Below, piece by piece: positions 1-30,101 of a stretch of DNA of 30,101 bases; within the stretch, counting starts at the first letter, position 1; every line of letters begins with the position of its first letter. The position numbers and the translations under genes were made by a program. The notes under the pieces were generated by a model that saw nothing but the letters and a program-made list of their open reading frames with translations, did no database searches and was not told the origin of the DNA. This DNA comes from a virus. The stretch lies in IMG/VR virus record IMGVR_UViG_3300025301_000073, positions 1 through 30,101 of that record; one strand, written 5' to 3'.

Positions 1-253
1 TGGCGGTGGTGTCCATCGCGTTGTATACCGCGACATCGGTGGAGGTCACCGGGATGGCGTTCAATGGTTGGTTGAACTCCCCACGGAGCTTCCGCACCTG
101 GGAGGCGGCGGCGTCGATCTCGTCGGCCTTGGTCATGGTGACCTGGGCCTCGTCAACCAACCGCCGGAAGGTGTCCATCTCGCCCTGATCCATAGCCACC
201 TGGGCCTGGTCAAGCAGAGCGCCGGCTTGGCTTCTCAGTTCTTTTGTATCCAA
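1..253 (-). CDS. HK97-type major capsid protein, N-terminal part (cut by window start)
   Basis: This is the first 84 codons of the capsid gene, which runs off position 1. It starts at TTG (251-253), supported by AAGGAGA (261-267) seven bases upstream. The peptide begins LDTKELRSQAGALLDQAQVA and is charged and helical up to about residue 60. This resembles the delta (scaffold-like) region that the prohead protease removes from HK97-type capsid precursors. It lies 12 bp after the protease gene, the usual order portal-protease-capsid. The matching C-terminus is at 29899-30101, and the reading frame is compatible across the junction. The capsid identity rests mainly on gene order and on that C-terminal half. 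The central E-loop and A domain are not in the window. Confidence 0.85.
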   Translation of the reverse strand, partial: MDTKELRSQAGALLDQAQVAMDQGEMDTFRRLVDEAQVTMTKADEIDAAASQVRKLRGEFNQPLNAIPVTSTDVAVYNAMDTTA

Positions 254-265
254 TTCAGTGTCTCC

Positions 266-1315
266 TTATCTGTTTGTTTGCAATTCAAGGCGCATCCGGG
301 CGAGGCGTAACCGATGGCTCGCCGTGTCCGAGGCGGTCATGGTGACCGTGTCAGAGGCGGCGCCAACTGGATCGTCCGACATGGACTCGCCGGTGGCTGG
401 TTCAAACAAGATGCCGTCGTGGGCGCGGCAGAATGACCGGGCCTCGGTCTCTGACCAATCCTCGACTGGCATCCGGTAAGACGTTAGTGACCACTCCCCG
501 GACTCCGCATGGCGTCCGAAAAGTATCTCCAGAGACTTGCCGTCAAAGTCCCCGTCCTCGATGGTCTCGGAGGATGTCCGGAAGCGGTCGAAGGCGTCCG
601 GCTCCAGGATGCGGCAAGCGTGGTAATTGGGATAAGGTTTGACCTCCGGGTCCGGGGCCGCGTACCGGCTCCCCTCCGCGGCGGTCTCATATGCCGAATG
701 GGTCCGGCAGGGCATCCAGACGGACTCCCCGTCCACCTCCATCCGGTGGGCGCCGGAGCATCCCAATGCGTCGGCCCTGGCCTCGGCCTCCTCCCTGGTG
801 GAGTAGGTGTCCGGGGCTTTGACGGTCGCCGACTTGGCCGCGATGGTTGACGTTGAAGGCGAGGCGCCGCGGATGACTGCTGACACCTCGACCCAGTCCA
901 GGTCAAGGATGCGCCGGGTAGTCTCTTTACCGGCCCGGTCATAGACGACCGCGTCACCGGCAGGGAGGTTGAAGCCCACCGACCACTCCCGGATGTACTC
1001 ACCGGCGATATTGCTATAGGCTTCCTGACCGGCCTGAGTCTCCATATTGAGTTGCATCCGGGTATATAGGCGATGCTCGTCCGCGGCGCCGGTCGGCTCG
1101 GACTGGGCGAATAACACCTTGCCCACCAGTTTGCTCTGGTCGTGTCCGGCCAATACCGGGATGGGTAGGTTCGACTTGATGGAGGCGTTGAATGCTGCCG
1201 GGTCGATGATGTCCCCGTCCGCGTCCCGGATTCCCATCGTGTTGACGTAGGCTTCCACGATGCCCATGCGCTCATCGAGGACTTTGGCGTCCGAGATGTA
1301 AAACTTGTTGATCAT
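266..1315 (-). CDS. HK97-family prohead protease with a C-terminal extension
   Basis: This serine protease (S78/U35 family) matures the capsid by cleaving the capsid N-terminus and scaffold inside the prohead. The protease domain covers about residues 5-160. It shows the family pattern GDIIDPAAF (34-42), the catalytic histidine in LAGHDQS (H58) and the nucleophile in REWSVGF (S112). About 190 more residues follow. One block carries GCSGAHRM and WMPCRTH with paired Cys/His, and another runs from YPNYHACRILEPDAFDRFR to EARSFCRAHDG. Similar appended blocks occur on other phage head proteins, from memory, with no assigned role. The ATG overlaps the portal stop as ATGA (1312-1315), so the two genes are translationally coupled. 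At 349 aa it is longer than the common 180-250 aa. Confidence 0.93.
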   Translation of the reverse strand: MINKFYISDAKVLDERMGIVEAYVNTMGIRDADGDIIDPAAFNASIKSNLPIPVLAGHDQSKLVGKVLFAQSEPTGAADEHRLYTRMQLNMETQAGQEAYSNIAGEYIREWSVGFNLPAGDAVVYDRAGKETTRRILDLDWVEVSAVIRGASPSTSTIAAKSATVKAPDTYSTREEAEARADALGCSGAHRMEVDGESVWMPCRTHSAYETAAEGSRYAAPDPEVKPYPNYHACRILEPDAFDRFRTSSETIEDGDFDGKSLEILFGRHAESGEWSLTSYRMPVEDWSETEARSFCRAHDGILFEPATGESMSDDPVGAASDTVTMTASDTASHRLRLARMRLELQTNR

Positions 1316-3459
1316 ACGGTCTCCTCCGGCTTGTAATTCCGGGGCATCGGTTGCCAGTTCAGCGTCCCGTTGGGATGGTCATCGATGTTCGCGGCGTCCT
1401 CCACGGTGTATATCTGGTTATGACGCTCGGCGCATGTCCGCCCGTATGGGTCGCCCGGGTCGATGTAGTTGTCGTCCGGGTCGCCGTCTATATCGTCGGC
1501 GCGGACGTAGCTAAAGCCCTGTTCTTTGAAGAAGCCCACCGAGGTCAGATTTTGCGTCCTCATTACTTCGGTCCGGGCGATGAGACGGGCGCGGTTCTCC
1601 GTCTCGGTCAGGATGGACCGGAGACCAGGGAATGGAGGGTCGGCGGTCGGGACGCCTCGCGCCAGTTGTGCGATGGAGTAGCCATTCTCCAGGGCGATGG
1701 TCACGCCCCGCTGGATGGCCCGGTTGGTCGTCCGGTGGATTATCGCCGCCCTGGCCGGCGCCTGGACGAGGACTGACTGCACGAAGGGCAGTTGTTCCGA
1801 CCACTCAAGAGTTCCGGCGAGGCCGGTCGCGTTGATTTGGGCGACCGTTTTCTCGCTCATCCGGAGCATGGCTTGCTCGATGATGGCCTGGAGGTCGGGT
1901 ATCCCGTCCGGCAAGTCCAACATGGAGGAATCAAAGCCCGGCGGGAAGTCCTTGGAGTCGGAGCTGGTCCGCTCCATCCACCGTCCCAGGATGCCGTCCA
2001 CCCGGTTGCGGAGTCCGCGGAAGTGCCGCTGGACTTTCTTCGCCATCTGGTCGGTCTCCTCCTCCCGGTCCTCCAGGAGTTGGCGGCGTAATATACCGGC
2101 CCGTCTTGCCACCCGCGGCGCTTTCAATTCCGGGACGGCGTCCCATTCCTTGAGCGTTCCGATAGGTAATGACTCCTCGACCGGAGCGGCGCCAACCGCC
2201 ACCGGGGCCGGTGTTCCTTCGGCCACTTCAAAGATGGCCGCGGGGATGCGCCGGATCGCGCCGTCGGTGACGGCCTGGAGGCCGAGTTGTTCCCTGGCCT
2301 CGTTCAAGGTCAGGATGCCGCCGGCGAATAAGCCGGTGACTCTGGAGGTCATCGCCTCGCGGTCGTCAAGGCCGGAGCGCATCTCGGCCCAGTCCACGGT
2401 CAAGGTCTCGTTGCCGGGGTAATCGTCAAACAGATTGCGGTTCAGATGCCGGAGGATGCGGGAGACCATCGGCTCCAGGGTCTCGGAGTGAAAGGCCATC
2501 CGGGCCTCGCGGTAATTGGAATAAGTCGAGCGTTGGAGTCCCACGTTGGCCCCGACCAGGATGGCCGGGACACCGAAGACCGCGCAGATGCGGGACTCGG
2601 TCAGGTCGTGGAGTTCCGTCAACGCCATGTCCTTCGGAGCGTTCGCCATCGGCTGATACTCGGCGTCCTCGTCCAGGATGGCGATGCGGTGAAAGTTGTT
2701 CCGTCCGCCAAACTGGGAGCGCCAACGGGACCGGATGACCGACGCTTCCTCCTGGGTGTTGAGGCGCCGCTTGAGTTTGAGGAGACCGGACGGGACTCCG
2801 GCGTTCTGGAAATACGTCTTGGCGAAGTCCGTCATGTTCAGATCGAGGTTGACGTTACGGGCCAGGACTTGGAGGGGAGACAATCCATACAAGTCGCCGC
2901 CGGGATTCGGGAGGGCGAGGTGGCAGATGTCCTCTCTGGGGATGGGATAATCTTTCCCGCCGACCGTGTAGATATAACCCTCGGCGCCGTGGTCTCCACC
3001 GATGATCCGGACCCGGTCGGGCCGGAGATGGTAGAGCGCGGACACCTTGCCGCTCCGGTTGCGTTCTTTGAGGGTGTAGGTATTCCCGGCGACCTGCAGA
3101 AAGGTCACAAGAGTCTCGACAAAACTGTACCAATCGGAGGTCGGGTTGGGCTTGGAGGTCAGGTCGTAAAGAAGACCGGAGGTTATCTCGACGGAGCCGC
3201 CACCTTGGGCGGGCGCCTGGACATAATATCTTGGACTGGCCGCTGAGACCGCAAGCTCTCTGATGCAAGCGTGGACGATCTCGGACTTGGCGTAACCCTC
3301 GGTCGCGAATGATTCGAAGCTGGCGTCCGGGTAGGTCGCCTGTCCAACGTCGTAATTGAGCGGGACGGCGACCGCTACGTCGCCCGGTTCTTGCTTGCGT
3401 AGGAAGTCCCAGAACGGCAAAAGTGACCTCCACCGGCTTCGGGCTTTCGCCTCGGACAC
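1312..3459 (-). CDS. Portal protein fused to a MuF-like head morphogenesis domain
   Basis: The portal ring sits at the capsid vertex and is the channel for DNA packaging and ejection. Residues about 20-420 have the HK97-type phage_portal character, for example LTSKPNPTSDWYSF, YGLSPLQVLARN and FGVPAILVG. A proline/alanine-rich stretch near 430-450 leads into a helical region. The C-terminus (about 590-715) looks like the Mu gpF/SPP1 gp7 minor head family: ARLIARTEVMRTQN (624-637) and DDHPNGT (694-700), where the family usually has an HPNCRC-type end. At 715 aa it is about the sum of a portal and a MuF domain, and no separate MuF gene is present. The GTG at 3457-3459 lacks a good ribosome site. 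An in-frame TTG at 3418-3420 has GGAGGT five bases upstream and may be the real start (702 aa). Confidence 0.9.
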   Translation of the reverse strand: MSEAKARSRWRSLLPFWDFLRKQEPGDVAVAVPLNYDVGQATYPDASFESFATEGYAKSEIVHACIRELAVSAASPRYYVQAPAQGGGSVEITSGLLYDLTSKPNPTSDWYSFVETLVTFLQVAGNTYTLKERNRSGKVSALYHLRPDRVRIIGGDHGAEGYIYTVGGKDYPIPREDICHLALPNPGGDLYGLSPLQVLARNVNLDLNMTDFAKTYFQNAGVPSGLLKLKRRLNTQEEASVIRSRWRSQFGGRNNFHRIAILDEDAEYQPMANAPKDMALTELHDLTESRICAVFGVPAILVGANVGLQRSTYSNYREARMAFHSETLEPMVSRILRHLNRNLFDDYPGNETLTVDWAEMRSGLDDREAMTSRVTGLFAGGILTLNEAREQLGLQAVTDGAIRRIPAAIFEVAEGTPAPVAVGAAPVEESLPIGTLKEWDAVPELKAPRVARRAGILRRQLLEDREEETDQMAKKVQRHFRGLRNRVDGILGRWMERTSSDSKDFPPGFDSSMLDLPDGIPDLQAIIEQAMLRMSEKTVAQINATGLAGTLEWSEQLPFVQSVLVQAPARAAIIHRTTNRAIQRGVTIALENGYSIAQLARGVPTADPPFPGLRSILTETENRARLIARTEVMRTQNLTSVGFFKEQGFSYVRADDIDGDPDDNYIDPGDPYGRTCAERHNQIYTVEDAANIDDHPNGTLNWQPMPRNYKPEETV

Positions 3460-3487
3460 TTGCCGGATGAGGTCACTAGTGGTAAAT

Positions 3488-3703
3488 CTAGCACATGGGT
3501 TCTGATGCCGTCAACCATCTGGGATGGTAGGGCTTCACCCGCTTGCCGGTCCCGGTGCAATACATCAGGCCGTCCTCGTATCGGTAACTCAACTGCCGCC
3601 CGTCCCGGACGATGGTATAAGTCACACCGGGAGTGGCGATCGCGTTACGCCTTGCCCACCGCCGGCCAGATTCCCAGTCCTTGGTCTTGACCTTTAACGC
3701 CAT
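3488..3703 (-). CDS. Small basic protein of unknown function
   Basis: This 71 aa protein is basic and aromatic (GRRWARRN near 13-20, YTIVRDGRQLSYRYEDG in the middle) and has no domain I recognise. The short beta-like centre followed by a Lys/Arg-rich tail could bind nucleic acid, but that is inference. Its ATG (3701-3703) overlaps the stop of the Com-like gene as TAATG. This coupling is the main reason to accept it as a gene. It ends 28 bp before the portal GTG. Confidence 0.65.
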   Translation of the reverse strand: MALKVKTKDWESGRRWARRNAIATPGVTYTIVRDGRQLSYRYEDGLMYCTGTGKRVKPYHPRWLTASEPMC

Positions 3704-3813
3704 TAGTCCGCCTCGTTCCGGGTCTTACATCGGGCGCAGATGATGACCGTCCCCCGCTCGGCCTTCTCGGCCAGGAGCTTCCCGCAAAGGTTGCACCGGA
3801 GTTCCTTGGTCAA
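3703..3813 (-). CDS. com: Com-like zinc-finger protein
   Basis: This 36 aa protein begins at TTG (3811-3813) and overlaps both neighbours: TTGA with the gene upstream and TAATG with the gene downstream. GAGGA lies just upstream of the TTG. It carries two CxxC knuckles, LRCNLCGKLL (6-15) and IICARCKTRN (24-33). The spacing and flanking residues closely follow phage Mu Com, where I recall IRCKNCNKLL and IRCPRCK. Mu Com binds the mom mRNA and opens a structure that blocks its translation. A Mom-family gene is present here 2.3 kb upstream in the same transcript direction (6084-6815), which makes a Com-Mom link attractive. The Mu C-terminal tail is missing, so a generic zinc knuckle with another RNA or DNA target remains possible. 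Confidence 0.75.
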   Translation of the reverse strand: MTKELRCNLCGKLLAEKAERGTVIICARCKTRNEAD

Positions 3814-4001
3814 TCGTCCTCTTGCTCCTTGATGAACTGGGAGCATAAGGCCAGGAGGGCGGACGCTATCGCCAGCATCGCCAGGTTGGCCGATTTATCC
3901 TCGCGGGTATTTATGGTGTTGGATTTCCATTCCCTGGCATTTTGCTCGGCCTTGACCAGCCAATCCCGCCCTTCGGAGAAGTAGTCCTCCGGAGTTTTCA
4001 T
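3810..4001 (-). CDS. Small helical protein downstream of the large terminase
   Basis: This is a 63 aa protein starting MKTPEDYFSEGRDWLVKAEQ. The chosen ATG (3999-4001) overlaps the terminase stop as TGATG and has GGAG seven bases upstream. An ATG six bases further upstream is possible. The first half is charged and helical. Residues 40-56 (ANLAMLAIASALLALCSQF) form a hydrophobic stretch that could be a membrane helix or an amphipathic packing helix. Small helical proteins of this shape often follow terminase genes in phages, with no established function that I know of. The gene overlaps the following Com-like gene by TTGA. Confidence 0.7.
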   Translation of the reverse strand: MKTPEDYFSEGRDWLVKAEQNAREWKSNTINTREDKSANLAMLAIASALLALCSQFIKEQEDD

Positions 4002-5365
4002 CACCATACTCCCACGCCCGGACCCGTAGCCGCCCAGCACATAGCCAGAGCGTCCGCGTCGTCGGGGCTTCCGCCCGTTGACCGTTTTTTGAAATCGTCC
4101 TTGGATTCCAGCTTGATGCGCCGGTCTCCCTGGACGGTGTACCGCCGCGCCGATAGCTGGGCGATGACGGACGGGTTGTCATCGATGTCTATCATGCCGT
4201 CCCGGAAGGCTTGACCCAACTCCAGCCATGCCTCGGCGATGGCGTTGACGTATCGGTCAGACCTCCGCGCCTTCTCCCCGCCGTTGAACGGGACGATCCT
4301 AACTCGTCCCCCAGCCACCCCTTCCTCGTTCAGCCGGTCGGTTACGCCACCACCGACGCCGGTGTCGTCCACGATTATCTGGCCCACCTCCGGGTCATCC
4401 TCGGCCATCATCTTGAGATGTCCGGCGACCTGTTGGGTGTCCCGGCCTTGGGACTTCCAGGCCAGCCGGCAGACGTTCCCCTGCCTCCTGTAGACCACGG
4501 TCTTGTCCGCGCCGAATCTGGCAACGTCACAAGCCAGCGTGGCTTCGCCCTCCGGCTCCAGTTGCCGCTCGACCGCCTCCATCAGGAGAGACCGCGGGAC
4601 GATGGCGTCCTCCAGGTTGTCCGGGAACCGGCCCAGGACGGAGGCGATATACAGGGCCGACTCCTCTCCCCATTCCCGGCGCCGTTCCTCGATCTGCTCG
4701 GCGGTCACCATGCCGGGGATGACCTCCCGTCCCATCTGGATGTTGGGCGTGTCGGCGGCTGATATCGATATGGTGTGGTAAAGGTCGGCGCCGCCGTGGA
4801 AGGCATCGTAGAACTCGCCGGAGCTGGCGAAGGCGTTCCCGGTCAGGAGCATCCGGGCCGGGTTTAATCTCTTGACGGCGTCGATGTGGGACTGCTCGAT
4901 ATTGTGGGCCTCGGTCAGGATGACCAGGAGGTTCGGGCTATGAAAGCCCTGGATGTTGTATTCGTTATCGGTGGCGAAGCCGACCGCGTAGTGGCGGTCG
5001 TCCAACTCCCACCGGGCCGTCCGGTACATCTGACCGCCCAGTGGCGCCCTCGCCGTGAGGTATGCCGACCGGGCTTCCTTCCACACGATGTCGGAGACCT
5101 GGCGATGAGTCGGGCCGAGGACGACACAAATGGCGGGATAACGGGTCGCCATCCACCAGAGCATCACCCGCGCCGATTGCCAATCCTTCCCGGTCCCATT
5201 GGCGCCGACGACCGCGACCCGGTTATGGTCCCTGACCGCCCTCGCCATCTGGAGTTGCTTGTCGTAAACGCTGGAGCAACCGAGGACCGCGTCCCAGAAC
5301 CAGGCCGGGTCAGTCCTGGAGTGGTCAACCAAGAATTGCTTCTCGGCCTGGGTTAGCGTTGTCAC
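4001..5365 (-). CDS. terL: Terminase large subunit (ATPase-nuclease)
   Basis: This is the DNA packaging motor that docks on the portal, pumps DNA with ATP and cuts concatemers. The N-terminal ATPase has Walker A GANGTGKD (54-61) and a Walker B-like strand LLVILTEAH (146-154). The C-terminal RNase H-like nuclease shows spaced acidic residues in ACDVARFG (D280), IIVDDTGVGGG (D333/D334) and SPDDADAL (D435-D438). The length of 454 aa is normal. The start is GTG (5363-5365), overlapping the upstream stop as GTGA. TerS lies one gene upstream and the portal three genes downstream. Which packaging strategy it uses (cos, pac or other) cannot be read from the sequence. Confidence 0.95.
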   Translation of the reverse strand: MTTLTQAEKQFLVDHSRTDPAWFWDAVLGCSSVYDKQLQMARAVRDHNRVAVVGANGTGKDWQSARVMLWWMATRYPAICVVLGPTHRQVSDIVWKEARSAYLTARAPLGGQMYRTARWELDDRHYAVGFATDNEYNIQGFHSPNLLVILTEAHNIEQSHIDAVKRLNPARMLLTGNAFASSGEFYDAFHGGADLYHTISISAADTPNIQMGREVIPGMVTAEQIEERRREWGEESALYIASVLGRFPDNLEDAIVPRSLLMEAVERQLEPEGEATLACDVARFGADKTVVYRRQGNVCRLAWKSQGRDTQQVAGHLKMMAEDDPEVGQIIVDDTGVGGGVTDRLNEEGVAGGRVRIVPFNGGEKARRSDRYVNAIAEAWLELGQAFRDGMIDIDDNPSVIAQLSARRYTVQGDRRIKLESKDDFKKRSTGGSPDDADALAMCWAATGPGVGVW

Positions 5366-5625
5366 GTTTGATAGACCGCGATATGGACGGCCAAACGTGG
5401 TTTGGATTTAAGGCCGGTCACTCGTGTGCTGTGGTTACATTCGGGACACCGTGTCCACCGGGACTTCCGGCCATCCAGGGAGGTCTGGACTTCAATCGCC
5501 CCGGTGACAGGAAAGCCGCCATTGGCGCACAATATCCTTAGTCGCCCCCGCTTGTCGTAGCTCTCGACCGTCCGCCCTTTCTTAGTTTTCCACGGCCAGA
5601 TCAGTCCCAGCATTCGCGACCTCAC
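5362..5625 (-). CDS. Small basic zinc-ribbon-like protein between the terminase genes
   Basis: This 87 aa, strongly basic protein has RILCANGG near residue 33 and RCPECNHS near 60, a partial zinc ribbon with three visible cysteines. GTG at 5623-5625 is chosen because GGAGGGAGAAC lies directly upstream. The in-frame ATG at 5611-5613 is too far from that site. The gene overlaps the end of TerS by 44 bp and joins TerL by GTGA. Its position suggests a packaging or nucleic-acid-binding accessory, but no family is recognised. Confidence 0.7.
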   Translation of the reverse strand: MRSRMLGLIWPWKTKKGRTVESYDKRGRLRILCANGGFPVTGAIEVQTSLDGRKSRWTRCPECNHSTRVTGLKSKPRLAVHIAVYQT

Positions 5626-6076
5626 GTTCTCCCTCCACTATCTGGCCGGCGCCGTCCATCGCTTCCCGGAGGAGGTCCGCGAAGGTGACGCCGCCAACCA
5701 TGACGTTCTGTTGTTGGAGTTGGATCAAAGGCTTCTCCGGTATCAGTCCGCCGATGGTGTCCAGGCGCCGGAGAATGTCCAATACCATCTGGGTCGCCTT
5801 GGCCGCTCTCTCATCATCGGGGCCGGTAGCCTGACTCCACCACCGGAGGAGGAGCCGTTCATACCTTGACCGCTGGAGGTTGTACTCTTGCTGGACGGCT
5901 TCCTTGTCGTCCCGGCGTACCTCGGACAGCCGGCGGTGGATGTCGTTGTGGACCTGGGTCTTGGACACGCCGACCTGTTCCGCGATGGCGGTCTCGGTCG
6001 CCCCGGCCATCTTCATCTGGAGGACTTGGGAGCGTCGATTCTCCGCCGCCAGGTTCTTGCCGTTATTCAAAGCCAC
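5582..6076 (-). CDS. terS: Terminase small subunit
   Basis: This is the DNA-recognition subunit of the packaging terminase. Residues about 10-52 form a helix-turn-helix (QMKMAGATETAIAEQVGVSK then TQVHNDIHRRL). A long charged helix follows (about 52-115), suited to oligomerisation, and the C-terminal segment (116-164) would contact the large subunit. The 164 aa length fits the family. The call rests on the HTH-plus-helix architecture and on its place directly before TerL, separated by one small gene. It starts 7 bp after the mom-like gene. Confidence 0.85.
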   Translation of the reverse strand: MALNNGKNLAAENRRSQVLQMKMAGATETAIAEQVGVSKTQVHNDIHRRLSEVRRDDKEAVQQEYNLQRSRYERLLLRWWSQATGPDDERAAKATQMVLDILRRLDTIGGLIPEKPLIQLQQQNVMVGGVTFADLLREAMDGAGQIVEGEREVANAGTDLAVEN

Positions 6077-6083
6077 GACTCAG

Positions 6084-6815
6084 TCACTCCAGCAATCGGG
6101 CCATACGGTCCCGTAATGGGAATAAGTTCTGGAGCGTCCGGGTCGGTGCTGCCCCGCCCTCTCCGGCATGGATAGCCGGTGGTTCGCTGGAATCCTTCGG
6201 ACGCTTGGGATATGGTTTGGAAAGGGAAGCTATCTGCTCTTTCATGGAGTCATCAAGTGGGTACAGATAACGGTATTTCCCTTCCAACGGAATCGCTATA
6301 CAGTCCCTGACCTTCGGGACATGGGTCATAACTCCAAACTGCCGAGCATATCCCGATGCAGTCACTTGCCTATCTCGATACCGCCGACCATCTGCGCTAA
6401 TATAATCATTCTTGCTTGAGGTCTTTCCACAATACATCCAGCCCGCACCTTGATAAATGCCCCCATGATGCCCCTCGTTGGTGTCCGCAAAGGATACAAT
6501 AAGCCGAAGCCCGGATTCCTTTCTTCGTAACATCGCAACAGCAATAGTCAGGATACGTGACACTGGGACTATATGAGCAGTTATAGCGACCCTAGTTAAC
6601 TCTGCAACTTCCGTTTGCTGCAACCCATAAGCCGCCCCCAGATGCGGACTAGCCCCACGGGCAAAAACTACGCATCCAATAAATTGGTCACACTCCCACA
6701 CCCCAATTCTAATTGTTGGCGGCATCGGCATGCTCTTGGAATAGTGCCAATGTTCCACCGCATACTTGGCAGCAGCGTGGGAACACCAATCGAGTTTAAG
6801 GTCTGCCTTGTTCAC
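6084..6815 (-). CDS. mom: Mom-family DNA base modification protein (GNAT fold)
   Basis: It resembles phage Mu Mom, a GNAT-fold enzyme that adds a carbamoylmethyl (acetamido) group to N6 of adenine and makes phage DNA resistant to many restriction enzymes. Visible family features are HWHYSKSMP (22-30), IGVWECDQFIGCVVFARGA (37-55), ELTRVAI (72-78), PVSRIL with S86, SFADTN with D111, and YQGAGW (121-126). The tail after about residue 195 is charged, proline-rich and probably disordered. The start is GTG (6813-6815), overlapping the ParB stop as GTGA with no ribosome site. Translation therefore probably depends on coupling, or on relief of the stem at 6792-6826. The gene is AT-richer than its surroundings: the line 6541-6600 has 27 G+C of 60. 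The chemical product cannot be predicted from sequence. Confidence 0.82.
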   Translation of the reverse strand: MNKADLKLDWCSHAAAKYAVEHWHYSKSMPMPPTIRIGVWECDQFIGCVVFARGASPHLGAAYGLQQTEVAELTRVAITAHIVPVSRILTIAVAMLRRKESGLRLIVSFADTNEGHHGGIYQGAGWMYCGKTSSKNDYISADGRRYRDRQVTASGYARQFGVMTHVPKVRDCIAIPLEGKYRYLYPLDDSMKEQIASLSKPYPKRPKDSSEPPAIHAGEGGAAPTRTLQNLFPLRDRMARLLE

Positions 6816-6826
6816 AGCGCAAACTC
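6792..6826 (-). promoter_or_regulatory. Candidate stem-loop over the mom start codon
   Basis: Arms GAGTTT (minus strand, 6826-6821) and AAACTC (6797-6792) are perfect complements. They enclose the GTG start (6813-6815) and a smaller AAGG-CAGA-CCTT hairpin. No Shine-Dalgarno site is present. In Mu, mom translation is blocked by an RNA structure that Com opens, so this may be an analogous element. A six-pair stem can occur by chance. Confidence 0.35.
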
Positions 6827-7318
6827 ATGTCCACACTCTGGGCATTCAATCGGTTTCTTTTCATCCAACCGCCCTTGGTCATCAATACTGCCGGGTTCAA
6901 AGTCCGGCATAACGTCCCGTTCCCCGTTAGCCAATGCCTCCAGCATATCGTTGACCGCTTGGGACTCGAACTGGGTGTCGCGTAGTAGGTGGAGGAGTTG
7001 GTCCTGGTCGGCGTGGGCCATCATCGCCAGCGGGTCGTAAGTGAGGAGCATCTTGTCCGCTTCCTCCTCGGTTACGTCCACGATCAACACCGGGACGACT
7101 TGGTCGCCCATGACCTCTTGTCGGAGGTGGCCGTCGATAAGCTCCAGGCCGTCGTCGGTCTCCCTGGCGATGACCGCGTCCGCGAAGCCGATGTCCTCCA
7201 GGACTCCCCGGAGGGCGGCTTCCTGGGACGGTGGATGTCGGCGCCAGTTCTTGGGGTTGGCCCGGAGTTCGGACGCCGGTACGCGGCGGAGTTCCTTGAC
7301 GCGGTCTTTCATCGTCAT
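6812..7318 (-). CDS. ParB-like N-terminal domain protein with C-terminal CxxC
   Basis: Residues about 8-105 match the ParB/sulfiredoxin-like fold: VPASELRANPKNWRRHP, then GFADAVIARETDDGLELIDG and the conserved IDGHLR (61-66), then VPVLIVDVTEEEADKMLL. The C-terminus ends in ECPECGHEFAL, half a zinc ribbon. Phage proteins of this type are often found beside DNA methyltransferases or terminases and act as DNA-binding proteins, nucleases or CTPases. Which applies here is unclear. The ATG at 7316-7318 is chosen because the recognisable domain begins there. The frame stays open to a GTG at 7415-7417, but the extra 33 residues look unrelated to the family. No start has a convincing ribosome site. 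It overlaps mom by GTGA. Confidence 0.8.
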   Translation of the reverse strand: MTMKDRVKELRRVPASELRANPKNWRRHPPSQEAALRGVLEDIGFADAVIARETDDGLELIDGHLRQEVMGDQVVPVLIVDVTEEEADKMLLTYDPLAMMAHADQDQLLHLLRDTQFESQAVNDMLEALANGERDVMPDFEPGSIDDQGRLDEKKPIECPECGHEFAL

Positions 7319-7537
7319 ATCAATTTCATACCCGGACGCCTGACCAGATGTCGGATGGGCGACACCCAATAAGCCAAGCGCCCGGATCATTCCACCCTGT
7401 GACCGGTGAATGTCCACCCGTGGGTGGCGCCGTTATTCTACCACACCGCATATCGTGGACGGTCAGAACTACTGCCGGTGGTAGTAAAACGCCGCTATGG
7501 GCTTCTCTGAAGCGTCCAGGGCATATCCGCGGGAGGG
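7319..7537 (-). other. Non-coding gap upstream of the ParB-like gene
   Basis: This 219-base gap is the longest in the window if the ParB start is at 7318. It holds a weak promoter candidate at 7435-7443. It also holds several GGTGG/CCACC repeats in both orientations (around 7417-7430 and 7439-7492) that could form alternative hairpins. I see no tRNA and no convincing small ORF. Confidence 0.4.
7435..7443 (-). promoter_or_regulatory. Candidate extended -10 promoter for ParB-Mom-packaging genes
   Basis: The minus strand reads TGGTAGAAT, an extended -10 (TGn plus TAGAAT), about 115 bp upstream of the ParB ATG. No good -35 is visible at 16-18 bp. It would start a transcript for ParB, Mom, terminase and head genes. 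Confidence 0.25.
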
Positions 7538-7753
7538 TCAGACCTGGTCGATGGTATGCGCCCGACCTATCTTGAAGACCCGCTTGGACTTCTCCCGGAC
7601 GCAGTCCTGGCACTTGCGGCGGGTCCCCTTGTCCAGGGGCCGGGTGGTGGTCCATCGTTGGAGGTGGCAGACGGGGCACTCGGCCCAGATGTACAGCCGT
7701 CCGCCCACCATCCCCAGGTCTCGCGCTCGGCAGATGTCACCGATGTCAGGCAT
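7538..7753 (-). CDS. Small zinc-ribbon protein
   Basis: This 71 aa protein carries two CxxC pairs, AECPVCHLQRW (near 28-38) and RKCQDCVREKSKR (near 49-61), separated by a basic loop. It has the geometry of a zinc ribbon or zinc-finger nucleic-acid-binding protein. The ATG at 7751-7753 is chosen because GAGGGG lies six bases upstream and the start overlaps the upstream coding end by 8 bp. The partner is unknown. It is the first of several small CxxC proteins in the window. Confidence 0.72.
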   Translation of the reverse strand: MPDIGDICRARDLGMVGGRLYIWAECPVCHLQRWTTTRPLDKGTRRKCQDCVREKSKRVFKIGRAHTIDQV

Positions 7754-8081
7754 GATTGACCCCTCGTCGTTCTTTGGTCGATTGTGATCGGGACCATGTA
7801 CGTTTCCTGCAGGCCTCGTCGTGGTACTTTTGGCGTCCATGTGTAGGAGGAAAGTGTTCCCCGCATCCGACGCACTTCAATTTACCTTCCCGCTCCTCCC
7901 ACAATGTCAGGAGACGCCGTAGGCATTCCAGGTTGCAGAATCGTAGTCTCTGATACCCGGCCCGACTATTGTCGATGGTAACCACGATGCGGTCCTCCCT
8001 TCGGCTTCGGCGCCGGCAGTATCCACATTCCCAACTTTTAGGAACCGATCCATTCAACCCTTGTAACCACGGCAACGGCAT
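7746..8081 (-). CDS. Double zinc-finger protein of unknown function
   Basis: This is 111 aa starting MPLPWLQGLNGSVPKSWECG. The first finger is ECGYC...FCNLEC (residues about 18-54). The second is CVGCGEHFPPTHGRQKYHDE followed by AC (about 69-90), a CxxC...H...C treble-clef-like pattern seen in small phage and transposon DNA-binding proteins. The C-terminus is Arg/Lys-rich. The ATG at 8079-8081 has GGAGG at a good distance and overlaps the nuclease stop by one base (TGATG). The open frame continues upstream inside the nuclease gene, but that part is Pro/Arg-rich shadow sequence. I cannot name a function beyond probable DNA or RNA binding. Confidence 0.75.
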   Translation of the reverse strand: MPLPWLQGLNGSVPKSWECGYCRRRSRREDRIVVTIDNSRAGYQRLRFCNLECLRRLLTLWEEREGKLKCVGCGEHFPPTHGRQKYHDEACRKRTWSRSQSTKERRGVNHA

Positions 8082-8419
8082 CATTCCCCTCCCAATACCC
8101 GCTCGATCTCCCCGTCCAGGCCGTCCGGTCTCCAGAGGAAATATTCCACGCCGGGGCATTCCGAGAGGACTTGTCCCCATTCGTCTTGTCCTGGGAGCCA
8201 GCGGTTGCCGGACTTGTTCCACCGGCCCTTGGTCAATCGGCCCTTTACCGTCTTGAGTTCCGCGAAGATAACCCGGTGCTGGGTTGGATGCACCATCCGG
8301 AGGTCTGGCTCCCCCGGCTCGGACTTCCGGGCGTCATAGGTGAATCCCACGATCCAGCCATAAGTCCGGGCCAGGGCGATGACGGTCGCCTGGAAGTCCT
8401 TCTCGGTGATGAGTTGCAT
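8081..8419 (-). CDS. VRR-NUC domain nuclease
   Basis: This 112 aa PD-(D/E)xK nuclease is of the VRR-NUC family, found alone in phages and fused to FAN1 in eukaryotes, and thought to cut branched DNA. The core is GEPDLRMVHP (D39), then IFAELKTVKG with E54 and K56 as the ExK pair, then a Gln/Trp region (PGQDEWGQVL near 76-85). A helical N-terminus (TEKDFQATVIALARTYGW) leads into the core. Such nucleases usually sit next to an SNF2-type helicase in phage genomes. Here a methyltransferase lies between the two. The ATG overlaps the methyltransferase stop as TGATG. Confidence 0.9.
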   Translation of the reverse strand: MQLITEKDFQATVIALARTYGWIVGFTYDARKSEPGEPDLRMVHPTQHRVIFAELKTVKGRLTKGRWNKSGNRWLPGQDEWGQVLSECPGVEYFLWRPDGLDGEIERVLGGE

Positions 8420-9366
8420 CAGATATCCATAGAAAATGGCACATCCTCAACCCGCTCGATATGGAGTAGATTCTTTTGTGCCTGTCTAAAATAACTCGGC
8501 TTTAGTTCTACTCCGATGCCAAGACGCCCCAGTTGGACCGCTTCGTAAACTTCGGACCCGACTCCCATAAACGGCGTGAAGACCTTCTCACCTGGGTTTG
8601 ACCAAAGCGTAACGCACCGATTGATTACGTCTAATTGCAGGGGATGTATATGCTTTTCGTCCTGTTGGTCTCTTGCTTCGCGATAGGGCAGCACCCGGTC
8701 AAGACGTATGTCATCCCAGAACGCCGAGGCGTACTGCCGCCATATCCAATGAGAATATCGGTTCTCTATTTGGTTTCCCTCCATCCCTCTCAGATGGTGC
8801 AATTCGGCGGGTACTTGTCTCTCACCAACGTATTCAGTCAATCCCACCGGGTGAACGATCGGGACCGGATTCTCTCCATGCCGCCGAAATACCAGGAGGT
8901 AATCTGCTGAGGCCACGCTGCACCGGGACGAATCCTCAATCAAACTCCGATGAGCCAAGTTTTTAGCCATTGTCCGATTACGAACGGTCAGCGGTTCCTT
9001 CCAAACGTGGTAACGAGCGATGTACTCAAATCCGATGTCTTTGTGCAGTCGGATAATATCGCCAGGAAAGTCCTTCAGAACGTCAACTCCGGTATTACCC
9101 GATGGGACGTCCATGCAATGCACCGCGGTCATTCGCCCCGGCATAGTTAGGCGGAATAATTCCTGCACCACAAATCGGTAATGCTCAAAAAATTCCTCAT
9201 AATTACGGCAGTTCGATAGATCATTTTCAGAGGACGAATAGTGATAGAGTCCGGCAAAGGGAGGCGAATATACTGATAGGTGGATGGACTCACTAGGCAA
9301 GGTGGGCATCACCTCGCAACAGTCACCCAGATAAATAGCATATTGGTCTGTGATCTCTTGATTCAT
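8419..9366 (-). CDS. Beta-class DNA methyltransferase (N4-cytosine or N6-adenine)
   Basis: The enzyme transfers a methyl group from S-adenosylmethionine to an exocyclic amino group of C or A. The catalytic motif IV, VYSPPFAGLY (SPPF at 34-37), comes first, followed by a long target-recognition region. The SAM motif I/II region comes last (FTPFMGVGSEVYEAVQ, then GIGVELKPSYF). This IV-TRD-I order defines the beta class. SPPF is common in N4-cytosine enzymes, but base choice cannot be settled. No cognate restriction enzyme is nearby. ATG at 9364-9366 overlaps the helicase stop (TAATG), and an ATG nine bases upstream (9375) is equally possible. The DNA is AT-rich for this window: 9181-9240 has 21 G+C of 60. 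Confidence 0.92.
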   Translation of the reverse strand: MNQEITDQYAIYLGDCCEVMPTLPSESIHLSVYSPPFAGLYHYSSSENDLSNCRNYEEFFEHYRFVVQELFRLTMPGRMTAVHCMDVPSGNTGVDVLKDFPGDIIRLHKDIGFEYIARYHVWKEPLTVRNRTMAKNLAHRSLIEDSSRCSVASADYLLVFRRHGENPVPIVHPVGLTEYVGERQVPAELHHLRGMEGNQIENRYSHWIWRQYASAFWDDIRLDRVLPYREARDQQDEKHIHPLQLDVINRCVTLWSNPGEKVFTPFMGVGSEVYEAVQLGRLGIGVELKPSYFRQAQKNLLHIERVEDVPFSMDI

Positions 9367-10766
9367 TACAACCATGACGGGATTGACACCTCCTCCTCAT
9401 ACTCTTGGCTACGCTTGACCGATAATGCGTCATTCATATACTGAACTAAATCTGAGAACATCTTGTCGGCAGCCTTGGATTTCCGGGCCAAGTTTTCTAC
9501 GATACGTTCGTCCGCGTCAGTACTAACGAGGTTGACCATCACCGGACTTTCCTGGCCGAATCGCCAGCATCGGCGGATCGCTTGATAATATTGCTCATAA
9601 GAATGTGATGGGAAGTAGGTCATATGGGCGCAATGTTGCCAGTTCAACCCAAAGGCTCCGATCTTGGGCTTGGTGATCAAGACCCGGATATTACCCTCTT
9701 GAAAGTCTCGGAATTTGGATTCCTTCACATCGTCCGAGTCAGACCCAGCCACTTGAACCGAACCCGGCACCATCGCCTTTAACGTATTCCCCTCGTCGTT
9801 CAAATGGCACCACATAACGGCGGGACGGGTTGTCTCGTTCACGCTTGACGCAGCGGCTTCGCACCGCTCATTTATAGTCCTTCGCCGCGCTTCCCGCTCG
9901 TCTTGTAATCCCACCGCTGCAACATCAAATAACATACCCTGTTTGACCGTTTTGGCCGCTACCACCGTTTCCTGAATATCCAAAGGCGGCAATTCAAAAC
10001 CCTGGTCATCGAAGCCTAAATCAGATGGTCGGCGGATTGCCCTTGCCCAGGAACTTACCCACCTCCAAAAGGATTGCTCGGCGTGGTGCTTGAATCGCCA
10101 TCCTCCACCATCCCAGAATCGGTTGGGGGCCGTCGTGTTTTGGTCATTTATGAAAAACTGGTTGAGCATATCAACGTAACCTAATTCCCCCAGCGCCTCA
10201 GAACTCGTCCCAAGTTCTATGTAGTCGTTCGGAGCGGCGGTGGCCGTACAAAGCAATCGATACGGCACCTTACGCATGAAGTCGGTAATTAGCGCTTTAC
10301 GCTGACCGTCAAAGGATTTTAAGATGCTGGATTCATCGCAGACGACTCCGTCAAAATCGGAGGGCGAGAAGTGATGCAACCGCTCATAATTCGTGACGGT
10401 TATCCCACATCCATGACTGCCATCTATAGATCGGGATACTTCGATGCCAAACTTCTCACCCTCAGATATTGTCTGATGCGATACGGCCAGCGGAGTTATC
10501 ACCAATACCGGCTTATTGGTTTCCCGGATTATGTTTTCTGCCCATACCAACTGCATTGGCGTCTTCCCCAGTCCGCAATCTGCGAATATACCGGACCGGC
10601 CCTTTTTAAGAGACCATTCCAGCAAGGCTTTCTGGAAGTCAAACAAGAAGTCTGGGAGATACGACCCCGCGAATCCGTGTAGTATCCCCGCCTGCCGTTT
10701 TGTATCTAAAAACCGTTTGTACTCAATCGTATCTTCTGCAATCATTCCAGGCATATACTCCTTCAT
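9366..10766 (-). CDS. SNF2-type DEAD-box helicase
   Basis: This superfamily 2 ATPase/translocase has 466 aa. Visible motifs are Walker A ADCGLGKT (GLGKT 65-69), motif II VVCDESSILK (DESS 144-147), motif III TATAAPND (174-181) and motif VI YQAIRRCWRFGQ (395-405). It is a stand-alone phage SNF2 helicase of the kind often paired with VRR-NUC, probably acting in replication, recombination or DNA remodelling. The ATG at 10764-10766 overlaps the upstream stop (ATGA). AAGGAG occurs just inside the gene, so ATG at 10752-10754 or 10743-10745 could also start it. The gene is AT-richer than its neighbours and, with the methyltransferase, looks like a recently acquired block. Confidence 0.93.
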   Translation of the reverse strand: MKEYMPGMIAEDTIEYKRFLDTKRQAGILHGFAGSYLPDFLFDFQKALLEWSLKKGRSGIFADCGLGKTPMQLVWAENIIRETNKPVLVITPLAVSHQTISEGEKFGIEVSRSIDGSHGCGITVTNYERLHHFSPSDFDGVVCDESSILKSFDGQRKALITDFMRKVPYRLLCTATAAPNDYIELGTSSEALGELGYVDMLNQFFINDQNTTAPNRFWDGGGWRFKHHAEQSFWRWVSSWARAIRRPSDLGFDDQGFELPPLDIQETVVAAKTVKQGMLFDVAAVGLQDEREARRRTINERCEAAASSVNETTRPAVMWCHLNDEGNTLKAMVPGSVQVAGSDSDDVKESKFRDFQEGNIRVLITKPKIGAFGLNWQHCAHMTYFPSHSYEQYYQAIRRCWRFGQESPVMVNLVSTDADERIVENLARKSKAADKMFSDLVQYMNDALSVKRSQEYEEEVSIPSWL

Positions 10767-11008
10767 GCCAGGATCAGGTCCGCCGGTATCCGGGCGATCT
10801 CGGACTCGTCCAACTTGAGGGCTTTCGCCAACGCCGACCTTATCTTGTCCCGGAGCGGTTGGGTCACCGGGCCGTCCAGCGGCAGAGGGCCGACCAACTC
10901 GACCAGGTGACAATGCCAGCGTTGTCCCGTCCGGGCGCCGTAGACCCGCCAGGTGAAGCCGTTCACCTCCACCTGGACGCGGGTCGTCTTTTGGTCATGA
11001 CCGGGCAT
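10763..11008 (-). CDS. Small conserved-looking protein upstream of the helicase
   Basis: This is 81 aa starting MPGHDQKTTRVQVEVNGFTW, with a beta-like N-terminal half (VQVEVNGFTWRVYGARTG, then HCHLVEL) and a helical C-terminus (RDKIRSALAKALKLDESEIA). No family is recognised. The ATG at 11006-11008 overlaps the preceding stop as TGATG, which decides the start. The longer open frame to 11191 is Pro/Arg-rich and overlaps another gene. Confidence 0.65.
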   Translation of the reverse strand: MPGHDQKTTRVQVEVNGFTWRVYGARTGQRWHCHLVELVGPLPLDGPVTQPLRDKIRSALAKALKLDESEIARIPADLILA

Positions 11009-11265
11009 CAGCGGCAGACCTCGTCGGGTCGGGCGCCCCGGACGAAGCCGTGGCGGTTCTCCAGGAGGAGTCCGCCATCCTGGAATACCCGGAGGACTCT
11101 CGTCGCGGCCCCATGCCAGCACCCGCCAAGTTCGGGCGCGGTGATGGCTGGGGCTTGGAGGCCCGATTCCTTGTCTGGATTGCAGACGCACCGGATGCCA
11201 TCGGCGCCGCTCGGGAAGGGCTTCAAGTGGACATTTTGTCCAACCTCGTAGTCTGGGATTATCAT
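11008..11265 (-). CDS. Small Cys-containing protein
   Basis: This 85 aa protein has a strong ribosome site: AGGAGG six bases before the ATG at 11263-11265. It has scattered cysteines (IRCVCNPD, GGCWHG, EVCR) that could bind metal but form no standard ribbon. The motif TRVLRVFQDGGLLLENRHGF suggests a small beta domain. Function unknown. Coupled to the next gene by TGATG. Confidence 0.65.
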   Translation of the reverse strand: MIIPDYEVGQNVHLKPFPSGADGIRCVCNPDKESGLQAPAITAPELGGCWHGAATRVLRVFQDGGLLLENRHGFVRGARPDEVCR

Positions 11266-11276
11266 GGTTTACCTCC

Positions 11277-11456
11277 TCAGAATCCCGGCATCCGGGGACG
11301 GTCCTCCAGGTCGGCCTCGATGTCCGGCGGTGCCGCTTCCCAATACCCGCATGGGCAGACCAAAAACAGGACCGGCGTGTCGTGCGGGTCCCGGCGTAAC
11401 AGCTCGACGGTCATCTCGCCGCCGCATTCGGGACAGGTCCGGCGGATGGTAGTCAT
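11277..11456 (-). CDS. Small zinc-ribbon protein (59 aa)
   Basis: The peptide starts MTTIRRTCPECGGEMTVELL and continues with VCPCGYWE, a two-knuckle zinc ribbon (CPEC...CPCG). An acidic tail follows (DIEADLEDRP). The ATG (11454-11456) overlaps the loader gene stop as ATGA. Its own stop (TGA, 11277-11279) is embedded in the ribosome site of the next gene, so the pair is tightly coupled. Probably nucleic-acid or protein binding; target unknown. Confidence 0.72.
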   Translation of the reverse strand: MTTIRRTCPECGGEMTVELLRRDPHDTPVLFLVCPCGYWEAAPPDIEADLEDRPRMPGF

Positions 11457-12307
11457 GCTCGATAGTCCTCCGCGGTGTTGATCACGACCGACACCTCCGG
11501 GAGTTCCGGGTTGCCGGCATATAACCGGGACGCCAGACGGTCGCCCATCCGGTCGGACATCGCCGCCTTGTTGAGATTGGTCGCCAAGACCATCCAGCCG
11601 CCGGAGTTATGCCGTTCCTGGACTAACGTCGTCAGTTGCTCTCGCGCCCAGTCGGTCGTGGACTCCATGCCGATGTCGTCCAGGAGAACGGTGTCCCGGC
11701 GTTGATACCACGCCATCAGGTCGTGGAGATCGTCCCCGGAGTCGGAATCGTAGGTGTGCCGAAGCCGGTTTAGAAATCTTGGACTCAGGTCGTAACGGAC
11801 GGTCCGCCCGGATTCCAGGGCTTGGCGTCCGATGGATTCCAGGAGGTGGGATTTACCCGTCCCGGTCTGGCCCACCAGTACCAACATCCTCGGCCCCTGT
11901 CGGTCGGCGAACTTTCGGGCCGCGGCCAGCATGTCGTCGGTGCCCGGACGGGCCCGGAAGTTTTCAAACGTCCTCGTTGTCCCGCCGGTCGGGAGCGCGG
12001 CCTGGGCGTGGCGAAGTTCTTCGTCCCGGCGTTGTTGTTCCTCCCGGCCCCGACATTTGCACTGGGCTTGCTGGAATATTCTCTTTGTCGGGTCACGGTC
12101 GAGAAGGATGCGCCGGACATCGGGATGGGTGATGTCGAAATACCCGCACACCGGACACTGGGAATCGTTGGGGAGCGGTTCGCCGGCAGACCGGACCCGT
12201 TTGAAGATGTCTCTCAGCGGTTCCATCGCGCCCGAGACCTTGACCGGCTTGGGGTAGGCGTGGAAGTCGGTGTCTCCCGGTTGGAGTACGTCGGGCGGTA
12301 TCGTCAT
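11453..12307 (-). CDS. DnaC/IstB-like AAA+ helicase loader
   Basis: This 284 aa ATPase probably loads the host replicative helicase (DnaB) at the phage origin. The N-terminus has a zinc site, QCPVCGYFD (51-54) and QCKCRG (83-85), as in phage DnaC-like loaders. The AAA+ core has Walker A GQTGTGKSHLL (146-156), Walker B TVLLDDIGME (206-215), sensor 1 LATNLN (241-246) and a basic RLASRLYAG region near the end for the arginine finger. It lies directly downstream of the replication initiator, the arrangement known from lambda O-P and from DnaD/DnaC-type phages. No phage DnaB helicase or primase is visible, which supports use of host enzymes. Confidence 0.92.
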   Translation of the reverse strand: MTIPPDVLQPGDTDFHAYPKPVKVSGAMEPLRDIFKRVRSAGEPLPNDSQCPVCGYFDITHPDVRRILLDRDPTKRIFQQAQCKCRGREEQQRRDEELRHAQAALPTGGTTRTFENFRARPGTDDMLAAARKFADRQGPRMLVLVGQTGTGKSHLLESIGRQALESGRTVRYDLSPRFLNRLRHTYDSDSGDDLHDLMAWYQRRDTVLLDDIGMESTTDWAREQLTTLVQERHNSGGWMVLATNLNKAAMSDRMGDRLASRLYAGNPELPEVSVVINTAEDYRA

Positions 12308-12310
12308 GGT

Positions 12311-13141
12311 TTATCCTCTCGCCTTCCGGGCGTCTTGCTCGGCCTTCATCGCCACGAAGTCCTGGGAGTTGACCGAGAAGACCTTGGATGGCGGACTCGA
12401 CCGCGGAGATATGGCATCCCTTCGCGCCCAGTTCTGGAATGTCGCCCACGGATCGCGGCCCTTATTTTTGGGTTGGGCGATAAATGCCTTAACTCCGTAA
12501 GCGGTGACCTCGGCCAGGTCGGCGGTTATGCCTTTCTTGGATAACCACGCCTCGGCGTCGGCCAGAGAGGTTGTAAACCTTGGGAGTCCTGATAAGACAT
12601 CGAACCAATCGGGCGATGGGTCCGACGGCAAGTCGGACATCTCCTCTGACGGTTCTTCTGATGATTCTTTGATGATTACTGATGGTTCGGGTGACATAGC
12701 TATGTCACCCTTTAGCGTCTCCGGTGTCACCCTTTGTGTCTCAGATGTCACCCTTTCCGCGTCCTGGGTGACACCCTTTATATCCGCCTCGCCGTCAATG
12801 GGTGTCATATTGTCACCCTTTATATCCGCCAATATCTGGCGTTCTGTTCTCGGTCGGAAGGGCGGTTTCTGCTTGCCGGCGGATGGGTCGAGTCTATAGA
12901 CGACGGTGTTATGCCGACCGCCAGCCACCGACCCGGTGGGGATCGCCAGCTTTTGGTCCCGGAGGTCTTTGAGGGTCCGCTGGACCTGGCGGACTCCGTA
13001 CCCCGTCTTCCACGCCAACCGGCCAACGCTTGGATAGCAATAACCGTCGTCGTCGGCGTGGTCTGCCAATGCCAGGAATATCGATTGGGCGTTATGCGGT
13101 AAATCCAGTTCCCAGACCTGGGACATTATCTTGACGCTCAT
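12311..13141 (-). CDS. Replication initiator (winged-helix, DnaD/lambda O-like layout)
   Basis: This 276 aa protein should recognise the phage origin. Residues about 8-85 form a helix-turn-helix/winged-helix domain of the type at the N-terminus of phage replisome organisers (MSQVWELDLPHNAQSIFLAL near 6-25, then GVRQVQRTLKDL and NTVVYRL). A low-complexity linker (about 105-185) rich in Thr, Glu, Pro and Ser follows. Its DNA contains the iterons at 12689-12830. The C-terminal helical part (about 190-276) includes WATFQNWARRD and could contact the loader. ATG at 13139-13141 has GGGAGGGGAGG upstream. Initiator-then-loader order and internal iterons match lambda O logic; homology to O itself is not claimed. 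Confidence 0.85.
   Translation of the reverse strand: MSVKIMSQVWELDLPHNAQSIFLALADHADDDGYCYPSVGRLAWKTGYGVRQVQRTLKDLRDQKLAIPTGSVAGGRHNTVVYRLDPSAGKQKPPFRPRTERQILADIKGDNMTPIDGEADIKGVTQDAERVTSETQRVTPETLKGDIAMSPEPSVIIKESSEEPSEEMSDLPSDPSPDWFDVLSGLPRFTTSLADAEAWLSKKGITADLAEVTAYGVKAFIAQPKNKGRDPWATFQNWARRDAISPRSSPPSKVFSVNSQDFVAMKAEQDARKARG
12645..12688. other. Low-GC repeat stretch beside the iterons (possible unwinding element)
   Basis: Directly next to the iteron palindrome the plus strand has repeated TCTGA/GATGATT words (TTCTTCTGATGATTC, then GATGATTACTGATGG). This is a local drop in GC inside a GC-rich gene, on the same side as the AT-rich segment of lambda-type origins relative to the iterons. 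Functional assignment is inference. Confidence 0.4.
12689..12830. repeat. Iteron cluster, candidate replication origin
   Basis: Within the initiator gene the 11-mer TGTCACCCTTT occurs at 12703, 12725, 12746 and 12811, with a one-mismatch copy (TGACACCCTTT) at 12769. Start-to-start spacings are 22, 21, 23 and 42 bp, about two helical turns. A perfect 22-bp palindrome with half-site GGGTGACATAG covers 12689-12710. A 17-bp direct repeat ending TTTATATCCGCC lies at 12772-12788 and 12814-12830. The inverse copy GGGTGTCA is at 12800-12807. Codons in the repeats encode a variable linker, so the DNA pattern appears to be what is selected. Confidence 0.8.
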
Positions 13142-13179
13142 CCCGTCGTCCTCCCCTCCCGTTAGATAACTCTCGGAGT

Positions 13180-13198
13180 GGGCCGATAAGCTCGGCCC
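13180..13198 (-). other. Perfect hairpin ahead of the initiator gene
   Basis: Seven-base arms GGGCCGA and TCGGCCC flank a five-base loop in the 71-bp gap between 13213 and the initiator start. There is no T tract, so it is not a typical terminator. It could be an RNA stabiliser, an attenuator or a protein site. Confidence 0.4.
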
Positions 13199-13212
13199 AG
13201 ACCGGCAATCGT

Positions 13213-13404
13213 CTAGCGTTCCGGCTTCTCGTCCCTCCGTCGCGCCCAGTCCTTGAGATATGCCTGGAAGTCGTCCACCACATCCTCGGAGCGGTCATAG
13301 TCCACAGCGGCCTGGTCGAGGATGTCGAACAACGCCAGCATCAGGTCGATGTGGTCGTCGAAGACGTAACCGGGCCGCGTGGACGTTCTAGCGTTGGCTT
13401 GCAT
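13213..13404 (-). CDS. Small acidic helical protein
   Basis: This 63 aa protein is rich in Asp and helical (DDHIDLMLALFDILDQ, then SEDVVDDFQAYLKDW) with a basic C-terminal tail (ARRRDEKPER). GGAGGG six bases before the ATG at 13402-13404 supports the start. The first 17 bp overlap the ssDNA-binding-like gene. No family recognised. Confidence 0.65.
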   Translation of the reverse strand: MQANARTSTRPGYVFDDHIDLMLALFDILDQAAVDYDRSEDVVDDFQAYLKDWARRRDEKPER

Positions 13405-14095
13405 CGAATACCCTCCAGCCTTCCCGATTCTCGACGCAGTACGAATCCTCCTCGTCGTCGCCCTGTTTCGGGAGTATGTGTCCCCAGTTGCCCGTCTTGC
13501 TTTGCCGCCGTTCCTGGTCGTGTTGGTAGCAGTAATGGAGCGGGGCCACCGGAGCCTGGTTGACGTTGCGATAAATCCAGTCCCGGCATTCTAGGAGCCA
13601 GGACGTATAATCACGGCCCTCCGGGACCGGCCAAATCTCGTACATAATCGCATCGTTGGCGTGATTCTGGCATTGGCCCAACGCCGCCGGGTTGGGAGGC
13701 GGTTCCATGTTGGGCGCCGGAGTCCGGGCCGGTGGCGCCGGGGCCGGGTTGGGTTTCGGCGGGGCTTGGACTGGCGGCGCCTCGTCGGACGCTACCCTCT
13801 CCCCATCTTCGGCGATCCATGTCGGCTCGATGGACACCATGTCCCAGAAGTAGTCGGTCGAATATCTGCCGTCTTTGTTGGCTTTGAGGTTGCCTTGATT
13901 GATGGTGATGATGGCGGTCTCGCCCACCTCAAAGCCCTGGACGGTCTCCCAGTCCTGACCGTATAGGGTCAAGTCGAACTTGGAGCCGGGGAGCTTCCAG
14001 TCCACCACCATCGCCCAGCCGTCCCGGTTCTGCTGTTTGCCCTTGGACTTCACCTCGGCGGTGAAGTGATATTGACTCTCGATGGCGGTGGTCAT
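13388..14095 (-). CDS. Putative OB-fold ssDNA-binding protein
   Basis: Of 235 aa, residues about 8-92 have the strand pattern of an OB fold: YHFTAEVKSKGKQ, WAMVVDWKLPGSKFDLTLYG, VGETAIITINQGN, then YFWDMVSIEP. A Pro/Ala-rich linker (about 105-135) follows, as in many single-stranded-DNA-binding proteins. The C-terminal third is unusual: Cys/His-containing (GQCQNHANDAIMYEIWP, LECRDWIYRN, LHYCYQHDQERR) and acidic (QGDDEEDSY), so it may hold a metal site. The position inside the replication module supports the call. No conserved SSB tip motif is seen, so the assignment is by fold impression and context only. Confidence 0.5.
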   Translation of the reverse strand: MTTAIESQYHFTAEVKSKGKQQNRDGWAMVVDWKLPGSKFDLTLYGQDWETVQGFEVGETAIITINQGNLKANKDGRYSTDYFWDMVSIEPTWIAEDGERVASDEAPPVQAPPKPNPAPAPPARTPAPNMEPPPNPAALGQCQNHANDAIMYEIWPVPEGRDYTSWLLECRDWIYRNVNQAPVAPLHYCYQHDQERRQSKTGNWGHILPKQGDDEEDSYCVENREGWRVFDASQR

Positions 14096-14541
14096 CTGAC
14101 CTCCCTCCGGGCGAACTTCAGCCGACCTCGACTCTCCATCCGGGCGTTCTCAACTATGCGGAGAGCTTCGGCACCGTACTTGACCGCCAGACTCTTGACG
14201 GTCGCGGTCGTCCATTTGTCCTCGATCTTGACCTCGTCGGTGTGGGCCGGAGTCAGGCATTTCTTGAGGTCAACTTCGTTGAAGATTTCCTTCAGCGGCC
14301 CGAAGGATGGCTGGTCGTATTTGAAGCCGGTCTCCATCTCGCAGATGTAAGTCTCGGACGGGATGGAGGTCGCTTTCTTCTCCTCCATCCGGCGATAGGC
14401 TTCTTGCTCCAGACGACCGAGGACGCCTTTAATGACCTCCAACTCCTCGCTGACCTTCTCCATCTCAGACAACAACGCATCATCCAAGAGGAAGTAATGG
14501 TCCGGTATAGCCTCGACCATTGCCCTTAATTCTTTGCCCAT
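14092..14541 (-). CDS. Coiled-coil protein of the replication/recombination module, unknown
   Basis: Of 149 aa, residues about 20-55 form a charged coiled coil (LLSEMEKVSEELEVIKGVLG, then RLEQEAYRRMEEKK). The C-terminal half is a compact domain with KYDQPSFGPLKEIFNEVD, VKIEDKWTTATVKSLA and KYGAEALRIVENAR. It ends ATGA-coupled to the OB-fold gene, so it probably works with ssDNA, but I do not recognise the family. A recombination mediator or host nuclease inhibitor would fit the location. That is speculation. Confidence 0.7.
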   Translation of the reverse strand: MGKELRAMVEAIPDHYFLLDDALLSEMEKVSEELEVIKGVLGRLEQEAYRRMEEKKATSIPSETYICEMETGFKYDQPSFGPLKEIFNEVDLKKCLTPAHTDEVKIEDKWTTATVKSLAVKYGAEALRIVENARMESRGRLKFARREVR

Positions 14542-14621
14542 GCGGTCCTCTCCTTCTGGGCGATGTACGCCGCGAGGGCTATCGCCAGGTCTTTAACTTT
14601 GACGATCGGCATCGTCTGCAT
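14526..14621 (-). CDS. 31-residue peptide gene
   Basis: The peptide starts MQTMPIVKVKDLAIALAAYI and ends QKERTAWAKN. AGGAGG lies seven bases upstream of the ATG (14619-14621), and the stop overlaps the next gene by 16 bp. The ribosome site and the way it fills the gap support real translation. It may be a small amphipathic regulator or a translational leader for the coiled-coil gene. Confidence 0.55.
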   Translation of the reverse strand: MQTMPIVKVKDLAIALAAYIAQKERTAWAKN

Positions 14622-14659
14622 AGTTCCACCTCCTGATATATCTCCGCTTTCCGATGCGG

Positions 14660-15199
14660 TCATTCGGGCAGTTTCTCCAGGATGGTCAGCCTTCCGTCCG
14701 CGTTACGTCCGCAAGTCTTCCAACCGGCCACCTTGAAGCAATACCCTGGATTGACGCTCTCGACTTTAGAATCCCAAACATAAGTAAATAGGCGGATTCC
14801 CGGCCACCGTTGCCATGCCAGTTCCTCGGCCTCAAGTATCAACTCGCTGGACAGGACTGGGCCTTCGTTCCGGAATACTGAACACATCAGACCCAATTGG
14901 TTGCCAAAATATGTGGACGTTTTCTCTCCAACCGCCAGACCGCGTTTGGTGCGGCGTTTATCAGGCCGCGCTAATTGTGATATGCGTTCTTCCGGAGCGC
15001 GGATGATGCGCCATGCCCATAATGCCTTGCAATCAACCGTCAAGAGAATCATCCGTTCACTGGGGCCAACGATGCCATTCCTGGCGTGGTCATGATGCAA
15101 TCGGTCTTGGGCTGAATAGTGGCGCCTGTATAGGGCCACAACTCTCGGGTCTGCCGCATGGCTTCCAATCCAATGCCCATTGATACCGAGGCCGGTCAT
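14660..15199 (-). CDS. Mom-like GNAT-fold protein, second copy type
   Basis: This 179 aa protein shares the layout of the Mom-family protein at 6084-6815. Both have an HYS motif near the N-terminus (YRRHYSAQD, 24-32), a strand with W near the middle (CKALWAWRII), a Ser-containing helix start (GPVLSSELILEA, 113-124, against PVSRILTIA in Mom), GIRLFTYV followed by an acidic residue (D143), and a closing PGYCFKVAGWKTCG (151-164, against GGIYQGAGWMYCG). It also has FRNEG (109-113), absent from Mom. I infer a GNAT-type acyl or amino transferase, possibly acting on DNA bases. ATG at 15197-15199 overlaps the upstream stop as ATGA, which sets the start. The open frame further upstream is a shadow. 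Confidence 0.6.
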   Translation of the reverse strand: MTGLGINGHWIGSHAADPRVVALYRRHYSAQDRLHHDHARNGIVGPSERMILLTVDCKALWAWRIIRAPEERISQLARPDKRRTKRGLAVGEKTSTYFGNQLGLMCSVFRNEGPVLSSELILEAEELAWQRWPGIRLFTYVWDSKVESVNPGYCFKVAGWKTCGRNADGRLTILEKLPE

Positions 15200-15495
15200 A
15201 ATAATGTCCCTTGCCGGTCGGTCGGCCACCATGTCACTTGAGGACGGCCCTGGAATTGACGGGCCATCCCGACGCCGACCTTCCCGGCGGCTTTGAGGTC
15301 TGATAATCTCCGCTGGGCCGGGACATGGCCGAGGCCGGTCAGTTCTCCGATCTCCCCAGCCGTCAGGCCGGGACGGGTCAGGACAACGTCGAGGCACCTC
15401 TCGGCCTGGGTCCGGCGCCGACCGGAGTCGGTGACCTCTCCCGCGCCGGCATGGGAAGTCCACGGGTCGGTCGTCCGGGCGATGGGCGTGGTCAT
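15196..15495 (-). CDS. Winged-helix DNA-binding protein
   Basis: This 99 aa protein starts MTTPIARTTDPWTSHAGAGE. After a polar N-terminus the segment RRTQAERCLDVVLTRPGLTA followed by GEIGELTGLGHVPAQRRLSD is a clear helix-turn-helix with recognition helix, followed by a small wing (GKVGVGMARQFQGRPQVTWW). Phage proteins of this form sit near replication genes and regulate or recruit. The start is decided by the ATGA overlap with the zinc-ribbon gene. Confidence 0.75.
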   Translation of the reverse strand: MTTPIARTTDPWTSHAGAGEVTDSGRRRTQAERCLDVVLTRPGLTAGEIGELTGLGHVPAQRRLSDLKAAGKVGVGMARQFQGRPQVTWWPTDRQGTLL

Positions 15496-15623
15496 GCGGT
15501 CGGCATCCACATCAGGGCCGCGGACCCGCATCTCCCGCAATAAAGCGGGATGTCGATGGGTATCAGCCGGATAACGACCTTGCCGCAGTCCAGGCACTCG
15601 ACCCGATGCATCCGCAAGGTCAT
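15492..15623 (-). CDS. Small zinc-ribbon protein (43 aa)
   Basis: The peptide starts MTLRMHRVECLDCGKVVIRL and continues LYCGRCGS, a compact two-knuckle zinc ribbon (CxxC, 15 residues, CxxC). The ATG at 15621-15623 directly abuts the stop of the upstream regulator. ATG at 15609-15611 is an alternative. It ends ATGA-coupled to the winged-helix gene. Probably nucleic-acid binding; unknown target. Confidence 0.7.
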   Translation of the reverse strand: MTLRMHRVECLDCGKVVIRLIPIDIPLYCGRCGSAALMWMPTA

Positions 15624-15830
15624 CTAAGACCGGACCAGCCGGTAGCTGGCGACATCGATCTCCAGATCACGACACCAATTCTTGAATGTTCCGATGCTGA
15701 CTCCCAGGTCCGCCGCGATCAAAACATCGGAGTTCCGGCGTCCCCGGTATTGCTCCAGAGACGAGATCAGGATGTCTTTGATCTCCCGGTGGCGCTGGAG
15801 TTCTAACAGCTCCATCGTCGGTGTTTTCAT
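15624..15830 (-). CDS. Small helix-turn-helix protein, first gene of the large unit
   Basis: This 68 aa protein has a basic helix (QRHREIKDILISSLEQYRGR) and an HTH (SDVLIAADLGVSIGTFKNWC, then RDLEI). AAGGGAGA lies just upstream of the ATG at 15828-15830. It is the first gene after promoter P2, so it is a natural candidate for an autoregulator that binds the TTGATACA/TGTATCAA operators. Its family is not identified. It resembles the HTH of transposase-like or small phage regulators rather than cI/Cro. Confidence 0.75.
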   Translation of the reverse strand: MKTPTMELLELQRHREIKDILISSLEQYRGRRNSDVLIAADLGVSIGTFKNWCRDLEIDVASYRLVRS

Positions 15831-15866
15831 GGGTCTCCCTTACACTAGATAAAATATCGTGCCTGT

Positions 15867-15896
15867 ATTGTATCAATATGCGGTCGGTATTGTCAA
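15867..15896 (-). promoter_or_regulatory. Promoter P2 (sigma70-type) of the replication unit
   Basis: Minus-strand -35 TTGACA (15896-15891) is separated by 18 bp from -10 TACAAT (15872-15867), which has an extended TGA in front. Transcription should start near 15860 and read the regulator at 15830. No terminator is seen before the large replication and packaging block. Confidence 0.82.
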
Positions 15897-15917
15897 TTGA
15901 TACAAGACATGTATCAA
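15897..15917. promoter_or_regulatory. Inverted-repeat operator upstream of P2
   Basis: Perfect 8-bp arms TTGATACA (15897-15904) and TGTATCAA (15910-15917) flank AGACA, directly next to the -35. A further TGTATCAA copy (15869-15876) overlaps the -10 box, within the smaller near-palindrome TATTG-TAT-CAATA. Two sites over one promoter indicate a repressor or an autoregulator. Confidence 0.7.
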
Positions 15918-15930
15918 GGATTATTCAGTC

Positions 15931-15963
15931 TTAAAAGAATAGCCCCCGGCTGGGCCGAGGGCT
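15931..15963 (-). terminator. Rho-independent terminator of the P1 unit
   Basis: The minus strand has a 9-bp stem AGCCCTCGG / CCGGGGGCT (one G-T pair) with loop CCCAG, followed by ATTCTTTTAA. It lies after the last gene of the P1 unit and just before operator and promoter P2, separating the two transcription units. Confidence 0.85.
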
Positions 15964-15991
15964 TGGTCGCGGTGGGCGGGGAGTCCTTTAG

Positions 15992-16255
15992 CTATACATA
16001 GTTTGCCAATCCCTTGGCTTCCTCCAGGTCGTGGTCCCAATCTAGCAAGAGGTTGACCGCCTCCTGCTCGGTCATGGTGTTGGTCGCCCGGTGGTCGTGG
16101 GCTACTCCGTTGCGAGGGCCGCAATTATTCCCACCGCATACCCGCGAGATCGTGATGCGCCAGGTGCCATTCTTTTGGCGGACTAGAGTTCCTTGTTCAA
16201 ACTCCGAATACCTGTGGTCCCACCGGGTCCGCTCTCCGTAGGCTTGCTCAGTCAT
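15992..16255 (-). CDS. Unknown small protein, last gene of the P1 unit
   Basis: This 87 aa protein starts MTEQAYGERTRWDHRYSEFE. A beta-like part (GTLVRQKNGTWRITISRVCG) is followed by GGNNCGPRNGVAHDHR and an acidic helix (TEQEAVNLLLDWDHDLEEAK). GGAGG lies five bases before the ATG at 16253-16255; a second ATG directly in front (16258) is possible. No family recognised. It overlaps the preceding gene by 8 bp and is followed by the terminator at 15931-15963. Confidence 0.68.
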   Translation of the reverse strand: MTEQAYGERTRWDHRYSEFEQGTLVRQKNGTWRITISRVCGGNNCGPRNGVAHDHRATNTMTEQEAVNLLLDWDHDLEEAKGLANYV

Positions 16256-16505
16256 CATCTCCTCCTTCTCCTTTTGGGAATAGCTTTCCAGAGATTGGGT
16301 CTGCCACCACTGGCATCAACATGTATGTGTTCCCCGGATGCATGTCGATTAGTCGGGCGCGCATCTCTACCGCCTTGTCCCAGTCAAAGTAATTACCTTC
16401 GGGTATTTCGTGCGAAGATAACCAGACCTCGAAAGGGAACCAGACCGGGACAAACACATCAACCTTTGAGTATTTGACCACCAGCATATATCTCTCAGGT
16501 GCCAT
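16248..16505 (-). CDS. Unknown small aromatic protein
   Basis: This 85 aa protein has an aromatic, beta-rich core (YMLVVKYSKVDVFVPVWFPF) and a helix (DWDKAVEMRARLIDMHPG), ending in an acidic tail (GEGGDDD). GGAGGT is seven bases before the ATG at 16503-16505. The preceding stop is 2 bp away, so the genes are coupled. Function unknown. A small, acidic-tailed host-interaction protein would fit an early phage unit. Confidence 0.68.
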   Translation of the reverse strand: MAPERYMLVVKYSKVDVFVPVWFPFEVWLSSHEIPEGNYFDWDKAVEMRARLIDMHPGNTYMLMPVVADPISGKLFPKGEGGDDD

Positions 16506-16507
16506 CT

Positions 16508-16879
16508 CTATACCTCCGCTGCCAGGGCGGCGTCAATGTTGGGATATATGCTGAATCCGGACGACCTGGTGACTATGACCTGTCCCCACTGCGGCGTCAG
16601 GTCGGTGACGAACCACCAGGTCGTCCCATCCGCCTCGGTGTATGCCGCGCCCGACTCCAGCCGCTTCCGGATATTGGTCGCCTTCCGTTTACGGCTCACC
16701 CAGAGCGCCGCCTTCTGGCGTGGCCTTCCCTTCGCTCCGGGGATGGTCGTGGCGAGTCCTAACTCCTTGAGTATCTGGTAGACCCTCCCACTCGTTACGC
16801 CGACCATCCGCGCTATCTGGACGGCGTGGGCGTTGGGTTGCTCGGTCCGTATCTGAAGCACCTTGTCGCGGGTTGTCAT
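16508..16879 (-). CDS. Helix-turn-helix protein of the P1 unit
   Basis: Of 123 aa, residues about 4-45 form a helix-turn-helix (RDKVLQIRTEQPNAHAVQIA, then RMVGVTSGRVYQILKELG). A basic linker (GAKGRPRQ, SRKRKATNIRKR) and a small beta C-terminal domain with TTWWFVTDLTPQWGQVIVTR follow. The ATG overlaps the upstream stop as TAATG (16877-16881), and the open frame further upstream is a shadow. It could regulate P1, P2 or host promoters. Confidence 0.72.
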   Translation of the reverse strand: MTTRDKVLQIRTEQPNAHAVQIARMVGVTSGRVYQILKELGLATTIPGAKGRPRQKAALWVSRKRKATNIRKRLESGAAYTEADGTTWWFVTDLTPQWGQVIVTRSSGFSIYPNIDAALAAEV

Positions 16880-17157
16880 TACGCCTCCGGGCCGTCGTTG
16901 ACGTATGCCAGAGTCAGCATCCCGTCCGCGAAGGCTTGGGCTATCTGCCGGGCCAGTTGGCCTTCCGAGCTTCCGGTATGTAGGCTCAGACCGACCATCG
17001 GAGCGCCCACGCTGTTGACGGAGTCCTCCACCTCGATCTTGTAGAAGGGCGCCGGCATCTCGATGACCCAGACCGTCGCCGGCTGGCCGTCCCCGCTGGT
17101 CTTGGGATAATGCTGGAGTTCTTGCCATTCTCGCCGTTGGAATAGTTCCGTTGCCAT
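16879..17157 (-). CDS. Unknown 92 aa protein
   Basis: It starts MATELFQRREWQELQHYPKT and contains a beta segment (ATVWVIEMPAPFYKIEVEDS) and a helix (SEGQLARQIAQAFADGMLTL). AGGAGG lies seven bases upstream and the ATG overlaps the previous stop as TAATG. No family recognised. Context is the small early-type unit transcribed from P1. Confidence 0.68.
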   Translation of the reverse strand: MATELFQRREWQELQHYPKTSGDGQPATVWVIEMPAPFYKIEVEDSVNSVGAPMVGLSLHTGSSEGQLARQIAQAFADGMLTLAYVNDGPEA

Positions 17158-17327
17158 TATTCCGCCTCCTGTATCTCGGCCAGGATGCCGACCAGGTCCA
17201 GAGGGTCGATGCCCAACCGCTCGGCCATGTCCCGATGGTTCTGGCAGATGGTCAGGTTGTCGCAATCGCATTCCACCTCCAGCCATTCCCAGGACTCCAG
17301 CATCCGGTCTCGGATCGTGTTGTCCAT
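17157..17327 (-). CDS. Small acidic helical protein behind leader R1
   Basis: This is 56 aa: MDNTIRDRMLESWEWLEVEC, then DCDNLTICQNHRDMAERLGI and an acidic C-terminus (LVGILAEIQEAE). Cys and His residues (ECDCDN...CQNH) could bind a metal ion. The ATG (17325-17327) follows AGGAGG by seven bases inside the conserved leader R1, and its stop overlaps the next gene as TAATG. Function unknown. Confidence 0.68.
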   Translation of the reverse strand: MDNTIRDRMLESWEWLEVECDCDNLTICQNHRDMAERLGIDPLDLVGILAEIQEAE

Positions 17328-17403
17328 CTCGTTTCCTCCTCCTTGTTGGCCGGACTTGCCACCGGCTCTTGTGGGTTACGGCCCCGAAGGGGCTGGCTCA
17401 CCG
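17325..17403 (-). ncRNA. Structured intercistronic leader R1
   Basis: This 79-base element lies between the 59 aa and 56 aa genes, ends in the ribosome site AGGAGGAAACGAG and the ATG, and is nearly identical to R2. The minus-strand RNA can form a GCCCC-TTC-GGGGC hairpin and then a GCCGG...CCGGC hairpin with the loop TGGCAAGT. The second stem sits just before the ribosome site. I do not recognise the class. Confidence 0.55.
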
Positions 17404-17415
17404 TGGCTACTTGCT

Positions 17416-17595
17416 TTACATACTGCCGATCAGGTCGCCATCCTCGTCGCGGATTACTATGAAGCTCCAGCCGGTGCCCTTGGAGTCGTGGATGGCCTCG
17501 TAGGTCCAGTCGGAGTCGCCAGCCTGGAGAATCCGGGCCTGGGCTTCAGCGTCCTCGGGGCTGTACAGGGTGGCGGGGCGGTTGTTGATCATCAT
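17416..17595 (-). CDS. Small protein behind leader R2
   Basis: This is 59 aa: MMINNRPATLYSPEDAEAQA, then RILQAGDSDWTYEAIHD and GTGWSFIVIRDEDGDLIGSM. The second half reads like a two-strand beta unit. AGGAGG lies seven bases upstream within leader R2. The gene is separated from the next one by leader R1. No family recognised. A DNA mimic or host-binding protein would be consistent with its small, acidic nature. Confidence 0.65.
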   Translation of the reverse strand: MMINNRPATLYSPEDAEAQARILQAGDSDWTYEAIHDSKGTGWSFIVIRDEDGDLIGSM

Positions 17596-17671
17596 CTCGT
17601 TTCCTCCTCCTATATTTGGCCGGACTTGCCACCGGCCTTGCGGGTTACGGCCCCGAAGGGCTGGCTCACCG
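17593..17671 (-). ncRNA. Structured intercistronic leader R2
   Basis: This is the second 79-base copy, between the 42 aa and 59 aa genes. The two hairpins are kept. The first is GCCC-TTCG-GGGC, and the second has a full GGCCGG/CCGGCC stem where R1 has one pair fewer. The loop TGGCAAGT and the words GTGAGCCAG and CCGTAACCC are unchanged, while the linker before AGGAGG differs (AAATAT against AACA). Loops conserved and linkers variable suggest an RNA element rather than a coding repeat. Confidence 0.55.
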
Positions 17672-17673
17672 GG

Positions 17674-17802
17674 TTAATTTTGGCCTATACGGTAGAAGCA
17701 CCAGATACAGAGGCAGGGGACCGGCATATGATTCGGGATAGGGCCGGTGCAACGTGGGCAGGTCCTCGTGGTTTCCTTGGTGGTCCGCTTGCTGTTATTC
17801 AT
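17674..17802 (-). CDS. Small zinc-ribbon protein, first gene of the P1 unit
   Basis: This 42 aa protein starts MNNSKRTTKETTRTCPRCTG and continues VPCLCIWCFYRIGQN, giving a basic N-terminus and a Cys pattern CPRC...CLC.WC suited to zinc. It is the first gene after promoter P1. Its ribosome site AGGAGG and the bases before the ATG (ATCTCGTTTCCTCCTC on the plus strand) match those of leaders R1 and R2. Confidence 0.68.
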   Translation of the reverse strand: MNNSKRTTKETTRTCPRCTGPIPNHMPVPCLCIWCFYRIGQN

Positions 17803-17834
17803 CTCGTTTCCTCCTCTCTTGCTTGACTATGTAT

Positions 17835-17864
17835 ATTATAAGCGACGCCGCTATAAACTGTCAA
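17835..17864 (-). promoter_or_regulatory. Promoter P1, consensus sigma70-type
   Basis: Minus-strand -35 TTGACA (17864-17859) and -10 TATAAT (17840-17835) are both perfect and 18 bp apart. The spacer region contains an imperfect inverted repeat, TTATAGCG and CGCTTATAA, overlapping the -10, a plausible operator. Transcription should start near 17828 and run through the seven small genes to the terminator at 15931-15963. Confidence 0.88.
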
Positions 17865-17920
17865 GCGTTTATTATACCGATTCGCAAAACTCGTTGATAT
17901 TGGATGACGCCAAATAGCAA

Positions 17921-17953
17921 CGACCCCGGCAGGTGTCGAGTCCGCCGGGGCCG
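17921..17953 (-). terminator. Hairpin terminator at the end of the structural unit
   Basis: Arms CGGCCCCGGC and GCCGGGGTCG pair over 10 bp with a 13-base loop. The single imperfection is a G-U pair on the minus-strand RNA (A-C on the plus), which points to minus-strand function. TTGCTATTT follows, a weak U tract. It lies between the holin-like gene and promoter P1. Confidence 0.65.
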
Positions 17954-17986
17954 CTACGAGGAGGTGGAGGTGAGATGAAATTCTAG

Positions 17987-18217
17987 TTAGGCGTTGGCGT
18001 GGTCTTCCAGGTGCCGGACCAGGTTGCCGCGGAGGTCGCGGACATCGGTCTTGATCTCCCCGATGTCGTCCCGAAGGCCGTCCAGCTTGGCGACCACGAC
18101 CTGGTAACGACCGTTGCTTCCGTTCCCATGCCGGCGAGAGATTATGGCCCAGGCCACGACGACGACCAGGACTCCGATGGGGCCGACTATCTCGGCCAAG
18201 CCAGCCAGGTCTTCCAT
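17987..18217 (-). CDS. Holin-like small membrane protein with coiled coil
   Basis: This 76 aa protein has one hydrophobic segment near residues 10-27 (VGPIGVLVVVVAWAIISRR) followed by a charged coiled coil (VVVAKLDGLRDDIGEIKTDV, then RDLRGNLVRHLEDH). This shape matches BhlA/UviB-type small holins, and the position at the end of the structural genes supports a lysis role. No endolysin is recognised next to it, so a tail- or membrane-associated role is also possible. The ATG directly follows the preceding stop. Confidence 0.55.
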   Translation of the reverse strand: MEDLAGLAEIVGPIGVLVVVVAWAIISRRHGNGSNGRYQVVVAKLDGLRDDIGEIKTDVRDLRGNLVRHLEDHANA

Positions 18218-18817
18218 CTAGGACTCCGGCTCCGCGAATGTGATGGCGGCGTCCCTGGTCTCCAGGAGTTGTTCGCAACAATCGTCGCACGTTTTGCAAA
18301 GGGCTTCCAGGTCGGCCTGGGCCTGGACGATGGTTTCATGGTCGGAGACCCGGCCAGCATCGTCCCGACTGTGCATCTCCTGGAACTTCAAGACATGCCG
18401 GAAAGCCTCCGTCGTCGCGTATTCGCTCCCGAATAACTTGATGCCCTTCTCAAATACGAAGTCAGTCTCGGCCTGTTTGGCCGTCCGGTGGTTATCGACG
18501 GCGGTCCCACATGCGGCGACTTTTGTGAGGTCGATCCGTAGCGGTTTGCTGGCTCCGATAGGGTTGTAAAACTCCTCGACGCACCCAATCCGGTCTGGGG
18601 CCGTTTGGTCATTAAATGTGGCGATTATTAGGTCATTCCCGATTAATAACTCTAATGCCCCGCCCCCTGTTGTTACCCCTAACACTGTGCCAGCTAGAAC
18701 CTGGTCATCCGGTCTTGGCTCGTCAGTCTCTACATCTGTCGGTATCGCCCAGTCGGTCTTGGCGTAGAATAACCGGCGGCATTTGCCTTGCATCTCTATT
18801 TGTCGGTTGTGTGCCAT
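18218..18817 (-). CDS. Unknown protein of the late region
   Basis: This 199 aa protein has a beta-rich N-terminal half (VLAGTVLGVTTGGGALELLI, then GNDLIIATFND) and a helical C-terminal half (TTEAFRHVLKFQEMHSRDDA, then HETIVQAQADLEALCKTCDD with several Cys: CKTCDDCC). It lies between virion genes and the holin-like gene, and is probably virion-associated or late. GGAGG is 13 bases before the ATG, rather far, so translation may depend on coupling with the preceding gene. No enzyme motif is seen; I looked for lysozyme, amidase and peptidase signatures without success. Confidence 0.65.
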   Translation of the reverse strand: MAHNRQIEMQGKCRRLFYAKTDWAIPTDVETDEPRPDDQVLAGTVLGVTTGGGALELLIGNDLIIATFNDQTAPDRIGCVEEFYNPIGASKPLRIDLTKVAACGTAVDNHRTAKQAETDFVFEKGIKLFGSEYATTEAFRHVLKFQEMHSRDDAGRVSDHETIVQAQADLEALCKTCDDCCEQLLETRDAAITFAEPES

Positions 18818-19282
18818 TTAAGCATCATCCTCCACTCCATGCACTTGAAAAAGGAAATCTGTAGGGAGTGCCTCCGCGACATGGATTTGGACAGTATCTC
18901 CGGTGGCTAGATAATAATCGTGCGGTAATGGGGTTATCCACCACATTTGTGGTTGATTCGTATTGGTCGTGAGATAGACCTGGTCAGCTTCTATTTGCAC
19001 TCCTATATTGTCACTGGTAAAACTGAGCGCAGGGTCCGGAGTGGCTTGGGCGTTAATCCCGGTCCACATATCCTGAGTGGCCGCCGCTGGGATGTGAATT
19101 GTATTCTCGGTGCCAGGGCTGCCTATTTTGACGTTGAACTGGTATTTCGTGCTAGAATGAGCCTCCACGACCCACAGGACTCGTATTCTGGATGCCTTGT
19201 CAGCCGGAACTGTATAAACCGTTGTGGTGACCCCTACAGTACCCACCGTTGATTCCCCGAGTATTCCAATTTTAGCCGCCAT
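18818..19282 (-). CDS. Beta-rich virion protein, probably tail-associated
   Basis: This 154 aa protein consists almost only of beta strands: GVTTTVYTVPADKASRIRVL, STKYQFNVKIGSPG, NTIHIPAAATQDMW, then GDTVQIHVAEALP. This is typical of jelly-roll or Ig-like fibre and decoration proteins. AGGAG lies five bases before the ATG at 19280-19282. Adjacent to the fibre gene, it is most likely a tail fibre accessory or receptor-binding component. Confidence 0.65.
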   Translation of the reverse strand: MAAKIGILGESTVGTVGVTTTVYTVPADKASRIRVLWVVEAHSSTKYQFNVKIGSPGTENTIHIPAAATQDMWTGINAQATPDPALSFTSDNIGVQIEADQVYLTTNTNQPQMWWITPLPHDYYLATGDTVQIHVAEALPTDFLFQVHGVEDDA

Positions 19283-19294
19283 GATTTCTCCTGT

Positions 19295-19828
19295 TTAATC
19301 GGGTCCGCTTTGATATGCGATGACTTTAGCCGGCGAAGCCCCGCCTCCAGCGGCGGCGATCGAGATCGTCCCATCGCCGTTTGTGATAGTTATGTTATCC
19401 CCGCCGGTCAGAGTTGCGACGGCTGGGCCACTGGAGCCACCTATCAATACCTGGCCGCTGCTCGTCATCGCCGCCGCCGCCACGGTATCCGTCCCGCTAT
19501 CCTGGGTTATCAAGACGGCTTTGTCGGTCAGGGAGGTCACGTTGGTGCCACCGTTGGCGACCGGCAATGTCCCGCTGACTCCGGTGGCTAAGGCGACCTC
19601 GTTCCAGGCTGGGATATTGCTCGTTCCAGTATTTGCAAGGTATTGGGTCGAAGTCGTGGACTTGGCTAACCTTGCCGGCGTGTTGGCTCCGCTGGCATAG
19701 ATTATGTCACCCGCCGTTGTCATCACCGCCGGAGCGGTCACGTTGAGGTTATCTCTCAGATGCGTGTTGAGATCAGCCGCCAAAACGACGTAGCCAGATG
19801 CCCAAGTTTTCGGAGTCGTCCAGGCCAT
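19295..19828 (-). CDS. Tail fibre protein
   Basis: This 177 aa protein begins MAWTTPKTWASGYVVLAADL and LNTHLRDNLN, the common start of short phage fibres. TTAGDIIYASGANTPARLAK and the collagen-free repeat style GTLPVANGGTNVTSL follow, then Ser/Thr/Gly/Ala-rich sequence. Such proteins trimerise and contribute to host attachment. GGAGCTTAGA precedes the ATG at 19826-19828. No chaperone domain or enzymatic tip is visible, and the protein is short, so the receptor-binding tip may be encoded by the next genes. Confidence 0.82.
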   Translation of the reverse strand: MAWTTPKTWASGYVVLAADLNTHLRDNLNVTAPAVMTTAGDIIYASGANTPARLAKSTTSTQYLANTGTSNIPAWNEVALATGVSGTLPVANGGTNVTSLTDKAVLITQDSGTDTVAAAAMTSSGQVLIGGSSGPAVATLTGGDNITITNGDGTISIAAAGGGASPAKVIAYQSGPD

Positions 19829-19829
19829 T

Positions 19830-20258
19830 CTAAGCTCCTATATCGTGGTCGGTATTTTCCTGTTTCAGCATCACCACGGTCTCCCCTGGTTCCCAGTTCC
19901 GGTTGACCGCCTCGGCTGGGTTGCGCCCGTTTATGGGCCGCTTGAGTAGTTCAGCCTCGATGGCCTTACGGTTGGACGGGATGGTCACCGCGAACCACTT
20001 CCCCTCGTTGGCGGCGTTCCCACATTCCACGCACATGAAGACCGGCTGGGAGAGGTCAACGACGAGGGCGCTATTACAGCCGCCGCAATCGACCAGCCAC
20101 CGGCCATGATTTATCCGGGCCGCAACCTCTCCGGAGGAGTTGTCCTCGGTCGGGTCCGGTAGTGGGCCGAAGCCCATCCTCATATACATCCCCCGGACCA
20201 TAACCAGATACTCCTCCGGTTGGAGGTCTTGGTGCTGGACTATATAGTCGTCTGCCAT
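19830..20258 (-). CDS. Zinc-ribbon protein of the tail module
   Basis: This is 142 aa. HGRWLVDCGGCNSALVVDL and VFMCVECGNAANEGKWFAVT give two CxxC pairs about 18 residues apart, a zinc ribbon. The end reads RNWEPGETVVMLKQEN. The N-terminal part has MRMGFGPLPDP. From memory, similar proteins occur in the tail regions of other phages without an assigned role. The ATG at 20256-20258 overlaps the tail-hub stop (TGATG), which sets the start. Confidence 0.7.
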   Translation of the reverse strand: MADDYIVQHQDLQPEEYLVMVRGMYMRMGFGPLPDPTEDNSSGEVAARINHGRWLVDCGGCNSALVVDLSQPVFMCVECGNAANEGKWFAVTIPSNRKAIEAELLKRPINGRNPAEAVNRNWEPGETVVMLKQENTDHDIGA

Positions 20259-21790
20259 CAGTACGCCAGCCTGGTTTGAGTTCCGAGGGCCGAGGTATTC
20301 AAGACCCAAAAATCACTGAATTGGAGGGCGTCCGACAGGAGGTATGTGACCTTGTGGAGCCGGTTCGCGTCGATCTGGTGACTGACCGCCTCGATGAAGA
20401 AATCCCGGTTGATGCTCAGGTCGGCGGTATTATCGGCGACCACGGTCACCCGCTCCGATATATCCCGGTCGAGCATCTCATTCACGGAATTATTGTCACG
20501 GTTTGCGAAAAATGAAAGCTGGAGGACGGCGGTCGGGTCTTTGTAGATCGAGAGGTTATAATCGGCCCAGTCCAATGCCTCGCCGCTGTCCGGGATAAAT
20601 TTTGTCTTGCTAGGCCAAGTTCTTTTGCCGAAGGCGGTCTGGGAAGTGGCGTCTTCCTGTTTGATGGAGGCCGGGTCGTCTGCCGTGATGGCCGTTCCTC
20701 TGGCCTGGAGTTTGGTGATGTAAGCGGTGGCCGAGGTATTATTGGTCAGGGTTATGTCCATCGTCTCTGAGGACTTGGAGACCGAGATGCCGATGGATGC
20801 CGTCACGTTAGTCCCGGAGCCGTCCGCCGCCGTATTCCCCAGCATATCGGTGGTTGCCGCCGTAGTCGTCCACAATGCGACGCCCCTGGCGTTGTTGGCC
20901 GACGCCGAGGTCGGATACCGGGCGATATACGTCCGGGCCACGCCGGGAGCGATGGATGGGGAGCTGGCGCCGGTCTCCGAAAGCGTCCAGAGTACCGCCA
21001 CGCTGGCGGTCGTGTAGGTCTGGACATCACTCTCAAATATATTGAATATATGGGGGAGCGGGTCGTCCATGATGAGGCCGGAATATACTCTGGCGGCCCC
21101 GGAGGCGTCCGAGTAGGTCGCCTGAGAGGTCAGACCCACGCCGGCCAATCTATGGTGGCGGTTGTCGAATACGATTTGCCCCGATTTTGACTCCCTGACG
21201 AACCCTCCCTCGGTTGACTCAATTTCCTGAAGGGCCGGGACGGTATAGGTGGCCGACTTCCAATAACGAGTAATGGTCGTCTTGCCGGTGTCCAGGGTCC
21301 GGTAACTACTCCCGGCGCCCCAGCCGGCGGCGTCCAGGATGTCGTCCACGACCTGGTCCGTCCTCTGGGAGGTGACCATGGCGACTTCGATTTGGTCTAG
21401 ATTTACCTGGCCGAGCGGCCCGGTGCATTCAAGGATCGCAATCGCATCCCCGCCCAGGAATACCTGGGGAGTTATCCGGACGAGGTATCCCTGCCATATC
21501 GCCTGGTCGGACTGGGTGGTCGATGTCCCCAAAAGCCGGACGGGACGGCCTGGGAGGATATTCCCATAGATGGGCGAGTCGGCATTAAACTGGTTGTAAT
21601 CCCCGGACCGGTTGTCCAACGTGGCCCGGAGCGTCCCGGCCTTGGACTTGCCCGTCAGTTGGGACGCCCGGTCCCGACCGAATGAACAAGTGATACCGCG
21701 GACCCGGCCCATGTCTATGGTGGCCCCTGTCCCAGTCCAGGAGCCATCATTTGCCCAGTCCACCTGGAGCTTATAACTAGCCACGACCAT
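20258..21790 (-). CDS. Minor tail / tail hub protein
   Basis: This 510 aa protein directly follows the tape measure, the place of distal-tail or hub proteins in siphoviruses. The N-terminus (KLQVDWANDGSWTGTGATID, RGITCSFGRD, GTLRATLDNRSGDYN, then GRPVRLLG) is the beta-barrel start typical of gp27/hub-like minor tail proteins. DQVVDDILDAAGW and GFVRESKSGQIVFDNRHHRL lie in the middle part. The C-terminal half is Ser/Thr-rich and beta-structured. ATG at 21788-21790 overlaps the tape measure stop as TAATG. Confidence 0.8.
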   Translation of the reverse strand: MVVASYKLQVDWANDGSWTGTGATIDMGRVRGITCSFGRDRASQLTGKSKAGTLRATLDNRSGDYNQFNADSPIYGNILPGRPVRLLGTSTTQSDQAIWQGYLVRITPQVFLGGDAIAILECTGPLGQVNLDQIEVAMVTSQRTDQVVDDILDAAGWGAGSSYRTLDTGKTTITRYWKSATYTVPALQEIESTEGGFVRESKSGQIVFDNRHHRLAGVGLTSQATYSDASGAARVYSGLIMDDPLPHIFNIFESDVQTYTTASVAVLWTLSETGASSPSIAPGVARTYIARYPTSASANNARGVALWTTTAATTDMLGNTAADGSGTNVTASIGISVSKSSETMDITLTNNTSATAYITKLQARGTAITADDPASIKQEDATSQTAFGKRTWPSKTKFIPDSGEALDWADYNLSIYKDPTAVLQLSFFANRDNNSVNEMLDRDISERVTVVADNTADLSINRDFFIEAVSHQIDANRLHKVTYLLSDALQFSDFWVLNTSALGTQTRLAY

Positions 21791-23547
21791 TATGCCCTCG
21801 CCAGTACGCCGGAGAATCCACCGCCCAGGACGGCATCCCTGATGACGCTGGTCACCTTTTGCTGGAAGTCATCGAAGCCGTTTACGTCCCCATTTATCAC
21901 CAGATTGATCGTCATGCCGGCGCCGCCGCCTTTCAATGGCGCAACCGAAGCCCCTCTCGGCAGGGAGAGCAATTCCGGGCCGCGTTCTCCCACGATCGCC
22001 GAACCGCTTTGGGTTATCACCCCGCCAGCCGCTAACCCCGGAATGGGGTCTATTTTCGGGATTCCGAACCGTCCGGGAAGTTTATCTACTATGGCGTTGA
22101 TCCTCCGAATCCAGACATTGAGGCCATCAACCATGGAATTCAAAATGCCTTTAATTACGGGCATGATGGCCTTGCCTTTGATAAAGTCCACTATGGCATT
22201 CCAGATGCCCATGATACGAGTCTTGAAGTTCTCGAATGTCCCGACCAGGGCATCGGTCACTGTCGTGAAAGTGGACTTGATGCCGCCCCATATCTCGTCC
22301 CAGTTATCTTTCAAAAACAAGATAGCTTTGACCAACGGACCCGCCGGGAGAAGCCATCCCAGCTTTGAGTTGTAGAGGCTCGTGATCTTGGTAAAGACCG
22401 TCTGGATCGTCTCCTGGATAAAAGCGAATATCTCGCCCCAGTTCTTCTTCAGAAACAGGATGCCCTTGACGAGCGGCCCCGCCGGGAGGAGCCAGCCAAG
22501 CTTGGAGTTGTACAATTCGGTAATCTTGCCGATGACTTTCTTCACGATCTCAGAGATGAAGTTAAATACCTTCTCAAAAGTCACCCGGAGGGCGTTGACG
22601 ATGGTGTCCCAGTTCTGCCAAATCAGAATCCCGGCAGTGATGGCCGCGGCGATCCCCACGACCGCAAGGGTCACCGGGAGCATGGATAAACTGAGCGAAC
22701 CGAAGGCCACGCTGAGTATCCCGATTGCCGCCGCCATCGTTGGCAGTAGTAACAGAAGCGGTCCGACTACCAGGGCCACCGCTCCCAAGGCCGCGACCAC
22801 TATCATCAAGACCTTGGTCAACTGGGGATGCTCGGTGGAGAAGGCGATCAGCTTGGTCGTGACTTTCTCCAGGATGACCGCCATCGAGGTTAACGCTGGC
22901 ATCAATGCCTTGCCGAACTCTTGCTGGAGGTCACCCACCCGGTTCTTGAGTTGGACCATCGGGTCCGCCGCCGCCTCGGCTTGTCCCCCGAATTTAGCCA
23001 TGATGGCCGCGATAACCTCGGTGGCCCCGGCACCCTTCTCCACCTCGATGCCGTAACGCTTGAGCGCGGAGGTCTCGCCGCCGATGGCCCTCGCCACCAG
23101 GGTCGAGGCCGCGCCCAGGTCCATCCCCTTCCCAGCCGCCAGGTCGAGGACCGCCGGAAGCGCCGCCATCGCGGACTCGTAGTCCCCGGAGACACTGATC
23201 AAGCCCATCAAGGCGTCCCGCTGGGCCTCGTCCCCGAAGTTGGTCTTATTCTGTTGGGCGGCGATGACCCGCTCGATGGCCGCGGCCTGGGCATCGTAGG
23301 ATGTCCCCACGTTCTTGAGGGCTACATCCAACTGGGCGATGCCGATGGCCTCCTCCTGGGCGGACTTGACCGCAGAGACGCCAAGCGCGGTTATCCCGGC
23401 GCCGATCGCCGAGAGGCCGATGCCGATGGCCTTGCGGTGTTTCTTGATGCCGTCCGCCATCTTCCCAAAGGCCGACTGAGTCTTCTTGAATCCCGCCTCG
23501 GCGTTCTTCGGGTCCGCGGTTATCTGTATCTCGACCTGGTTAGCCAT
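21790..23547 (-). CDS. Tape measure protein
   Basis: This protein sets tail length and is ejected with DNA. At 585 aa, the usual 0.15 nm per residue predicts a tail near 90 nm. The N-terminus has SAFGKMADGIKKHRKAIGIG, then helical Ala-rich sequence with LDVALKNVGTSYDAQAAAIE. Residues about 245-310 are strongly hydrophobic, suitable for membrane passage. Two 46-residue repeats follow at 342-433, both carrying LYNSKLGWLLPAGPLVK. The C-terminus has AAGGVITQSGSAIVGERGPE, common in tape measures. The ATG overlaps the end of the chaperone frame by 8 bp. Confidence 0.93.
   Translation of the reverse strand: MANQVEIQITADPKNAEAGFKKTQSAFGKMADGIKKHRKAIGIGLSAIGAGITALGVSAVKSAQEEAIGIAQLDVALKNVGTSYDAQAAAIERVIAAQQNKTNFGDEAQRDALMGLISVSGDYESAMAALPAVLDLAAGKGMDLGAASTLVARAIGGETSALKRYGIEVEKGAGATEVIAAIMAKFGGQAEAAADPMVQLKNRVGDLQQEFGKALMPALTSMAVILEKVTTKLIAFSTEHPQLTKVLMIVVAALGAVALVVGPLLLLLPTMAAAIGILSVAFGSLSLSMLPVTLAVVGIAAAITAGILIWQNWDTIVNALRVTFEKVFNFISEIVKKVIGKITELYNSKLGWLLPAGPLVKGILFLKKNWGEIFAFIQETIQTVFTKITSLYNSKLGWLLPAGPLVKAILFLKDNWDEIWGGIKSTFTTVTDALVGTFENFKTRIMGIWNAIVDFIKGKAIMPVIKGILNSMVDGLNVWIRRINAIVDKLPGRFGIPKIDPIPGLAAGGVITQSGSAIVGERGPELLSLPRGASVAPLKGGGAGMTINLVINGDVNGFDDFQQKVTSVIRDAVLGGGFSGVLARA
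22249..22524 (-). repeat. Tandem 138-bp repeat inside the tape measure gene
   Basis: Two direct copies (22387-22524 and 22249-22386) encode residues 342-387 and 388-433 of the tape measure. The core LYNSKLGWLLPAGPLVK is identical at the protein level, while the DNA has diverged at silent positions (for example TTTGAGTTGTAGAGG against TTGGAGTTGTACAAT). The duplication is therefore not very recent and the peptide is under selection. Confidence 0.85.
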
Positions 23548-23695
23548 CGCCCTCTGGTTGTCCTTCCTGTACTATCGCCACCATGCGGAGGATCGTTACG
23601 TCCTCGGCCATCAACTGGGATGGAAGGCATGAATACCTCTGGCAGAGGCCGTCTATCAACTCGGCCTCCTCCAGTTCCCAAGGTTTGGTTATCAT
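23540..23695 (-). CDS. Tail assembly chaperone, second frame (gpT-like)
   Basis: This is 51 aa from ATG at 23693-23695: MITKPWELEEAELIDGLCQR, then YSCLPSQLMAEDVTILRMVA. It lies in the -1 frame relative to the first chaperone, directly between it and the tape measure, the standard place of the gpG-gpGT pair. The ATGA overlap allows re-initiation. A -1 frameshift in the overlapping open frame (open to 23884) would give a fusion. I see no classic slippery heptamer near the junction. Confidence 0.75.
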   Translation of the reverse strand: MITKPWELEEAELIDGLCQRYSCLPSQLMAEDVTILRMVAIVQEGQPEGDG

Positions 23696-24102
23696 TCGCC
23701 CGTCGCGGTCGATGCCGCCGCCAACGTGCTTAAATCGCCGGATGGCGGTTCCAAAGGGACCGGCACCGCCGACACCGCCTCGATCCAATGTTGGACGATA
23801 AGCATGGCCAGACTGAGCGGGATCTGGAGCATCCCGTCCCCGGTCGCCGGGACCGGCGCCCCGGATGCGTCCTCCAGGTTCCACTCCATCAAGACTTCAC
23901 TCCCGAATAGCTCGGCCATCTTGGCCTGGTCGTCACCCTCGGCGGCTTCCCGGAGGGCGATATAGTGGGCAAAGCTGACGTTGAGCTTGACCCATATCTC
24001 GGCCCCGTCGTAGTCCGTCCCGCTAAATGTTATGTGGGCGGTCTGGTCCGGGATGCGAAAGCCCTTCTTGGTCTGGGCCGTTGTCCCGTTAATAGCGACC
24101 AT
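23692..24102 (-). CDS. Tail assembly chaperone, first frame (gpG-like)
   Basis: This 136 aa protein, located between the tail tube gene and the tape measure, should coat the tape measure during tail assembly. An N-terminal beta part (KGFRIPDQTAHITFSGTDYD, then EIWVKLNVSFAHYIALREAA) is followed by a helical part (LSLAMLIVQHWIEAV) and a low-complexity end (LSTLAAASTATGE). Assignment is by position and by the overlap with the second chaperone frame. The ATG follows the tail gene stop with no spacing. Confidence 0.75.
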   Translation of the reverse strand: MVAINGTTAQTKKGFRIPDQTAHITFSGTDYDGAEIWVKLNVSFAHYIALREAAEGDDQAKMAELFGSEVLMEWNLEDASGAPVPATGDGMLQIPLSLAMLIVQHWIEAVSAVPVPLEPPSGDLSTLAAASTATGE

Positions 24103-24507
24103 TTACGCCCACGTTGGGACAACGCCGCCGGCAAGGGCGCCCGGAGCCGACCAGGTCAACTCCCCGGATGCCGACCGGCTCAACGCATAGTCCGTATAGA
24201 ACAACTCACCCGGCAAGGTCTGGCCGGAGACCGCCAGGGTGGTCGTCCGCGCCACGCTGGTCGATGAGACCGTCTTGAATACATCGTGGCTCATATTCGA
24301 CGCATCGTTGAAGACGCCCGAGATTGCCACCGTGAAGTCCGCCAAAAGTAGCAGACGTTCCCTGGCCGACTTGTCCAGCCCGGTGATGTCTTGCTCCTCC
24401 CTCGGCGTGGCGATGTCGATCGAGGTTATGTCGTTTGAGATCGTCCGGGCCGACCCGCCCGAATCGTCGATGATCGCGCTCATTCCTAGTCCTGATTCTT
24501 TAGCCAT
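24103..24507 (-). CDS. Second major tail-like protein (short paralog)
   Basis: This 134 aa protein has an N-terminal half matching the protein at 27120-27866: MAKESGLG against MAKKSGLG, PREEQDITGLDKSARERLLL against PRELLDITGLNASAHERVMG, and VFNDASNMSHDVFK against WFNDATEQEHAAFK. It ends YALSRSASGELTWSAPGALA, a typical tail tube terminus. Placed directly before the chaperones, it is in the canonical tail tube position and may be the principal tube protein. GGAGGAGTGTAA precedes the ATG. It lacks the C-terminal beta domain of its longer paralog. Confidence 0.82.
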   Translation of the reverse strand: MAKESGLGMSAIIDDSGGSARTISNDITSIDIATPREEQDITGLDKSARERLLLLADFTVAISGVFNDASNMSHDVFKTVSSTSVARTTTLAVSGQTLPGELFYTDYALSRSASGELTWSAPGALAGGVVPTWA

Positions 24508-24868
24508 TTACACTCCTCCGATATTGGTGGTCGTTCCAGTTGTCCATAAATTCCAGCGGCTCCATGACCCGGTTGTCCCTGGTCAATATCGGGTCTCGCT
24601 CGACCGCTACCCTATGCCCTCCACCCTGGCCGGTGAAGCACTCCTGTCCCGGCGTGAAGGTGAATATAATCAATCCATCCTCGCGCTCCTCCCTGAAGCC
24701 CATATTCGACCGGCGGACCATCTCTATATTTGCTATATCGTCCGCCGGCAAGATCGTCTTCCAGCCCACCGCGTAATTGACGCATCCGATCTCCAGACAG
24801 CTCACCTCCCGCCAGTGGTCCCTCGGGCGGTTGAGGACGTAATGGGTCAATAACCCTCGGCTAGTCAT
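24500..24868 (-). CDS. Unknown Cys-containing protein of the tail/membrane cassette
   Basis: This 122 aa protein has no membrane segment. Conserved-looking features are REVSCLEIGCVNYAVGWKTI (C24 and C29), FREEREDGLIIFTFTPGQEC followed by FTG, and WNDHQYR near the end. From memory, small proteins with a Cys pair, GW and GQxCF occur near tail genes of actinobacterial phages without known function. It overlaps the tail gene by 8 bp and the preceding membrane gene by ATGA. Confidence 0.68.
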   Translation of the reverse strand: MTSRGLLTHYVLNRPRDHWREVSCLEIGCVNYAVGWKTILPADDIANIEMVRRSNMGFREEREDGLIIFTFTPGQECFTGQGGGHRVAVERDPILTRDNRVMEPLEFMDNWNDHQYRRSVNG

Positions 24869-25062
24869 TCCTTGTCCTCGTCCGTCCCAGAGTCGATTAT
24901 CCGGAGGCTAACGCCGCCCAAGAACCCAAACAGGCCGCCGATAAGAGCCGTTAAAATCTCGGTGGCTCCCATACGCCACCCGAAATAGCCGAAAACTATC
25001 GAACACACCGAAGCCGATATGATCGCGGCCAATATCTGGGGCCGGAGGGCGGTCATCCTCAT
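24865..25062 (-). CDS. Small two-helix membrane protein, holin-like
   Basis: This 65 aa protein has hydrophobic segments near residues 9-29 (ILAAIISASVCSIVFGYFGW) and 36-54 (ILTALIGGLFGFLGGVSLRI) and an acidic tail (DSGTDEDKE). Two helices with a short turn fit class II-like holins or pinholins. It overlaps the next gene as ATGA. It is the best holin candidate in this cassette, but no endolysin accompanies it. Confidence 0.65.
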   Translation of the reverse strand: MRMTALRPQILAAIISASVCSIVFGYFGWRMGATEILTALIGGLFGFLGGVSLRIIDSGTDEDKE

Positions 25063-25190
25063 AACCGTACCCAGTAAAGCCCGGTGTCCGATTGATACAT
25101 GGCTTGCTCTCTAACTCGGCAGATGCGGCAGACCCGGACGGACCACTCCTCCGGAAGCTGCCGCCACCAGTGTCGGTTGAACCAGCACAT
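25059..25190 (-). CDS. 43-residue Trp/Arg/Cys-rich peptide
   Basis: The peptide reads MCWFNRHWWRQLPEEWSVRV, then CRICRVREQAMYQSDTGLYW and VRL. It has a CxxC knuckle and a Trp-rich N-terminus that could sit at a membrane surface. The ATG (25188-25190) overlaps the previous stop as TGATG, and its own stop overlaps the next gene as ATGA. No family known. Confidence 0.6.
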   Translation of the reverse strand: MCWFNRHWWRQLPEEWSVRVCRICRVREQAMYQSDTGLYWVRL

Positions 25191-25408
25191 CAATAAGCCT
25201 TCGCCAGGAAGCGCCGGCAGTCCCGGCAATATGGCTCCGAGTTCTGGTTGGCCGGGTTGACGCCCCAGGTCTCCCGACCGTGAAAGCCGATATAGCAAGC
25301 GGCGAGTCTTACCAGCCGCCGCGGCCCCTCGTATAACCACACCAGCATAGAGACAAAACCGATGATGGCTACCATACCGGCCAGAACGCTCAGGGCTAGG
25401 AATCGCAT
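25190..25408 (-). CDS. Small membrane-anchored protein with CxxC tail
   Basis: This 72 aa protein starts MRFLALSVLAGMVAIIGFVS, one strong N-terminal membrane helix (residues about 3-25), and then has a basic and polar part (YEGPRRLVRLAACYIGFHGR) and YCRDCRRFLAKAY at the end. The N-terminus could be an uncleaved anchor, so the tail would be outside or inside depending on topology. ATG at 25406-25408 overlaps the end of the preceding gene. Function unknown. Confidence 0.6.
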   Translation of the reverse strand: MRFLALSVLAGMVAIIGFVSMLVWLYEGPRRLVRLAACYIGFHGRETWGVNPANQNSEPYCRDCRRFLAKAY

Positions 25409-25536
25409 AAGACACCCACGCCGTAAGCCAGACCGACCAGGAAGATCAGCCCGGTAAACATGAGGATACCGATGGCCCAGAATACGGTGGACCAATCCAG
25501 GCTGAACCCATAACGGTTAATCCTGTTCCGCATCAT
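25396..25536 (-). CDS. 46-residue single-helix membrane peptide
   Basis: The peptide is MMRNRINRYGFSLDWSTVFW, then AIGILMFTGLIFLVGLAYGV and GVLCDS: a basic N-terminus and one membrane helix (about 18-43). The ATG overlaps the stop of the coiled-coil protein as TGATG, and the end overlaps the next gene by 13 bp. Confidence 0.6.
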   Translation of the reverse strand: MMRNRINRYGFSLDWSTVFWAIGILMFTGLIFLVGLAYGVGVLCDS

Positions 25537-25934
25537 CACTTGCCACCGTACCCGCCATAATCTCGCCGCTCCCCGGACGGCAGGGCGCCGATCTCTCCCA
25601 GTTCCCGCAACACATCCGCGAAGCCTTCATGGTCCCCCATGATGGTCGCCATCTGGTCGTTAGCCAGAACGAGGTCGGTCTCCATCCCGCTGATCCTGTC
25701 CGAGAGGCCGTTGGTGATGGTCACCAGGTCTCCCGCCTGGTCGGTGTGGAGGTCCGTCCTTAATGTCCGCTCGTTCTCCATCCGCACATTGATGGCGGCG
25801 ATGTCCTCCTGGACGGCGGATATCTGCTTGACCGCGTCGGTAACGTCATTCCGGACGGTCAAGACCCAGCCAATTATTCCTACGGCTAATAATATTAGCG
25901 GGAGGATGGCGCCGATGAGTCCGAGGTGTTTCAC
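25536..25934 (-). CDS. Membrane-anchored coiled-coil protein
   Basis: This 132 aa protein has an N-terminal membrane helix (LIGAILPLILLAVGIIGWVL, residues about 5-25). A long coiled coil follows (NDVTDAVKQISAVQEDIAAI, then RMENERTLRTDLHTDQAGDL) to about residue 110, and a glycine-rich end (YGGYGGK). It starts with GTG (25932-25934) overlapping the previous stop as TAGTG. The architecture recalls i-spanins or small tail-associated anchors, but no lipoprotein partner with a lipobox is visible. Confidence 0.65.
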   Translation of the reverse strand: MKHLGLIGAILPLILLAVGIIGWVLTVRNDVTDAVKQISAVQEDIAAINVRMENERTLRTDLHTDQAGDLVTITNGLSDRISGMETDLVLANDQMATIMGDHEGFADVLRELGEIGALPSGERRDYGGYGGK

Positions 25935-26815
25935 TATTGCACCTTGATCGGGCGGTCCTGTATCGTGTTCGTTATATTTCGGGCCGACACGCTGTCCTCA
26001 ATCCGACATGAACTTGAGTCCACGCCGCTCCCGTCCCCGACGAGGTTGGAATTATTGAATGTGGCCGTTCCGATTTTAAGCCTAGAAAAATAAGCTTCGC
26101 CGTTCCACGCATCCACATTGTCCAGTATGAGATTTTGAACGAAGGCGCCGGAGTTCCCGGTTATGTGAATCTGAATCCTGTCCACGATCGACCCGTTCAC
26201 TTCGTACACAGAACTTAGGCGTTCTGACTCCAGCACCATATCCGGGACCGTGTTGGAGATGGTCGCCGCCATCGTATGGCCGTCGCATAAGAGGCCAGTT
26301 ACCAAGTTGGCAACGTCGGACGTTTCCATTTGAAAAGTCGGAAAGGACGAGTTGGTAACCGTTAGATTCCCCACCCATAGATACGCCGTCGCACCGGTGA
26401 CCGCGTTGGTCAACGGGCTGATGTCCAGCGCCCTTGAGATGCCGGTCCGTCCCAGGTCAACGTCTTTTATCCTCAAGGTCGAGATTCTACTGCCATTTCC
26501 GAGGCGAATCGATAAGGTCTGGCTTTCCGACCCGTCCGGGTAGTCCGGGTTCTTCTTGCCCATCGTTTGAAGCCCCGCCTCGGTCACCTGATATTCGGCT
26601 GGCTCCGGCCAGTTGTAGGTCGAGGACGCCACATCCTTGATGGCGAAATAAAGCCCAACCGCCACCGCTGCAGCACTGACCACGATGGCAAATACCACGA
26701 CCGTGGTCACATGACGGTTGGCGAAGCCCACCCGAAACAGTCTGAACGCCGGCAATCTGGGAGACGGGATGCGCCGGTCTCCCACCATTCGGCATATCTT
26801 TTCAAATAAGGTCAT
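25934..26815 (-). CDS. Large membrane-anchored beta-rich protein, unknown
   Basis: This 293 aa protein has a basic N-terminus (RRIPSPRLPAFRLFRVG) and one membrane helix at about 36-59 (VTTVVVFAIVVSAAAVAVGL). The remaining 230 residues have many short beta turns with Asn, Asp and Ser ladders (TAYLWVGNLTVTNSSFPTF, IHITGNSGAFVQNLILDNVD, then IGTATFNNSNLVGDGSGVDS). The pattern looks like a right-handed beta-helix or pectate-lyase-like fold. This topology, cytoplasmic basic end and extracellular beta domain, is unusual inside a phage tail operon. It could be a surface-displayed superinfection or host-surface factor. I recognise no family. The ATG overlaps the previous stop as ATGA. Confidence 0.65.
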   Translation of the reverse strand: MTLFEKICRMVGDRRIPSPRLPAFRLFRVGFANRHVTTVVVFAIVVSAAAVAVGLYFAIKDVASSTYNWPEPAEYQVTEAGLQTMGKKNPDYPDGSESQTLSIRLGNGSRISTLRIKDVDLGRTGISRALDISPLTNAVTGATAYLWVGNLTVTNSSFPTFQMETSDVANLVTGLLCDGHTMAATISNTVPDMVLESERLSSVYEVNGSIVDRIQIHITGNSGAFVQNLILDNVDAWNGEAYFSRLKIGTATFNNSNLVGDGSGVDSSSCRIEDSVSARNITNTIQDRPIKVQ

Positions 26816-27120
26816 TTACCATTCTGTCCTGGTGCGCTGAATAATGACTGGAGTATGCCGGTGACCGGGATGGTCAAGATGGAGAGGGTCATTACCAAAG
26901 GTTCGACGTTGGATAAAACATGCTGACTCGTAGTTGCGCTGATGATGATGCGGCTTCCCAGGAACAACCAGGTGAAAACCACCGGCGCCGCTATCACCAG
27001 CCGGACGATATCCCCGGAGGTCATCTGTATCTTTTCGGACTTGTCGTCGGTCGCCTTTAATCGTGCTAATTCCTCCCGCGCGAGGCGTAGTTCCTCCTGG
27101 ACATCGTCCGGCGTTGTCAT
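26812..27120 (-). CDS. Small membrane protein with N-terminal coiled coil
   Basis: This 102 aa protein has a charged N-terminal helix (DDVQEELRLAREELARLKAT) followed by two hydrophobic helices, about 38-58 (DIVRLVIAAPVVFTWLFLGS) and 72-95 (VEPLVMTLSILTIPVTGIL). It is first in the membrane cassette, starting directly at the end of the long tail tube gene (TAATG). Holin-like dimensions; function unknown. Confidence 0.65.
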   Translation of the reverse strand: MTTPDDVQEELRLAREELARLKATDDKSEKIQMTSGDIVRLVIAAPVVFTWLFLGSRIIISATTSQHVLSNVEPLVMTLSILTIPVTGILQSLFSAPGQNGK

Positions 27121-27866
27121 TAGAAGGCGACATCATCCTGGCTTGTCCCCCTCCTGGTCGAGACGCAGAAGTCCAGGTTGGAGAATGTCCCGGTGGTGGT
27201 GATCCGGAGATACCGCTCCACCGCCCCGCTGACCGTCACCCGTTCCGCCGTCGGGGCCGCCGCCGCGGCGACCGCCGTGAAGGACAGGACCGTGGCGAAT
27301 GCATCGCTGGACCCATTATCGCTGGACTGCTGGATGGTCACGGTCGGCGTCCCGGAGTCGATGTCGGTTATCTCCAGGTATGCCACCATGCCGGCGCTAC
27401 TCGCGGCGCCGTCGTCCCGGCTGGTCGAATTGCCAGCGCTGGAGTGAGTCTCCTTGCCGGTGGTCAAAGTGTCGCACCAGTCCAGGGAGACGCCGTCCGC
27501 CTGGGTGTCGATCGTGAAGGATAACGACCCATCGGCCCCGCGGCTCGGGTCATAGTTGATCTGTTTCCCTACTAAACAAGCGGCAACGTCCCCGCGGGTC
27601 GCACCGAATGCCCAGGTCACGATCCGGTCGGTGGTCACAAGTCCCTTGAAGGCCGCGTGTTCTTGCTCGGTGGCATCGTTGAACCAGGAGGAGACCCCGA
27701 GGTTGCCGTCCGACAATCCCATCACCCGCTCATGGGCCGAGGCGTTAAGCCCGGTTATATCCAACAATTCCCGAGGACTTCCGGCGTTATCTATCGTGGC
27801 AACGTCCCCCGACAAGTCGTAACCGTGAACGAATATCTGCTGACCGAGTCCTGATTTCTTTGCCAT
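27120..27866 (-). CDS. Major tail protein, long paralog with C-terminal beta domain
   Basis: Of 248 aa, residues 1-130 are homologous to the protein at 24103-24507 and belong to the siphovirus tail tube type. LSFTIDTQADGVSLDWCDTL marks the end of this domain. Residues about 145-248 add a second beta-sandwich-like domain (AYLEITDIDSGTPTVTIQQS, then AERVTVSGAVERYLRITTTG), similar to Ig-like or carbohydrate-binding decorations found on tail tubes. The position after the tail terminator gene is normal for a tail tube gene. Having two is not. It is coupled to the membrane cassette by TAATG. Confidence 0.82.
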   Translation of the reverse strand: MAKKSGLGQQIFVHGYDLSGDVATIDNAGSPRELLDITGLNASAHERVMGLSDGNLGVSSWFNDATEQEHAAFKGLVTTDRIVTWAFGATRGDVAACLVGKQINYDPSRGADGSLSFTIDTQADGVSLDWCDTLTTGKETHSSAGNSTSRDDGAASSAGMVAYLEITDIDSGTPTVTIQQSSDNGSSDAFATVLSFTAVAAAAAPTAERVTVSGAVERYLRITTTGTFSNLDFCVSTRRGTSQDDVAF

Positions 27867-27875
27867 ATCCTCTCC

Positions 27876-28310
27876 CTATGGAGTGATGGTTACTTCTTCG
27901 TAAAGTTGGATGTCGAATGGGATGGTCGCCGTCCGGTACAAAGCCCCGCCCATGTCCAGCGTGGCGACCGTGGCCGACCCGACCGTGGAGTCGGTGCAGT
28001 TCCCGTCCAGGTTTGCGTCGGACCGGAGTTTGGTATCCACCTCAACCATCGAGTCCCAAAGTTCCAATTCGATGGACTCCCTAACGTCTGCCGACGCCTG
28101 GAGCCGGAAATAGGCCCGGACCATGATGGTCGTCGTCGAGCCGATATCCGACAATGTCTGCCAGCCGTTAGTCCGGGCCTGGACCCAGTACGCCAGGACC
28201 GGAGTCCCGGACAACGCCAGAGGCTCGGCCCGGATGACCGCGACGAATGCCGGGTCGGTGATGGTCGATAACAAGACATCGATCCTGTCCAATGCCCCGG
28301 AGCGGCTCAA
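27876..28310 (-). CDS. Tail terminator / tail completion protein
   Basis: This 144 aa protein lies directly before the tail tube gene, as the gpU/Ne1-type terminators do. It has a mixed alpha-beta layout: a helical start (RIDVLLSTITDPAFVAVIRA), strands (LAYWVQARTNGWQTLSDIGS and TTTIMVRAYFRLQASADVRE), a helix (SIELELWDSMVEVDTKLRSD) and final strands (TIPFDIQLYEEVTIT). This matches the family fold. Assignment rests on position and fold impression. ATGA overlap with the gp10-like gene. Confidence 0.72.
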   Translation of the reverse strand: MSRSGALDRIDVLLSTITDPAFVAVIRAEPLALSGTPVLAYWVQARTNGWQTLSDIGSTTTIMVRAYFRLQASADVRESIELELWDSMVEVDTKLRSDANLDGNCTDSTVGSATVATLDMGGALYRTATIPFDIQLYEEVTITP

Positions 28311-28711
28311 TCGAATGCCTCGATCAAAGCCCCGCCGATGTACTTGTGATATAGCGCGGCTTTGTCCCGGTTGATGGCGTTGGTGGCGTTCTCAAACATG
28401 TGATACATCGCCTCGACCTTCGGAGCGTAATGGACGCCGCCAGCGTCGAAGATTGCCAGATTGTCGGAGGGCTGACTGGCAGCGACCCGCCGCTTGAGGT
28501 CGCGGGTATGGGCGCCGTGTCGGTCAGCCGGTTTGGACTTCCAATACTGGGAAGCCGGTGGGCCCCAAAGTTGGTCTTTGACCTTGTTGGCCCCTTCCAA
28601 GACCGCGATATCGAATAGCCCCCGGTTGATGATGCCCTGCATAACCTTCAAGCCGGAGCCGTCAAAGACCGGGCCGGTAACCTCAAAGTGGACGCCGAAT
28701 GGTTCAGCCAT
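28307..28711 (-). CDS. HK97 gp10-like head-tail joining protein
   Basis: This 134 aa protein lies between connector and tail terminator, where the HK97 gp10 family sits. Typical features are a helical start (GLKVMQGIINRGLFDIAVLE), GANKVKDQLWGPPASQYWKS, and a late helix (PKVEAMYHMFENATNAINRD). It should close the head after packaging or prepare for tail docking. The ATG overlaps the connector end by one base. Confidence 0.75.
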   Translation of the reverse strand: MAEPFGVHFEVTGPVFDGSGLKVMQGIINRGLFDIAVLEGANKVKDQLWGPPASQYWKSKPADRHGAHTRDLKRRVAASQPSDNLAIFDAGGVHYAPKVEAMYHMFENATNAINRDKAALYHKYIGGALIEAFD

Positions 28712-29628
28712 CAGAAGATCACTCCATTGCTAGTCCCGGTCACCCGGAAGTCCTCCAGGGTCATCAAGACCGACCGGACCTCGCCCTCGGCCACCGTCAT
28801 CGACATCTCCCCGGCGCCGATGCTTCCAGCCGACCCCAGGTCTCTATTCCTGAAGGTCAGCTTGGCGATGTCCAGACAAGCCTGGACGACCAGCTCCGGG
28901 TAGTCGTACCGGGTCAGACCGGCGCCTCCGGAATGAGTGGCCGCGGTCGTGCCATTGACGCCACGCTGGACGGTCAAGGTATTCCCGCTGATGGCGGTTA
29001 TGTAAAGTTGCTCGGAATCGACCAGGACGGTCTGGGCCGGCCCCAGGTCGGTCGCGCTGGTCACGCTGACGGAGGTCGCGGTCGTGGAGCCTATAGCGTC
29101 CGCCGTAGTGACGGACAACGTGTCCGCGGTATAGCCCCAACTCCCCAGGATGGACAAGGTCTGTTGGCCGGCGTCCAGGGTGTTGGAGGTGTCTTCGTTC
29201 AATTTGAAGATGGTCTTGGGCGCGGAGTTATAGGGCATCAGGAAGAAGTCGTTGGCGTAGCCCTCGGTTAAGACCGTACTGGCTCCACGGTCGGTGTCGT
29301 CATAAGCCGTCACCGTCGTCGTGGCGATAAGCCAGCCGTCCAGCGGGATGACATTTGCCAGGGAGACCGTGGTCGCGATGGCGTCCGTCCCGGCCAGGAC
29401 GGCGTACTGGGGAGACTGGACCAATGACCCGGACCCGATGTCATAGAACCGGGTCTCGGTCAGCGGCCCAAACGTCCCGCCCTCGCAGTAAAGGTCGATA
29501 CGCCGGGACGATGCCTCCAGGATTCGCCGGATACTCCCGGCGTCACTCGTCCACCCGGAGGAGAACGATGTCCCGGCCAGGTAGTCCCGGAGGTCGTCCG
29601 CGCTGGCGTATGTGTGGCGAGTCGCCAC
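28711..29628 (-). CDS. Head-tail connector with large beta insertion
   Basis: This 305 aa protein starts with the helical connector signature (YASADDLRDYLAG, SIRRILEASSRRIDLYC) and ends with another helix of the same bundle (YPELVVQACLDIAKLTFRNR). The two are separated by about 180 residues of Thr/Ser-rich beta sequence (SLANVIPLDGWLIATTTVTA, TSVSVTSATDLGPAQTVLVD, then SGNTLTVQRGVNGTTAATHS). Common gp6-like connectors are only 100-200 aa, so this one has an inserted decoration domain. The start is GTG (29626-29628), overlapping the previous stop as TAGTG. Confidence 0.75.
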   Translation of the reverse strand: MATRHTYASADDLRDYLAGTSFSSGWTSDAGSIRRILEASSRRIDLYCEGGTFGPLTETRFYDIGSGSLVQSPQYAVLAGTDAIATTVSLANVIPLDGWLIATTTVTAYDDTDRGASTVLTEGYANDFFLMPYNSAPKTIFKLNEDTSNTLDAGQQTLSILGSWGYTADTLSVTTADAIGSTTATSVSVTSATDLGPAQTVLVDSEQLYITAISGNTLTVQRGVNGTTAATHSGGAGLTRYDYPELVVQACLDIAKLTFRNRDLGSAGSIGAGEMSMTVAEGEVRSVLMTLEDFRVTGTSNGVIF

Positions 29629-29837
29629 TATTCAGCTTCCTCGGTGACTTCCTCGGTGGCCTCATCCGCGGACTTGTCCTCGGCGGTGTCGGCCTGTTTA
29701 TTCTCTGCCGTCCCGGACTGCTTGAAGTAATCGGGATTGGCTTTGAGGATCGCGGCTGGTACGTCGTATTCCACGCCGGACTGGTAGGCGATCCCGCTCC
29801 CATCAGAAAAGCTCTGGATACAAGTGACATTGGGCAT
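29628..29837 (-). CDS. Small acidic protein after the capsid gene
   Basis: This 69 aa protein starts MPNVTCIQSFSDGSGIAYQS and has a small beta domain with GVEYDVPAAILKANPDYFKQ. A strongly acidic, Ala/Glu-rich tail (KSADEATEEVTEEAE) follows, probably disordered. AGGAGG lies six bases before the ATG at 29835-29837. Proteins like this often sit between capsid and connector genes with a head-stabilising or unknown role. Confidence 0.72.
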   Translation of the reverse strand: MPNVTCIQSFSDGSGIAYQSGVEYDVPAAILKANPDYFKQSGTAENKQADTAEDKSADEATEEVTEEAE

Positions 29838-29898
29838 GTTTGTCCTCCTTGGTTGGGGAGCGGGACCGTAGCCCCGCGCCCTATTAGCTGACCGCTGT
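29838..29898 (-). other. Short gap after the capsid gene with two hairpins
   Basis: One hairpin has arms GCGGG and CCCGC (29860-29877). Another, CCGCT/AGCGG (29892-29906), surrounds the capsid stop. Neither has a U tract. They may stabilise the capsid mRNA or weaken read-through, but nothing more can be said. Confidence 0.35.
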
Positions 29899-30101
29899 TT
29901 AAGCGGCTCTCGGAATCTTGAAGGCGGCGGCGAGGCCGACTTGACCATCGCCTCGGCGGCTGGCATAGAAACCCACCTGATCCGTAGCCATATTCTCAAA
30001 ATCGTTCCTACGGATCGTGAAACCGGCCCGATCGAAAATGTAGTACTGCCGGAAATCGCCGAAGATGGCGATCTTCTCCGTGCTTGTTATGTTGCCACCC
30101 A
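29899..30101 (-). CDS. HK97-type major capsid protein, C-terminal part (cut by window end)
   Basis: The open frame enters at 30101 and stops at TAA (29899-29901). It contains TEKIAIFGDFRQYYIFDRAG, then FTIRRNDFENMATDQVGFYA and QVGLAAAFKIPRAA. IFGDF...YYIFDRAGFTIRR and the final beta hairpin are the well-known C-terminal P-domain end of HK97-type capsid proteins. The frame matches that of the N-terminal part at 1-253 when the ends are joined (one base plus two bases make the codon), giving 151 codons. Normal family length is about 280-420, so the central part should lie outside the window. Confidence 0.92.
   Translation of the reverse strand, partial: GGNITSTEKIAIFGDFRQYYIFDRAGFTIRRNDFENMATDQVGFYASRRGDGQVGLAAAFKIPRAA

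Follow-up and report, generated by a model that had tools for sequence, protein, structure and literature searches.

In a phage mom gene, we found a tRNA-Gly-like cloverleaf nested in the 3' end of the coding sequence, one instance of a conserved element that adjoins nearly every mom gene of the ParB-linked clade to which the encoded protein, P0001, belongs. Taken with the other genes of the phage, this element fits an overall explanation to which, with a role of the RNA as glycine donor included, we assign a probability of about 0.58: the phage would have two independent DNA-modification modules, one formed by a ParB-like protein, Mom and the nested tRNA-Gly-like RNA, and another formed by the protein P0002, a helicase and a methyltransferase.

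The window, which is the whole stretch of DNA analysed, spans 30,101 bases of a virus record, and all its recognisable genes lie on the minus strand. The features discussed below are the following.

5582..6076, minus strand: HTH protein 3' of mom (HTH_23, E 7e-5); by its position, probably the small terminase subunit
6084..6815, minus strand: mom, encoding P0001 (243 aa, GTG start; Pfam, PHROG, AF2 model)
6130..6204, minus strand: tRNA-Gly-like cloverleaf in the 3' end of mom (anticodon-blind structure scan, covariance model, family covariation)
6130..6133, minus strand: discriminator U73 and CCA end of the element (U73 in 25/25 and 77/77 elements)
6168..6174, minus strand: anticodon loop of the element, UAUCCAU (C35 and C36 present, A at 33 instead of U)
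6812..7417, minus strand: ParB-like protein, directly 5' of mom and overlapping its start codon (phrog_620 and other ParB-like families)
8419..9375, minus strand: N6/N4-type DNA methyltransferase, overlapping the helicase gene (PF01555, E 1.3e-16)
9366..10913, minus strand: SNF2/SF2-type helicase (phrog_62, E 2.8e-60)
14660..15199, minus strand: P0002, 179 aa with a GNAT fold, from the unnamed HYS-FRNE family phrog_24928 (PHROG, AF2 model)

An initial annotation of this DNA had placed P0001 and P0002 at these coordinates, where we find both on the minus strand. That annotation contained neither the tRNA-like element nested in the mom ORF nor the genes for the helicase and the methyltransferase (8419-10913).

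A conserved cloverleaf adjoining mom

P0001 is a genuine Mom by both sequence and fold. It matches the Mom families of Pfam (PF25680, E 2.1e-42, with 145.6 bits against a curated cut-off of 27.1) and PHROG (phrog_1384, E 2.9e-50), and its AlphaFold (AF2) model (pLDDT 85) superposes on Mu Mom (8bv8) over 187 residues with Z 20.1, far above other GNATs. The catalytic Ser/Asp positions of Mu Mom and its HYS motif are likewise present, with S86 corresponding to S124, D111 to D149 and HYS 24-26 to 58-60; the structure used for this mapping is that of an inactive protein, an alanine mutant at S124. Residues 208-243 of P0001, which are encoded by the tRNA-like element, are disordered in the model. 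P0001 differs from Mu Mom in belonging to a ParB-linked clade with the nested tRNA-Gly-like RNA, which Mu Mom is without in the stretch searched. In 57 of 61 testable loci, the gene immediately upstream of mom encodes a ParB-like protein, so that the unit is best described as ParB-Mom-tRNA.

The element of the window is 75 nt long, with an acceptor stem GCGTCCG/CGGACGC, an anticodon stem CCGGC/GCCGG, the anticodon UCC, U73 and an encoded CCA. The cloverleaf is its minimum-energy fold, with an energy only at z -2.0 relative to shuffled sequences, and a covariance model, which a near-identical locus helped to build, scores it at 78.5 bits (E 4e-14). The glycine identity set of bacterial tRNAs is present (G1-C72, C2-G71, U73, C35, C36), and features of translating tRNAs are missing, with A33 rather than U33, a T-loop GGCAGCA without TTC and A8 rather than U8. 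ARAGORN found no tRNA in the window, presumably on account of the T-loop, and Rfam found no tRNA at the element even with a permissive threshold.

ARAGORN does report a tRNA-Gly inside or adjoining mom in some relatives, and Rfam at its gathering threshold matched one of nine loci. A structure scan blind to the anticodon recovered a cloverleaf above threshold in 45 of 65 mom 3' regions, 41 of them with an NCC anticodon and U73, as compared to 9 of 390 dinucleotide shuffles, none of which combined NCC with U73. In an alignment of 25 elements, pairing holds in 91% of cells, and covariation scores 0.52 where shuffled alignments score 0.13 and slid ones about 0.1; the D-arm, which the structure scan does not use, covaries too. 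For 66 distinct elements, in an alignment fitted to the covariance model, the score is 0.55 against 0.14 for shuffles; one set of the elements was picked partly by pairing and encoded CCA. Furthermore, the covariance model found the element in 19 of 20 mom loci that had been kept out of model building.

The association with mom is also seen from the opposite direction. Scanning viral contigs with the T-arm only yielded 77 elements; in 72 of these, mom immediately precedes the element in the same orientation; of the others, two have mom nearby and three are without mom, two of these three lying close to a contig end. As a specificity control, 1.55 Mb of P0002-family loci gave a single match, an ordinary tRNA-Gly. 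Four isolate phages carry the element: Salinibacter phage B2_17, Arthrobacter phages Martha and Wyborn, and Appa, where it occupies the opposite strand. The encoded CCA is not universal (17/25 and 47/77 elements). In 9 of 32 loci the mom ORF stops before or inside the element, and all three reading frames occur through it, implying that the RNA rather than a peptide is under selection. No element was found near several more distant mom genes or, within the stretch searched, near that of Mu, and Mom as such therefore needs no copy of its own.

A tRNA-Gly-like structure with a DCC anticodon, embedded in mom beside parB, was previously described in Dehalococcoides ssrA islands (McMurdie et al. 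2011, PMC3146451), where the locus was reported in 16 integration modules and one marine fosmid; the accessible part of that account contains no donor role or mechanism that we could find. The present analysis adds breadth over phage mom genes, covariation, a specificity control and the link to glycine identity. We found no earlier description of the breadth of the mom-tRNA pairing with the glycine identity set in the open-access literature searched.

P0002 and the methyltransferase link

By its predicted structure, P0002 is a member of the GNAT superfamily: its AF2 model (pLDDT 80) has the GNAT element order. P0002 has no Pfam match, no match to Mom at E <= 1, and its PHROG match is 24928 and not 1384. 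When its model was compared with known structures, Mu Mom ranked second (Z 12.1), tied with ordinary GNATs (Z 10.7-12.9); Foldseek alone returned no PDB or viral match at E <= 0.001, and Mu Mom emerged in a second-look alignment. Relatives of P0002 are found in viral contigs (398) and genome contigs (39). Invariant or nearly so in this family are HYS, W63, G103, C106, FRN, S118, TY and GYCFKxAGW, with conservation of 0.98 for H27, 0.99 for Y28, 0.95 for S29 and 1.00 for S118.

In nine loci, a helicase fused to a methyltransferase has a P0002 domain as an in-frame insertion within its second RecA domain. Aligned to the separate helicase and methyltransferase of the window, the insertion site corresponds to a short loop in the window helicase, and its being the same in all nine loci may reflect one ancient insertion. 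In two further loci, on one contig, a P0002-type domain follows a C5 methyltransferase in a single ORF. Methyltransferases are the commonest named neighbours of the family (N6_N4_Mtase, 9/148); they lie near 26 of 131 relatives, the other 105 being without a matching one within the fetched flanks, and among 27 loci with a methyltransferase match, 17 have it fused or within 300 bases. With overall neighbour counts this modest, the link rests on the fusions, insertions and close adjacency. P0002, the helicase and the methyltransferase, which form one polypeptide in some relatives, are encoded by separate genes in the window, at a distance of about 4 kb.

From these arrangements and the full GNAT CoA loop kept by part of the family, we infer that members of the P0002 family are acyl-CoA-dependent partners of DNA methyltransferases. 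In the second module, the P0002 GNAT domain, probably using acyl-CoA, would acylate a base or another target alongside a helicase-driven methyltransferase. Methylase-helicase dyads as such have been described; the DarB-type dyad of phage P1 likewise combines a SWI2/SNF2-type ATPase with a DNA methyltransferase and is proposed to modify phage DNA against restriction (PMC5512222). The arrangement here differs from DarB in its N6_N4_Mtase type, in the helicase preceding the methyltransferase, in the GNAT domain inserted in the helicase of relatives and in the separate genes of the window. We found no description of a GNAT insertion in a helicase-methyltransferase in the open-access literature.

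P0002 could instead act on a protein as its target, for instance a restriction enzyme or the RNA polymerase of the host. Acetylation of host RNA polymerase has been reported for phage GNATs, among them phiKMV Rac (PMC7824862), and P0002 matches ordinary N-acetyltransferases as well as it does Mom. Against such a target stand the placement of P0002-type domains inside DNA helicase-methyltransferases and in fusion with C5 methyltransferases, and the predominance of methyltransferases among named neighbours, and we regard it as unlikely, at perhaps one chance in four.

Glycine identity and the donor of Mom

Mom converts adenine to N6-carbamoylmethyl (glycinamide) adenine, a product that blocks restriction enzymes. 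The donor in this reaction has been given as an acyl-CoA such as glycyl-CoA (PMC7824862). The GNAT CoA-binding loop is complete in 1 of 68 Mom proteins as compared to 24 of 116 P0002-family proteins (FRNEGxG), which points to the use of different acyl donors by the two families.

The base pairs G1-C72 and C2-G71 together with U73, C35 and C36 constitute the glycine identity set of bacterial tRNA-Gly (PMC9976931), and they are invariant or nearly so across the elements. Acceptor-stem positions 4-7, the anticodon stem and position 33 vary; U33 is not conserved, position 33 being A in 18, T in 18, G in 16 and C in 6 of 58 elements. As judged from these alignments, the positions read by bacterial glycyl-tRNA synthetase are held fixed in the element.

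Mom probably takes its glycine from this dedicated glycyl-tRNA mimic, whose processing, charging and use by Mom we infer. In the proposed mechanism, the element RNA would be released from the mom transcript and charged with glycine by the host glycyl-tRNA synthetase, and Mom would use the glycylated RNA instead of acyl-CoA, a reading supported by the lack of the CoA loop in Mom. The N6 amine of adenine would then attack the glycyl ester, and a rearrangement would yield glycinamide (carbamoylmethyl) adenine. Having lost its decoding features, the RNA would stay out of translation, as does the peptidoglycan tRNA-Gly of Staphylococcus aureus, likewise a glycine tRNA for non-ribosomal transfer without translation features (PMC9976931); the S. 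aureus tRNAs serve a cell-wall substrate from separate genes, whereas the mom element has a proposed DNA substrate and is nested in the enzyme gene. Mu Mom and the more distant Moms without the element would need host tRNA-Gly or another donor. That the whole phage Mom clade hypermodifies DNA with glycine from a non-decoding glycyl-tRNA nested in mom, an aminoacyl-tRNA-dependent modification carried by a ParB-Mom-tRNA cassette, we hold to be slightly better than an even bet. We found no open-access paper proposing glycyl-tRNA as the donor of Mom, and papers outside the open-access literature may already settle the donor.

Alternatively, the element could serve the mom mRNA itself, in its regulation or its processing; it might be cut by RNase P so as to separate the mom and terminase genes, or act as a translational switch like Mu Com. 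Its position, across the coding end of mom and ahead of the terminase genes, would suit such a function, and Com controls Mu mom at the RNA level (PMC6483171). However, the fixed C35, C36 and U73 serve glycine charging and would be needless in a processing mimic, the stop codon and frame vary relative to the element, and the Appa copy is on the opposite strand; such a function seems improbable to us. It is still less probable that the element has no part in Mom chemistry, being left over from an attachment site or borrowed from the host as a tRNA gene. Phages often integrate at tRNA genes, and the Dehalococcoides mom tRNA lies within an integration module, though the att site there is ssrA (PMC3146451). 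Yet the cloverleaf is complete, with both halves covarying, it is fixed beside mom (72/77), and it has non-standard T-loops and no conserved U33, whereas a relic of a host tRNA would retain decoding features.

Relationship of P0001 and P0002

The initial annotation had described P0001 and P0002 as two Mom-fold proteins. The motifs on which it drew do occur in both, in the same order: HYS at 24-26 and 27-29, a serine at the start of helix 3 (S86 and S118), GLRL...SFAD and GIRL...TYVWD, and AGWxxCG at 124-130 and 158-164. They sit at equivalent elements of the two models, namely the end of helix 1, the start of helix 3 and just before strand 6, and the predicted structures have the GNAT core in common, the lack of which would have refuted the claim by the annotation's own terms. 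The designation thus holds for P0001 and, as to the shared GNAT fold, for both proteins; it does not extend to P0002 as a Mom, since P0002 falls outside the Pfam and PHROG Mom families, that of Mu Mom included, and resembles Mu Mom no more than it does generic GNATs. The suggestion of a DNA-modification context is borne out for both proteins, and phages with several Moms have been described, PA5oct having five (PMC7824862).

P0001 and P0002 are relatives within the GNAT superfamily, and a closer kinship is suggested. Their similarity in sequence is marginal: BLASTP between them gives E 0.009 in a single comparison, and the Mom and P0002 family profiles match with P 0.0067 at a probability of 5.7%. 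In 200 column shuffles of the Mom profile, the best score was 22.6, below the 23.5 observed, and aligning the two family profiles globally produced nothing. That the two proteins form a Mom pair building one two-step or two-base modification, as had been proposed from their common GNAT fold, HYS motif, helix-3 serine and AGW block, is very improbable given that P0002 is no member of the Mom families, that the equivalent of Mom D149 is W in P0002 and W, N, D or F (mostly N or D) in its family, that the genes sit in separate genome modules, and that, of 50 phage records, one, itself another contig of this phage, has both families.

On the reading of two independent modules, phage DNA methyltransferases would have a new and widespread GNAT partner in the P0002 family. 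The nested RNA with its glycine-charging positions makes the question of the Mom donor directly testable and, if the donor reading is true, aminoacyl-tRNA chemistry would enter DNA modification.

A cassette around mom

6812-7417 (-), ParB-like gene, directly upstream of mom

The ParB-like gene lies directly 5' of mom in 57 of the 61 testable loci, mostly with overlap or contact between the two genes, and terminates in a CPECGHEF motif, both in the window and in the Mom loci. The ParB-like gene, mom and the tRNA-Gly-like element constitute a ParB-Mom-tRNA cassette.

Other placements of the tRNA-Gly-like element

L209:5624-5698 (-), tRNA-Gly-like element, Microbacterium phage Appa

In Appa, mom is followed by the element on the opposite strand. 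At five further loci (L306, L351, L314, L322 and L365) the element is without direct 3' contact to mom, being placed ~220 nt downstream of it, upstream of it, or where no mom was found; two of the elements in this last situation are close to contig ends.

Fusions and neighbours of P0002 relatives

L092:14968-15426, LILY_60, P0002 relative, Paenibacillus phage Lily

A single 130,935-base contig holds two divergent copies (L013 and L015) of a fusion between a C5 methyltransferase and a P0002-type domain. Among the genes upstream of P0002 relatives, one has a match to HMUDK_hel; this is the helical domain of an enzyme of DNA hypermodification, 5-hmdU DNA kinase. In Lily, annotated N6-adenine and cytosine DNA methyltransferase genes directly follow LILY_60.

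What the first reader, a model, noticed from the sequence alone, without database searches (positions are those of the whole stretch)
12689..12830. Iterons and a 22-bp palindrome inside the replication initiator gene
Five copies of an 11-mer at 21-23 bp steps (and one double step) lie in the linker-coding part of the initiator gene, with a perfect palindrome at one end and a lower-GC stretch next to it. This is the plan of the lambda origin in gene O, carried by sequences with no resemblance to lambda iterons. The linker peptide seems to be dictated by the DNA. The regular phasing puts all sites on one DNA face.
Basis: partly seen in the sequence, partly recalled or inferred. Interest (0 to 1): 0.75.

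Follow-up and report, generated by a model that had tools for sequence, protein, structure and literature searches.

The report
Phage origin hidden in initiator gene
A virus of bacteria appears to keep its replication start site inside the gene for its own starter protein, and next to the repeats that this protein probably reads lies a second, evenly spaced repeat, found in many otherwise different phages, that probably marks where the DNA opens.

Summary
Five 11-mer iterons (steps 22, 21, 23, 42 bp) and a perfect 22-bp palindrome lie in the linker-coding part of an HTH_36 (O-like) phage initiator gene followed by a DnaC-like loader. Relatives with the same HTH keep the iterons; relatives with another HTH carry other iterons at ~22-bp steps. 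Over 75 initiators, iteron sequence co-varies with the recognition helix beyond overall identity. The palindrome is one iteron facing an inverted copy. Searching IMG/VR with this DNA word alone returned initiator genes in at least 81 of 119 ORFs (reversed word: 0 of 37). Of 68 initiator clusters picked by HTH only, 55 have a phased chain of three or more words (codon-shuffled null 7%). AACC is the top phased tetramer of 256. The array is read in all three frames, lies 10-27 bp past the last iteron in 54 of 63, sits at the duplex-stability minimum, and accompanies P-like, DnaC-like and DnaB-like partners. Best reading: a lambda-plan origin with a shared, helically phased unwinding element. Nothing was tested at the bench.

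The parts
12311..13141 (-). Initiator gene, 276 aa: N-terminal winged HTH, disordered linker encoding the origin, helical C-terminal domain
   Evidence: Pfam HTH_36 E 3.1e-13; PHROG replication initiation / O-like; AF2 model: linker 110-165 pLDDT about 50, C-terminal helices 178-275
12956..12994 (-). Codons 50-62, recognition helix of the HTH
   Evidence: helix 50-62 in the model; the peak of co-variation with iteron sequence starts at this segment, YGVRQVQRT
12811..12821 (-). iteron 1, AAAGGGTGACA
12797..12807 (+). inverted iteron copy facing iteron 1 (1 mismatch)
12769..12779 (-). iteron 2, AAAGGGTGTCA
12746..12756 (-). iteron 3, AAAGGGTGACA
12725..12735 (-). iteron 4, AAAGGGTGACA
12703..12713 (-). 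iteron 5, AAAGGGTGACA
12689..12710 (.). 22-bp perfect palindrome = core of iteron 5 plus an inverted iteron half; exact in W, L003 and L005, imperfect in L004 and L006
12680..12687 (-). array word 1, AACCATCA
12670..12677 (-). array word 2, AATCATCA
12659..12666 (-). array word 3, AATCATCA
12647..12654 (-). array word 4, AACCGTCA
12642..12701 (.). low-stability stretch, proposed unwinding element (40% GC)
11453..12307 (-). DnaC-like AAA+ helicase loader, next gene of the operon
   Evidence: PHROG DnaC-like helicase loader E 1.4e-37; IstB/DnaA ATPase hits

Best explanation
This is a phage replication origin embedded in its initiator gene. The winged-HTH N-terminal domain binds the five AAAGGGTGWCA iterons, spaced about two helical turns, and the inverted copies at both ends. 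The bound complex strains the neighbouring low-stability DNA, which opens at the AAYCRTCA array (one word per helical turn). One array strand is then probably held by the initiator, and the C-terminal domain and the DnaC-like loader place the host helicase there. Shown by computation: the repeats, their conservation at DNA level, the link of iterons to the recognition helix, and the conserved place, phase and instability of the array. Inferred: all binding, the opening, which strand is held and by what, and helicase loading.
For: Position and statistics. Same iterons in L003-L006; different iterons at about 21-22 bp steps where the HTH differs, L008-L015. Natural swaps: W/L005 share HTH (89%) and iterons (90%) but not the C-terminal part (49%); W/L007 share the C-terminal part (93%) but not HTH (53%) or iterons (46%); the changes fall at the array. 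Co-variation of iteron and recognition helix, partial r 0.322, 0 of 1,000 permutations; best 9-residue window is in the recognition helix, 0.288 against a null maximum of 0.153. Array. Stability minimum at the array: GC 0.44 against about 0.60, median in the lowest 1.7% of gene windows, 63 clusters. Published parallel: plasmid pPR9, a working replicon in which a phage-like HTH_36 N-terminal part plus origin replaced that of pSK41 as one block (PMC5703833, passages).
Against: No binding, opening or replication data. GC skew has no clear turn here. Only 11 of the 15 window and relative loci's genes were usefully distinct, most from one series of metagenomes. Not every HTH_36 initiator has the array: YeP1, p42, PMBT6, IME1369_02 and Rostov 7 have no phased AACC chain, nor has lambda O. 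The window's own array mixes AACC and AATC, so its strict AACC chain is 1 and only AAYC gives 4. Array GC is only moderately low.
Confidence: 0.8

Rival explanations
1. The repeats are protein repeats: a disordered linker of repeated short peptides (KGD, RVT, EPS) selected as protein-binding motifs, with the DNA repeats as a by-product.
For: The linker is low-complexity and predicted disordered; EPS at the array is nearly invariant in one alignment (which was partly selected by the DNA word).
Against: The window's iterons are read in two frames (KGD and RVT). Array words are read in all three frames: 30 of 63 clusters use three frames within one gene, 27 two. Third positions are frozen at the sites. 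Codon-shuffled genes rarely give phased chains.
Confidence: 0.06
2. The array is only a recombination junction: a short shared sequence at which phages swap the N-terminal/iteron module and the C-terminal module.
For: Module boundaries fall at the array; a similar block swap is described for pPR9.
Against: Plain homology does not explain 10-12 bp phasing (0 of 68 at 7-9, 13-15 or 16-18 bp steps), the stability minimum, or lineage variants that keep the step but change the word. Both roles could hold.
Confidence: 0.1
3. The repeats are operators: the initiator represses or times its own operon, and the origin is elsewhere.
For: Some initiators bind their own genes; inverted iteron pairs resemble operators.
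Against: The sites lie about 320 nt inside the gene, are five direct repeats in near-constant phase, and are followed by a low-stability array, the order seen at lambda and SPP1 origins.
Confidence: 0.06
4. A host factor, not the phage initiator, reads the array.
For: The array is shared by phages whose iterons, C-terminal parts and loaders differ.
Against: Words differ within one host genus (Vibrio 1.236.O AACCATCA; VaK AACCAGTCA) and are alike across phyla (Streptomyces and Arthrobacter phages), which fits a phage-coded reader better, but this is weak.
Confidence: 0.25

Closest known systems
Bacteriophage lambda origin in gene O
   Same: Origin in the middle of the initiator gene; four annotated iterons at 20, 24 and 23 bp steps; unstable stretch beside them; loader gene next.
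   Different: Lambda iterons are inverted repeats that bind O dimers (passages); here the 11-mer is not a full dyad. Lambda O has no array word and no phased AACC chain. Loader is DnaC-like, not P.
RepA_N plasmid replicons (pSK41) and the chimaeric pPR9 replicon
   Same: N-terminal winged HTH, origin boxes centrally in rep, linker encoded by the origin; in pPR9 an HTH_36 N-terminal part and origin moved as one block (PMC5703833, passages). RepA_N-type initiator structures are among the best Foldseek rows, all weak.
   Different: No RepA_N domain hit; phage, not plasmid; the AACC array is not mentioned in the passages read.
SPP1 oriL in gene 38
   Same: Direct repeats bound by the initiator plus an AT-rich unwinding element inside the initiator gene (PMC6316719, passages).
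   Different: Sequence not compared here.
Vibrio cholerae ori2 / RctB and RK2 oriV / TrfA
   Same: Iterons beside an unwinding element made of short regular repeats of which the initiator holds a single strand: six ATCA repeats at ori2 (PMC11711613); GGTT repeats in RK2 (PMC10316083); TrfA binds one strand only (PMC4081077). AACCATCA contains ATCA, and its complement contains GGTT.
   Different: Unrelated replicons; a shared four-letter word may be chance. RK2 sequence was not held.

Membership tests
HTH_36 (PF13730) phage replication initiators | HTH_36 domain above the curated score | tested here: met
   49.7 bits against cut-off 25
HTH_36 (PF13730) phage replication initiators | matches phage replication-initiation profiles | tested here: met
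   phrog_1032 E 1.3e-20, phrog_391 'O-like' E 6.5e-15
lambda-type origin | iteron array inside the initiator gene | tested here: met
lambda-type origin | less stable stretch next to the iterons | tested here: met
   40% GC against 57% for the gene; milder than the lambda A+T-rich stretch described
lambda-type origin | each iteron is an inverted repeat bound by an O dimer | tested here: not met
   AAAGGGTGWCA is not a full dyad; inverted copies only at the two ends
lambda-type origin | P-type loader gene downstream | tested here: not met
   DnaC-like loader
lambda-type origin | initiator binds iterons and opens the DNA | not testable with these tools
   needs biochemistry
RepA_N replicon | RepA_N Pfam domain | tested here: not met
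   no such hit at E up to 0.01
RepA_N replicon | initiator N-terminal fold | tested here: inconclusive
   4pql, 5kbj, 4pt7 among top Foldseek rows, E 0.012 to 0.044; 4pt7 Z 8.2 over 92 residues, tied with many winged-helix proteins
RctB-type unwinding element | regularly spaced ATCA repeats next to iterons | tested here: inconclusive
   window words end in ATCA (3) or GTCA (1) at 10-12 bp steps; over 68 clusters AACC (53), not ATCA (10), is the best phased tetramer
RctB-type unwinding element | single-strand binding by the initiator | not testable with these tools
   needs biochemistry

The most novel reading that the evidence does not exclude
Phage origins of the HTH_36 class share one strand-opening signal: AACC (GGTT on the other strand) once per helical turn, three to five times, 10-27 bp beyond whatever iterons the phage uses. 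It is kept while iterons, C-terminal domains, loader types and host phyla all change, and it is read by a conserved part of the initiator or by a universal host replication protein. With the recognition-helix/iteron link this would make initiator specificity and origin position predictable from sequence for thousands of phages and prophages.
Probability: 0.5. Interest if true: 0.8.

Novelty: new variant of a known kind. Interest (0 to 1): 0.66.

Why it matters
An origin inside an initiator gene is a known plan. What is not in the papers searched (open-access full texts only) is a conserved, helically phased word that marks the unwinding site across phages of Proteobacteria and Actinobacteria, and a statistical link between iteron sequence and the initiator's recognition helix. 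If right, origins of very many phages and prophages can be located from sequence, iteron specificity can be predicted from a few residues, and the question how an initiator selects the strand to hold at an opened origin gets a natural set of sequence variants to test.

Tried and rejected
Rejected readings: the palindrome as a separate element (it is an inverted iteron pair); the array as protein repeats (read in three frames); a structured RNA (no Rfam family at gathering score in 12000-13800).

Less useful steps: GC skew shows no clear turn. A first co-variation run lost rows by a column-counting fault and used 47 of the 76 sequences then selected; it gave partial r 0.391 and was replaced (75 of 85; the ten dropped were L049, L079, L088, L100, L255, L264, L265, L266, the lambda gene and L007, for too few or unclear iterons). 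The second control pattern (ACCARTCA) turned out not to be neutral: 15 of 68 ORFs were HTH_36 and 14 matched DnaD_N, because it lies inside a variant array word, AACCAGTCA, of enterobacterial phages; only the reversed word is a clean control. The iteron finder has a high codon-shuffle background (at least 4 copies in 21.9% of shuffles against 61 of 63 observed; at least 5 in 44 of 630 against 54 of 63). Loader genes: only 10 of the 61 downstream ORFs were scanned, and the ORF picker often chose a distant or wrong-frame ORF. PDB profile search gave only weak hits, best DnaD N-terminal domain E 0.0036. An AACCAARAGC-bearing clade was compared with its AACCRTCA-bearing sisters for residues that might read the array: residue 6 (M in 20 of 23, T in 6 of 7) is a lead only, confounded by descent.

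Full report
WHAT IS THERE. The window is a whole IMG/VR virus record of 30,101 bases, with portal, terminase, tape-measure and head-protease genes. Gene 12311-13141 (-) codes for 276 aa with an HTH_36 domain (E 3.1e-13) and matches phage replication-initiation and O-like profiles. The next gene, 11453-12307 (-), is a DnaC-like helicase loader (E 1.4e-37).

THE OBSERVATION. TGWCACCCTTT occurs five times exactly (12703, 12725, 12746, 12769, 12811) and once inverted with one mismatch (12797-12807), and nowhere else in the window; 0.62 matches were expected. The 22-bp palindrome 12689-12710 is perfect and consists of the core of iteron 5 and an inverted copy. With the protein and the codons kept and codons permuted, five iterons were never reached (maximum 2 of 5,000 trials), while the palindrome arm was reached in 38. 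Iterons are read in two frames, as KGD/KGV and RVT.

CLOSE RELATIVES. A protein search of IMG/VR gave 12 loci, GTDB genomes one. L003-L006 have the window's iterons at the same gene positions. L007 has AAAAGGGTGCCA, L008-L012 AAAAGGCGGACAT with AAAGGGGGACA, L013 and L015 AAACCCGGAACA, L014 CCCCTGACGCC, again mostly at 17 or 21-24 bp steps behind the HTH-coding part. Over W, L004, L005 and L006 third codon positions vary in 0 of 23 iteron positions and 1 of 12 array positions, against 12 of 34 in the rest of the linker and 45 of 96 in the HTH part; sites against all others, Fisher p 8e-7, against the linker alone 5.6e-4. Sites were defined on W's own words.

MODULES. DNA identity in four segments shows natural swaps: W/L005 89% HTH, 90% iterons, 49% C-terminal; W/L007 53, 46 and 93%; L005/L008 58, 66 and 87%. 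Iterons travel with the HTH; the C-terminal part is exchanged on its own; the boundary is the array. A published case is plasmid pPR9, whose HTH_36 N-terminal part plus origin replaced the pSK41 block and which replicates (PMC5703833, passages).

ITERONS AND RECOGNITION HELIX. For 75 of 85 initiators (63 clusters from the pattern search, 8 relatives, 14 named genes; ten dropped for too few or unclear iterons) I compared similarity of iteron consensus with identity in the recognition helix, correcting for identity of the rest of the domain: partial r 0.322, 0 of 1,000 permutations as high. Sliding a 9-residue window along the domain, the best is YGVRQVQRT (residues 49-57) at 0.288, against a maximum of 0.153 in 200 permutations. 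In the AF2 model the recognition helix is residues 50-62, the linker 110-165 is of low confidence and the C-terminal part is helical. The permutation test does not model descent; the localisation to one helix is the stronger argument.

THE SECOND ARRAY. Just past the palindrome, on the gene's strand, lie AACCATCA, AATCATCA, AATCATCA and AACCGTCA at steps of 10, 11 and 12 bp. Relatives with quite different iterons keep such words. I searched IMG/VR with three AACCRTCA words 1-4 bases apart and nothing else. In 119 of them an ORF covers the match: 81 of 119 have HTH_36, up to 85 match one phage replication-initiation PHROG, 83 match a local HTH profile. Most other hits were truncated initiators or simple repeats. 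The reversed word gave 41 stretches, 37 usable ORFs, none with HTH_36. A scrambled word gave 78 stretches and 68 usable ORFs, 15 with HTH_36, because it is part of a variant array word. In all 83 initiators the array has the same orientation in the gene.

PROPERTIES OF THE ARRAY. In 63 clusters (70% identity) words fall in codon phases 1, 2 and 0 in 113, 53 and 48 cases; 30 genes use all three phases, 27 two. At least four iteron copies precede the array in 61 of 63 genes (codon-shuffle null 21.9%); iteron steps are 21-23 in 150 and 16-18 in 69 of 277; the array begins 10-27 bp past the last iteron in 54 of 63. The 40-bp window at the array has GC 0.44 against about 0.60 around it, and in the median gene only 1.7% of windows are less stable.

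A SAMPLE NOT PICKED BY THE ARRAY. Two HTH domains were used to fetch 160 initiators, 68 clusters at 80%. 55 of 68 have a chain of three or more words (up to one mismatch) at about one or two helical turns; the codon-shuffled rate is 7.0%. Exact words follow each other mostly at 10, 11 or 12 bp (12, 36 and 16 of 75 steps), then 20-22 and 32. The two seeds had themselves been found by the array, so this sample is unbiased in spacing but not in ancestry. Of the 13 genes without such a chain, seven KGA-type genes carry AACCAARAGC words at about 10-bp steps instead. Over the 68, AACC has a phased chain of three or more in 53 (null about 9-10%), 0 of 68 at steps of 7-9, 13-15 or 16-18, and ranks first of all 256 tetramers, next GAAC 28 (overlapping), ACCA 15, ATCA 10.

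NAMED PHAGES. From the protein searches I read 23 genes and added lambda O. An AACC chain of three or more is in 12 of 24: Vibrio 1.236.O and 1.036.O, Pseudomonas PseuP_224, PotUPM1, LESphi3, MD8 and D14B, Stenotrophomonas CUB19, Streptomyces TurkishDelight, Arthrobacter Galaxy and Kepler, and SfV (SfV alone is weak, shuffle rate 0.123). A chain of two is in six (Sphingopyxis VSN-002, Bordetella PHB09, VaK, MT839944, Salmonella SF6 and S137); PHB09 has three exact words, one step being 9 bp. There is none in six: Yersinia YeP1, Vibrio p42, Bifidobacterium PMBT6, Morganella IME1369_02, Vibrio Rostov 7 and lambda. So the array is common, not universal, and lambda itself does without it.

WHO READS THE ARRAY. 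Genes behind array-bearing initiators include P-like loaders (L051, L046), DnaB-like helicases (L088, L070, L109, L077), a DnaC-like loader (L131 and the window) and a primase/helicase (L103); two of ten scanned were of unknown function. Two phages of one host genus carry different words (1.236.O and VaK), which speaks mildly for the initiator. Initiators of iteron replicons are known to hold one strand of an unwinding element made of short repeats: RctB on six ATCA repeats (PMC11711613, passages), TrfA on one strand of the RK2 element (PMC4081077, passages), described as GGTT repeats in PMC10316083 (passages). AACCATCA holds ATCA, and its complement GGTT; this may be chance.

NOVELTY. Origin within the initiator gene is known for lambda (PMC5043065 and PMC7466680, passages), SPP1 (PMC6316719, passages) and RepA_N plasmids. 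For the array, a whole-word search of the open-access library for AACCATCA, AACCGTCA, TGATGGTT and TGACGGTT found two unrelated papers, and the topic searches (listings only) showed no description; papers outside that library were not searched. I file the case as a new variant of a known kind.

LIMITS. Everything is sequence comparison. Iterons were found by a simple program. The permutation tests do not model ancestry. The window's own array mixes AACC and AATC. GC skew gives no support. The strongest untested step is what, if anything, binds the array.

Noticed in passing
L007:2416-3450: The initiator carries an HNH endonuclease domain (Pfam HNH E 1e-7, residues 119-169) inserted between the HTH and the iterons, with one iteron directly behind it: possibly an endonuclease lodged in an origin.
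   Followed up: partly
L437, L424, L392, L390, L396, L436, L412: A clade with the usual AAAGGGTGCA iterons but AACCAARAGC array words at about 10-bp steps; residue 6 is T in 6 of 7, where M is found in 20 of 23 sister clusters.
   Followed up: partly
window 6084-6815 (-): Mom-family protein (E 2.1e-42), suggesting modified phage DNA; an N6/N4 DNA methylase is at 8419-9375.
   Followed up: no
upstream part of iteron arrays in many initiators: Two step classes, about 17 and about 22 bp, often in one gene with the 22-bp steps nearest the array.
   Followed up: no
L070:4923-5771 and similar: Some initiators of this class are followed by DnaB-like helicase genes instead of loaders.
   Followed up: no

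Follow-up and report, generated by a model that had tools for sequence, protein, structure and literature searches.

The window, which is the whole stretch of 30,101 bp analysed here, is a virus record carrying portal, terminase, head protease and tape-measure genes, and is therefore taken to come from a tailed phage. On its minus strand, a sigma-70-like promoter is followed by three small ORFs of 42, 59 and 56 aa, and two elements of 79 nt each, R2 (17671..17593) and R1 (17403..17325), lie on the same strand in front of the second and the third of these (Table 1). R1 and R2 match at 91 % (E 6.8e-26) and both terminate in AGGAGGAAACGAGATG, a leader of 16 nt made up of the ribosome site (SD) and the start of the ORF that follows, 59 aa behind R2 and 56 aa behind R1. 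With up to three mismatches allowed, three matches to this leader were found in the window, all of them exact (chance mean 0.38). The stretch of promoter and leader is common to five other contigs (91–97 % identity). A protein family search gave zero matches for all three small window ORFs. By eye, the 42 aa ORF contains a CPRC...CLCIWC pattern that resembles a small zinc ribbon.

Table 1. Features of the leftward operon, by position in the window (all on the minus strand)
Feature	Position	Strand	Remarks
Sigma-70-like promoter TTGACA-18-TATAAT	17835..17864	-	12/12 consensus bases; 0.3 promoter-like sites expected in region
SD leader AGGAGGAAACGAGATG before the 42 aa first ORF	17800..17815	-	No ribozyme in front
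First small ORF, 42 aa	17674..17802	-	No family matches
R2, putative type-P5 twister ribozyme	17618..17670	-	RF02684 full-length 1-58, 26.8 bits (gathering 37.6); own descriptor 17670-17618
R2 T1a GCC	17663..17665	-	Pairs with T1b GGC at 17630..17628
R2 predicted cleavage site, U (17647) / A (17646) of UAA	17646..17647	-	Alignment to RF02684
R2 T2a GC	17640..17641	-	Pairs with GU at 17625..17624
R2 T1b GGC, in P4 loop	17628..17630	-	T1 conservation in relatives
SD leader AGGAGGAAACGAGATG behind R2, start of 59 aa ORF	17593..17608	-	
Second small ORF, 59 aa, between R2 and R1	17416..17595	-	No family matches
R1, putative type-P5 twister ribozyme	17349..17402	-	RF02684 full-length 1-58, 25.9 bits (below gathering); own descriptor 17402-17349
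R1 T1a GCC	17395..17397	-	Pairs with T1b GGC at 17360..17358
R1 predicted cleavage site, U (17378) / A (17377) of UAA	17377..17378	-	Alignment to RF02684
R1 T2a AC	17371..17372	-	Pairs with GU at 17355..17354
R1 T1b GGC, in P4 loop	17358..17360	-	T1 conservation in relatives
SD leader AGGAGGAAACGAGATG behind R1, start of 56 aa ORF	17325..17340	-	
Third small ORF, 56 aa	17157..17327	-	No family matches; relatives behind ribozymes of L026 and L017

The sequence-only reading had described two nearly identical leaders of equal length that run into the ribosome site of a small gene, an unrelated one in each case, with two hairpins and a TGGCAAGT loop in both, one stem extended by a pair, and the end of the leader repeated before the first gene. 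All of this is borne out, the extended stem being P4, with five pairs in R1 and six in R2. Its word 'duplicated' fits less well: R1 is nearer to the copies of other contigs (one edit from those in L005, L006, L007, L008 and L013) than to R2 (three edits), and a recent tandem duplication is therefore rejected. R2 is two edits from the copies in the same five contigs, and likewise from that in L026.

By family, R1 and R2 are almost certainly type-P5 twister ribozymes (RF02684). Both align to positions 1–58 of the 58 in the model (E 0.0016 for R2 and 0.0028 for R1). A match to a known Rfam class, which the sequence-only reading had named as a refutation, was thus found for both copies, although only below the gathering score; a scan of the window at gathering level gave zero matches to Rfam, this cut-off being a reporting threshold and not a structural feature. 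Relatives of the same architecture exceed the RF02684 cut-off, and the low score of the window copies is probably due to their GCC:GGC T1 pairing and GGU P2 strand, which are unlike the model consensus. The Rfam scans of the window ruled out a tRNA or another Rfam class, the other matches (an HDV-like match on the plus strand with 18.5 bits, and two snoRNA matches) being at chance level (E 3.3 to 7.5). The original report of the twister ribozyme is said to be that of Roth in 2014.

The likeness to twister type P5 (clan CL00120) extends to the element order, the core UAA, the CAAG loop, P1, P2 and P4, and the T1 and T2 pseudoknots. The order is the P2 5′ strand, GA, T1a, the P1 hairpin, UAA, the P2 3′ strand, T2a, and the P4 hairpin with T1b/T2b in its loop. 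R2 is read as P2 GGU, GA, T1a GCC, P1 GCCC-UUCG-GGGC, UAA, P2 CC(C) and T2a GC, followed by P4 as GGCCGG-U-GGC(T1b)-AAG-U-CCGGCC; R1 departs from this in P1 (five pairs), in T2a (AC) and in its shorter P4. P1, P2 and P4, the conserved UAA and AAG, and the T1 pseudoknot, which joins the strand behind GA to the P4 loop, are present in both copies, as is T2 (AC:GU in R1, GC:GU in R2), and the invariant or nearly invariant columns of 54 aligned members are all kept in both. P1 is short in the window copies (4–5 bp) and P2 is weak, GGU/CCC giving two pairs and a mismatch, or three pairs in a shifted register. RNAfold, which cannot model pseudoknots, gave the expected hairpins for R2 and a different minimum for R1. 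Cleavage is predicted in both copies 5′ of the first A of UAA, the position at which twisters cut.

The window copies differ from the RF02684 consensus line (GAGgG / UCcCAAG) in having GCC:GGC as T1, and from its P2 (GCA/UGC) in having GGU/CC; in addition, an A / CG interruption separates P1 from T1/UAA. Copies with the GCC:GGC variant are missed by the current Rfam cut-off. Over all copies, those with T1a GCC (23/23) or GTC (7/7) fit best with this interruption, which in window R2 falls at 17662 and 17649..17648. In most other T1 classes P1 adjoins directly, and the GCC and GTC copies may be a structural sub-type.

Relatives were collected in three pattern scans of viral contigs, which gave overlapping sets of 12, 23 and 53 stretches (L004–L056). 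The search patterns fixed GGTGA, GTAA(A/C)CC and GGTNN(A/C)AAGNCCG, with the third base of T1b limited to A or C, so these bases are conserved by construction. A fold descriptor identified 131 copies in 565,552 bp of viral stretches, with 86 distinct cores among them, but had no match in shuffled sequence (2.83 Mb); 52 of the 53 loci have a match, L046 being without one, and L010, L015 and the window contain identical copies. Above the RF02684 cut-off, there were three matches in L004 when one set of 12 loci was scanned and 41 in another 12 related loci. When 43 of the 54 whole records were scanned (42 loci and the window), all 43 matched RF02684 at E 0.05 or better, as expected for records found by twister patterns, and 25 exceeded the cut-off; none of 14 control genomes had a match over it. 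The copies commonly stand in rows, with 11 matches in the L033 record, 10 in that of L055 and 9 in that of L050, the weakest in the L033 and L055 records having E 0.008–0.035 and one of the ten in L055 being weak and on the other strand.

Both pseudoknots are conserved as pairings in these relatives, and the absence of pairing conservation that the sequence-only reading had named as a second refutation is contradicted. Among the 85–86 unique cores, which are related by descent, a kinship still present in the shuffles for T1 and T2, T1 is fully paired in 85 of 85 distinct members when the descriptor is rerun without its T1 demand, against a mean of 20.2 and a maximum of 34 of 85 when the 3′ strands are dealt among the members. 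Thirteen T1 pair types occur in the descriptor set that requires T1, and both strands vary at each of the three positions. T2 is paired in 79 of 86 (shuffles: mean 41.4, maximum 54), at a register that was picked after the counts had been seen (16 of 86 at a neighbouring one) and was also read by hand off R1 and R2; its types are GC:GC (40), CC:GG (22), AC:GU (14) and GC:GU (3). Pairs were counted by script on the descriptor registers, the MAFFT alignment shifting the 5′ end by one column in some rows. The idea that neighbours in a row avoid equal T1 pairs was rejected, since in L016, judged by eye, T1 is the same in three of the eight pairs of neighbours.

Searches of named phages by blastn, with the region or with single ribozymes, gave nothing or short chance-level matches only, so at blastn sensitivity there is no named phage with the element. 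Against named phages, tblastn of the window terminase and of one L016 protein gave distant matches only, and one Manatee Spring phage record, the terminase of which is distantly similar, neither contains a twister above the cut-off nor matches the descriptor. A scan of genome contigs gave 27 loci, two of which pass the descriptor and one of which is convincing (L068, 51.1 bits); L080 passes yet looks unconvincing, so the descriptor is not error-free.

The copies are placed between genes. For 93 copies, distinct with their flanks, the stop of the upstream ORF lies -8 to +20 nt from P2 in 75 and an SD with start codon lies within 40 nt of P4 in 83; both are in range in 68 of the 93, whereas only 2.6 % of 1,860 positions drawn at random from the same strands have both. 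No upstream stop was recognised within this distance for 18 copies, and no SD with start for 10, which is partly due to cut contigs and crude ORF rules. Relative to P2, stops are most often at -5, -1, +1 or 0; at -5, the commonest position, the TGA falls inside the GGTGA of the ribozyme. All copies are on the same strand in 25 of 25 sources with two or more descriptor matches. The first ORF after the promoter has the SD leader without a ribozyme in the window, L005, L006, L008, L013 and L017, as would be expected if the job of the ribozyme is cutting between genes. Genes behind ribozymes include those for an amidoligase, a glutamine amidotransferase, a DNA methyltransferase and a SNF2-type helicase. 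In L016 (7396-9888), the amidoligase and glutamine amidotransferase genes, with a 75 aa ORF between them, each stand behind a twister of their own.

These junctions were compared between six phages (the window, L005, L006, L008, L013 and L017), the comparison covering ribozyme-bearing junctions. The promoter and leader are 88–100 % identical, the 120 nt before the promoter 75–91 %, and the ribozyme 87–100 %. Between promoter and ribozyme, the ORFs are 38–55 % identical in 14 of 15 pairs; behind the ribozyme they are 41–56 % identical in 15 of 15, where shuffled ORFs have 35–54 %. The exception is the pair L006 and L013, with first ORFs that are 100 % identical and second ORFs that are not alike. 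L005 and L018 also have a first ORF in common (88.5 % over 227 nt) with different downstream sequence, and the relatives of the third window ORF are directly behind a ribozyme in L026 and L017, beside other neighbours. Since promoter, ribozyme and SD are conserved while the ORFs differ, the joints persist and the genes change. On these comparisons, the elements are plausibly fixed joints of exchangeable gene slots rather than the outcome of a fresh duplication; homologous recombination at the joints, or ordinary turnover with selection on the joints, would explain the exchange. In most of the six phages one conserved promoter and leader (window 17800-17870) feeds a different small ORF, and accessory genes, perhaps with a role in counter-defence, may be slotted in at this locus.

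Of the suggestions in the sequence-only reading, a structured cis-acting leader and a processing site are supported, the element being a predicted self-cleaving motif between genes. A mobile or amplified element is supported in part: many phages have it in front of unrelated genes, but there it forms a fixed joint, with the ORFs on either side exchanged; the translation switch and the protein-binding leader that it also suggested gained no direct support.

A further feature is found in 14 contigs (L004, L016, L019, L020, L023, L027, L032, L036, L041, L045, L047, L048, L051 and L056). In many copies of this group, the strand directly before the SD complements the 5′ end predicted from cleavage (AAACCCC/GGGGUUU and AACCCG/CGGGUU, or, with altered P2, AAACGCC/GGCGUUU and ACACCC/GGGUGU). 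At least five pairs are formed in 30 of 41 distinct copies of the group, which was chosen after the feature had been seen, against a mean of 21.1 and a maximum of 26 of 41 when the downstream strands were dealt (500 trials), and in 3 of 52 copies outside the group. P2 and the strand before the SD vary in step, GGCGUUU occurring with CGU/ACG and GGGUGU with UGU/ACA (for example at L016:9918-9971). In RNAfold, 9 of 9 of the L016 3′ products form a 5′-proximal hairpin enclosing P4 (-14.6 to -22.1 kcal/mol over the full product), six being paired from the first base and the others having 2–3 free bases. In the window, the complementary strand before the SD was sought and is absent; the 3′ product of R2 keeps P4 only, and in that of R1 P4 is inside a weak closure of 2 bp (RNAfold). 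In the group of relatives, although not in the window, the strand before the SD could therefore cap the 5′ end of the new mRNA, and it could also compete with P2 before cleavage.

From the observed sequence, fold conservation, placement, strand and ORF exchange, we infer cleavage, the resulting RNA ends and an effect on expression. An mRNA-cutting role is likely for R1 and R2, which would quite probably act as type-P5 twisters in the sense strand of a leftward phage operon, cutting it between genes into single-gene mRNAs. Transcription from the promoter would yield three small genes with two self-cleaving joints. As the polycistronic RNA is made, each ribozyme would fold (P1, P2, P4, T1 and T2) and cut itself between the U and the A of UAA, about 50 nt before the next start codon. 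The first RNA would carry the 42 aa ORF and finish with the P1 hairpin, bearing a 2′,3′-cyclic phosphate; the second would carry the 59 aa ORF and the third the 56 aa ORF with what follows, both with a 5′-OH end and the P4 hairpin just before the SD. The first two products would be roughly 180 nt (assuming a start near 17828) and 269 nt long, and the remainder longer. Twister cleavage generates 2′,3′-cyclic-phosphate ends and 5′-OH starts, 5′-OH ends are poor substrates for 5′-monophosphate-dependent decay, and cutting would make each ORF independent of its neighbours. The likely purpose would be an mRNA for each small gene, its stability and translation independent of the genes beside it; with an independent mRNA per gene, ORFs would be swappable between fixed promoter, ribozyme and SD joints. 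It is also possible, and is put forward tentatively, that the twister is the standard joint of a plug-in operon of the form promoter-SD-(ORF)-twister-SD-(ORF), from which every inserted ORF is released as a separate mRNA, and that in the one group the cut triggers a programmed strand exchange, the new 5′ end (AAACCCC and its variants) coming to leave P2 and pair with GGGGUUU before the SD, capping the 5′-OH and leaving the SD exposed.

The position of the upstream stop within a few nucleotides of P2 would also let a terminating ribosome cover the 5′ strand, and in the group of relatives the strand before the SD can displace P2. Active twisters might then be a regulated switch, in which an upstream-terminating ribosome or competition by the downstream strand decides folding and cutting reports upstream translation. 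However, the window copies lack the competing strand, and tight phage gene packing alone would place the stop there; such a switch is considered unlikely. That tandem ribozymes excise single-gene RNAs with 5′-OH and 2′,3′-cyclic-phosphate ends, which are then ligated into circular mRNAs, is very improbable. The 59 aa ORF does lie between two same-sense ribozymes with matching T1 (GCC:GGC), the ends of which could rebuild a nicked ribozyme, but neighbours in rows, as in L016, often have different T1 pairs and would not reassemble, and the available passages of Perreault (2011; PMC3088659) report that no circular or spliced products were detected for phage hammerheads. The score of the window copies below the Rfam cut-off would suit an element that has lost its catalytic activity and persists as a leader with a protein-binding or stabilising function. 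Both copies nevertheless keep the (nearly) invariant columns of the 54 members, T1 covaries in 85 of 85, and a simple hairpin leader needs no catalytic fold with two pseudoknots, so there is very little chance that catalysis has been lost. Cutting between genes is thus the preferred reading for R1 and R2.

The RNase III sites between the early genes of T7 divide a polycistronic phage RNA into mRNAs of gene size that end in hairpins, for which a host enzyme is needed; here, in contrast, the RNA would cut itself. As described in passages of Perreault (2011; PMC3088659), several hammerheads close together flank single prophage genes, with cleavage in vitro and, for one set, in Escherichia coli, and long phage RNAs are proposed to be cut into operon- or gene-length mRNAs. 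Insofar as these passages allow comparison, the arrangement is alike in that several self-cleaving ribozymes flank single genes of a phage operon, and differs in the twister class, in often having one ribozyme per junction with fixed stop and SD spacing, in joints common to exchanged ORFs, and in a subgroup in which a 5′ hairpin may form after cleavage. The available text of a 2023 paper (PMC10085705) describes an enrichment of bacterial hammerheads and twisters close to genes of Mu-like phages and to other ribozymes, and gives the reason as unknown; the available passages of a review of genomic self-cleaving RNAs (PMC7761336) name no phage twister rows. Searches of an open-licence library, outside which most subscription journals fall, gave no paper on phage operons with rows of twisters or on a 5′ hairpin that forms after cleavage.

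At first sight the window leader looks like the SAS/ESAS of cluster K mycobacteriophages, a repeated leader directly before many unrelated gene starts, of which, in the passages available, the SAS is the 13-mer GGGATAGGAGCCC and about half have a 17 bp inverted repeat upstream (PMC3203893). Unlike the SAS, the window leader is AGGAGGAAACGAGATG, and identity with SAS/ESAS is rejected, as positions 30000-52797 of TM4, which hold five exact SAS, match neither RF02684 above its cut-off nor the descriptor. The ribozyme class is a known one, and phage operons cut by hammerheads have a precedent in print, which the twister rows and the proposed gene slots and capping hairpin extend. Together, the rows of copies at gene junctions, the tight stop and SD spacing, the ORF exchange and a subgroup hairpin that needs release of P2 give a concrete, testable role, proposed to be protein-free mRNA segmentation with built-in 5′-end protection.

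Among the genome contigs, the twister in L068 (1829-1886) is a type-P5 match above the Rfam cut-off directly before an SD, on a contig binned as a Microgenomates bacterium and possibly from a phage of that group.

Follow-up and report, generated by a model that had tools for sequence, protein, structure and literature searches.

A mobile set of small membrane-protein genes between two phage tail tube genes, a candidate endolysin-free lysis cassette

The window analysed here is the whole 30,101-nucleotide stretch of IMG/VR virus record IMGVR_UViG_3300025301_000073, from a marine virus of bacteria. On its minus strand a run of small open reading frames (ORFs) is bordered by two genes that the preliminary description correctly took for tail tube genes: tt1 (27120..27866; 248 aa), upstream, matches the major tail family phrog_9522 (E 9e-17; PF16460, at 8e-4, is below cut-off), and its homologue tt2 (24103..24507), a single-domain second paralogue downstream, matches phrog_10528, likewise major tail (7e-5). 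Between them lie eight ORFs and not the seven first counted, the 43-aa g6 (25059..25190), whose family has 32 members in the sampled blocks, having been overlooked. By a home-made gene caller and Kyte-Doolittle helix count, g1 (26812..27120; 102 aa) joins an N-terminal charged coil to two membrane helices, g2 (25934..26815; 293 aa) has a basic N-terminus, one membrane helix (about residues 34-60) and a predicted β-solenoid ectodomain (66-293), and g3 (25536..25934; 132 aa, GTG start) has one N-terminal membrane helix, an ectodomain judged charged and coil-like by inspection, and a conserved C-terminal motif, in a spanin-like layout. One helix each is found in g4 (25396..25539; 46-47 aa) and g5 (25190..25408; 72 aa), the latter with a Cys pair in its C-terminal tail, and two in the holin-like g7 (24865..25062; 65 aa). 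The six membrane genes reported earlier (g1-g5 and g7) thus stand, within a set of eight in which g6 has no helix and a conserved C-x2-C (a zinc-ribbon-like nature would be a guess), and g8 (24500..24868) is soluble.

The coupling described for the block is borne out: all nine adjacent gene pairs from 27866 to 24103 overlap, by 1-14 nt, compared with 23 of 50 same-strand pairs elsewhere in the window. Neither promoter-like sites (2 found against 2.4 expected) nor terminator-like sites (3 against 3.4) exceed chance inside the block, the promoter scan having covered 24000-28400 with a sigma-70-type consensus alone. Wherever dN/dS could be computed, no block gene exceeds 0.35 (0.08-0.15 for g1, 0.12-0.21 for g3, 0.06-0.33 for g6), so the ORFs are genes and not chance ORFs, and all eight between the tail tube genes are under purifying selection. 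No tRNA genes were found in the window. A programmed frameshift joining the chaperone ORFs c1 and c2 was rejected, since c2 starts at an ATG of its own that overlaps the stop codon of c1.

The last ORF, g8, had been counted with the membrane block and falls outside it: it sits between tt1 and tt2 in relatives with no membrane genes there, including Streptomyces phage Dagobah, and is a core tail gene shared with that phage. Residues C24, C29, C77 and H85 are invariant, for which a metal site is a guess, and its predicted model (pLDDT 90) gave nothing convincing when compared with solved structures (best Z 3.8). The AlphaFold2 model of g2 (pLDDT 79 for the whole protein and about 90 over most of the ectodomain) depicts a membrane-anchored β-solenoid, in which D178, G179, R199 and D212 are invariant and H180 nearly so. 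Between relatives the highly variable ectodomain is swapped while the anchor is conserved. Foldseek against the PDB returned no match with E <= 0.001, VIA-align a single one (4qrk, Z 3.2 over 124 residues), and a sequence search of solved structures none; BFVD yielded five close viral models (best 62% identity), unnamed and presumably from deep-Mediterranean fosmid phages. The modelled g2 and g8 folds are therefore left without assignment, and we do not claim that they are new. Against holin families, g7 showed weak matches to phrog_785 (E 0.006) and PF05106 (E 0.011, below cut-off), and g3 had no match among spanin families.

In relatives, the interval between tt1 and g8 holds differing orders and subsets of g1-g7, joined in some cassettes by a nuclease-like gene, n3; in distant relatives it holds none of them, g8 alone being conserved in the same tt1-g8-tt2 order. 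Absence of the block with its genes scattered singly, which the preliminary description named as contrary evidence, is only partly what is seen: distant relatives have no block at this site, but g1 immediately precedes g2 in all 27 blocks containing g2 and the pair moves to other sites together. The most widespread member is g7, with 42 proteins in 59 blocks. Together, g1, g2 and g7 recur at the late operon end, before the portal gene, and in four unrelated phages (G006, G007, G019 and G020); in G007, g7 adjoins a homologue of h. In the window the cassette is away from the late operon end, where h alone (17987..18217, minus strand; 76 aa, one membrane helix and a coil; phrog_3534, a family of unknown function, E 1e-4) remains. 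Judged from these sequence comparisons, g1-g7 form a shuffled, transferable cassette whose recurring core is g1-g2, g7 and g3, and its occurrence in unrelated phages points to action on the host, not on the tail. Eleven short-block records, all 8-14 kb fragments, carry g7, often g3, and no g2 in the sequenced part; the records of G015 and G022, also without g2, stop shortly past the tape measure gene, the expected cassette site. In short loci, some rows of the tblastn search for tt2 were in fact tt1 and were ignored.

Five relatives (G012, G013, G014, G016 and G017) carry the cassette after the tail and fibre genes, at the late operon end. In that same place G011 has an Amidase_2 gene and a holin (phrog_443, 3e-10), and a Dehalococcoidia metagenome-assembled genome (MAG) contig has Amidase_2; the cassette is positionally equivalent to the endolysin-holin cassettes of relatives. 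None of the 19 virus records with g2 has Amidase_2, against 25 of the 51 that lack g2 (hypergeometric 4e-5, becoming 2e-4 when the four unrelated phages are left out, kinship being ignored in both); the counts come from a 70-record table that omits the bacterial genome G001 (a prophage with amidase and no g2), G002 and G003. In a tt2 tree of 51 rows, the g2 records fall in one well-supported clade (100/98) that has no amidase, which makes the alternation for the most part a single evolutionary contrast. From this tree 13 of the 46 second-set records were dropped, no tt2 being found by start pattern, including both second-set g2 records (G646 and G647); cassette phages without tt2 were dropped as well.

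Among the proteins scanned in eleven cassette phages, whose contigs may be incomplete, no member of any Pfam family of peptidoglycan hydrolases was recognised; the set includes the 53 proteins of the window. For six relatives, none was seen among the matches listed for 68 of 70 non-redundant clusters of proteins absent from the window (at least 70 aa, matching neither the window nor the family models built for this analysis; full list to E 3.8e-4), and none in 64 representatives of 100 proteins from the four unrelated cassette phages, one 1700-aa protein left out; these alignment-based scans concern the matches listed, at most 25 families. Cassette phages may have an unrecognised hydrolase.

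Of the three suggestions of the preliminary description, a displaced lysis cassette and an adaptation to an unusual host envelope are those that fit best, given the position taken by amidase and holin in endolysin-bearing relatives and the lack of a recognised hydrolase in cassette phages. With confidence a little beyond even, we lean towards g1-g7 being an endolysin-free lysis or egress cassette, moved by recombination from the late operon end into the tail-tube region. We infer lysis, and the role of each protein, as follows. In the late phase of infection, g7 would act like a holin and permeabilise the cytoplasmic membrane, with the aid of g4, g5 and perhaps h. Assembled in the membrane, g1-g2 would display the g2 β-solenoid outside, where it would engage, exclude or destabilise the host surface layer, and the g3 coil would extend outward as a spanin-like strut. 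A peptidoglycan hydrolase would be unneeded because the host is probably without peptidoglycan, as in marine Dehalococcoidia such as SAR202. Counted against lysis are the weakness of the g7 holin similarity; G008 (29 kb, late operon end present), which has no g1, g2, g7, convincing g3 (a g3-model match at E 4e-5 was an HTH protein, left uncounted) or Amidase_2; the eleven short-block records with g7 but no g2 in the sequenced part; the gathering of the g2 records of the tt2 tree in one clade; and the variable gene content, equally compatible with exclusion genes.

That last point bears on a hypervariable island for superinfection exclusion or surface remodelling, in which the g1-g2 solenoid would mask the receptor or block entry of competitor DNA and the small membrane proteins would be further exclusion factors. 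Surface display or exclusion had also been proposed in the preliminary description, and the swapped ectodomain above a conserved anchor, the several tiny membrane proteins and the strong variation in gene content and order among close relatives do agree with it. Exclusion usually requires early or lysogenic expression, whereas every gene here is coupled to late tail genes with no promoter above chance; the best PADLOC match reaches only E 0.048, and the cassette alternates with the endolysin and occupies its position. We regard this island as unlikely. The endolysin position is also what would be expected if g2 were itself an unrecognised hydrolase, membrane-exported and acting on wall or glycan, a signal-anchor endolysin analogue of new enzyme fold within a conventional holin-enzyme-spanin cassette; its N-terminal membrane helix and conserved residues fit, but the ectodomain is highly variable and solved structures offer no enzyme-like match by fold or sequence, which makes such an enzyme quite improbable.

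The site between two tail tube genes, with a weak match of g3 to the minor-tail family phrog_404 (E 0.017), could instead mean that the g1-g7 products are tail or virion components, for instance parts of the tail that touch the membrane and are produced together with the tube. They are missing from the tails of those distant relatives that share the tt1-g8-tt2 order, and are present in unrelated phages and outside the tail operon, and we give this very little credence. Moron-like accessory or host-takeover membrane genes with no part in lysis or exclusion would account for the variable content and for n3, but not readily for a g1-g2 and g7 core that recurs and alternates with the endolysin; we consider this a poor prospect.

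For the host of an endolysin-free lysis cassette, the closest tt2 among the matches listed (28 loci, genome_contigs) is from a Dehalococcoidia MAG (71%), followed by Streptomyces at 67% and lower, apart from a later row that reaches 71% across fewer residues. Across 393 Dehalococcoidia genomes, tt2 is present in 3. Against such a host, g2 is present in none of the 393, and the Dehalococcoidia relative found carries an endolysin. The G017 attP, a tRNA-Ser-like 3' end beside an integrase (L230 5042-5101), matches tRNA genes of both Dehalococcoidia (best 92% over 61 bases and 95% over 59) and Acidimicrobiia (best 93% over 57); among the matches listed are 9 of 393 Dehalococcoidia genomes, at 82 bits or more, and 2 of 198 Acidimicrobiia. 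We infer that the host is perhaps a peptidoglycan-less, S-layered marine Dehalococcoidia (SAR202), to which the tt2 likeness faintly points. SAR202 is described as having an S-layer and no peptidoglycan in PMC10444878 and PMC11994032, and a review (PMC4456609) presents S-layer proteins as very diverse and mentions the hypothesis of holin plus S-layer-breaking proteins for wall-less archaea. Tentatively, and somewhat doubtfully, a holin-like protein and the membrane-anchored g1-g2 β-solenoid might open S-layered, wall-less SAR202 cells as the first recognised lysis system against peptidoglycan-less bacteria, having displaced an ancestral amidase endolysin at a host switch and spread as a unit among unrelated phages of the same hosts.

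In the literature searched on SAR202/Dehalococcoidia phages and wall-less cell lysis, with preprints and most subscription papers outside reach, no description of tailed-phage exit from peptidoglycan-less bacteria was found. Should the cassette prove to act in lysis, the genes named here, their conserved core of g1-g2, g7 and g3, and the structural model would all be open to experiment. It is also an instance of a lysis-type cassette that has jumped into the interior of a tail operon. SAR202 is reported in PMC11994032 to be dominant in dark-ocean bacterial communities, so the release of these bacteria by phages would matter for carbon turnover.

Among known systems, Streptomyces phage Dagobah (MT711977.1, 10776-12377) has the same adjacent, coupled tt1, g8 homologue and tt2; it differs in being without the membrane cassette and in encoding an Amidase_2 endolysin at 22923-23849. 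Lambdoid phages carry superinfection-exclusion morons in their tail regions, such as HK97 gp15. Like these, the cassette consists of small membrane proteins among tail genes that differ between relatives; unlike them, it shows translational coupling to tail genes, alternation with the endolysin, and no independent promoter or terminator above chance in 24000-28400. A hypothetical likeness is to archaeal virus egress through the S-layer by virus-associated pyramids (PVAP; PMC4456609), where an S-layered, murein-free cell is opened by membrane protein(s); here the proteins are several and unrelated in layout, the likeness being one of proposed action and not of homology. With the holin-endolysin(-spanin) cassettes of tailed phages it shares small membrane proteins, one of them holin-like, a predicted late-operon expression and, in the five relatives, a place at the late operon end in which it replaces an amidase-holin pair, and in a monoderm host an outer-membrane lipoprotein spanin partner would be unneeded. 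It departs from such cassettes in having, instead of a peptidoglycan hydrolase, a membrane-anchored β-solenoid with a dedicated partner and, in the window, in lying between two tail tube genes.

The window spans an entire IMG/VR virus contig (30,101 bases) and belongs to a siphophage with nearly all of its genes on the minus strand. Between the tail tube gene tt1 (27866-27120, minus strand; 248 aa) and its shorter paralogue tt2 (24507-24103, minus strand; 134 aa) sit eight ORFs, each overlapping the next, that encode g1 (102 aa), g2 (293 aa), g3 (132 aa), g4 (47 aa), g5 (72 aa), g6 (43 aa), g7 (65 aa), and g8 (122 aa). Hydrophobic helices are predicted in six of these proteins (two each in g1 and g7; one each in g2, g3, g4, and g5), with none in g6 or g8. 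From tt1 to tt2, 9/9 neighbouring pairs overlap (by 1-14 nt) versus 23/50 same-strand pairs in the rest of the window; the coupling is thus denser than usual, yet common in this phage. No promoters (sigma-70-type consensus) or terminators above chance were detected inside the block, and dN/dS for the block genes was ≤0.35 against up to eight relatives. The preliminary description of seven coupled genes between two tail tube genes therefore captured a real, coupled block, but one of eight genes, the last of which (g8) is a tail gene.

When viral contigs were queried with tt1, g2, g1, and a tt2 alignment, and bacterial genomes were searched as well, a broad family of relatives emerged. In distant members, a g8 homologue alone parts tt1 from tt2, and this tt1-g8-tt2 order recurs at 10776-12377 in Dagobah, an isolated phage of Streptomyces; g8 is a tail gene, and the other block genes are not part of the tail. 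The arrangement of tt1 (248 aa), g8, and tt2 (134 aa) is conserved from marine phages to Dagobah and actinobacterial prophages. Residues C24, C29, C77, and H85 of g8 are invariant across 34 sequences, and its predicted model is confident (pLDDT 90), with no convincing relative among the solved structures compared with it.

Elsewhere in the window, no major capsid gene was found (ends 1 and 30101). Between a protease-size gene and the adaptor, relatives G004, G005, and G018 carry a gene of 435 aa that probably encodes the capsid protein, so the contig was probably cut at this place. Among the early genes, there are matches to PF25680 (DNA modification protein of the Mom family, 2e-42) and PF01555 (N6/N4 DNA methylase, 1e-16); since an alignment-level hit does not point to a single member protein, the places given here, about 6084-6815 (a member of alignment A1) and 8419-9366, are our reading.

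The remaining genes, g1-g7, form a mobile cassette with a recognizable core. Clustering of the proteins of 59 distinct blocks gave 42 proteins for g7, 37 for g3, 32 for g6, and 27 each for g1 and g2, with g4 and g5 merged in one cluster of 28. In 27/27 g2-bearing blocks, g1 lies immediately 5' of g2. Block orders vary: g1-g2-g3-..-g6-g7 (window type), g7-g6-g3-g1-g2, n3-g1-g2-g7-n1-g6-g3, a short g7-g6-g3, and g7 alone. Here, n1 is an additional membrane peptide, and n3 (122-138 aa), which from its motif we take to be a staphylococcal-nuclease-type enzyme, occurs in the cassettes of loci L016, L019, L051, and L053 and of records G010, G013, G014, G016, and G018, mostly immediately 5' of g1-g2 or g2.

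A g2 profile search found the gene in 16/26 records. The cassette lies past the tail and fibre genes, at the late-operon end, in G012 and G017 (g3-x-g1-g2-x-TM-g7) and in G013, G014, and G016 (n3-(g1)-g2-g7); it follows a fibre-like gene in G010 (n3-g2-TM-g7) and stands immediately behind a chaperone gene in G021 (g7-g1-g2). G023 has g1-g2 upstream of a portal-size gene, while g7-g3 remain between tt1 and g8. In G006, G007, G019, and G020, all without tt1 and tt2, g1-g2-..-g7 occurs amid other structural genes. Gene h (17987-18217, minus strand), encoding one helix and a coil at the late-operon end, lies apart from tt1-tt2 in the window, G004, G008, G009, and G018; since its homologue adjoins g7 in the unrelated phage G007, h is probably a cassette member that has been displaced. 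Lower-GC marine relatives also encode a conserved soluble protein of 72-80 aa 3' of g7 (L226 2694-2936; homologues in G010 and G016), for which no family match was found.

Predicted helices indicate membrane anchors in all cassette proteins but g6. The g2 model (mean pLDDT 79; ectodomain mostly near 90) has a membrane helix at 34-60 followed by a beta-solenoid at 66-293. Among g2 variants, residues 1-90 are near-identical and the ectodomains share about one-third of residues (L011 versus window, identities per 30 residues: 28/30, 23/30, 27/30, then mostly 6-13/30), as if the ectodomain had been swapped on a fixed anchor. In g3, a single helix is joined to a charged ectodomain that is probably coiled and closes with a conserved motif; g7, about 50-70 aa long, is built as a pair of helices and resembles holins weakly.

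Presence of the cassette alternates with that of an endolysin. Among virus records tested for both, Amidase_2 scored above cut-off in 0/19 with g2 versus 25/51 without it. The chance of 0/19 is 4e-5 assuming independent records, which these are not, since in the tt2 tree (51 rows) the g2 records all sit within one amidase-free clade of 15 rows (support 100/98). The adjoining group includes a Dehalococcoidia prophage, Dagobah, and two more amidase records. An Amidase_2 endolysin was identified directly in three g2-negative relatives, namely Dagobah (5e-22), a Dehalococcoidia MAG contig (8.8e-8, shortly past the tail genes), and G011 (1.6e-24, adjoining a holin gene; phrog_443, 3e-10); the match in g2-negative G636 fell below cut-off. 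Three members of the g2 clade are g2-negative: the sequences of G015 and G022 break off shortly past the tape measure gene, and G008 is either a true exception or an incomplete genome. Other Pfam families of peptidoglycan hydrolases were not detected among the 53 window proteins, among 68 of the 70 non-redundant proteins of G009, G010, G012, G013, G016, and G017, or among 64 representative proteins of G006, G007, G019, and G020.

As to hosts, most of the IMG/VR contigs used here are presumably of deep-ocean origin, going by sample numbers. The closest cellular tt2 among the bacterial genome matches listed was from a Dehalococcoidia MAG (71%), followed mostly by Streptomyces (67% and below), and g2 was found in 0/393 Dehalococcoidia genomes. 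Some relatives may be temperate, as a tRNA-Ser-like 3' end adjoining a tyrosine integrase in G017 (L230 5042-5101) is likely an attP; this site matches tRNA genes of Dehalococcoidia and also of Acidimicrobiia, and so does not single out either as the host group. A 2016 study of deep-ocean fosmid viruses gives hosts as unknown for most of its viruses (PMC4981710). Other work describes SAR202 genomes without peptidoglycan synthesis and cells with an S-layer-like wall (PMC10444878, PMC11994032), and peptidoglycan as ancestral in the class Dehalococcoidia and lost in its marine members (PMC10284905). Such a loss would explain an amidase in one Dehalococcoidia member but not in the marine group.

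The main rival to a lysis role is that the cassette serves superinfection exclusion or surface display, a possibility raised in the preliminary description alongside a displaced lysis cassette and an adaptation to an unusual host envelope. Of these, the displaced lysis cassette and the unusual envelope gained support from the alternation with endolysin, the position at the late-operon end in relatives, and the finding of no recognised peptidoglycan hydrolase among the scanned cassette-phage proteins. In an endolysin-free lysis mechanism, g7 would permeabilise the membrane, g1-g2 would put the solenoid outside to bind or disrupt the S-layer, and g3 would bridge the gap. Comparable ideas appear in a review of archaeal viruses, according to which endolysin-holin egress is ineffective in murein-less cells, S-layer proteins are very diverse, and holins acting with S-layer-breaking proteins are raised as a hypothesis (PMC4456609); swapped g2 ectodomains would fit this great diversity.
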